From contig JAHEHC010000006.1 of NCBI GenBank assembly GCA_024644805.1, forward strand, positions 1 through 36,634: a DNA stretch of 36,634 nucleotides, in the 5' to 3' direction. Below the pieces are notes generated by a model. It worked only from the letters and a program-made list of their open reading frames with translations, had not been told where the DNA came from and searched no databases. Origin of the DNA: Flavobacterium sp. GTDB lineage: Bacteria; Bacteroidota; Bacteroidia; Flavobacteriales; Flavobacteriaceae. Below are positions 1-36,634 of this stretch, piece by piece; within the stretch, counting starts at the first letter, position 1, and each line of letters opens with the position of its first letter. The position numbers and the translations under genes are program-made.

Positions 1-487
1 TGAGGTCTGGTCGAGCATTATCGCCTACTTGAGACAAACTCTCAATAACATGATTTTTGCCAACAAAACCTGTTTTATACCCCAGATCTTTAAAATAGGA
101 ACCCATGGTCTTTTCATTTCCTGGAACGATAAAACTGTTCCATTGTACCACAGTCTGACCATCATTCCGTTTCATGTTGTTTAAAAATCCTTTGTTCGTC
201 GCTCGACTGGCAAAGTTCCCGGTCAGGCAATTATATCTGCTTGGTGTACAAACCGGTGAGACCACCATCATATTTTCCAACCAAACCCCTTCTTTGGCTA
301 AACGGTCAATGGAAGGAGTTAAATTAGCAGGTTTTCCATCTTCTGTTAGTCCTTCAGGGATGTTATTGAACATATTCGGATACATATCATCGGTGATAAT
401 AAAAATGATATTGGGCTGTTCTTTTTTACAACCTATCAAAAGAATAATGGAAAAGAAAAGAATTAATTTTATAAATGACCGATTCAT
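1..487 (-). CDS. Sulfatase family lipoprotein, N-terminal part (runs off left edge)
   Basis: Own translation of the minus strand from ATG at 487: MNRSFIKLILFFSIILLIGCKKEQPNIIFIITDDMYPNMF...VVSPVCTPSRYNCLTGNFASR... Lipobox-like LLIGC, sulfatase N-terminal PNIIFIITDD and C-x-P-S-R formylglycine motif. Open at window edge, so absent from the ORF track. Confidence 0.9.
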   Translation of the reverse strand, partial: MNRSFIKLILFFSIILLIGCKKEQPNIIFIITDDMYPNMFNNIPEGLTEDGKPANLTPSIDRLAKEGVWLENMMVVSPVCTPSRYNCLTGNFASRATNKGFLNNMKRNDGQTVVQWNSFIVPGNEKTMGSYFKDLGYKTGFVGKNHVIESLSQVGDNARPDL

Positions 488-529
488 ATTTTGCCTAAAA
501 ATATTCTACTAATTAGATGTTGTTAGGAT

Positions 530-1594
530 TTATAACCACTTCTTTCTCCTAAAAAAGATGATCATTATGATGATAACCAAGATCATAATACCCCAAATTC
601 CGAAATATCCATATTTCCAATGAAGCTCCGGCATATTTTCAAAATTCATCCCATAGATACCGGCTATGAAAGTAAGAGGGATGAAGATAGAGGCCATGAT
701 GGTCAGTGTTTGCATGACCTGGTTCATTTTATTGCTAATCCCTGAAAGGTACAGATCCATGATACTGGAAAGCATATCTCTTTGGGTTTCGAACGATTCA
801 TTCACTTGGATGATGTGCTCATAGACATCTCTTAGATACCGTAGCGTTTTCTCTTTAATCAAATTCGTTCTGTCCTTTTGAAGTTCAGAAACAGCCTCTC
901 GTAATGGGACTATGGTCTTTCTTAATTGGATCAGTTGTCGTTTCAGTTTCTGAATTTGATGCATGGACATCTGATCGGGTGTTTTCAACACCTTTTCTTC
1001 AAGTTGTTCTATGGTCTCACTAAAATGTTCGGTCACAAAGAAATAGTTGTCTACAATGGTGTCGATCAGACGATATAGCAGGTAGTCTGGTCCCTGTTGT
1101 CGCATGATCCCCTTATTTTCCTTTATCCGAACCCGAATAACATCAAAGATATCCCCTTCTTGCTCCTGAAATGAAATGACCCAAGTATCCCCAAGGATAA
1201 AACTTACTTGTTCAGATATGATTGAATGACCGGACTTACTGATCCCTAACATTTTAAGGGTGACAAACACGTATTTGTCAAATTCCTCCATTTTTGGTCT
1301 ATGATTGGTATTCAGGATGTCTTCCATTAACAGCGGGTGCAGTTCAAAATAATTACCGATCTCTTCAATGATCTTGGTGTTGTGAAGACCATCTACATTG
1401 ATCCAACTGGTTGTGGGACTTGTTTTAAGTGGAAAACAATCTTGTGGCGTATCACAGAGGATCTCATTATAGTCGGTTGCTGTATAATCAATCGCCGTAA
1501 TCTTAATATGATCCGATTTTTTTGCTCCAATATGTAACAATGTTCCCGGAGCGAGTCCAGCTTTTTTGGATAGTTTATTTGATGTTTTAGCCAT
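530..1594 (-). CDS. corA: Magnesium/cobalt transporter CorA
   Basis: 354 aa; C-terminal two-TM region with the GMN signature (IYGMNFENMPEL) and a basic tail. Confidence 0.93.
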   Translation of the reverse strand: MAKTSNKLSKKAGLAPGTLLHIGAKKSDHIKITAIDYTATDYNEILCDTPQDCFPLKTSPTTSWINVDGLHNTKIIEEIGNYFELHPLLMEDILNTNHRPKMEEFDKYVFVTLKMLGISKSGHSIISEQVSFILGDTWVISFQEQEGDIFDVIRVRIKENKGIMRQQGPDYLLYRLIDTIVDNYFFVTEHFSETIEQLEEKVLKTPDQMSMHQIQKLKRQLIQLRKTIVPLREAVSELQKDRTNLIKEKTLRYLRDVYEHIIQVNESFETQRDMLSSIMDLYLSGISNKMNQVMQTLTIMASIFIPLTFIAGIYGMNFENMPELHWKYGYFGIWGIMILVIIIMIIFFRRKKWL

Positions 1595-2486
1595 TTAATT
1601 TGGTATTAGGTGAGAGATCCTTCTTATAGACTACCGTTCTGTATGGGAATGGGATCTCGACCCCTTCGATATCAAATCGTTTCTTAACACTTTTATTAAT
1701 GTCGGTATGCATCCTTCTCGCTCGAAAGGGATCATTGGTCCATACCTCAGCCCTTAAATTGACACTGGAGTCACCAAAGCTTAACACTCGAACATTGACC
1801 TGTGGGGCCTTATTTTTTTTATCTTCATCGGTACGGACATCGATACATCTAGGATGTTTACTCGCCACTTCCTGTATGATCTTTGTTGCCAGTTCTACAT
1901 CACTATCATAACTGATTCCAAATTCGATCATTCTACACACATTCTCATCATCAATGGAGTCATTGATAATGACGTCTGAACTGATCACTGCGTTGGGAAT
2001 TATGATCCTTTTATTCTCAAAGTTAATGATTACGGTATGACGGAGGGTTATATCCTCAACGATTCCGTAATCCAATGATCCAACTTTAATCAGATCACCC
2101 ACTCTGAAGGGTCTGAACATGACTATGAATATACCTCCAACAATATTGGAGAAGGCTTCTTGTGCTGCTAAACCGATGAACACTACCATAATACCGGCAC
2201 CAGCGAAAATGGTGATTGCCAGTGCTTTTAACTTAGGGATCAATAGAACAATCGAACCCAATGCTACCAATAAAATAATTAAGGAAGCTGCATTCTTGAA
2301 GAATTTATACCGGGTTGGGTCAACATTTAGATTGTTAGATCCTGAAATGAATGTTTTATCAATGATCCATCTAACGATCTTGGTAATGATTATACTACCA
2401 ATGAGTATGGCAGCTATAATAATGACCGTTTTCCAATCAATATTCAGATCGCTTAAAAATTCCTTCACACTTTTCAGAAAATTCAT
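1587..2486 (-). CDS. Mechanosensitive ion channel (MscS family)
   Basis: 299 aa; hydrophobic N-terminal segments then AGAGIMVVFIGLAAQEAFSNIVGGIFIVMFRPFRVGDLIKVG, typical of the MscS pore/beta domain. Overlaps the corA start by 8 bp. Confidence 0.92.
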   Translation of the reverse strand: MNFLKSVKEFLSDLNIDWKTVIIIAAILIGSIIITKIVRWIIDKTFISGSNNLNVDPTRYKFFKNAASLIILLVALGSIVLLIPKLKALAITIFAGAGIMVVFIGLAAQEAFSNIVGGIFIVMFRPFRVGDLIKVGSLDYGIVEDITLRHTVIINFENKRIIIPNAVISSDVIINDSIDDENVCRMIEFGISYDSDVELATKIIQEVASKHPRCIDVRTDEDKKNKAPQVNVRVLSFGDSSVNLRAEVWTNDPFRARRMHTDINKSVKKRFDIEGVEIPFPYRTVVYKKDLSPNTKLNG

Positions 2487-2582
2487 ATCTAATTTTAAGG
2501 GTTAAATGCAATAAATCAATTCAGTGTACAATCCTACAAATTAAATTGCATTTTCTAATTTACATAAATTATATTATATAAA

Positions 2583-2603
2583 ATAATGTCGGACAGACAT
2601 TAT
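2583..2603 (-). terminator. Inverted repeat ATAATGTC-GGACA-GACATTAT just 3' of the SET gene
   Basis: Perfect 8-bp arms with 5-nt loop; on the minus strand followed by an AT-rich tract. No strong T-run, so terminator function is tentative. Confidence 0.45.
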
Positions 2604-2606
2604 GAA

Positions 2607-3197
2607 TTAGTTCTCATCTTTGTAGTAAAGACTTAAAATTGACCTCATACTTTTCTTTCCGATTTCTATGTCATGGATCGTCGATCTCACCTTTTGAGAC
2701 AGAAAAATTATCATTGGTTGATTTACTTTTGAGATCAATTTAAAAGCGTTACCTAAGTTATTGTCCCAAATTTTATGATATCTCAGCAAATCGTCAGGAT
2801 ACACCACATTTCTAATGGTTCCTTCTTCCACTCCCTTAAAGGGGGTCTCAATGTTCAAGTAGCCATAGTCATCGGTTAGTTGTTCTCCAGGCTCTATATC
2901 TCGAATTGCAATTTCAAAATTATACGCAGAGCTAAGGCAATTTGAATTAAAACTGTGATTTACATAACGGCCATGATCCCAACACAATATATAATTGCCT
3001 TTGTTATTTCTGAACGCATAGGTTTCAACAAGTTGCTTAATATGAGAATCATAGTTGGAGAATTTATCCTTTGATATTTCTTGATCCAACGGATCCAATA
3101 CCCATGTAATTGTTCCTTTAGGAATAAATTCAGTAGCTACAACACCATACCCCATTTCTGAACTTATTAATTGAAGTTTGGTGTTAGGATGGATCAT
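2607..3197 (-). CDS. SET domain-containing protein (putative protein lysine methyltransferase)
   Basis: 196 aa; N-terminal GYGVVATEFIPKGTITWVLD, core NHSFNSNC and EQLTDDYGYL motifs of SET domains. Confidence 0.8.
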   Translation of the reverse strand: MIHPNTKLQLISSEMGYGVVATEFIPKGTITWVLDPLDQEISKDKFSNYDSHIKQLVETYAFRNNKGNYILCWDHGRYVNHSFNSNCLSSAYNFEIAIRDIEPGEQLTDDYGYLNIETPFKGVEEGTIRNVVYPDDLLRYHKIWDNNLGNAFKLISKVNQPMIIFLSQKVRSTIHDIEIGKKSMRSILSLYYKDEN

Positions 3198-3242
3198 AGA
3201 CCATAGAGGTTGTTATATTTTAACGTGATGGATGATAGAATA

Positions 3243-3659
3243 CTATGTGGAGAATATTTCATCTTTCGATTTAAAATTTTTGAATTCGACCAAATACCCG
3301 TTTGGATCTTTAACAAAGAATGATCGATGTTCTCCGTTCTTGTCCTTGAAAACCGTAAATTCTTTAACAATATTTAATTTAGTTTGACTTAGAATGCTAT
3401 AAATGTCATTCCATGATTTTTCCTCCAGGATAATGCCATAATGGAATGATGGAAGAACTTGTTTGCCCAAGCGATAGTTCTTAAAATCAAAATCGAATTT
3501 TCCGGAAGCGGTAAATGTGATCTGATTATTATAAAGATCTATATCGATCCATTGATCACTATTTCTTCCCAACTTTGCTCCCAAAGTATTTAAATAGAAT
3601 TTCTTCGTTTCCTCGATGTCTTTACAAGGTAGTGCCAGGTGAAAGGGTTGTTGTTTCAT
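3243..3659 (-). CDS. VOC family (glyoxalase/bleomycin resistance-like) protein
   Basis: 138 aa; FHLALPCKDIEETKKFYLNTLGAKLGR at N-terminus and FFVKDPNGYLVEFKNFK at C-terminus. Confidence 0.87.
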   Translation of the reverse strand: MKQQPFHLALPCKDIEETKKFYLNTLGAKLGRNSDQWIDIDLYNNQITFTASGKFDFDFKNYRLGKQVLPSFHYGIILEEKSWNDIYSILSQTKLNIVKEFTVFKDKNGEHRSFFVKDPNGYLVEFKNFKSKDEIFST

Positions 3660-3670
3660 GATTTTTTTAA

Positions 3671-4651
3671 TTATCTATTCAATATATGTGCAAAAATTAA
3701 AGGTGCTACAATCGTAGCATCTGATTCAATGATGAATTTTGGCGTATCAATATCCAATTTTCCCCATGTTATCTTTTCATTGGGTACGGCTCCAGAATAA
3801 GAACCATAACTTGTTGTCGAATCGGATATTTGACAAAAATAACTCCAGAAAGGAGTATCTTCTTGCTGCAGATCCTGGTATAGCATTGGGACCACACAGA
3901 TTGGAAAATCACCTGCTATTCCACCGCCTATTTGAAAAAATCCAATACCAGTCTTCGAGTTTTTCGAATACCAGTCGGCCAAATAGGTCATATATTCAAT
4001 TCCAGATTTCATAGTACTAGCCTTCAGTTCGCCCTTGATCACATAGCTTGCGAATATATTTCCCATGGTACTATCTTCCCAGCCGGGAACAACCATGGGT
4101 AGATCCCTTTCGGCCGCAGCAATCATCCATGAGTCTTTGCTATCGATCTCATAATATTCTTCAAGAACTCCGGAAAGTAGCATTTTGTACATGAATTCAT
4201 GTGGAAAATAGCGTTCTCCTTTGTGTTCAGCATCCTTCCATATTTTAAAAACATGCTTTTCCAGTCTTCTGAATGCTTCCTCTTCTGGAATGCAGGTGTC
4301 AGTAACCCGATTCAGTCCCTGATCCAGCAATTGCCTTTCATATTCAGGAGTTATGTCGCGGTAATTTGGGATTCTCTTATAATGACTGTGGGCTACCAGA
4401 TTCATTATATCTTCCTCGAGATTGGCCCCTGTACAAGAAATGATATCGACGTGTTCTTCCCTGATCATATCGGAGAAGATCTTACCCAATTCTGCGGTAC
4501 TCATGGCACCAGCCAATGAAACCAACATTTTCCCATTGCTGTCCAATACCGTTCTGTACCCTTTTGCTGCATCGACTAATGTTGCCGCATTGAAATGAAG
4601 GAAATAGTTCTCGACAAATTGCGAAACCGGGCCTTTAGTAATTGAATTCAT
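3671..4651 (-). CDS. Deoxyhypusine synthase-like protein (probable polyamine aminobutyl/aminopropyl-transfer-type enzyme)
   Basis: The track ORF starts at 4735 but the likely start is ATG at 4651 (MNSITKGPVSQFVENYF...). SLAGAMSTAELGKI, ISCTGANLEEDI, IGGGIAGDFPI, and ITWGKLDIDTPKFIIESDATIVAPLI, which matches the WGK catalytic-lysine segment of human DHS. Confidence 0.88.
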   Translation of the reverse strand: MNSITKGPVSQFVENYFLHFNAATLVDAAKGYRTVLDSNGKMLVSLAGAMSTAELGKIFSDMIREEHVDIISCTGANLEEDIMNLVAHSHYKRIPNYRDITPEYERQLLDQGLNRVTDTCIPEEEAFRRLEKHVFKIWKDAEHKGERYFPHEFMYKMLLSGVLEEYYEIDSKDSWMIAAAERDLPMVVPGWEDSTMGNIFASYVIKGELKASTMKSGIEYMTYLADWYSKNSKTGIGFFQIGGGIAGDFPICVVPMLYQDLQQEDTPFWSYFCQISDSTTSYGSYSGAVPNEKITWGKLDIDTPKFIIESDATIVAPLIFAHILNR

Positions 4652-5585
4652 TTTCTTTGAATTTGAAATCATTTGTGTTCTCTTCAAAGCCGAAAATTTG
4701 TTCCTCTTCATTTTTGTCATCAAATGGTTCTTCATCGATGAATTTATAACTCAACATCTTGTAATACAATTTTGCGGCAAGGAAATCAGAGGATTTGTCA
4801 TTTTTATTTGGACAAAGTTCAACGATGTCAAATCCCACCACGTTTTTTTCCTTAAAGACCATTTTCAAAAAGTCCAAAGTCTCATACCAAAGCAAACCAC
4901 CGGGTTCTGGTGTACCTGTAGATGGCAGAATAGAGGGATCAAAGGCATCCAGATCGAATGTGATATATACATTGTCAGTAAGCAGGGCTACTGCATTTTC
5001 CATCCAATAATCATCATTCACCATATCATGGGCAAAGAATACATTGTCCAAGTTCATTTCCTCCATTTCTGAGACATCCATACTTCGTATTCCCACCTGA
5101 ACAAGGTTTGTGTTTTGATTGGCTTCATATAATGCACAGGCATGGTTGTATTTTGAACCTTGGTATTGAGGTCTAAGATCGGCATGGGCATCGATATGCA
5201 ATACACTTAGATCGTCGAAATTTTCATAAAAGGCACGAATAGCTCCAATTGAAATTGAATGCTCCCCTCCAACGAGTGTCACCAACTTATTTTGATTTAA
5301 ATTCTTTTTTGTTGTTTTATAAACAGAGGACACCATGGCTTCTGGACTATTCAGATCTATGAGTGCTTCATTCAAGTAAATTCCATGTTTATAGACCTCA
5401 CTCTGTGTTTCAATATCGAATAGCTCCATGTTGTTAGACGCCTCCAAAAAAGCGGAAGGCCCTTTGTCAGCACCTTTTTGCCAGGTGCTTGTTCCATCAT
5501 AAGAAATGGGTATCAAAACAATTTTTGCTTGTTCGTACTCTCCGTAGGATTTAGGAATTCCTGCGTATGTATCTTTTGTTTTCAT
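4635..5585 (-). CDS. speB: Agmatinase (ureohydrolase family)
   Basis: 316 aa; metal ligand motifs GGEHSISIG, HIDAHADLR, ITFDLDAFDPSILPSTGTPEPGGL. Confidence 0.93.
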   Translation of the reverse strand: MKTKDTYAGIPKSYGEYEQAKIVLIPISYDGTSTWQKGADKGPSAFLEASNNMELFDIETQSEVYKHGIYLNEALIDLNSPEAMVSSVYKTTKKNLNQNKLVTLVGGEHSISIGAIRAFYENFDDLSVLHIDAHADLRPQYQGSKYNHACALYEANQNTNLVQVGIRSMDVSEMEEMNLDNVFFAHDMVNDDYWMENAVALLTDNVYITFDLDAFDPSILPSTGTPEPGGLLWYETLDFLKMVFKEKNVVGFDIVELCPNKNDKSSDFLAAKLYYKMLSYKFIDEEPFDDKNEEEQIFGFEENTNDFKFKENEFNY

Positions 5586-5597
5586 TATAATAAATAA

Positions 5598-7052
5598 TTA
5601 ATAAATTGAAATACTCTTTTGCTCTTCTAATTGATCTTCTGATTCTTTTTTGTTTGCAAGGTTATAACCAAGGATCCTGAGCAGATCATCAGATTTCTGT
5701 TGTTCAGAAAAAACGGTATTGATCAGGTTTCCATTCTGGTCATGATCTATTAGGATATGCTGTGGTTGTGGAATAAGGCAATGTTGCAACCCTCCAAAAC
5801 CACCAATGGTTTCTTGATAGGCCCCTGTGTTGAAAAAACCAATATACAAGGGTTTTTCCTTTTTGAATTTTGGTAAATATATGGCATTCATATTCTGTTC
5901 AGAATTGTAATAATCATCACTATCACAGGTGAGTCCGCCCAAAAGAACTCGCTCGTACTCGTCGTTCCACCTATTTACCGACAGCATGATAAATCGTTTG
6001 TTGATTGCCCAGGTGTCTGGTAGCGTGGTGATAAAAGAGGAATTGATCATATTCCATTTCTCCCGATCGTTTTGTTGTTTTTGATGCAGGATCTCATAAA
6101 TAGCACCTCCACTTTCACCAACGGTAAAACTTCCAAATTCAGTGAAAATATTGGGTACAGGGACATTAGCCTCATCACAGGCCAATTTGATCTGATTGAT
6201 GATCTCATCTACCATATAAGCATAATCATAGTCGAAGGCCAATGAATTTTTGATAGGGAACCCTCCACCAATGTTCAAGCTATCCAAGCTGGGACATATT
6301 TTTTTAAGATTCACATATACTTTAAGGCATTTTAATAACTCATTCCAATAATATGAAGTATCCCTAATTCCTGTATTGATAAAAAAATGAAGCATCCTAA
6401 GTTCGGCTTTAGGGTGATCCTGTATGGCACTTTTATAAAAGGACACAATGTTCTTGTATCCTATTCCGAGTCTTGAAGTATAGAATTCAAACTTGGGTTC
6501 CTCTTCGGAAGCGATGCGAATACCAATTTCAAATTTACGGTCTATTTCATGATTTAGAAGATCCAACTCCTCGTAATTATCGATGATGGGAATGCAATTC
6601 TTATGACCACCATTGATTAGACGAGCAATGTTGTTAATATACAATTCTCTCTTAAACCCATTACAAATAATATAGGCATCATTATTAATTCTATTGTCAA
6701 GTTTGAGCTGCTCCACGATATCCATATCAAATGCAGAAGAAGTTTCAATATGAATATTGTTCTCTAAGGCTTTATGAATAACATGACTGAAATGTGAGCT
6801 CTTTGTACAATAGCAATAATGGTATTCACCATCGTAATTATGTTTTTCCATAGCTTTATAAAACCACTCTTTAGCCAGATTGATATTTTCAGAGATCTTC
6901 GGTAAAAAAGTAAATTTTAAGGGGGTTCCATATGAACTTACAAGCTCCATGAGGTCTACATTATGGAAAGACAACTCTCCGTTGCTTACCTTGAATTCTT
7001 GTTGCGGGAAATCGTAGGTCTGATCTATTAGATCAATGTATTTAGTTTTCAA
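5598..7052 (-). CDS. speA: Arginine decarboxylase (PLP-dependent, alanine-racemase fold)
   Basis: 484 aa; YHYCYCTKSSHFSHVIHKAL (PLP lysine region), LNIGGGFPIKNS, FTEFGSFTVGESG, FFNTGAYQETIGGFGG; immediately upstream of agmatinase. Confidence 0.87.
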   Translation of the reverse strand: MKTKYIDLIDQTYDFPQQEFKVSNGELSFHNVDLMELVSSYGTPLKFTFLPKISENINLAKEWFYKAMEKHNYDGEYHYCYCTKSSHFSHVIHKALENNIHIETSSAFDMDIVEQLKLDNRINNDAYIICNGFKRELYINNIARLINGGHKNCIPIIDNYEELDLLNHEIDRKFEIGIRIASEEEPKFEFYTSRLGIGYKNIVSFYKSAIQDHPKAELRMLHFFINTGIRDTSYYWNELLKCLKVYVNLKKICPSLDSLNIGGGFPIKNSLAFDYDYAYMVDEIINQIKLACDEANVPVPNIFTEFGSFTVGESGGAIYEILHQKQQNDREKWNMINSSFITTLPDTWAINKRFIMLSVNRWNDEYERVLLGGLTCDSDDYYNSEQNMNAIYLPKFKKEKPLYIGFFNTGAYQETIGGFGGLQHCLIPQPQHILIDHDQNGNLINTVFSEQQKSDDLLRILGYNLANKKESEDQLEEQKSISIY

Positions 7053-7516
7053 TTTTCGTGTTTTAAGCTTAATAAATTATGTGAAATCTTTGTCTGGATT
7101 ATCTGTTGGTAAAAATCACAAAAAGATCAAACACGATATTGAAATATAGTGGTAGGGATAAAAAAATATCTAAAAAAAGATGCGTATGAGTTGTCGGAAG
7201 TTAGCCCTAAAATTTGGTTCCCCTTCCAAAGGGTAGCTTTTGATTTTGACTTCCTAATTTTCAAAAGCCCAAACTTGAAAACAAGTATCATTATGTTCAG
7301 CTAAACATCAAATTCTTGATGAAAATATAGTGCAAATTAACATAAAAAAACAATTGAAATTGTATTTTCAGGCAATTATTTTTCAGCGATAAAAAAGGCT
7401 ATAATAATAAGTGTAATAAATTAATATTCAATATAATAAAAACTAAAAACACAATTATTTTTAGTGCGATTTAAATGATGGGAAGGGTTGAATATAACAA
7501 TAGACTGAAAAATCGA

Positions 7517-8845
7517 TCAAAAAGCGATGTCCAGTAGCTGACCACTTATTCGCAACAATTCCAATTCGATCAGTTTTGCATCGTATTTTGCATTGTTCAA
7601 AGATGTTCGTGTTCTCAGTAAATTAATCTGTGCCTGCCTGAATTCAATTGAAGTTACTTGTCCGAGTTTATATCGTTCCTGAGTTCTGTCAAAATTATTC
7701 TGATTGGTAATTACATTTTGCTCCTGGACACTAAGAATGAACAATTTGTTTTGATATTCTTCATAGGCATTCAGTAATGTGTTTTCAAGAGTTTCCATTT
7801 CCTGCTGCTGCAGGATCTCTTGGTTCTCAAGAGCGATCTTTGAGTTAGCCACTCTGGTCTTTGTGTTTCCACCATCAAACACATTCCAGGATAGATTTAT
7901 ACCTGCGCTCAAACCATTATTAATGAATTGGGCCAGAAATGAAGTGGATGGATTTTCACTTTTATTCCAACCATAAGATCCGGTTAATCCTATTGTTGGA
8001 AGATAATCACCCCGATTTGCCCTGATATTGTATTCACTGATGAGAATATCTTTTTCGATCTGATTGAGGACCACATTTTCATTTTTCGCCATAGCCAACA
8101 ATTCATCATAAGTTAGCAGTGTAATGAAATCAACCTCTGTTTCTACCTCAAAATTGATGTCTTGCTGACCCCCTAAGACGATATTCAGGTCTCGTTTGGT
8201 ATTAATTAACAACTGTTTGGCGTTTAACAATAGGATGCTATCATTGTTCACATCCACTTCAGCGTTCAACATTTCTAATTTGGTAGCTTGACCATATTCG
8301 TATTGGTAGCGTGCTCTTTGTAGTCGCTGTTTTGATATCTCAAGGGTCTCTTTTAGATTTTGGGTATTTTCCGACAGTCGGGCAATTTGAAAATAGATAT
8401 TGAATAATTGCAAATAAGTGTTCTCGATGGTCTCTCTCGCCTGTAATTCTGAGAGATTAAATGTTTCTTTGAGTTGTTTATAATTGTACTTTCTACCCAA
8501 ACCATCAAATAGGGTGTAATTAAGATTCACTGAAGCATTATAGGATTTGGTCTCTGCTCCCTTAACTTTTATAATATTTCCACTCTGATCTTCAATTTCC
8601 TGATCGTTCAAATTGTAATTTGCACCCGCATTTGTAGTGATACTTGGGAGCATTCTTGAGTTATAGATGCTGGAATTGTTCTTAGCAATCTCCACATAAT
8701 TATTAGCCAATTTAATTCCATAGTTATTCTCTAAAGCTATTTCAATGGCCTCTTTCTTGGTTAAAACCTGTTGAGTTATTCCCGGTTGTGCCCAAAAACA
8801 GATCACTAAGGCAGCAACTATTCTAATGTAGTTCATCGTTCTCAT
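7517..8845 (-). CDS. TolC family outer membrane efflux protein
   Basis: 442 aa with signal peptide; two repeats typical of OEP (LTKKEAIEIALENNYGIKLANN..., LNAEVDVN..., YKLGQVTSIEFRQAQINLLRTR). Alternative start ATG at 8836. Confidence 0.92.
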   Translation of the reverse strand: MRTMNYIRIVAALVICFWAQPGITQQVLTKKEAIEIALENNYGIKLANNYVEIAKNNSSIYNSRMLPSITTNAGANYNLNDQEIEDQSGNIIKVKGAETKSYNASVNLNYTLFDGLGRKYNYKQLKETFNLSELQARETIENTYLQLFNIYFQIARLSENTQNLKETLEISKQRLQRARYQYEYGQATKLEMLNAEVDVNNDSILLLNAKQLLINTKRDLNIVLGGQQDINFEVETEVDFITLLTYDELLAMAKNENVVLNQIEKDILISEYNIRANRGDYLPTIGLTGSYGWNKSENPSTSFLAQFINNGLSAGINLSWNVFDGGNTKTRVANSKIALENQEILQQQEMETLENTLLNAYEEYQNKLFILSVQEQNVITNQNNFDRTQERYKLGQVTSIEFRQAQINLLRTRTSLNNAKYDAKLIELELLRISGQLLDIAF

Positions 8846-11800
8846 AATTTAGTTCAATAATAGCTCTCTCAACTTCTTCTTTTGAAACCGATCTTCCGGT
8901 GCGCATCCATTTTATAAATACTTTGATCGAATTCGACAATGATAATAAGAGAGGAAGTAGGACCAATGTTAACACCGTAGCTATAGCGATCCCATATGAA
9001 ATAGAAAGTGCCATGGGTTTAAGGAATTGAGCTTGTCTGCTCTTTTCCAGCAATAAAGGTGCTAAACCGGCAATGGTGGTCAATGATGTCAGGAATATGG
9101 CCCTGAAACGCGATTTTCCTGCCTGAACGAGCGCCTCATCAAACTTCAATCCGTCTCTTAAATAACCGTTGAATTTTCCGATCAACACCAAACCGTCATT
9201 CACCATGATTCCAATCAGGGCTATAATTCCCAACCAGGATAGAATATTGATTTGAAATCCATGGAAGAAATGGCCCCAGACCACACCGATCAAACTGAAC
9301 GGGATCAATAGCATGAGCAGTAAGGGCTGACTATAGGTCCTAAATGTAAATGCGATTACCATATAGATGATCAATAAGATTATTGGACCAACTAAATTAA
9401 CTGAATTGATCGTTTTTGTAGCCTGTCTGTTCTGCCCTTCATATAATGCTGATACAGAAGGAAATTTTGATGATATCCCAGGCATTATATTGGTTCTGAT
9501 ATCATCCAGTATATCTGTCGAACTGACATCAAAGGATTTCAGGTCGGCTGTGACTTGTATCTCTCTTTTTCCTTCCAGGTGGTTTATGGCAATATCGCCT
9601 CGGGCGATCTCATAGCTAGCAATTTCAGAAAATGGGACCTTATTTCCTGTAGGGGAATTGATCCACATATCATCCAGATCCTTGATAGAGGATCGATCAT
9701 CTTTATCATATCGAACCCAAACCCGGATCTCATCCTGTCCTCGTTGAAATCGTTGAGCCTGATAACCGAAGAAACCAGATCGAACCTGTGACATGACGCT
9801 TTGCAAATTAAATCCCAACAGATAAGCTTTATCCTTCAGCTGAATTTGAATTTCCTTGATGCCTTCAGGGTCGTTATCCGATATGTCCTTCAGAACAGAA
9901 TTCTCAGATAGTGCTTGTTTCAACTCGTTCTTTGCTGCTTTTAACTCAGGAATATTATTCCCTAATAATGAAACTGCTACAGGGCTACCACCAAAATTAC
10001 CACCGGAACCAAAGGTGAGACTTTCAACCCCATAGACTGTTCCAACCCGGTCTCGAATTGCATTGGTAATATCAGGGGATGAAAAATCACGAGATTCTCC
10101 AGGTAACAGGTTTACGGTCAAAGAAGCATTTGAAGTTCCCGGACCTATTCGTTTAATTATATTTTCAACCACCGATATATTTCCGGTTTGCTTTTCTGTG
10201 AATTCTTGATTGACCTCCCATACTTTTTCCTCTATGCTTGATATAATGGAATCGGTGATCATTTCGTTGGTTCCTTGGGTCATTTTGAGATCGATTGAGA
10301 TCCTATCGCTGGCAATTCTTGGGAAGAATGAGGTTCCAACTATTCCGCCTCCAATAGCACCAATACTGAATATCAGTAATGCTATTGGGATGGCAAAGCC
10401 CAAAAATCTGTTTTTCAGAAAGAATCGCATATAGGGAACATAGACCCTGTCTCGAATTTTAAATAATATTCTTTCAGCCCTTTGATTCATGTTCTTGAAG
10501 AATTGATCTATTTTGCTTAGCTTTTTACCTGACCTATGCAATGCCTTTGAATGTGCTACGTGTGCAGGTAATATGATCAAGGCCTCGATAATCGACACCG
10601 AAAGTGTCAGGATGACAACAGTTGAAACTTCACCAAAAAAATCTCCAATTCTTCCATCTAAAAAGAAAAATGTGGAAAATGCGATCATGGTAGTGATCAG
10701 TGCAGATACAACTGGGGGTAACACCTCTATCGTACCGTCAATTGCCGCCCGTATTGGAGATTTTCCTTTTTCATAATGATGATAGATGTTTTCGCCAATA
10801 ACAATTCCGTCATCAACCAGAATACCAATTACGATGATCATACCAAAGAGGGAGAGGACATTGATAGTAACACCTAGTTGAGCAGCAAACATGAACATTC
10901 CGAAAAATGAAATAGGAAGACCAACTGCTACCCAAAAAGCAAGCCTGACGTCGAGGAAAAATGCTAAAAAGAAAAGTACTAGAGTGACTCCCATCAAGGC
11001 ATTCTTAATTAGAAGTCGGGTACGTTGGGTCAAGGTGATCGATGAATCACTGGAAACATCAAGTCGTACATTATCATGTTGTTGATTGAATTTATCAATA
11101 TATACTTTTACATAATCAGCACTTGAAATCAGATCTTCACTATTGGTATTGCTAACCGTGATATTTATTGCCTTCTTTCCATTGAAGAAGATCCTGTCCG
11201 GAACCTCAGACCAAGTATCCCTTACATCAGCAATGTCCTTGAGTCGGATAGTGTTACCATTGGGTTCTGCTCTTACTATGATATTGATCAATTCATCTCC
11301 ATAATAGGATCTGTTACGAGCTCTGATCAGATAATCCTCAGCTTCAGTCTTAATATTACCACCCGTGATCAGTATGTTGGATCTGCCAACAGCGTTGGCA
11401 ACATCTTGAAAAGTAAGATCATATGCCCTAAGATCGTTCTCTCGAACAGTAATTGCTATCTCCTCAGCCGGGAATCCGGAAATTTCAACCTGGGAGATAC
11501 CATCGGCACCCCTAAGATCATTTTCAATCTCTCGAGCATATTGTTTTAAAGTTGAAAGAGGTATATTCTCTCCACTAAGCGTGAAGCTGATCGTAGGTCG
11601 TATGCTCTCTACTTTTGCTATCACAGGAGGCTCCAAACCTGAAGGGAATGAAGGAACCCGATCTACAGCATTCTTAACATCAGCCAAAACAACGTCAATA
11701 TCCTTACCTTTTAGTATCTCAACACTTATCACAGCAGAGTTTTCCCGAGATATTGAAGTAACACGATCAATTCCAACTGTTCCTTTTAAATTATCTTCGA

Positions 11801-12002
11801 TCTTCAAAACAACCCCTTCTTCCATTTCAGTAGGAGAGGCACCTGGATAGAAAAGATTGACTCTGATCAATTGGGAATCTGTTAATGGAAAAAATGAAGA
11901 TAACATTGATTTAGCTCCAAGGATTCCAAAAACGACAAATGCCAGTATAAATACATTAACAGCAACAGGGAATTTTATAAAATAACTGATGATCTTTTTC
12001 AC
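8823..12002 (-). CDS. Efflux RND transporter permease subunit (AcrB/HAE family)
   Basis: 1059 aa; FPVAVNVFILAFVVFGILGA, GIMVNDGLVLIGKFN, GILVDDGIVIGENIYHHYE, FLTSLTTIAGLAPLLLEKS. Confidence 0.95.
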   Translation of the reverse strand: MKKIISYFIKFPVAVNVFILAFVVFGILGAKSMLSSFFPLTDSQLIRVNLFYPGASPTEMEEGVVLKIEDNLKGTVGIDRVTSISRENSAVISVEILKGKDIDVVLADVKNAVDRVPSFPSGLEPPVIAKVESIRPTISFTLSGENIPLSTLKQYAREIENDLRGADGISQVEISGFPAEEIAITVRENDLRAYDLTFQDVANAVGRSNILITGGNIKTEAEDYLIRARNRSYYGDELINIIVRAEPNGNTIRLKDIADVRDTWSEVPDRIFFNGKKAINITVSNTNSEDLISSADYVKVYIDKFNQQHDNVRLDVSSDSSITLTQRTRLLIKNALMGVTLVLFFLAFFLDVRLAFWVAVGLPISFFGMFMFAAQLGVTINVLSLFGMIIVIGILVDDGIVIGENIYHHYEKGKSPIRAAIDGTIEVLPPVVSALITTMIAFSTFFFLDGRIGDFFGEVSTVVILTLSVSIIEALIILPAHVAHSKALHRSGKKLSKIDQFFKNMNQRAERILFKIRDRVYVPYMRFFLKNRFLGFAIPIALLIFSIGAIGGGIVGTSFFPRIASDRISIDLKMTQGTNEMITDSIISSIEEKVWEVNQEFTEKQTGNISVVENIIKRIGPGTSNASLTVNLLPGESRDFSSPDITNAIRDRVGTVYGVESLTFGSGGNFGGSPVAVSLLGNNIPELKAAKNELKQALSENSVLKDISDNDPEGIKEIQIQLKDKAYLLGFNLQSVMSQVRSGFFGYQAQRFQRGQDEIRVWVRYDKDDRSSIKDLDDMWINSPTGNKVPFSEIASYEIARGDIAINHLEGKREIQVTADLKSFDVSSTDILDDIRTNIMPGISSKFPSVSALYEGQNRQATKTINSVNLVGPIILLIIYMVIAFTFRTYSQPLLLMLLIPFSLIGVVWGHFFHGFQINILSWLGIIALIGIMVNDGLVLIGKFNGYLRDGLKFDEALVQAGKSRFRAIFLTSLTTIAGLAPLLLEKSRQAQFLKPMALSISYGIAIATVLTLVLLPLLLSLSNSIKVFIKWMRTGRSVSKEEVERAIIELNYENDELH

Positions 12003-12011
12003 GTTTTTCTG

Positions 12012-13133
12012 TTAATTGTTAGTGGTTTCTAATATTTTGACCTGCATACCATCATAGGCTCCAGGCACGTTTCTTGATACCAGAAGAGTACCATCTTCAA
12101 TGCCTTTAATGACTGCGGTTTCTGCCGAAAAATAAACAGGGTCTATTTCAACTAGATTCAGGATCGAATCGTTTACAATGAACAAATATTTATTGTCAAT
12201 TAGTAGTTTACGGGAGACCTCAATAGCATTCTTTTCAGATTTGGCGGTAAGATTGGCCTCCAAATACATTCCTTCTTTAAGGTTGGGATGGGATAGTTGA
12301 ATATAAGCCTTAATGGTTTGTGAGTTGGTGTCTACTTTTCCGTTTACCCGAATCACAGTTCCGGTATACTCTTTCGACAGGTCCAGATTGTGAAGCGAAA
12401 CGGAATTCCCTTTTTTTAACAGATCGGCATATTCTGCACCAACAGACACTTCCATTTCATAAACACCCGGATCGATGAATTCGCCTAATTTCTGACCGGG
12501 TCTAACCAAGGTGCCAGGGGTCACTATGGCTTCTGTCAAGATGCCTGAATAGGGAGCACGTATTGTATATTTACTTAGCTTCACTTCCAGATTCTTAACA
12601 TTATAGTAGCCTGTTATGATTCCTCTACCGGTGATAAAATATTTTTCCTGCTCTGTGTTAAATGATGGTAATTTTGGAATATTCTTATTCAGATCAAAAC
12701 GAGTTAGATAATCCTGCCACTTTTGATATTCAGAAGGATAATCAAGCCTGATATCGGGCAATATGGAAATGAGACTATTGTAAAAATTACTTTTTTGGGA
12801 TTGCAGATTGGCGTAGAATTCTTCACTGTTTATCGATAATATAGACTCCCCCTTATTGTAGGTGGTTCCAGCCTTGAAATCTTTAATTGATGGTTTTAAC
12901 ACACCCTGTACTTCTGCATAAAGTTCAATCCTATGTTTGGCGGTTAAATTTCCACTGGTTGTTATGATTATAGGCACCTCAATGTTTACAACGGTATCGA
13001 CTTGAACGCTCTTAATGATCTTTGCAAACTGAGGCTTGGGTTTGTTCTTGTTCTCTATTAATGTTTTTGCAATAAAGAATGTCCCGATTAATAAGACAAC
13101 TCCCAATAAAATTGAAAAATATTTTCTCATCAT
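12012..13133 (-). CDS. Efflux RND transporter periplasmic adaptor subunit (AcrA/HlyD family)
   Basis: 373 aa; N-terminal anchor, YTIRAPYSGILTEAIVTPGTLVRPGQKLGEFID lipoyl-like motif; followed by RND permease and TolC genes. Confidence 0.93.
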   Translation of the reverse strand: MMRKYFSILLGVVLLIGTFFIAKTLIENKNKPKPQFAKIIKSVQVDTVVNIEVPIIITTSGNLTAKHRIELYAEVQGVLKPSIKDFKAGTTYNKGESILSINSEEFYANLQSQKSNFYNSLISILPDIRLDYPSEYQKWQDYLTRFDLNKNIPKLPSFNTEQEKYFITGRGIITGYYNVKNLEVKLSKYTIRAPYSGILTEAIVTPGTLVRPGQKLGEFIDPGVYEMEVSVGAEYADLLKKGNSVSLHNLDLSKEYTGTVIRVNGKVDTNSQTIKAYIQLSHPNLKEGMYLEANLTAKSEKNAIEVSRKLLIDNKYLFIVNDSILNLVEIDPVYFSAETAVIKGIEDGTLLVSRNVPGAYDGMQVKILETTNN

Positions 13134-13140
13134 CTATGGA

Positions 13141-13605
13141 TTAAAGTGATTGAACGTTTTCATTAAAATTCAGTTGTATTTTTTTCAAGATCATAATGAT
13201 CTGATCTATTTCATTTTTAGATATATTATGCTGTACTGTACTGATGATCTGTTGTATCACCGGTCTGGTCCTTTTAAACGTGTCTTTACCCAGATCGGTC
13301 AAATAAACGTGGTTCACCCGTTTATCAGCCTGGCTTTGTTCCCGGGTGATATAATTTTTCTTTTGCATTTTATTAAGTAGACGGGTCAAGGACGATTTGT
13401 TTCGCAGGGTGAGAAATGCAAGTTCATTCTGATTGATCCCATCCCGATCGTGAAGTCTTTTAAGTACGATCATCTGTTCTTTTGTGAGATCGATGTTATG
13501 GGCATTCAATAGCTCCTGTAAATGATAGTCAACGATCTTTACGGTTTTTCCTAACCAGGGGCCAATGGAATTTTCAAAATCCGGTTTTTCATTTTTCTTT
13601 TTCAT
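13141..13605 (-). CDS. MarR family transcriptional regulator
   Basis: 154 aa; QNELAFLTLRNKSSLTRLLNKMQKKNYITREQSQADKRVNHVYLTDLGK, typical MarR wHTH and wing. Confidence 0.93.
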   Translation of the reverse strand: MKKKNEKPDFENSIGPWLGKTVKIVDYHLQELLNAHNIDLTKEQMIVLKRLHDRDGINQNELAFLTLRNKSSLTRLLNKMQKKNYITREQSQADKRVNHVYLTDLGKDTFKRTRPVIQQIISTVQHNISKNEIDQIIMILKKIQLNFNENVQSL

Positions 13606-13609
13606 GGTG

Positions 13610-13617
13610 CAAATATA
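13610..13617 (-). promoter_or_regulatory. Candidate -7 element TATATTTG (TAnnTTTG) for the marR-efflux operon
   Basis: CAAATATA on + strand = TATATTTG on - strand, 5 nt upstream of the ATG. No well-spaced -33 found. Confidence 0.4.
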
Positions 13618-13633
13618 ACCATTATGTCAACTT

Positions 13634-13647
13634 GTTGCATATGCAAC
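13634..13647. promoter_or_regulatory. Perfect 14-bp palindrome GTTGCATATGCAAC, candidate MarR operator
   Basis: Perfect inverted repeat in the divergent region between marR and the nitroreductase gene, 29-42 bp upstream of the marR ATG. Confidence 0.65.
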
Positions 13648-13806
13648 TAAATTTAATTCTTATATATTGATAAAATATTTTTATTGTATCGAGATCGTAT
13701 CTTATACAGTCTATTAGAAAAGGTTGTTATTCTATAGAATATACTTATTGATGTTATCGAATTATTCTTTTATCATTCCTTATTTTTGCTGTATAAAGAA
13801 TTCAAT

Positions 13807-14445
13807 ATGGATAATGATATCATTGAAAGCTTGGAGTGGCGTTATGCTACCAAGAAATTTGACACCAATAAGAGACTTAACAGGGAAAAACTCGATGTTT
13901 TAAAAAGATCGTTCGATCTAACCGCCACATCCTACGGATTGCAACCTTTGAAGATGGTGATCGTCAGTGATCCGGGAATCATAGAGCAATTGGTTCCCAT
14001 GTCTTACAATCAACCTCAGATAGGCAATGCATCTCATATTTTAGTGATTTGCATCGAATCTGAAATAGATGCCCAATATATCAAAGGATACTTCAAAAGT
14101 GTTGAGGATTTAAGAGGAACGACCAGAGATATTTTGGAGCCATTTGAGGATTTTCTGGTTGAGCATTTTTCAAAAAAGGATAAGGAGGAAGTAGAGCTCT
14201 GGGCTACCAATCAGGCCTATCTGGCCATGGGAAATCTTCTTACCGTTTGTGCTGTTGAAAAGATAGATTCCTGTCCTATTGAAGGATTTGAACCTGAAAA
14301 ATATGACGAATTCCTCAAGTTGAAGGAAATGGGCTTGAGATCGGTGTTGGTCTTAGCTGTCGGTCACCGAGCTGAGGACGATATGTTCTCCAAATTCAAA
14401 AAGGTAAGACGAGGGATCGATAAGGTGATCATTGAACACAAATAA
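13807..14445 (+). CDS. Nitroreductase family / NAD(P)H-dependent oxidoreductase
   Basis: Track ORF uses TTG at 13786; more likely ATG at 13807 (MDNDIIESLEWRYATKKFDTNKRL...). LEWRYATKKFD N-terminus and QAYLAMGNLLTVCAVEKIDSCPIEGFEPEKYDEFL are typical of NfsB-like enzymes. Confidence 0.88.
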   Translation: MDNDIIESLEWRYATKKFDTNKRLNREKLDVLKRSFDLTATSYGLQPLKMVIVSDPGIIEQLVPMSYNQPQIGNASHILVICIESEIDAQYIKGYFKSVEDLRGTTRDILEPFEDFLVEHFSKKDKEEVELWATNQAYLAMGNLLTVCAVEKIDSCPIEGFEPEKYDEFLKLKEMGLRSVLVLAVGHRAEDDMFSKFKKVRRGIDKVIIEHK

Positions 14446-14515
14446 AAAATTGAATATCAACGCAACGCCATGTTGGGCTTGGTATCTAAATCGTAGTACA
14501 ATAAATCAATAAATT

Positions 14516-15709
14516 ATGCCGGGATTTGAATTATTTGGTGAAGAAGAACGTAAACAGGTGAATGATGTTTTGGAAAGTGGCATTCTAATGCGTTATGGAT
14601 TCGATGGAATGCGAAACGATCATTGGAAGGCCAAAGAGTTTGAGAAAGCCTTTGCTGAACGTATGCAATCCGATCATTGTCAACTGGTTTCCAGTGGGAC
14701 ATCAGCCTTGACGGTTGCTTTGGCATCGGCGGGTATTGGAGCGGGTGATGAGGTGATCATGCCAACCTTTACATTTGTTGCCAGCTTTGAATCGATCCTA
14801 ATGCTGGGTGCTGTTCCGGTGTTGGTTGATATCGATGATACCCTAACACTCGACCCGGAATCGGTCAAAAAAGCCATTACTCCAAGAACCAAGTGCATCA
14901 TGCCGGTGCATATGTGTGGGTCTATGGCCGATCTTAAAGCATTAAAGGACATCTGTGACGATAACGATCTCTTACTTCTTGAAGATGCTTGTCAGGCGAT
15001 CGGGGGAACGTATGATGGAAAACCATTGGGTAGTTATGGTGATCTGGGTTGTTTTTCATTCGACTTTGTTAAGACCATAACCTGCGGCGAAGGTGGTGCT
15101 GTGATCACCAATAACAATACCTACGCTAAGCATGCAGATCATTATCAGGATCATGGGCACGATCATGTTGGCAATGACCGGGGAGCAGAGACCCATCCTT
15201 TCCTGGGTTACAATTTCAGGATATCCGAATTGAATGCTGCTGTTGGATTGGCTCAGTTGAATAGGCTCGATCATTTTTTGGCCATTCAAAAAAGTAACTA
15301 TCTATCGATCAGAGAAGCATTAAGTACAGTGAATGGGGTTACTTTCAGAAGGGTTCCTGATGGCGGTGAAGAGAATTATTCGTTTGTGAATTTCTTTTTA
15401 CCTACTGAAGAACTTACCGTAAAGGCGCATCAGGCTTTAGCAGAAATAGGGGTTGACGGTTGTTTTTATTGGTACACCAACAACTGGCATTATATCAATG
15501 GATGGGGACACCTGAAAGATCAATCGTCCTTGGGAAGATTACCCAAGGAGGTCCGTGAACAAATGCAAGATCTTAACAATACTGATTTTTCAAAAAGTGA
15601 CGCCATAATGGGCCGTACCATATCATCCTTGATAAAAATAGGGTGGACCGAAAAAGAAGTACGGGAGCGTGCAGAAAAGATGAAGCAAGCTTTAAAAAGC
15701 GTTCTTTAA
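14516..15709 (+). CDS. DegT/DnrJ/EryC1/StrS family PLP aminotransferase
   Basis: 397 aa; SGTSALTVALASAGIGAGDEVIMPTFTFVAS, LLEDACQAIGGTYDGKPLGSYGDLGCFSFDFVKTITCGEGGAVITNN. Confidence 0.93.
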   Translation: MPGFELFGEEERKQVNDVLESGILMRYGFDGMRNDHWKAKEFEKAFAERMQSDHCQLVSSGTSALTVALASAGIGAGDEVIMPTFTFVASFESILMLGAVPVLVDIDDTLTLDPESVKKAITPRTKCIMPVHMCGSMADLKALKDICDDNDLLLLEDACQAIGGTYDGKPLGSYGDLGCFSFDFVKTITCGEGGAVITNNNTYAKHADHYQDHGHDHVGNDRGAETHPFLGYNFRISELNAAVGLAQLNRLDHFLAIQKSNYLSIREALSTVNGVTFRRVPDGGEENYSFVNFFLPTEELTVKAHQALAEIGVDGCFYWYTNNWHYINGWGHLKDQSSLGRLPKEVREQMQDLNNTDFSKSDAIMGRTISSLIKIGWTEKEVRERAEKMKQALKSVL

Positions 15710-16854
15710 TAGCTTACATATTCGGTGATCTCCAAACCATATCCAATCATACCAACCCGTTTGGTCTGTATGCTATTTGAGATCAGCCGGATCTTATGTA
15801 TTTTCAGATCGTGTAAGATCTGTGCTCCAATACCAATATCCTTGTTATCCATTGGGATATTTGGAGCTTTTGCCACTTCATCCTTAGATTGTGATTCCTT
15901 GAGATGTTTTAATCTTGACAGAAGGTTAAAGGATTGATACTGTTGGTTGATGAATACGATAGCCCCCTTTTCTTCCTTATTTATGATCTTGAACATATCG
16001 TCCAGTTTCTTATCGGCATCATTGGTCAGGGTTCCCAAAATATCATTATTCACTAGTGTAGAATTCACTCTGACCAGTACCGGTTCATTATCATTCCATT
16101 TTCCTTTGGTCAGTGCCAGGTGTATCTGATCGTTCGTGGTTTGTCTGTATGCTCTTAATCTATAGGTTCCAAATTTGGTATTGATGGTGAAGTCCTCACA
16201 TTTATTGATCAGCGAGTCATACTCCATACGGTAAGCAACCAGATCCTCTATGGATATCAATTTAAGATCGTGCTCCTCGGCCACTTTTATCAACTGAGGG
16301 AGTCTGGCCATGGTTCCATCTTCATTTAAGATCTCAACCAGGATACCAACAGGTCTTAATCCGGCCAATCTGGCCAGATCGATCGCAGCTTCGGTATGTC
16401 CTGTACGTCTTAAAACTCCACCTTCTTTAGCGCGTAAAGGGAATATATGTCCGGGTCTCCCTAAGTCCTGTGGTTTTGTTTTTGCGTCGACCAAAGCTTT
16501 TATCGTCTTGGAACGATCCTGCGCAGAGATACCGGTTGTACACCCATTACCCAAAAGATCGACCGAAACGGTGAATTGAGTGTGATGTAACACGGTATTA
16601 TTCTCGACCATCATATTCAGGTCAAGCTCATTGCATCGATCTTCAGTTATTGGGGCACAGATGAGCCCCCTACCTTTGGAAGCCATAAAATTGATCATTT
16701 CAGGGGTGACCATCTCTGCTGCTGCGATAAAATCACCTTCATTCTCTCGGTTTTCATCATCAACAACGATGACGATCTTTCCATTGCGTATGGAAGCGAT
16801 CGCATCCTGAATACTGTCCAACTTTATTTTAGTATCATTATTTGTGGAGATCAT
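15706..16854 (-). CDS. ribBA: 3,4-dihydroxy-2-butanone-4-phosphate synthase fused to a degenerate GTP cyclohydrolase II-like domain
   Basis: RibB domain: VVDDENRENEGDFIAAAEMVTPEMINFMASKGRGLICAPI, GHIFPLRAKEGGVLRRTGHTEAAIDLARLAG. C-terminal RibA-like domain lacks zinc cysteines (see findings). Confidence 0.92.
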   Translation of the reverse strand: MISTNNDTKIKLDSIQDAIASIRNGKIVIVVDDENRENEGDFIAAAEMVTPEMINFMASKGRGLICAPITEDRCNELDLNMMVENNTVLHHTQFTVSVDLLGNGCTTGISAQDRSKTIKALVDAKTKPQDLGRPGHIFPLRAKEGGVLRRTGHTEAAIDLARLAGLRPVGILVEILNEDGTMARLPQLIKVAEEHDLKLISIEDLVAYRMEYDSLINKCEDFTINTKFGTYRLRAYRQTTNDQIHLALTKGKWNDNEPVLVRVNSTLVNNDILGTLTNDADKKLDDMFKIINKEEKGAIVFINQQYQSFNLLSRLKHLKESQSKDEVAKAPNIPMDNKDIGIGAQILHDLKIHKIRLISNSIQTKRVGMIGYGLEITEYVSY

Positions 16855-16873
16855 AGCTGGTTTTTATATGCTG

Positions 16874-16881
16874 CAAAGATA
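16874..16881 (-). promoter_or_regulatory. Candidate -7 element TATCTTTG upstream of ribBA
   Basis: CAAAGATA on + strand = TAnnTTTG on - strand, about 20 nt upstream of ATG; no well-spaced -33. Confidence 0.4.
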
Positions 16882-16910
16882 TTGAATTGATTTTAAAATT
16901 ATAAGTTGAT

Positions 16911-18344
16911 TCAATCACCTTTTTTTCTGAAGAGATTCATTATTCGCTGTATGAAGGCATCCATATCAAATATACCCTGATCGGTTGTTGCGCGGTAGGT
17001 GAGCCACATACCCAGTGGCAGCATTACAACGGTACTAACCCATGAGGCGATAAAAGGATGAAGTGTGCCGTCCTCGGCACTGTTCTTTGCCATGATCCCA
17101 ATGAAATGATAGGTCAGAAACAATAGAATGGCAACTACCATAGGTAGTCCCATACCTCCCTTTCTAATTATAGCTCCTAATGGGGCCCCAACGAAGAATA
17201 AAATAAAACAGGCCACCGCTAAAGCATATTTTTCATGCAATGCGATCTCATATTTATTTAGACGTTTGGTCTTGATCTTATATTCTTGCTTCTTTGCAGT
17301 GACGGAATGCTTGGTGCTACGCAAATTGTTGATCGCCAGATTGACGATCGCATTTTGTTTTACCGCATCAAAAAGAAGCAGTAATGAATCATTGTGTTGA
17401 TAGCTTACGGAATCCAATCCTTTTAACTCTCCAAATTTTGTGAACCCACTGCGATAGGTCATATTCTTGGTGAACATGCCCATGTTCTTTTGATAATCTG
17501 TTGATAAGGAATCGATCTCAACGATCAATTCACCAACATTATACATATTGTGGTTGTTGAGCTTGTTCTCCTTATCAACATCCTTGTCATTAAGTTCGGT
17601 CAGATCTATATTAATGGTGTATTCCTCGAAGTAACTCTTTGCAAATGGTTTTTTACGTTGTTTATTTTTGTTATTGGCCTGAATCTCGTCATAATAATGA
17701 CCATTCTTTAAGATCAACGATAGGGTATTGCTTCCTTCCTCACTGGCCAATTCACCTTCTTCAGCGATCATGACCGTAAAATTTCCGTTGGGTCTTTTTT
17801 CATTTTTTTTATGGATGACCACGTTCTTTAAATATTGATCGTTGTCACCAAACTTTTCAGCCACCTTGATATTGAAATCATCCCCAATCTGACTGAATTG
17901 CCCTTCAGCTATGACCATGGATGGTTTGAATTGAGAGATGTTCCTTCTGAGGTTTAGCCATTTGTATTCGGAATAGGGGATCACATTATTGGCAAAGAAA
18001 AATGCGGTCACACTCAATAGAAAAATGAAAACGGTCAGGCTTCTCATGGCCCTTTGCAGAGATATGCCATTCGACTTCATAGCAGCGAATTCATATTGTT
18101 CAGCAAAATTTCCAAAAACCATTAAAGAGGTCACCAGTATGGTCAGGGGAAGTACCAACGGGATCAGTCTTGGAGAGACGAACCAAAGGAATTTAAGCAC
18201 AATGATCAGGTCAAGTCCTCTACCAGCCAGTTCTGAGATATATAGCCAAATGGTCTGAAGGACAAAAATGAACATCAGAATAATGAAAACACTCAAAAAG
18301 GTTTTTAGAAATGTAACCAGTATATACCTGTCCAGTATTTTCAA
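16911..18344 (-). CDS. LptF/LptG family permease (LPS export)
   Basis: 477 aa; MKILDRYILVTFLKTFLSVFIILMFIFVLQTIW N-terminus, PLTILVTSLMVFGNFAEQYEFAAMKSNGIS, C-terminal TM cluster. Confidence 0.9.
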   Translation of the reverse strand: MKILDRYILVTFLKTFLSVFIILMFIFVLQTIWLYISELAGRGLDLIIVLKFLWFVSPRLIPLVLPLTILVTSLMVFGNFAEQYEFAAMKSNGISLQRAMRSLTVFIFLLSVTAFFFANNVIPYSEYKWLNLRRNISQFKPSMVIAEGQFSQIGDDFNIKVAEKFGDNDQYLKNVVIHKKNEKRPNGNFTVMIAEEGELASEEGSNTLSLILKNGHYYDEIQANNKNKQRKKPFAKSYFEEYTINIDLTELNDKDVDKENKLNNHNMYNVGELIVEIDSLSTDYQKNMGMFTKNMTYRSGFTKFGELKGLDSVSYQHNDSLLLLFDAVKQNAIVNLAINNLRSTKHSVTAKKQEYKIKTKRLNKYEIALHEKYALAVACFILFFVGAPLGAIIRKGGMGLPMVVAILLFLTYHFIGIMAKNSAEDGTLHPFIASWVSTVVMLPLGMWLTYRATTDQGIFDMDAFIQRIMNLFRKKGD

Positions 18345-18353
18345 AATCCGTTT

Positions 18354-18995
18354 TTAGTCTAATTTGTTGATGTAATACCCATCATCAACATATTTGGCCT
18401 CATCAAATTTGAATAAGGTTGCAGATAAAGGTTGATTGGTCTTGAACGAGTTTACAGTTATCGTGAATTGAGTTCCCTTAGAATCGGTTTGAATGAGCTT
18501 AAAGATATGCTTGGTCTGCAGATCGATACCCAACAAAATATCTTTGATCTCAGCATTGGAATCAATGGGAATAAGCTTGATGTATTGGATCTTTCTGCCT
18601 TTTACATTCTGAAGAATATCCATCTTATACCGATATCCTTTCTCATAGAAAGTAAGCATCTTAGAAGGAGTGATCTCCCGGTCTTCGGTCGAATCGTATT
18701 TTGAAATGGTCACTTCTTCATCTTCCGGTACGATATTCACCATATTAGCACCATCGAATAATCGGGTTGTTCCCAGCATATTCAGCAAGTACTTGTCTCC
18801 TTGTAAGGTTACATCTCCACGAGTGTCCTGTTTTACATTCTCTTTGGTGTTGTTCAAGGAATATTTGAAATCGATCTTGATGTTTTCGTAGCTCCTGACC
18901 TTTTTTGACACCTCGTCTAATAGTGATTTCGCATCTTGGGCAGATAAGCTGGTCAATGTGAAAAAGGCTAAACAAATGGTAATTATATTTTTCAT
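18354..18995 (-). CDS. Outer membrane lipoprotein carrier protein LolA-like
   Basis: Signal peptide MKNIITICLAFFTLTSLSAQ, then DAKSLLDEVSKKVRSYENIKIDFKYSL; ordered after ftsK and before LptF. Track ORF starts at 19004; ATG at 18995 gives the better signal peptide. Confidence 0.85.
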   Translation of the reverse strand: MKNIITICLAFFTLTSLSAQDAKSLLDEVSKKVRSYENIKIDFKYSLNNTKENVKQDTRGDVTLQGDKYLLNMLGTTRLFDGANMVNIVPEDEEVTISKYDSTEDREITPSKMLTFYEKGYRYKMDILQNVKGRKIQYIKLIPIDSNAEIKDILLGIDLQTKHIFKLIQTDSKGTQFTITVNSFKTNQPLSATLFKFDEAKYVDDGYYINKLD

Positions 18996-19028
18996 ACGAA
19001 TCATGTTTTATTCACCCCCCGATTGTAA

Positions 19029-21401
19029 TTAATTTTCAGTATTTTCATTATCCAAGAGTTGATTCAAAGCCTCTAAGGTAGGGACCATAACCTGTCTGGC
19101 CTTACTTCCTTCAAATGGTCCAACTATTCCGGCAGCTTCCAATTGATCGATTATCCTACCGGCACGATTGTAGCCCAATTTTAATTTACGTTGAAGTAAG
19201 GAGGCCGAACCTTGCTGTGCGATCACCAGAACCTCTGCTGCATCTCTGAACAAGTCGTCTCTTTCGCTAATATCATTATCAAGATTTGTGCCAGCTTCCT
19301 CACCTACATACTCCGGTAGAAGATGGGCATTTGGATAGGCTTTTTGGGATCCGATATAGTCGGTTATATCAGCAACTTCGGGAGTATCAACGAATGCACA
19401 TTGCAACCTGATAAGATCATTTCCCTGGGTATATAGCATGTCTCCACGACCGATCAGCTGATCGGCTCCCGGACCGTCTAAAATGGTTCTGGAATCTATC
19501 TTGCTGGTCACCCTGAAAGCGACCCTAGCCGGGAAATTGGCCTTGATAAGTCCGGTGATTACATTTACCGAAGGGCGTTGAGTTGCAATCACGAGATGGA
19601 TGCCAATGGCTCTTGCCAATTGAGCCAATCTTGCAATTGGAGTCTCTACTTCTTTACCTGCGGTCATGATCAGGTCGGCAAACTCATCGATGATCAGAAC
19701 GATATAGGGTAAGTACCGATGCCCTTCATTCGGATTTAGTTTTCTTGACTTAAATTTTGTGTTGTATTCCTTGATATTACGCACCATGGCATCCTTTAGC
19801 AGGTCATAGCGTGCGTCCATTTCTATACATAATGAATTCAAGGTGTGGATCACTTTTGTGGTATCGGTAATGATCGCTTCTTCTGTATCGGGTAGTTTTG
19901 CCAGATAATGACGCTCGATCTTATTGAACAAAGTGAGTTCTACCTTTTTAGGATCGACCAGTACGAATTTGACCTCAGCAGGATGTTTCTTATACAACAA
20001 TGATGCGAGAATGGCATTCAGACCAACCGACTTACCCTGACCGGTTGCACCAGCCATCAGCAAGTGTGGCATCTTTGCCAGATCAACCACATAGGTTTCA
20101 TTGCTAATTGTTTTTCCTAATGCCAAGGGCAGTTCCATCTCCGCATTCTGGAATTTTGGTGAGGAAATCACCGAACGCATAGAAACGATGCTTGGTTTTT
20201 TATTGGGTACTTCTATCCCTATGGTGCCTCGTCCCGGGATTGGAGCTATGATCCTTATACCCAAAGCCGATAGGGACAGGGCTATATCGTCCTCCAGATT
20301 CTTGATCTTGGATATCCTGATACCAGCTTCAGGTACAATTTCATAGAGGGTTACAGTAGGACCTACCGTTGCTTTGATGTTGGCAATACCTATCTTATAA
20401 TTATTCAGCGTTGAAACGATACGATTTTTATTCTCTTCAAGTTCTTCCTGATTTATCGTAATGCTGGCTCCTTTGATATATTCCTTCAGCAGATCGATAT
20501 TTGGGAATTTGAATTTACTGAGTTCCAATGTTGGATCAAATTCTCCAAAATCACTGACCAGTCGATCACTTTGGTTTTGTGTGACGGTCTCTTCTTCAGC
20601 TGCGGTCTCAATTTCCATAGCAACATCACCCACAATAGGCTTCTTTGTATCTGAGACCATGGTAATATCTTCAAGCGGGTCTTTCGTCTCGGAGATGTCT
20701 TCTTTTATAGAATCCTCGGTTAGATCGATCTCCGGAGATGTTGCTTCATCTTTATCGATCGAATTTGTAATATCATCAGACCCTGTTATCTCTGTTTGAA
20801 AATCGGATGCGATCTCTTTTTTCGTTCTTTTAAATAACGAGATCACCTTATCTGGTGTGACCTTCAGGCGCAGTACCAAATAAACGATCAGGAGGAATGA
20901 CATGACCAGTACAGTTCCAATGAATCCTAAGTAATCCTGCATCAAATGATTGCTCTCGAAACCAATAATACCACTAAACAATGAGTTGGTTTCGGAAAAG
21001 AATCCCAGAAATACCGAAAGCCAGATCATGACCAGAATGCCCCAGAACCAGAATTTGAACAAGGCCTTCTTCCGATAATCGAAAAAATAATAGATCCCGG
21101 TAAGTGTGATCAGAAATGCTATGATGAAGGCTGCAATTCCAAATCCGTTATAGATAAAGAAATGTCCCACATTGGCTCCAAAGGTCTTTAACAGGTTCTT
21201 GGATTCAAGATCCCTGTTCAAAATATCGCCAATGGTGCTATGATCTGACTTCCAGGTAAAGAAATAGGAAACAAAAGAAAAGATAAGAGCTATTCCCAAA
21301 AGAAGCAAAAAACTTCCTAAGATGACCTTTTGTTGCTTGGACAGCTTGAAGAATGATTTTTTAGATTTGGACTTGGCAGTTCTTTTCTTTTTTCTAGTCA
21401 T
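19029..21401 (-). CDS. ftsK: DNA translocase FtsK/SpoIIIE
   Basis: 790 aa; N-terminal TM helices, Walker A LLMAGATGQGKSVGLNAIL, VLIIDEFADLIMTAGKEVE, ATQRPSVNVITGLIKANFPARVAF, C-terminal gamma-like wHTH. Confidence 0.96.
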   Translation of the reverse strand: MTRKKKRTAKSKSKKSFFKLSKQQKVILGSFLLLLGIALIFSFVSYFFTWKSDHSTIGDILNRDLESKNLLKTFGANVGHFFIYNGFGIAAFIIAFLITLTGIYYFFDYRKKALFKFWFWGILVMIWLSVFLGFFSETNSLFSGIIGFESNHLMQDYLGFIGTVLVMSFLLIVYLVLRLKVTPDKVISLFKRTKKEIASDFQTEITGSDDITNSIDKDEATSPEIDLTEDSIKEDISETKDPLEDITMVSDTKKPIVGDVAMEIETAAEEETVTQNQSDRLVSDFGEFDPTLELSKFKFPNIDLLKEYIKGASITINQEELEENKNRIVSTLNNYKIGIANIKATVGPTVTLYEIVPEAGIRISKIKNLEDDIALSLSALGIRIIAPIPGRGTIGIEVPNKKPSIVSMRSVISSPKFQNAEMELPLALGKTISNETYVVDLAKMPHLLMAGATGQGKSVGLNAILASLLYKKHPAEVKFVLVDPKKVELTLFNKIERHYLAKLPDTEEAIITDTTKVIHTLNSLCIEMDARYDLLKDAMVRNIKEYNTKFKSRKLNPNEGHRYLPYIVLIIDEFADLIMTAGKEVETPIARLAQLARAIGIHLVIATQRPSVNVITGLIKANFPARVAFRVTSKIDSRTILDGPGADQLIGRGDMLYTQGNDLIRLQCAFVDTPEVADITDYIGSQKAYPNAHLLPEYVGEEAGTNLDNDISERDDLFRDAAEVLVIAQQGSASLLQRKLKLGYNRAGRIIDQLEAAGIVGPFEGSKARQVMVPTLEALNQLLDNENTEN

Positions 21402-21423
21402 TAATTGAATACTTGACTTTTAA

Positions 21424-21451
21424 CAAAAGTATAAATATTAAACGTATCAAA
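21424..21451 (-). promoter_or_regulatory. Candidate promoter TTTG-N16-TACTTTTG upstream of ftsK
   Basis: Minus strand -7 TACTTTTG (21431-21424) and -33 TTTG (21451-21448), near the ATG at 21401. Confidence 0.5.
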
Positions 21452-21475
21452 CCACATAAAATTTTTGGTAAGCGT

Positions 21476-21868
21476 TTAAAGGGTGATCACCAAATTCTGG
21501 AATTTTGGAATATAGATGAAACAGGCAACGATGACTGCAGCTACAGCAGCAAAGAAAACAGCACCAGCGGCCACATCCTTTATATATCCTATCTTTGGGT
21601 TTTGATCCGGATGGATGAAGTCGGCCATCTCCTCGATCGCTGTATTCAACCCTTCAATACTCATTACCAAAGCTATGGTCATGGTTTGCAGGATCCATTC
21701 AGTTGCTGAAATGTTAAAATAAAAACCTGCAGCGGTGATCAAAACAGCAATAACGGCTTGAACCTGAATACTGGCTTCATTCTTTAAAAGCATCCAGGCG
21801 CCCTTAATGGCATAGCCCATTCCTTTGATCCTCCCTTTTACAAACGATTCTTTTTTTGGCATTATCAA
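21476..21868 (-). CDS. Diacylglycerol kinase family protein (DgkA-like, undecaprenol/diacylglycerol kinase)
   Basis: 130 aa integral membrane; GAWMLLKNEASIQVQ, SIEGLNTAIEEMADFI, KDVAAGAVFFAAVAAVIVACFIYIPKF. Confidence 0.9.
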   Translation of the reverse strand: MIMPKKESFVKGRIKGMGYAIKGAWMLLKNEASIQVQAVIAVLITAAGFYFNISATEWILQTMTIALVMSIEGLNTAIEEMADFIHPDQNPKIGYIKDVAAGAVFFAAVAAVIVACFIYIPKFQNLVITL

Positions 21869-21944
21869 AATGGAAATTACATTTCACCAAAAATAGGATT
21901 TATTGTCCATCCTATGAAGCAAATGTTGTTTTGATGAAAAAAAA

Positions 21945-21982
21945 ATCATCTGAGCTGTAATTAAAATTACAACTCAGATGAT
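21945..21982 (-). terminator. Intrinsic terminator downstream of tpx
   Basis: 18-bp arms ATCATCTGAGCTGTAATT / AATTACAACTCAGATGAT with one mismatch and a 2-nt centre; on the minus strand the stem is followed by a run of nine T. Confidence 0.85.
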
Positions 21983-22007
21983 AAAAATATTTTTTAAATT
22001 TTAAATA

Positions 22008-22505
22008 CTATAATGCGGCTAAAGCTGCTTCATAGTTTGGTTCCTCAACCACTTCAGCAACTTGTTCGCTATAGGTCACTGTTCCATTTTCATCCAAAAC
22101 GATGATACTACGGGATAGTAGTCCCTCAATTGGGCCATCGGTAAAGAGCAGATTATAATCCTTGCCAAAGGATCCATCTCTGAAATCCGATAGCATCTCT
22201 ACATTGTCAATCCCCTCAGCGACACAAAAACGAGCCATCGCAAAAGGAAGATCCTTTGAAATACATAATACTTTGGTATTGTCAAGTGAAGTTGCTGTTT
22301 TATTGAATTCTCTCACAGAGGCTGCACAAGTACCGGTATCCAAGCTATGAAAAATATTCAAAATTAATTTTTGCCCTTTATAATCTTCAAGGGTTGCATT
22401 GGACAGATCGGTCTTTGCCAATCTGAAATTCGGTGCCTGTTCACCTGCTTTTGGTAGTGATCCCAAAGTGTGAATTGTATTTCCTTTTAATGTTACTGTT
22501 GCCAT
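22008..22505 (-). CDS. tpx: Thiol peroxidase (atypical 2-Cys peroxiredoxin)
   Basis: 165 aa; FHSLDTGTCAASVREFNKTA (peroxidatic Cys) and PFAMARFCVAEGIDNV (resolving Cys). Confidence 0.93.
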   Translation of the reverse strand: MATVTLKGNTIHTLGSLPKAGEQAPNFRLAKTDLSNATLEDYKGQKLILNIFHSLDTGTCAASVREFNKTATSLDNTKVLCISKDLPFAMARFCVAEGIDNVEMLSDFRDGSFGKDYNLLFTDGPIEGLLSRSIIVLDENGTVTYSEQVAEVVEEPNYEAALAAL

Positions 22506-22535
22506 ATTAGATTTATTAATTGATTTTTATTGCTA

Positions 22536-22793
22536 TTAAGTGTCTATTGATCCCAGAACTCGTTTCATGAATCCATTGAGGGCTTCTTTCTTTGGAGTAC
22601 CGTCCTTTATCATTTTCGACACCTCGATCGCTCCATACATGTTAGAAATAAGTTCGCCGATCACATCCAATTCCTCATCCTTCAATGATGGAACCTCTGT
22701 TAATGCTTCCAAGGTTTCTATGGTCTCAATAACGAAATCTTCATCGTTCTCTTCAATGAACTGAGTAAGATGTTTAATTATGGGTAATTTCAT
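22536..22793 (-). CDS. Small conserved acidic protein (possibly DUF6952-like)
   Basis: 85 aa ORF MKLPIIKHLTQFIEENDEDFVIETIETLEALTEVPSLKDEEL...; overlaps the thioredoxin gene end by 20 bp, tight operon spacing. Family name is from memory. Confidence 0.7.
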   Translation of the reverse strand: MKLPIIKHLTQFIEENDEDFVIETIETLEALTEVPSLKDEELDVIGELISNMYGAIEVSKMIKDGTPKKEALNGFMKRVLGSIDT

Positions 22794-23088
22794 CGACGAA
22801 TTCCTTTAGTACTTCAAATTTGTTGGTCTGTACCTGATTCACAATCTGCCCCCCCTTAAATGAAGCGAAAGTAGGCAAATTATCTACTGTTGCCAATTTT
22901 CGGGATTCCGGAAATTTTTCAGCATCAACCATTACGAAAGGGATGCCATCATTCTCCGAGGCCAATTTCTTGAACTTGGGCTTCATGATCCTGCAGTTAC
23001 CACACCAGCTGGCGCTGAACTGAACGAATACGGTATCATTTTCAGCTATGATCTGAGCTAAGTTATCTTGATCTATTTCAGTGAACAT
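22774..23088 (-). CDS. Thioredoxin family protein (CGNC active site)
   Basis: MFTEIDQDNLAQIIAENDTVFVQFSASWCGNCRIMKPKFKKLASEN...; track ORF starts at 23112, ATG at 23088 more likely. Confidence 0.9.
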   Translation of the reverse strand: MFTEIDQDNLAQIIAENDTVFVQFSASWCGNCRIMKPKFKKLASENDGIPFVMVDAEKFPESRKLATVDNLPTFASFKGGQIVNQVQTNKFEVLKEFVDEITHN

Positions 23089-23098
23089 GGTCTTAGAA

Positions 23099-23737
23099 TT
23101 AATGTGATGCAAGATATTCGGCTACACTATTACGATTCTCCTTAAGAGTGTCTTTACCTTCTTCCCAGTTGGCTGGACATACTTCGCCATGTTTTTGGAA
23201 ATGGGAATAAGCATCTATCATTCTGAGATATTCTTTGATATTCCTTCCCACAGGCTCCACATTTACATTTTCAGCAAAGATGGTACCTTCCTCATCGATC
23301 AGATAGGTAGCCCTCCAGGTGATATAAGGTCCATCCATGATGACGGTATCACTTTCTTCATCATAGGTCTCGTTACCGATCTGAAGAATATCCAGTTGAT
23401 CGGATAGATTCCTATTGGTGTCAGCCAATAACGGATAGGTTACTCCTTCAATACCACCATTATCCTTTGGAGTATTCAACCAGGCAAAATGGACTTCGGG
23501 CGTGTCACAAGATGCACCGATCACGATCGTGTTCCTGGCCTCAAATTCTTTTAAAGCTTCCTGAAAAGCAAAGATTTCTGTCGGGCACACATAGGTGAAG
23601 TCCTTTGGATACCAGAACAGTACTACTTTCTTATTTTTGTTTCTTGCTTCTTCAAATACATTGATCTTGAAAGTGTCCCCCATTTCATTCATGGCGTCAA
23701 CATCAAGATTCGGGAATTTTTTACCTACTAATGACAT
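23099..23737 (-). CDS. Peroxiredoxin (AhpC/Prx1 type 2-Cys)
   Basis: 212 aa; FWYPKDFTYVCPTEIFAFQEAL, GEVCPANWEEGKDTL. Confidence 0.94.
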   Translation of the reverse strand: MSLVGKKFPNLDVDAMNEMGDTFKINVFEEARNKNKKVVLFWYPKDFTYVCPTEIFAFQEALKEFEARNTIVIGASCDTPEVHFAWLNTPKDNGGIEGVTYPLLADTNRNLSDQLDILQIGNETYDEESDTVIMDGPYITWRATYLIDEEGTIFAENVNVEPVGRNIKEYLRMIDAYSHFQKHGEVCPANWEEGKDTLKENRNSVAEYLASH

Positions 23738-23855
23738 ATTTTTTGATTTAGATTATTATTGATTTCTTTTTGCAAAAATACGACACAAACAGGACTATTC
23801 CATAAAAAGGAATTTTAATTTCTTATCCAATCATAGGAATTGATTATACAGAAAT

Positions 23856-25334
23856 TTAGGCAGCTTTCTCCTTGCTTGAAAGTTGCTTGATCTTGATTTT
23901 AAAAGCGGCAAAGATCAGGGTGGTGAACGGACTCATCCAGTTAAAAAAAGCATACACGAAATATTCTCCAACCCCAACGCCCAGAACGCCACTTTGGTAA
24001 GCACCACAGGTGTTCCAGGGGATCAGCACGGAGGTTACCGTACCGGAATCCTCCAGGGTTCTGCTTAAATTCTGAGGAGCCAACCCTTTATCCTCAAAGG
24101 CATTTTTGAACATCTTTCCGGGGATCACAATGGCCAGATACTGGTCGCTAGCGATCACATTCAAACCAAGACAGCTGAACACCGTACTTGCAAACAATCC
24201 GAAGATGGTAGTGGCCAATGATAATAATGCTCTGGTGATACGAGCCAATGCTCCAATGGCATCCATCACCCCTCCAAACACCATGGCGCAGATGATGAGG
24301 AAGATGGTCCATAACATGCCTTTCATTCCACCGGAACTGAACAGGTCATTCAATTTATCATTATCGGTTACTATTGAAGTATCAGTAAATACCGAATTGA
24401 TCACCGCACTGAAATTGGATGATGAAAGTCCGGAGAGGACCTCAGGTTGAAAAATAAATGCAAAGATGGCCGCTAATACCACTCCAACTCCCAATGCGAT
24501 AAGTGGTTTGGTCTTGGTCACGATGAGAGCGATAACCACCAATGGAACTATAAATAAAAGAGGAGTTGTATTAAAGGTTTTGTCGATCGATTCCAGGAGT
24601 CCGCTAACATCGGCAGCACCAGTGGTCTCAATATTCATACTAAGCAGACTAAAAATGATCAGAGTCACTATTATAGTAGGTGTTGTGGTCATGGACATGT
24701 ATCGGATATGAGTAAAAAGATCGGTTCCGGCCATGGCAGGGGCCAAATTGGTAGTATCGCTCAACGGGGACATCTTATCCCCAAAATAGGCTCCGGATAT
24801 CACGGCTCCGGCGATCATCCCTGGATGGATGCCCAAGGCGGTTCCAATTCCGATCAATGCAATACCTACGGTCGCTGATGTGGTCCAGGAACTTCCGGTT
24901 GCGATCGAGATGATGGCAGCGATCACTACCGATGCCGGCAGAAATATTGCCGGATTCAAGACCTGTAGTCCGTAATAGACCATGGCGGGGATCACGCCGC
25001 TTACCAGCCAGGTGCCTGCAAGAGCACCTACCAGAAAAAGGATCATTACCGGGATGAAAACACTTTTCAGATTCTCAAGAATCTCTGTAAGCATTCTTCC
25101 AATGGTCACTTTATTGAAGAAACCAACGATCGCTGCAATTCCACCTCCAATAAGCAGAATGAATTGGTTGGAATAATCTCCCAATGCGACACCATCGGCA
25201 AAGAAGATATTGTAGGCCAACATTCCCATTAAAAGAACGACAGGAATTATTGCTTCCCAAATATTCAATTCGATGTTCTCAATGATCTTCTGGCCGTCGA
25301 CTTTTAATTCAGAGATGTTCTTATCCTCGTGCAT
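23856..25334 (-). CDS. nhaC: Na+/H+ antiporter NhaC family
   Basis: 492 aa polytopic; ATGSSWTTSATVGIALIGIGTALGIHPGMIAGAVISGAYFGDKMSPLSDTTNLAPAMAGTDLFTHIRYM. Confidence 0.93.
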   Translation of the reverse strand: MHEDKNISELKVDGQKIIENIELNIWEAIIPVVLLMGMLAYNIFFADGVALGDYSNQFILLIGGGIAAIVGFFNKVTIGRMLTEILENLKSVFIPVMILFLVGALAGTWLVSGVIPAMVYYGLQVLNPAIFLPASVVIAAIISIATGSSWTTSATVGIALIGIGTALGIHPGMIAGAVISGAYFGDKMSPLSDTTNLAPAMAGTDLFTHIRYMSMTTTPTIIVTLIIFSLLSMNIETTGAADVSGLLESIDKTFNTTPLLFIVPLVVIALIVTKTKPLIALGVGVVLAAIFAFIFQPEVLSGLSSSNFSAVINSVFTDTSIVTDNDKLNDLFSSGGMKGMLWTIFLIICAMVFGGVMDAIGALARITRALLSLATTIFGLFASTVFSCLGLNVIASDQYLAIVIPGKMFKNAFEDKGLAPQNLSRTLEDSGTVTSVLIPWNTCGAYQSGVLGVGVGEYFVYAFFNWMSPFTTLIFAAFKIKIKQLSSKEKAA

Positions 25335-25396
25335 ATTTATTATAATTTTGGAAGTGTAATGTTACGATTTTGAACAGGGAATTGCAAGCACAAAAA

Positions 25397-25420
25397 AAAG
25401 CCTAATAAAAATTAGGCTTT
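25397..25420 (-). terminator. Intrinsic terminator downstream of the Cys/Met PLP enzyme gene
   Basis: AAAGCCTAAT-AAAA-ATTAGGCTTT, 10-bp perfect arms; on the minus strand runs into eight T (25399-25392). Confidence 0.85.
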
Positions 25421-25440
25421 GATTGTTTTTAAAACTGAAC

Positions 25441-26670
25441 TTATACCAGCTCTTGATATTTATTCTCTTTATTTAAGATGTCTATTCTGTTCATACACCT
25501 TCTCATCAATCGGAAGGTGCGTTCGATGTCGTTGTCCAGACCTATTGAGAAACGGATCAAACCATCGCTCAAGCCCATTTCCTTTTGTTCCTCTTCTGGA
25601 ATTTCAGAAGATGTTGATGTGCCCGGCGCACTGAACAGAGTTTTATAGAATCCTAAGCTCACGGCCAGATAACCCAGGTTCTCGTGCTGCATCATTTCCA
25701 TGAGTTCGTTGGCCTTTTCCAATGATCCCACATCGATGGTGAGCATACCTCCAAATCCGTATTCCTTATTCATCATACTTTTGAACAAGTCATGGGAGGG
25801 ATGCGAAGGCAGTCCGGGATAGACCGTTTTGAGTCCGAGTTCCTCAAATTTTTGAGCCAGATATAGTGCGTTCTTACTGTGTTGCTTCATCCTGATATGA
25901 AGGGTTCTCATATTCTTTAAAATGGATGCGGCTCTTAGGCTATCCAGAGCAGGACCCAACAACATGGCGGCTCCATCATTCACATCACGTAAGGAATCGA
26001 TCAGTTCCTGGGTTCCACATACCACCCCACCCATGGTATCACTGCTTCCGTTGACGAACTTGGTCAGACTGTGGATGACCACATCGGCACCCAGTTCGGC
26101 GGGAGAGATGGATAGTGGAGAGAAGGTGTTGTCCACGATCAATTTGATATCGTGTTTTTTTGCAATCTTGGATAACTCGGCAAGATCGGCTACCTCCAAT
26201 AATGGATTGCTCACCGACTCACAATAGAGTATCTTCGTTTTGGGTGTAATGGCCTTTTCAACAGCATCCAATTTGGTGATGTCAACAAAGCTGGTCTCCA
26301 CATTAAAACGAGGAGCAAAGTTCTTAAGGAAGGCATAGGTTCCTCCGTATATGGTCCTGCTGGAAACGATATGGTCACCGGCACCACAGAAATGTAGGAT
26401 AGTTGGAGTTATTGCTCCCATTCCGGTTGCAGAGACATTAGCGGTCTCGGTTCCTTCCATAGCAGCCAATGCTTCTCCAAGATAAAGATTACTGGGAGAG
26501 GTATGTCTAGAATAGAGATAACATCCTTCTCCATGTCCTTCAAAGGTGTCGAACATGGTCTTTGCAGAAAGAAAGGTATAGGTGGTTGAATCGGATATGG
26601 ATGGATTGACTCCTCCAAATTCTCCGAAATACTGCAGATCTTGAATTTTGTTTGCCGGCTTGAATTTCAT
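25441..26670 (-). CDS. Cys/Met metabolism PLP-dependent enzyme (methionine gamma-lyase-like)
   Basis: 409 aa; YSRHTSPSNLYLGEALAAMEGTE, SATGMGAI, VDNTFSPLSISPAELGADVVIHSLTKFVNGSSDTMGG. Confidence 0.85.
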   Translation of the reverse strand: MKFKPANKIQDLQYFGEFGGVNPSISDSTTYTFLSAKTMFDTFEGHGEGCYLYSRHTSPSNLYLGEALAAMEGTETANVSATGMGAITPTILHFCGAGDHIVSSRTIYGGTYAFLKNFAPRFNVETSFVDITKLDAVEKAITPKTKILYCESVSNPLLEVADLAELSKIAKKHDIKLIVDNTFSPLSISPAELGADVVIHSLTKFVNGSSDTMGGVVCGTQELIDSLRDVNDGAAMLLGPALDSLRAASILKNMRTLHIRMKQHSKNALYLAQKFEELGLKTVYPGLPSHPSHDLFKSMMNKEYGFGGMLTIDVGSLEKANELMEMMQHENLGYLAVSLGFYKTLFSAPGTSTSSEIPEEEQKEMGLSDGLIRFSIGLDNDIERTFRLMRRCMNRIDILNKENKYQELV

Positions 26671-26698
26671 GGTAATCAGGATTTTTATTTAAGTATCT

Positions 26699-26729
26699 CA
26701 AATATAAGATTTTATAGTGTTTTAGTCAA
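26699..26729 (-). promoter_or_regulatory. Candidate promoter TTG-N20-TATATTTG for the PLP enzyme gene
   Basis: Minus strand -33 TTG (26729-26727) and -7 TATATTTG (26706-26699), 29 nt upstream of the ATG at 26670. Confidence 0.6.
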
Positions 26730-26742
26730 TGATAATTATCAT
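26729..26742. promoter_or_regulatory. Perfect 14-bp palindrome ATGATAATTATCAT, candidate Lrp/AsnC operator
   Basis: In the divergent intergenic region; abuts the predicted -33 of the PLP gene promoter. Confidence 0.55.
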
Positions 26743-26834
26743 ACTTAGAAAATAAAACAAGGATAACCTAATTATATAGTTTTTATTTCGTTAATAACTA
26801 TTTTTTTTAGTAATTTTCAGAAAAATTTTCAAAA

Positions 26835-27296
26835 ATGAAATTAGATTCCATAGACCAGCAGTTGTTGGCTTTACTTCAGAAAGATTGCAAACAGACCAAT
26901 AAGGAACTTTCAGCGAAACTTGGATTATCGGTTACAGCGGTTTATGAACGGATAAAAAAGTTGGAGCGGGAAGGTGTGATCAACAAATATGTAAGCTTAC
27001 TGAACAAGGAGAAACTGGGGTTGGGTTTCGTTGTTTTCTGTCAGATCAAACTGGTCAAACATGCCAAAGAATACCTCACCGAATTCGAACGAGAAGTGAA
27101 GCAGTTGGATGAGGTCCTGGAATGCTATCACGTCAGTGGTGATTATGATTACCTGCTGAAGGTCATTGTCAAGGACATGCAGCATTATCGTTCCTTCATG
27201 GTCACCAAACTCACTACCATCCAACATATTGGAAGTACCCATTCCTCATTTAATATCAATGAGGTGAAACACACGACCGAGATCACACTGGGATAG
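26835..27296 (+). CDS. Lrp/AsnC family transcriptional regulator
   Basis: 153 aa; LDSIDQQLLALLQKDCKQTNKELSAKLGLSVTAVYERIKKLEREGVI and ECYHVSGDYDYLLKVIVKDMQHY. Confidence 0.95.
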   Translation: MKLDSIDQQLLALLQKDCKQTNKELSAKLGLSVTAVYERIKKLEREGVINKYVSLLNKEKLGLGFVVFCQIKLVKHAKEYLTEFEREVKQLDEVLECYHVSGDYDYLLKVIVKDMQHYRSFMVTKLTTIQHIGSTHSSFNINEVKHTTEITLG

Positions 27297-27300
27297 GAGT

Positions 27301-27454
27301 GAAGCACGAAGCTAAAAGTCTGAAGTCTGAAGTTAGAAGTCTGAAGTCAGAAGTCTGAAGTCAGAAGTCTGAAGTCAGAAGTCAGAAGTGAGAAGTTGGA
27401 AGTTAGAAGTTAGAAGTGAGAAGTTAGAAGTGAGCAGTCGGAAGTCAGAAGAAT
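27301..27454 (+). repeat. Tandem array of 22 uninterrupted 7-bp units, consensus GAAGTNN
   Basis: Parsed by hand: gaagcac gaagcta aaagtct gaagtct gaagtta gaagtct gaagtca gaagtct gaagtca gaagtct gaagtca gaagtca gaagtga gaagttg gaagtta gaagtta gaagtga gaagtta gaagtga gcagtcg gaagtca gaagaat. Confidence 0.97.
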
Positions 27455-27464
27455 AATTCCGCTA

Positions 27465-27548
27465 CCAGCTTCGTTCTTCCAGCTTCGTTCTTTCAGCTTC
27501 GTTCTTTCAGCTTCGTTCTTCCAGCTTCGTTCTTCAGGTTTCAGGCTT
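27465..27548 (-). repeat. Inverted second array: 12 seven-bp units on the minus strand, mostly alternating (G/A)AAGAAC-GAAGCTG
   Basis: Plus strand shows five copies of (C/T)CAGCTTCGTTCTT; minus strand reads gaagcct gaaacct (gaagaac gaagctg)x2 (aaagaac gaagctg)x2 gaagaac gaagctg. Confidence 0.93.
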
Positions 27549-27597
27549 CCTCTTCCAACTTATCCTTATTTTCTTTTCAACCAAATCAGGATTTAAG

Positions 27598-27605
27598 TAC
27601 CTTTG
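27598..27605 (+). promoter_or_regulatory. Candidate -7 element TACCTTTG upstream of lpdA
   Basis: Matches TAnnTTTG, 24 nt before ATG 27630; no clear -33. Confidence 0.5.
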
Positions 27606-27629
27606 CCAACCGTATTTAAATTATAGATA

Positions 27630-29033
27630 ATGAACTCATACGATGTTGCAATAATAGGATCTGGACCCGGAGGATATGTCTCAGCCATACGCTGTGCTCA
27701 GTTGGGGATGAAAACCGCTCTGATCGAAAAATACAACACTCTTGGCGGTACCTGTTTGAATGTAGGCTGTATACCAAGTAAGGCGCTGCTGGATTCTTCA
27801 CACCATTATGATGATGCCATCCGCCATTTTGAGTCTCATGGGATCGAGATCCCGGGAGAGGTCAAAGTGAATCTGGAGAAAATGATCGCACGCAAGGATT
27901 CAGTGGTCGATCAAACGACCAAGGGGATCGAATTCCTGATGAAGAAGAACAAGATCGACGTGATCCAGGGTACCGGAAGTTTTAAGGACGATCATCATAT
28001 CAAGATCAAAGGATCTGATGCTACTACTGAGATAGAAGCCAAACATATTATCATAGCCACGGGAAGTAAACCGTCTTCATTGCCTTTTATCAAGATCGAT
28101 AAGGAACGGATCATCACATCAACCGAAGCCTTAAAACTGAAAGAGATCCCAAAACATCTTCTGGTGATCGGAGGGGGAGTGATCGGTTTGGAACTCGGAC
28201 AAGTATACCGACGACTTGGAGCCGAGGTTTCGGTGATCGAATTTATGGATCGGATCATTCCGACCATGGATGCAGCACAGAGCAAAGAGCTAACCAAGGC
28301 ATTGAAAAAACAAGGAGTGAAATTCTTTACCTCTCACAAGGTCTCCAAAGTTGAACGAAAGCAAAATGATATTTCCATTATTGCTTCCAACAAAAAAGGA
28401 GAAGATGTCAGTTTTAATGGAGATTACTGCCTGGTCTCAGTCGGAAGAAGACCCTTTACCGATGGATTGGACTTAGATAAAGCCGGAGTGAAGATCAATG
28501 ATCATGGTCAGATCGAAGTGAATGATCATTTACAGACCAGTGTCGATCATATCTTCGCTATTGGAGATGTGGTAAGAGGTGCCATGCTGGCTCATAAGGC
28601 AGAGGAAGAAGGAGTGTTTGTAGCAGAGACCATAGCAGGACAAAAACCACATATCGACTACAATCTCATTCCTGGAGTGGTTTACACCTGGCCTGAGGTG
28701 GCCTCTGTAGGTAAGACCGAAGAACAACTCAAAGAAGAGGGTGTGAATTATAGTTCAGGACAATTCCCCATGCGTGCTTTAGGTCGTTCGAGAGCCAGTG
28801 GCGACATCGATGGTTTTGTAAAGATCCTTTCTGATGCTCAGACCGATGAGGTATTGGGTGTCCATATGGTTGGAGCCCGAGTGGCCGATCTGATCGCAGA
28901 AGCTGTAACGGCCATGGAGTTCAGAGCCAGTGCCGAGGATATCGCTCGAATGAGCCATGCACATCCTACCTATGCAGAGGCAGTAAAGGAAGCTGCATTA
29001 GATGCAACCGACAATCGTCCGTTACATATTTAA
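27630..29033 (+). CDS. lpdA: Dihydrolipoyl dehydrogenase
   Basis: 467 aa; IGSGPGGYVSAIRCAQLGMKTALIEKYNTLGGTCLNVGCIPSKALL, C-terminal HAHPTYAEAVKEAAL. Confidence 0.96.
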   Translation: MNSYDVAIIGSGPGGYVSAIRCAQLGMKTALIEKYNTLGGTCLNVGCIPSKALLDSSHHYDDAIRHFESHGIEIPGEVKVNLEKMIARKDSVVDQTTKGIEFLMKKNKIDVIQGTGSFKDDHHIKIKGSDATTEIEAKHIIIATGSKPSSLPFIKIDKERIITSTEALKLKEIPKHLLVIGGGVIGLELGQVYRRLGAEVSVIEFMDRIIPTMDAAQSKELTKALKKQGVKFFTSHKVSKVERKQNDISIIASNKKGEDVSFNGDYCLVSVGRRPFTDGLDLDKAGVKINDHGQIEVNDHLQTSVDHIFAIGDVVRGAMLAHKAEEEGVFVAETIAGQKPHIDYNLIPGVVYTWPEVASVGKTEEQLKEEGVNYSSGQFPMRALGRSRASGDIDGFVKILSDAQTDEVLGVHMVGARVADLIAEAVTAMEFRASAEDIARMSHAHPTYAEAVKEAALDATDNRPLHI

Positions 29034-29065
29034 AATCAATATATTTACTATCACAAAAGTTAGCA

Positions 29066-29608
29066 ATGAAAAAGATTTTAGCATTTGCAGGAAGCAACAG
29101 TAGTAAATCGATCAATCATCAATTGGTTACCTATACCGCATCTCGAATTGAAGGTCATCATGTAAACGTTATCAAGCTTACCGACTACCCATTACCACTT
29201 TACGGGATCGATCTGGAGCAAGAAGAAGGGTTTTCGAATGAGTTAAAAGCCCTTCATGAACTGATCAAAGAATCTGACGGACTGATCATATCGGTCAATG
29301 AGCACAATAGTGGTGTTTCAGCATTTTTTAAAAATACCACCGATTGGTTATCACGATTGGATAGAACTTTCCTTGAAAACAAGAAAATCCTTTTGATGTC
29401 ATCTTCCACTGGTGGCAGGGGTGCTTATTCAGCTTTGGATTTCGCAAAAAAAACCTTGCCTCGATTTGGAGCGGAGATCGTTGATACCTTTAGCTTTCCA
29501 AAATTCCATGATAATTTTTCAAAAGAGGAGAATACCATCACAGAAAGTGTACTTGAAGAATCTTTGAATGATTCCATTCTGAATTTTGTTCTCAGTTTGA
29601 ATGACTGA
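29066..29608 (+). CDS. NADPH-dependent FMN reductase family protein
   Basis: 180 aa flavodoxin-like fold; ILAFAGSNSSKSINHQLVTY, SVNEHNSGVSAFFKNTTDWLSR, SSSTGGRGAYSALD. Confidence 0.87.
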   Translation: MKKILAFAGSNSSKSINHQLVTYTASRIEGHHVNVIKLTDYPLPLYGIDLEQEEGFSNELKALHELIKESDGLIISVNEHNSGVSAFFKNTTDWLSRLDRTFLENKKILLMSSSTGGRGAYSALDFAKKTLPRFGAEIVDTFSFPKFHDNFSKEENTITESVLEESLNDSILNFVLSLND

Positions 29609-30906
29609 TGCGCTTAATTAAAAAACATCCTATAGTATTAACAGAGAGGTTGAAAAAACAACTTCTGTATTGGGCTCAACAATTCGAGGAAGTGATCTGG
29701 ATGGATTCGAACTCACATTCCGATCATCATGGTCGGTATCAGGCGATCCTTGCAGTTGATGCTCTGACCTCCATTAAGACCGATTTTCATAGTTCATTTA
29801 AGGAATTGGAGGAATACCAATCCACTATAAAGGACTGGTTATTTGGTTACCTAACCTACGATCTTAAGAACGATTTGGAAGATCTTGAATCCAATAACTT
29901 GGATCGGCTAAAGTTTCCCGATCTGTTTTTCTTCCAACCGAAAAGACTCTTTTTTTTCCATGAAGATCATGTTGAAATGCACTATTTGAATATGGTTGAA
30001 GAGGAAATGGAAGGGGACTGGAAGCAGATCAAAGATTATTATATCGATGAATCATCTTTCAATGAAAACAGATCGGAGGTGAAGATACATCTGAGAACTT
30101 CGAAGGATTCCTATTTTGAGAAGCTCAAGAACATACAATCTCATATTCAGCGTGGTGATATCTATGAGGCCAATTTCTGTCAGGAGTTCTATTCCGAAAA
30201 CACACCTATCGATCCGTTGCGAACGTATATCCATTTGAATCAGATATCGGAGCCACCTTTTGCGACTTTCCTGAAAATGGACGATCATTATGCCCTTTCA
30301 GCATCACCGGAACGATATCTGGCTAAAAAAGGGAACCAACTTATATCTCAACCCATAAAGGGGACAGCCAAACGACATAAGAATCAAGTAAAAGATCAGC
30401 AGATCAAAGAGCTGCTTAAAAATGACCCAAAGGAACGTAGTGAGAATATCATGATCGTCGATCTCGTTAGGAATGACCTCTCCCGAATTGCAGACAGAGG
30501 AAGCGTAACTGTACCAGAATTGTGTGAGGTCTATACATTCAAGCAGGTCCATCAACTGATATCAACCATTGCCTGTACGGTTTCCGATACGGTCTCTCCT
30601 TCGAAAGTACTGGAAAACACCTACCCGATGGGAAGCATGACTGGCGCTCCAAAGATATCTGCAATGAAGATCATAGAAACCAATGAAGATGCTAAGCGAG
30701 GATTGTATAGCGGTTCGATCGGATACATTTCACCTGATGGTGATTTTGATTTCAATGTGGTCATTAGGACCATCCTGTACAATCGTATCAAGCAATATGT
30801 GAGTTACTCTGTTGGTGGTGCGATCACATCAAGATCCATCCCTGAAAAAGAATATGAGGAATGCCTGATCAAGGCCAAGGCGATGAGAGAGGCCCTTGAG
30901 GGGTAG
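29608..30906 (+). CDS. pabB: Chorismate-binding protein / aminodeoxychorismate synthase component I
   Basis: 432 aa; YEANFCQEFYSE, LSASPERYLAKKGNQLISQPIKGTAKR, MIVDLVRNDLSRIA, PMGSMTGAPKISAMKIIE; start overlaps the upstream stop (TGATG). Confidence 0.9.
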   Translation: MRLIKKHPIVLTERLKKQLLYWAQQFEEVIWMDSNSHSDHHGRYQAILAVDALTSIKTDFHSSFKELEEYQSTIKDWLFGYLTYDLKNDLEDLESNNLDRLKFPDLFFFQPKRLFFFHEDHVEMHYLNMVEEEMEGDWKQIKDYYIDESSFNENRSEVKIHLRTSKDSYFEKLKNIQSHIQRGDIYEANFCQEFYSENTPIDPLRTYIHLNQISEPPFATFLKMDDHYALSASPERYLAKKGNQLISQPIKGTAKRHKNQVKDQQIKELLKNDPKERSENIMIVDLVRNDLSRIADRGSVTVPELCEVYTFKQVHQLISTIACTVSDTVSPSKVLENTYPMGSMTGAPKISAMKIIETNEDAKRGLYSGSIGYISPDGDFDFNVVIRTILYNRIKQYVSYSVGGAITSRSIPEKEYEECLIKAKAMREALEG

Positions 30907-30910
30907 GTAT

Positions 30911-30994
30911 AAAGTACAAAGCTGGAAGTAAGCAGTAAGCTGTAAGCAGAAAACAGTTAGCAGTTAGCAGTTAGCAGTTAGCAGTTAGAAGTAG
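30911..30994 (+). repeat. Second GAAGTNN-type heptad array, 12 units in phase
   Basis: aaagtac aaagctg gaagtaa gcagtaa gctgtaa gcagaaa acagtta gcagtta gcagtta gcagtta gcagtta gaagtag; begins 4 nt after the pabB stop. Confidence 0.93.
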
Positions 30995-31066
30995 GTCGCA
31001 TACTACCTGACAAATGAACTCACTAACTCAAAAACTAAAAGTCAAAAGTTTAATAAAACTATAGGA

Positions 31067-31095
31067 TTTGGTAACTCAAAAGTTACTTAGCTTTG
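31067..31095 (+). promoter_or_regulatory. Candidate promoter TTTG-N17-TAGCTTTG upstream of tilS
   Basis: -33 TTTG 31067-31070, -7 TAGCTTTG 31088-31095, ATG at 31109: good match to the Bacteroidota consensus. Confidence 0.7.
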
Positions 31096-31108
31096 TAGAT
31101 CATCTATT

Positions 31109-32419
31109 ATGATTGAAAGGCTAAAAGACCATATCGCCACATCCTTTCCTTTTTTGAAGGAAAAAAATCTGCTGATCGCCTGTAGTGGTGGGGTAGATAG
31201 TGTGGTCCTATGTTATTTGATCAAGTCTCTGGACTATCAATTTTCAATTGCACATTGTAATTTTTCATTGAGGGGAAAAGAAAGTGATCTCGATGAAGAT
31301 CTGGTATCCGATCTGGGGGATAAATTATCGGTTCCAGTTTTCACAAAGACCTTTGATACACGATCCTATATTTCTGAAAATCAAATTTCCATACAAATGG
31401 CGGCTCGTGATCTGCGATATGAATGGTTTGAATCTCTTTGCCAGGAACAATCGTTCGATCATATTCTAACCGCACATCATCTGGATGACGATCTGGAAAC
31501 TTTCTTTATAAACCTTTCAAGAGGGACTGGAATCAGGGGATTGGCAGGTATACCGCAAATCAATGATAGAATAGTCAGACCTCTGTTGATCTTCAGTAAG
31601 GATGATATCGTTGATTTTGCAAGAGAAAAGGATCTGAAGTGGAGAGAGGACCAAAGCAATTCAAGGAATGATTATTTGAGAAATCAAATACGACATGAAC
31701 TAGTTCCGGAATTCATCAAACTCAATGAAACAGCATTAAAGAACTTTAGAAGAACCAAGGATCATTTGGGAGAAAGCCTTGATTTGATCGACGATTATTT
31801 GGTGTTGATCAGCAATTTGATCTGCACGGAGACCCAGGAAGGAATTCAATTTGATATAGTCAAGCTGAAGGATCTGCCCCATACCCATGCTGTACTTTAT
31901 GAACTATTATCACCATATGGTTTTTCAGCCTGGGAGGATATAGGAGATCTTTTAAATGCACAAACAGGAAAAATGATCTATTCCGGCTCCCATCGATTGA
32001 TCAAAGACCGCGATCGACTGATCTTATCAAAAATAGAACATACAGAGGCTGGTAAGGAGATCATTATTACAGGATCCGAAGAAGAGATAAACGCATCGGT
32101 CCATCTACAATTTGAAGAAGTGAATACCATCGATGAAACGAGCAAACGATCTATTTTTGTCGATAAGGATAAAGTGAAATATCCTTTGAAGATCAGACGT
32201 TGGAAGGAAGGGGATTCATTCTATCCATTTGGGATGAAAGGAAAAAAGAAATTGAGCAAGTTTTTTAAAGATGAAAAGTTATCTTTGCTTGCTAAAGAAA
32301 AAATTCGAGTATTGTTGAGTGACAATCAGATCGTTTGGGTAATCGGATTACGCCCCGATGACCGGTTCAAGATCGAGGACAATACGAAAAAGATCATAAA
32401 AATTACCTGGATTGACTAA
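31109..32419 (+). CDS. tilS: tRNA(Ile)-lysidine synthetase
   Basis: 436 aa; LLIACSGGVDSVVLCYLI PP-loop, AHHLDDDLETFFINLSRGTGIRGLAGI, FYPFGMKGKKKLSKFFKDEKLSLLAKEKIRVL. Confidence 0.95.
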   Translation: MIERLKDHIATSFPFLKEKNLLIACSGGVDSVVLCYLIKSLDYQFSIAHCNFSLRGKESDLDEDLVSDLGDKLSVPVFTKTFDTRSYISENQISIQMAARDLRYEWFESLCQEQSFDHILTAHHLDDDLETFFINLSRGTGIRGLAGIPQINDRIVRPLLIFSKDDIVDFAREKDLKWREDQSNSRNDYLRNQIRHELVPEFIKLNETALKNFRRTKDHLGESLDLIDDYLVLISNLICTETQEGIQFDIVKLKDLPHTHAVLYELLSPYGFSAWEDIGDLLNAQTGKMIYSGSHRLIKDRDRLILSKIEHTEAGKEIIITGSEEEINASVHLQFEEVNTIDETSKRSIFVDKDKVKYPLKIRRWKEGDSFYPFGMKGKKKLSKFFKDEKLSLLAKEKIRVLLSDNQIVWVIGLRPDDRFKIEDNTKKIIKITWID

Positions 32420-32425
32420 ATAGCT

Positions 32426-34432
32426 ATGAAGAAGATATTTTTGATCCTATTCATTTTAGGAATTGGAACCACAGTTTTTGCACAAGATTTTATAAATAAC
32501 GGAAATCAGGATTATCTGGATCCTGTAAAGTGGGAAGTAGAACTAGAGCATGAAAAGGATGACTTATACACCATCAAGCTCACTGCCGATATTGAAGAAC
32601 ATTGGCATATATACAGTCAGTATGAGGCAGCAAATATAGAAATCCCACCTTTGCCAACTGAATTCACCTATAATGATTCGCCCGATTCATACGAATTAAT
32701 TGGAGAGACCACCGAACCTGATGTCCCACCTTACTATGATCCAGTATTCGAGGCGGATATCGTATTCTTTGGAGACATATCGGTTTTCAAACAACGAATC
32801 AGGGTGATCGATAAGGATAGTTTAATTGTAAGAGTTGAGATATTCTATTCGGCTTGTGATGATGAAAAATGCCTGCCTCCTGAGATTAAGACATTTGAGA
32901 TTGGAATTGGAGATGCCAAGGCAAAAGAGACCATGGTAGAACTCACCGAACTCGATCTGGAGAGAACAGCTGCCCTGACCATCGATATTAAAGGAAAAGA
33001 GGTCTATGAATTGGTTGAAGAGGAAGAGGATAAGAGCTATTTAACGATCTTTCTTCTTGGTTTTATTGGGGGCTTGATCGCCTTGCTCACACCTTGTGTA
33101 TTCCCAATGATCCCATTGACGGTATCCTTCTTCACCAAAGGAGCAAAAGACAAAAAGAAAGGGCTGCGGAATGCCATATTATATGGGTTGTTCATATTTA
33201 TCATCTATCTTCTTTTAAGTCTGCCGTTCCATTTACTGGATTCACTTGATCCAGAAATATTGAATAATATATCGACGAACGTTACCTTGAATATCATATT
33301 CTTCCTCATATTCTTAGCCTTTGCATTTTCATTCTTTGGCTATTATGAGATCACATTACCCAGTTCCTGGAGTTCCAAGATGGATGATAAGGCCAGCAGC
33401 ATAGGAGGGATCATAGGGATCTTCTTTATGGCACTGACTCTGGCAATCGTTTCATTTTCCTGTACCGGACCCATTCTGGGATCTTTATTGGGAGGTTCTT
33501 TAACCAGCGACGGTGGAGCGATGCAGTTAACTTTTGGAATGGGAGGATTTGGACTGGCCTTGGCGTTGCCATTTGCTTTGTTCGCACTATTCCCCAATTG
33601 GTTGAATTCCTTGCCAAAGAGTGGTGGCTGGTTGAATACAGTTAAAGTGGTACTTGGATTTATCGAACTGGGATTGGCCTTTAAATTCTTATCGAATGCC
33701 GATCTGGTAGAGCATTGGGGACTGTTGAAGAGAGAGATATTCATAGGTATTTGGATCCTTTGTGCGCTGGGAATGGCCTTGTATTTATTTGGTGTTATCC
33801 GATTTCCACACGATGGACCAAAACAAAAGAGGATTCCAAGAGGAAACCTACTTGTAGGCATATTGAGTTTAGCATTCTTTATTTACCTACTACCCGGATT
33901 GACCAACTCCAAGTATGCGAATTTGAAATTACTAAGTGGTTTTCCACCACCTCTGTTCTATAGCATCTATGATAAGGGGACTTCAGCTCCATTAGGGCTC
34001 AATGCCTATAAGGACTTTGAAGAAGGGGTTGATGCAGCAAAGACAACCGGTAAACCAATTATGTTGGATTTCACGGGTTGGGCCTGTGTCAACTGCAGAA
34101 AAATGGAAGAACAGGTCTGGAGCGAAGAAGCCATCTTTAAGACCATAAATGAGGAATATATTTTGATCTCCTTGTATGTGGATGATCGTAAATTACTGTC
34201 AGAGGAAGAACAGTTCAATTTTTTGAAACCATCAGGCGGAGTCAAACAAATTATGACCATAGGCGATAAATGGGCTACATTTCAAACCATAAACTTTCAA
34301 AATAACTCCCAGCCTTATTATGTGCTGATGGATGCCAACATGAACTTGTTGAATAAGCCAACTGCCTATACACCAGACGCAGATGAATACCTGGCCTGGC
34401 TCGAAGAGGGATTGAAGAATTTTAAAGAATAG
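32426..34432 (+). CDS. Thiol:disulfide interchange protein DsbD-like (DsbD alpha + CcdA-like TM + C-terminal thioredoxin domain)
   Basis: 668 aa; FYSACDDEKCLPPE, GFIGGLIALLTPCVFPMIPLTVSFF, LAIVSFSCTGPILGSLLGG, DFTGWACVNCRKMEEQVW. Confidence 0.93.
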   Translation: MKKIFLILFILGIGTTVFAQDFINNGNQDYLDPVKWEVELEHEKDDLYTIKLTADIEEHWHIYSQYEAANIEIPPLPTEFTYNDSPDSYELIGETTEPDVPPYYDPVFEADIVFFGDISVFKQRIRVIDKDSLIVRVEIFYSACDDEKCLPPEIKTFEIGIGDAKAKETMVELTELDLERTAALTIDIKGKEVYELVEEEEDKSYLTIFLLGFIGGLIALLTPCVFPMIPLTVSFFTKGAKDKKKGLRNAILYGLFIFIIYLLLSLPFHLLDSLDPEILNNISTNVTLNIIFFLIFLAFAFSFFGYYEITLPSSWSSKMDDKASSIGGIIGIFFMALTLAIVSFSCTGPILGSLLGGSLTSDGGAMQLTFGMGGFGLALALPFALFALFPNWLNSLPKSGGWLNTVKVVLGFIELGLAFKFLSNADLVEHWGLLKREIFIGIWILCALGMALYLFGVIRFPHDGPKQKRIPRGNLLVGILSLAFFIYLLPGLTNSKYANLKLLSGFPPPLFYSIYDKGTSAPLGLNAYKDFEEGVDAAKTTGKPIMLDFTGWACVNCRKMEEQVWSEEAIFKTINEEYILISLYVDDRKLLSEEEQFNFLKPSGGVKQIMTIGDKWATFQTINFQNNSQPYYVLMDANMNLLNKPTAYTPDADEYLAWLEEGLKNFKE

Positions 34433-34509
34433 AAGGATTGCATTTCTAAGGTATTCCTAGAAGGATTGAAATACCAAATACCTGTAATTTTAATAAATTA
34501 GCGATTTCT

Positions 34510-35496
34510 ATGATCGATCAAATAAAAAAAGTAGGCGTACTGACCAGTGGTGGTGATGCACCGGGAATGAATGCAGCTATTAGGGCTGTAGTTAGATGCT
34601 GTGCTTATCACAACATTGAATGTGTTGGTATTTACCGAGGTTACGAGGGATTGATCGATGGTGATTTTATACCACTTGGAGCTCGATCGGTAAAGAACAT
34701 GATCAATCGTGGTGGTACCTTCCTGAAATCGGCCAGAAGCAAGGAATTCAAGACCAAGGAAGGCCGGGCTAAAGCCTATAAGAACTTGAAAAAGGCAGGT
34801 GTAGATTCCATGATTGTGATCGGTGGTGATGGAACCTTCAGAGGAGCTCTCGAATTTGGAAAAGAATATCAGTTCCCGATAGTAGGAATCCCAGGTACAA
34901 TAGACAACGATATTAATGGAACCGATTATACCATAGGATATGATACGGCTTTGAATACGGTGATTGAGGCCATCGATAAGATACGGGATACAGCACATTC
35001 TCACAACCGATTGTTCCTGGTTGAGGTTATGGGTAGGGATGCTGGCGATATAGCCTTAAGTGCAGGTGTTGGAGCCGGTGCAGAGGCCATTCTGATACCC
35101 GAACAGAATATCGGTCGGGAACATCTCATGGAATCGTTGAGAAGGAGCAAACAATCCGGAAAAAGCTCCAGTATCATCGTAGTCTCCGAGGGAGATCAAA
35201 TTGGAAAGAACATATTCAATGTGGCAAAATACATCGAAAATAATCTGAAAGGATATGAAGTGAGAGTAACCGTTCTAGGTCATATTCAACGCGGTGGTTC
35301 CCCAAGTGGGCGAGATCGGATCTTAGCCAGTAGATTGGGAGTGAACGCAGTCGATGCCTTACTGAGAGGAGAAAAGAATGTGATGGTCGGACAAAAACTA
35401 AACAAGGTGGTTACGGTTCCTTTCTCCGAATCCATAAAAGGAGAAAATGAGATCGATATGGAGCTGATTCGTATCGCTAAAATAACTTCAATTTAA
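34510..35496 (+). CDS. pfkA: 6-phosphofructokinase
   Basis: 328 aa; VGVLTSGGDAPGMNAAIRAVVR, VIGGDGTFRGA, GIPGTIDNDINGTDYTIGYDTALNT, LGHIQRGGSPSGRDRILASR. Confidence 0.97.
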   Translation: MIDQIKKVGVLTSGGDAPGMNAAIRAVVRCCAYHNIECVGIYRGYEGLIDGDFIPLGARSVKNMINRGGTFLKSARSKEFKTKEGRAKAYKNLKKAGVDSMIVIGGDGTFRGALEFGKEYQFPIVGIPGTIDNDINGTDYTIGYDTALNTVIEAIDKIRDTAHSHNRLFLVEVMGRDAGDIALSAGVGAGAEAILIPEQNIGREHLMESLRRSKQSGKSSSIIVVSEGDQIGKNIFNVAKYIENNLKGYEVRVTVLGHIQRGGSPSGRDRILASRLGVNAVDALLRGEKNVMVGQKLNKVVTVPFSESIKGENEIDMELIRIAKITSI

Positions 35497-35502
35497 AAGA
35501 TA

Positions 35503-36501
35503 ATGATTAGAATAGGAATAAACGGATTTGGTAGAATTGGTAGGATCTCATTTAGGCTCGCAGCTAAGAAAGACGGTATTGAAGTTGTCGCGATCAACGA
35601 CCTTTTAGGGGTCGATCATTTGGCCTATTTGCTGAAATACGACTCGGTACATGGGAGGTATCCCGGAACAGTAGAGGTGGTCGATGGAAAGTTAATAGTA
35701 GATGGGAAACAGATCAGGGTGACGGCTGAAAGAAATCCTGAAAACCTAAGATGGGGTGAATTGGATGTCGATACCGTATTAGATTGTACCGGAATATTTA
35801 AGGAAGTAAATTCTGCATCAGCCCACTTGAAAGCCGGTGCAAAAAAGGTTGTGATCTCAGCTCCTTCAAATACAGCTAAAATGTTTGTGATGGGTGTCAA
35901 TCACACTGATATTACTAAAGAAGACCAGGTGATCTCCTGTGCCTCCTGTACTACCAATTGCTTGGCACCAATGGTCAAATTAATTCATGATCATTTTGGA
36001 ATAGAAGATGCATTGATGACCACAGTACATGCGGTTACCAGCACCCAACTTACTGTCGATGGTCCAAGGAGTGGCTATAGAAAGGGTAGAAGCGCTATCA
36101 ATAATATCATACCCACGACAACTGGGGCAGCTAAGGCAGTGACCAAGGTCATTCCCGAACTAAAGGGTAAAATTGATGCTATGGCGTTCAGAGTGCCGGT
36201 AGCTGATGTATCTGCAGTTGACCTGACATTTCGTACCGAAAAGGCCACTGATCTTGATGAGATCAACTCGGTCTTTAAAAAAGCAGCTTCCAGCTCCTAT
36301 AAGGGAATCATAAATTATGTGGAGGAAGAGGTCGTATCGCAGGATTTTGTATCAGAGTCACATCCCTGTAATTACGATTCATTAGCGGGAATTGAACTCA
36401 ATGATAAATTTTTTAAACTGATTGCCTGGTACGATAACGAATATGGATATTCGTCTAATTTGGTGGATCTGGCACACTATATTTCAACTTTAAAATCATG
36501 A
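35503..36501 (+). CDS. gap: Type I glyceraldehyde-3-phosphate dehydrogenase
   Basis: 332 aa; IRIGINGFGRIGRISFRLA, ISCASCTTNCLAPMVKLIHDHFGI, WYDNEYGYSSNLVDL. Confidence 0.97.
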   Translation: MIRIGINGFGRIGRISFRLAAKKDGIEVVAINDLLGVDHLAYLLKYDSVHGRYPGTVEVVDGKLIVDGKQIRVTAERNPENLRWGELDVDTVLDCTGIFKEVNSASAHLKAGAKKVVISAPSNTAKMFVMGVNHTDITKEDQVISCASCTTNCLAPMVKLIHDHFGIEDALMTTVHAVTSTQLTVDGPRSGYRKGRSAINNIIPTTTGAAKAVTKVIPELKGKIDAMAFRVPVADVSAVDLTFRTEKATDLDEINSVFKKAASSSYKGIINYVEEEVVSQDFVSESHPCNYDSLAGIELNDKFFKLIAWYDNEYGYSSNLVDLAHYISTLKS

Positions 36502-36634
36502 TTCTTATAACAGATGGAGGTTCTACGAAATGCGATTGGGTTCTACTCGATTCCAAAGGAGAATCTGTATTCAAGACCAGTACAAAAGGACTGAATCCAG
36601 CTGTTTTTTCTGAAGAGATCTTGCAAGAAAGGAT
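36498..36634 (+). CDS. BadF/BadG/BcrA/BcrD ATPase / N-acetylglucosamine kinase-like protein (partial, runs off right edge)
   Basis: Own translation from ATG 36498 (ATGA overlap with gap stop): MILITDGGSTKCDWVLLDSKGESVFKTSTKGLNPAVFSEEILQER, an ASKHA phosphate-1 motif DGGSTKCDW. Confidence 0.82.
   Translation, partial: MILITDGGSTKCDWVLLDSKGESVFKTSTKGLNPAVFSEEILQER

Follow-up and report, generated by a model that had tools for sequence, protein, structure and literature searches.

A head-to-head pair of degenerate 7-bp repeat arrays between lrp-like and lpdA-like genes in a Flavobacterium genome

The spacer between an lrp-like gene and an lpdA-like gene of this marine Flavobacterium holds two tandem arrays of 7-bp units that face each other head-to-head. 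We consider this element to be probably a pair of degenerate simple-sequence-repeat arrays born by replication slippage, with any effects of the hairpin that it could form arising as a side effect only. The pair lies in a window of 36,634 nt (the whole stretch of DNA that was analyzed), which is contig C14 of a 2.2-Mb draft genome in 182 contigs. The features referred to below are the following:

26835..27296, + strand: lrp-like gene (ORF, 153 aa)
27301..27454, + strand: array 1, 22 heptads GAAGNNN, 20 with strict GAAG (repeat reading and TRF)
27314..27385, + strand: possible self-hairpin within array 1, formed between UCUGA and UCAGA repeats (folding prediction)
27455..27464, no strand: inter-array spacer AATTCCGCTA (read from the sequence)
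27465..27548, - strand: array 2, 14-bp unit GAAGAACGAAGCTG, 5 copies to 27535 and then a decayed tail
27598..27605, + strand: TACCTTTG, resembling the Bacteroidetes -7 box, presumed lpdA promoter, 3' of both arrays
27630..29033, + strand: lpdA-like (dihydrolipoyl dehydrogenase) gene (ORF, 467 aa)
30918..31036, + strand: second, weaker composite of AGTTAGC heptads (+, about 10 copies) facing short ACT repeats (-) (TRF and composite comparison)

The two arrays and their flanking genes

The two genes are co-directional, and both arrays are intergenic and fill the spacer between them, array 1 starting 4 nt past the lrp stop and array 2 ending 82 bp before the lpdA start. We take the upstream gene to encode an Lrp/AsnC family regulator and the downstream gene to be lpdA, both names following an earlier reader's labels. 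Among 18 genus relatives, 15 have an ortholog of the lrp-like gene (66-79% identical) and 16 have one of the lpdA-like gene (79-82% identical). The lpdA-like gene also has close relatives across the Flavobacteriaceae, by which the organism is assigned to this family. A promoter of its own seems to serve lpdA past the arrays: TACCTTTG resembles the Bacteroidetes -7 box consensus TAnnTTTG and is presumed to be this promoter, and GTACCTTTG is also present 5' of lpdA in two other loci (L071 and L076).

A preliminary description of this DNA had proposed two inverted heptad arrays in this spacer, and their coordinates, their orientation and the 22 heptads of array 1 were all confirmed. The units of array 1 are mainly GAAG followed by TCA, TCT, TTA or TGA, and TRF reports a period of 7 at 27316-27451 (19.4 copies). 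Array 2 had been read as 12 heptads; the GAAG motifs do lie on the minus strand, but the array consists of five 14-bp units (double heptads), corresponding to about 10 in-register heptads and 8 GAAG, followed by the decayed tail to 27548 (TRF: period 14 at 27465-27535, 5.1 copies, unit CCAGCTTCGTTCTT). The first two units of array 1 (GAAGCACGAAGCTA) match the array 2 unit at 12 of 14 positions, as had correctly been noted; in other words, the outermost units of the two arrays match, while the inner units do not.

The tandem 7-bp unit of these arrays exceeds chance expectation. We surveyed array periods in 233 kb of the same genome (the window and 20 stretches not picked for repeats) and in 1.54 Mb from 80 Flavobacteriaceae loci, and a period of 7 was the commonest in both (3 and 30 arrays, respectively), with a period of 8 ranking second in the family loci (16 arrays). 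Because period 7 is the commonest in real DNA and no period-7 array occurred in shuffled sequence, a chance origin of the arrays is excluded.

Folding of the array pair

The RNA of 27297-27600 is predicted to fold at -105.5 kcal/mol, which is better than dinucleotide shuffles (z -6.7), as the preliminary description had anticipated when it proposed a long hairpin pairing in many registers; the minus-strand RNA of the array region reaches z -4.7, and its DNA fold z -4.6. The proper control is one that preserves heptads, and against it the gain disappears: when the heptads are permuted within both arrays, the mean is -103.6 kcal/mol, native lies at z -0.5, and 32 of 100 permutations fold as well or better. 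A column-shuffled control gives -98.3 (native z -1.7), fixed GAAG with random triplets folds better than native (mean -124.2), and array 2 turned to the direct orientation with permuted units reaches -59. Between the two arms, the variable triplets match poorly (TCA, TCT, TTA and TGA versus AAC and CTG). Since heptad-permuted controls equal the native order, and GAAG with random triplets beats it, the fold energy is the product of inverting two GAAG arrays. The predicted long hairpin therefore looks like a by-product of the facing arrangement, and not like a selected structure. The original proposal is partly supported: a long hairpin does come out of the folding and inverted pairs occur at other loci (see below), so the refuting condition that it had set does not apply as phrased.

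Nine other composites of the same genome fold about as well as shuffles on the plus strand (z -1.5 to +2.0). Among Christiangramia composites, one (L107) scores z 0 on the plus strand, and another (L112) is mildly better than shuffles (z -1.4 on the plus and -3.3 on the minus strand). A hairpin under selection thus finds no support in the heptad-preserving control or in the other composites. Array 1 on its own does fold better than its unit permutations (MFE -34.1, z about -3, 0 of 200 as good), and a similar excess was seen in one of six other arrays, on contig C56. An Rfam search of the arrays returned no family at gathering score, just spurious microRNA-like scores.

Related arrays in the genome and across the family

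The same genome was surveyed through pattern searches and selected stretches, so that arrays of other motifs may be missed. GAAGNNN arrays occur on eight of its contigs with a four-unit pattern, and on a ninth (C34) with a slightly looser one. In addition, AGTNNNNN octads (consensus about AGTYTGGT) occur on twelve contigs, including C34, C43, C53, C63, C144 and C180, with 36 matches versus 0 for the reversed pattern. At several gene ends (L031, L032, L034, L036, L037, L200 and others), plus-strand octads lie opposite minus-strand heptads. Adjacent AGT runs are head-to-head in six cases in this genome and two in the family, versus a single tail-to-tail case, between two neighboring composites. 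The composite at 30918-31036 starts 12 nt past the stop of a pabB-like gene. Sister species show the same facing of octads and heptads with other units, namely AGTTGATG or AGTTTGTG against AGTAGGC-like heptads (L202, L203 and L209), and GAAG arrays are few or lacking in most genus members, versus the many GAAG/AGT arrays of this genome. It is possible, though doubtful, that the lineage has a dispersed, fast-evolving composite of AGT-type octads facing GAAG/AGT-type heptads at gene ends, sometimes around CTTCCCCGCCNCTTTGGTTCGGGCAGG, of which the layout is kept while the units turn over. A layout kept while units change between species would imply either that the arrays are generated by a directional mechanism or that selection acts on the layout and not on the sequence.

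Pooling 107 GAAG units of this genome, the core deviates at 8 of 428 bases and the triplet at 138 of 321, a figure biased by the GAAG search pattern itself; across 31 family arrays, unit changes did not cluster in three adjacent positions (p 0.84). Unit types form blocks on contigs C44 and C56, consistent with slippage-driven changes in copy number. The array on C56 (L035, 3014-3186) has two blocks, GAAGTTG x13 and then GAAGGTG x8, and apparently lies between divergent ORFs, unlike most arrays. The GC hairpin CTTCCCCGCCNCTTTGGTTCGGGCAGG has four close copies in the genome, all within heptad/octad composites (L200 about 1466-1492, L031 about 2985-3011, L033 about 695-720 and L036 about 2910-2937).

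To place the spacer among relatives, we compared lpdA loci using tblastn. In 23 of 80 sampled Flavobacteriaceae loci, only 54-303 bp separate lpdA from an lrp immediately upstream of it, and most of these gaps have no arrays; in the remaining loci the gap is longer and may contain genes, or no lrp was detected close by. In three Christiangramia genomes, heptads lie directly 5' of the lpdA promoter block: CTGATAA (L107), CTACGAA (L109) and CTGCTAA (L112), the last of these arrays facing AGTGGAA x12, which starts at the lrp stop. CTGATAA is a rotation of TAACTGA, and L107 is the sole lrp-lpdA spacer with TAACTGA among those compared. The arrays of this spacer thus keep their position but not their sequence. 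In many genus members, the spacer is a variable slot of about 1.7-2.5 kb; in one (L072, 7452-9819), it holds two genes that by eye resemble a CPBP-type membrane protein and an FAD-dependent dehydrogenase.

Among 400 Flavobacteriaceae genomes, head-to-head GAAG pairs (GAAGNNNGAAG-N3-33-CTTCNNNCTTC) were found at 33 distinct sites in 27 genomes, counted from the listed matches with overlapping ones merged, versus 8 matches in 8 genomes for the tail-to-tail mirror pattern (p 0.0001), making head-to-head the prevailing orientation in this lineage. The outermost triplets are fully matched at 8 of 31 head-to-head sites, with repeats of one site in genome G107 counted once, versus 0.5 expected; some of these fully matched sites may be ordinary terminator hairpins, which likewise favor a purine-rich 5' arm. 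The G107 pair, 34 bp long, is identical at C24:6011, C51:39203 and C52:38695, and is perhaps a mobile or duplicated element. As for placement, 20 of 22 arrays of our genome start nearer the gene behind than the gene ahead (16 of 21 with ATG-only starts), as do 12 of 14 in family loci, although arrays sharing one spacer are not independent in these counts. Considering that octads of sister species lack this polarity (6 of 12) and that the counts shift with ORF start calling, outward placement is a tendency only.

Known repeat classes and the origin of the pair

REP and REPIN palindromes are extragenic, inverted and often found at gene ends, with REPs having a fixed length of 20-40 bp. Unlike these, the arms of the lrp-lpdA element are arrays, and no palindrome is common to the loci. 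A closer counterpart is provided by the GGGAATC heptads of Xanthomonas, which are intergenic and form paired convergent arrays, numbering 70 in one strain and 75 in another, preferably within 50 bp of a stop in the sense orientation or upstream of an ORF in the antisense orientation (Rehm et al. 2015, PMC4692102). The lrp-lpdA arrays are likewise head-to-head, and sense array 1 is within 50 bp of a stop (4 nt); the antisense partner in Xanthomonas lies within 50 bp upstream of an ORF by preference and not without exception, and array 2 is antisense and ends 82 bp before lpdA. Unlike the G-rich, quadruplex-forming Xanthomonas unit, GAAGNNN and GAAGAACGAAGCTG have no GGG tract, and the units of our genome are GAAG/AGT with a degenerate triplet, often with an octad facing a heptad. 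TAACTGA heptads are known from Beggiatoaceae, Cyanobacteria and some Bacteroidetes, where they are intergenic, long in Gramella, and mostly direct repeats 5' of start codons, with one inverted case (MacGregor 2015, PMC4679880). Our arrays share with them the intergenic heptads, and the L107 spacer carries their rotation, but the TAACTGA unit is fixed, whereas the units of array 1 are GAAGNNN (GAAGTCA and others). Among long prokaryotic simple sequence repeats, heptads, as in array 1, are the most abundant, and polymerase slippage has been proposed for them (Mrazek 2007, cited in PMC4679880, in a citing passage that makes no mention of head-to-head pairs). A literature search for the exact GAAGTCAGAAGTCAGAAG gave no match. 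The lrp-lpdA element is a known repeat class with a different unit, and the Xanthomonas inverted pairs (PMC4692102) and Bacteroidetes TAACTGA arrays (PMC4679880) weaken the earlier suggestion that it is an undescribed element.

We propose that each array grew as a short unit slipped during replication. The layout could go back to a small inverted repeat at a gene end, the arms of which later expanded separately, because agreement at 12 of 14 positions survives between the outermost units and not between the inner ones. This account is supported by period 7 being the commonest tandem class and unit-permuted arrays folding like native, by nine composites of this genome folding no better than shuffles on the plus strand, by GAAG/AGT arrays being numerous in this genome whereas GAAG arrays are scarce or absent in most genus members, by the different heptads in the same spacer of L107, L109 and L112, and by the 33 head-to-head versus 8 tail-to-tail pairs. 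Against it, plain slippage and mutation do not predict a near-invariant GAAG core with a free NNN, and array 1 self-folds better than its own unit permutations. Should transcription of lrp continue into the spacer, its RNA would form a long imperfect hairpin, which could, as a side effect only, let fewer transcripts run on into lpdA or shield the 3' end of lrp; a function of the hairpin is possible but unsupported.

The energy of -105.5 kcal/mol (z -6.7), the onset of array 1 directly past the lrp stop, the terminator-like polarity of a purine-rich 5' and a pyrimidine-rich 3' arm, and the full triplet match at 8 of 31 family pairs (0.5 expected) would also suit an RNA structure, in which a hairpin of the lrp transcript ends or stabilizes the message, insulates lpdA and is possibly an RNase III substrate. 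We regard this as unlikely: permuted heptads fold as well as native, the excess folding is absent from other composites, and ordinary terminators may account for the fully matched sites of the family. Nor was an intrinsic terminator (a GC-rich stem followed by a U-tract) predicted within 27297-27600, which leaves the earlier terminator reading of the arrays without a site. A putative DNA- or RNA-binding protein reading GAAG/AGT, with clustered sites at gene edges, would account for the free NNN beside a near-invariant core and for arrays beginning at the nearer gene edge and reading outward (20:2 in this genome, or 16:5 when only ATG starts are allowed, and 12:2 for the family). This seems quite unlikely, as units vary by species (AGTTGATG, AGTAGGC, CTGATAA and GTGGAAA), sister loci are without polarity (6:6), the core bias is partly due to the search pattern, and changes in 31 arrays show no concentration at three neighboring positions (p 0.84).

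That low-complexity sequence was misassembled is very improbable; while the assembly is a draft of 182 contigs and the array lengths are near short-read length, many separate loci with different units occur in it, and the same repeat class is found in isolate genomes such as those of Christiangramia. A structure at the DNA level, cruciform or H-DNA, is scarcely credible despite the inverted arrangement and the DNA fold z of -4.6, as the centroid fold reaches just -9.4 kcal/mol. The H-DNA that had been suggested is unlikely because the longest uninterrupted purine or pyrimidine run in the arrays is 7, and a cruciform would be poor because the arms mismatch at most NNN positions.

With slippage-born arrays as the preferred reading, the pair shows that strong fold scores across facing tandem arrays can be empty, since permuting the repeat units abolishes the signal. 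Convergent pairs of heptad arrays, reported in Xanthomonas, also occur in the Flavobacteriaceae with unrelated units, and the arrangement may therefore be general. If it is true that the layout persists through unit turnover, what drives the directional growth of repeats at gene ends would become testable.

Follow-up and report, generated by a model that had tools for sequence, protein, structure and literature searches.

Heptad array behind pabB as the probable 5' half of a copied intergenic repeat in a marine flavobacterium

Main finding

The array of 7-nt units that follows pabB in a marine Flavobacterium sp. is probably the 5' half of a composite intergenic repeat, which has been copied between loci, expanded by slippage and bounded by coding sequence, and which is mostly neutral or selfish. 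Copying shows in the 3' side of the array and in a downstream array of 8-nt units, not in the opening heptads. The composite is non-coding, and no encoded product or regulatory role was found for it. The analysis covers a stretch of 36,634 nucleotides (the window), the assembly from which it comes (2.2 Mb, 182 contigs, 87.6% complete) and genomes of related bacteria.

Layout of the pabB–tilS region

The relevant features of the window are as follows.

26835-27296, gene of an AsnC/Lrp-type regulator, 5' of array 1
27301..27454, plus strand, heptad array 1, 22 units, beginning 4 nt past the stop of the AsnC/Lrp-type regulator gene
27459..27549, minus strand, array 3, inverted relative to array 1, alternating GAAGAAC/GAAGCTG with a period of 14
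29608..30906, plus strand, open reading frame of pabB (aminodeoxychorismate synthase component I), stop codon TAG at 30904-30906
30911..30994, plus strand, heptad array 2, 12 in-phase heptads: a degenerate opening, ACAGTTA and four GCAGTTA, and GAAGTAG
30995..31001, plus strand, junction GTCGCAT with flanks AGTAGGTC...ACTACC
31002..31041, plus strand, octad array ACTACCTG-ACAAATGA-ACTCACTA-ACTCAAAA-ACTAAAAG
31067..31095, plus strand, putative Bacteroidetes-type promoter of tilS, TTTG ... TAGCTTTG, 3' of both arrays
31109..32419, plus strand, tilS (tRNA-Ile lysidine synthase), the next gene

The best NCBIfam match of the pabB product was TIGR00553, whose 323.2 bits fall short of the 328.4 cut-off, and tilS matched TIGR02432 above its cut-off. 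The promoter was read by eye against the general Bacteroidetes consensus. A search for known RNA families in Rfam gave no match in the window.

Array 2 begins 4 nt after the pabB TAG, and its units 1-7 are AAAGTAC-AAAGCTG-GAAGTAA-GCAGTAA-GCTGTAA-GCAGAAA-ACAGTTA, followed by four exact copies of GCAGTTA and a final GAAGTAG (units 8-12). Eleven of the 12 heptads have the form RNAGNNN, the sole exception being GCTGTAA. The lag-7 identity of the array is 0.77; in 10,000 shuffles it averaged 0.29 and never exceeded 0.48. A four-unit RNAG heptad pattern matched the window 32 times where 0.05 matches were expected. The 12 in-phase heptads of the original prediction are thereby confirmed, and arrays 1 and 3 were likewise found as it had described them.

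Past the junction, 3' of the heptads, lies the octad array (ACTNNNNN), which the original prediction did not include. At pabB this array is short, and its lag-8 signal alone is modest (P 0.0008).

Copying of the junction and octads

The last heptads, the junction and the octads of the pabB locus align with a locus on contig C144 (L068) over about 87 columns with a score of 48.5, while the best of 200 shuffles reached 23. The heptad frame itself contributes part of this score, and the junction and octads are the telling part. The junction and its flanks recur once on C144, and the same contig has a near match elsewhere. The five octads match the C144 octads, at an unlinked locus, at 36 of 40 positions in unit order; when units are drawn at random from the pool, 35 or more matches arise with a probability of about 5e-5 per comparison.

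Similar octads are present in three congeners (G003, G004, G006), and in G003 and G006 they are preceded by CAGTNNN heptads. Besides its CAGTNNN heptads, G003 carries long mixed AACCAGA/AACTATA heptad arrays with a period of 35, together with AATCNNNN octads (L281). A hairpin, CTACCTGTCGGTAGACAGG, lies beside the octads in congeners.

The opening units behave differently. The original prediction held that the three window arrays share a seed dimer while having amplified different units. The first three units of arrays 1 and 2 are identical at 14 of 21 positions, below the mean of 14.4 for unit triples drawn across arrays, and 66% of such triples score as high. RAAGYAC-RAAGCTR opens arrays 1 and 2, yet none of the 12 other arrays tested in the genome. 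When the genomic arrays were compared by first unit, no shared first units emerged: over 14 arrays their mutual similarity was slightly below that of random in-register units (permutation, P = 0.97). The seed dimer was rejected on this basis, and the shared opening of arrays 1 and 2 is the product of a biased heptad alone. In array 3 the dimer GAAGAAC-GAAGCTG is repeated inside the array as had been proposed, but it does not stand at the opening. What survives of the proposal is a single dispersed family with independent local expansion, as about a dozen other arrays have amplified different units. These arrays keep the GAAGNNN frame, with amplified units such as GAAGTTG, GAAGGTG, GAAGATG, GAAGTCA and GAAGTGA.

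Distribution and polarity of the arrays

Pattern searches of all contigs and of stretches gave about 15 arrays of each kind, heptad and octad, which fill gaps between genes. Outside the window, heptad arrays lie on contigs C13, C15, C34 (two), C44, C47, C53, C56, C144 (two) and C180, with a short one on C143. With gene ends taken from mechanical ORF calls, 10 of 14 heptad arrays start between -7 and +10 nt from a co-oriented stop codon; if their placement and orientation in the gaps were random, about 0.6 of these ten arrays would be expected to do so. Octads often accompany the heptads. A four-unit octad pattern had 36 matches in the genome and its reverse none. In gaps that hold both kinds, the heptads come first and the octads second on the same strand, and the octads usually finish close to the next gene. 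A REP-like hairpin, CCTGCCCGAACCAAAGGGGCGGG, is found inside four heptad/octad composites (L061, L063, L065, L068), always in one orientation.

The polarity extends beyond this genome. In most arrays the AGT strand is the sense strand after stop codons, and ACT is read before the next genes. The 5' end of the AGT strand adjoins a gene in 17 of 18 cases in the own genome, in all seven in a 400 kb stretch of G031, and in 15/21 and 16/24 in the other samples, the last of which (the family sample) is not significant alone. Pooled without the own genome, these samples, which are not equally unbiased, give 38 of 52 (P 0.001).

Of 149 family genomes, each from a different genus, 74 have AGT heptad arrays of at least seven units. 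Among the flavobacteria sampled, intergenic tandem repeats mostly have a period of 7 or its multiples, and period 8 is the second commonest in the own genome and its congeners. In G036, which belongs to a different family of the order, TATCTTT heptads abut the end of a CAGGCAGG hairpin at several loci (L267-L273).

The original prediction had also suggested a search for empty sites in sister species; at pabB, such sites were found in relatives of about 58-68% pabB identity. Among 68 loci of relatives in which a tilS homologue lies no more than 900 nt behind pabB, none had at least four consecutive AGT heptads in the gap. A few of these loci represent one genome present in both of two collections, and in some the gap contains another gene. 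For arrays 1 and 3 no empty site could be read, since the gene upstream of lpdA differs in the congeners.

Other repeats occupy this position in some relatives. In five congeners (L154, L158, L160, L162, L166) a repeat TTCCTGC...GCAGGAA, in some cases containing ...GGAGTCGAAGTATC..., is located right at the stop codon of pabB, and some more distant relatives carry short repeats of other kinds 3' of pabB, for example TTCAGTG heptads in Flavivirga sp. 57AJ16 (L114).

Comparison with known repeats

REP palindromes and BIMEs are small dispersed intergenic elements. The present arrays resemble them in being dispersed and intergenic and in the REP-like hairpins of some composite copies; the pabB copy differs in having neither the REP hairpin nor a palindrome.

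TAACTGA heptamers have been described, alongside other heptamers, in Beggiatoaceae, Cyanobacteria and Bacteroidetes (MacGregor 2015, PMC4679880). In F. litoralis, 12 of 14 sets precede a start codon in forward orientation, and another set, directly behind a stop, is reversed (TCAGTTA in sense). Relatives without the repeats keep the gene order (PMC4679880). Both these and array 2 are intergenic heptad arrays in Bacteroidetes, and GCAGTTA is one base off TCAGTTA (6/7). The orientation, forward before start codons with the single reversed set after a stop, also agrees in most arrays. Array 2 is not built from the exact TAACTGA/TCAGTTA unit, however. The BOGUAY TAACTGA repeat is a near-invariant unit that mostly precedes start codons, whereas the arrays here have a GAAGNNN frame with many variants, lie mostly after stops and are paired with octads.

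A second system is the GGGNATC heptads, which Rehm 2015 (PMC4692102) describes as dispersed and intergenic in Xanthomonas and Nostoc. Of the two neighbouring ORFs, these arrays lie closer to the one at their 5' side, in either orientation of that ORF; they stand on the coding strand, overlapping stop codons or no more than 50 bp past them, and are under-represented between divergent genes. They contain G-tracts, form G-quadruplexes and tend to consist of four units. The flavobacterial heptads have the same polarity, with the array nearer the gene on its 5' side. Their units (GCAGTTA/GAAGNNN) as a rule have no GGG run, and they have an octad partner, whereas the sections consulted of PMC4692102 describe none.

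In the survey of long simple sequence repeats of 5-11 nt by Mrazek 2007, as relayed in PMC4679880, heptads outnumber every other class in most genomes, and slippage is proposed. With tandem 7-nt units beyond chance, array 2 is itself a heptanucleotide repeat of this kind. It differs in that its family is specific to the genome, includes a second array made of octads and keeps a fixed orientation.

Origin of the element

The element would run from a stop codon through AGT-core heptads, a short junction (in some copies with a REP-like hairpin) and ACT-core octads to the next gene. Its history may be described in four steps. A composite segment was copied from another intergenic site, as the C144 copy shows. 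Single units would then have been amplified in place via replication slippage or unequal recombination, to judge from the unit order, and the favoured unit would differ between loci because of this amplification. Coding sequence would form a hard left border, presumably through purifying selection, so that the arrays begin at the stop codon. At the pabB locus, the promoter of the next gene may have served as the right border. Directional growth, in which one end would be more homogeneous, was rejected (5 versus 5 arrays in the own genome and 13 versus 14 in others).

The position and polarity of the arrays are stricter than pure neutrality needs, and a functional 3'-end element, whether terminator, transcription insulator or mRNA 3' stabiliser between tandem and convergent genes, would account for both the stop-codon position and the AGT-then-ACT polarity. 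The heptads of Xanthomonas and Nostoc have the same polarity, and in Xanthomonas most of them are transcribed; arrays 1 and 3 together are able to fold into a long RNA hairpin (-100 kcal/mol, z -6.3). We nevertheless regard such a function as unlikely. When ten composites were folded, eight had z values of -0.5 to +2.1 and one of -1.6. The tenth, the pabB–tilS gap including the promoter region, reached -2.7, but array 2 and its octads alone gave -0.55, no better than shuffles. An RNA hairpin was rejected as a general function, since most composites fold like shuffles and arrays 1 and 3 are the exception. Relatives also do without the array at pabB, and the units vary between loci and species.

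That each array arose in place from biased post-stop sequence, with no copying between loci, is consistent with opening units that share nothing beyond the common heptad frame and with the occurrence of heptad repeats in many unrelated bacteria. Such convergence is improbable given that the match between the window and C144 spans heptads, junction and octads and that octads are common to three congeners. We consider a REP/RAYT-type origin less plausible still, in which a Y1 (HUH) transposase would have mobilised REP palindromes and left the arrays as their tails or debris. This would fit the hairpins of uniform orientation in the four composites and those adjoining the octads in congeners, but most arrays, including array 2, have no such hairpin. 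A profile search for the Y1 transposase (PF01797) found no match in three genomes with arrays, namely the own genome (G000, 87.6% complete), G020 and G036. A copied composite with local expansion of its units is our preferred reading; the sequences show the copying and the position, and we infer the mechanism and the mostly neutral or selfish character.

Implications

The repeat is not a new machine, and it reveals no new enzyme or pathway. The unrelated heptads of Flavobacteriaceae, Xanthomonas and Nostoc might share one polarity rule, with the array strand pointing outward from the nearest gene end. This idea is speculative and rather doubtful; it would suggest that a common process determines where period-7 repeats sit at gene borders and which way they face, and that in flavobacteria this process yields a copied two-part heptad/octad element. 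The repeat bears on the preference of bacteria for 7-base repeats, on how one unit comes to occupy many sites in a genome and on whether such arrays do anything. Drifting units, a shared junction and a family-wide orientation rule provide material to trace copying and expansion, and the orientation rule can be tested in culturable flavobacteria.
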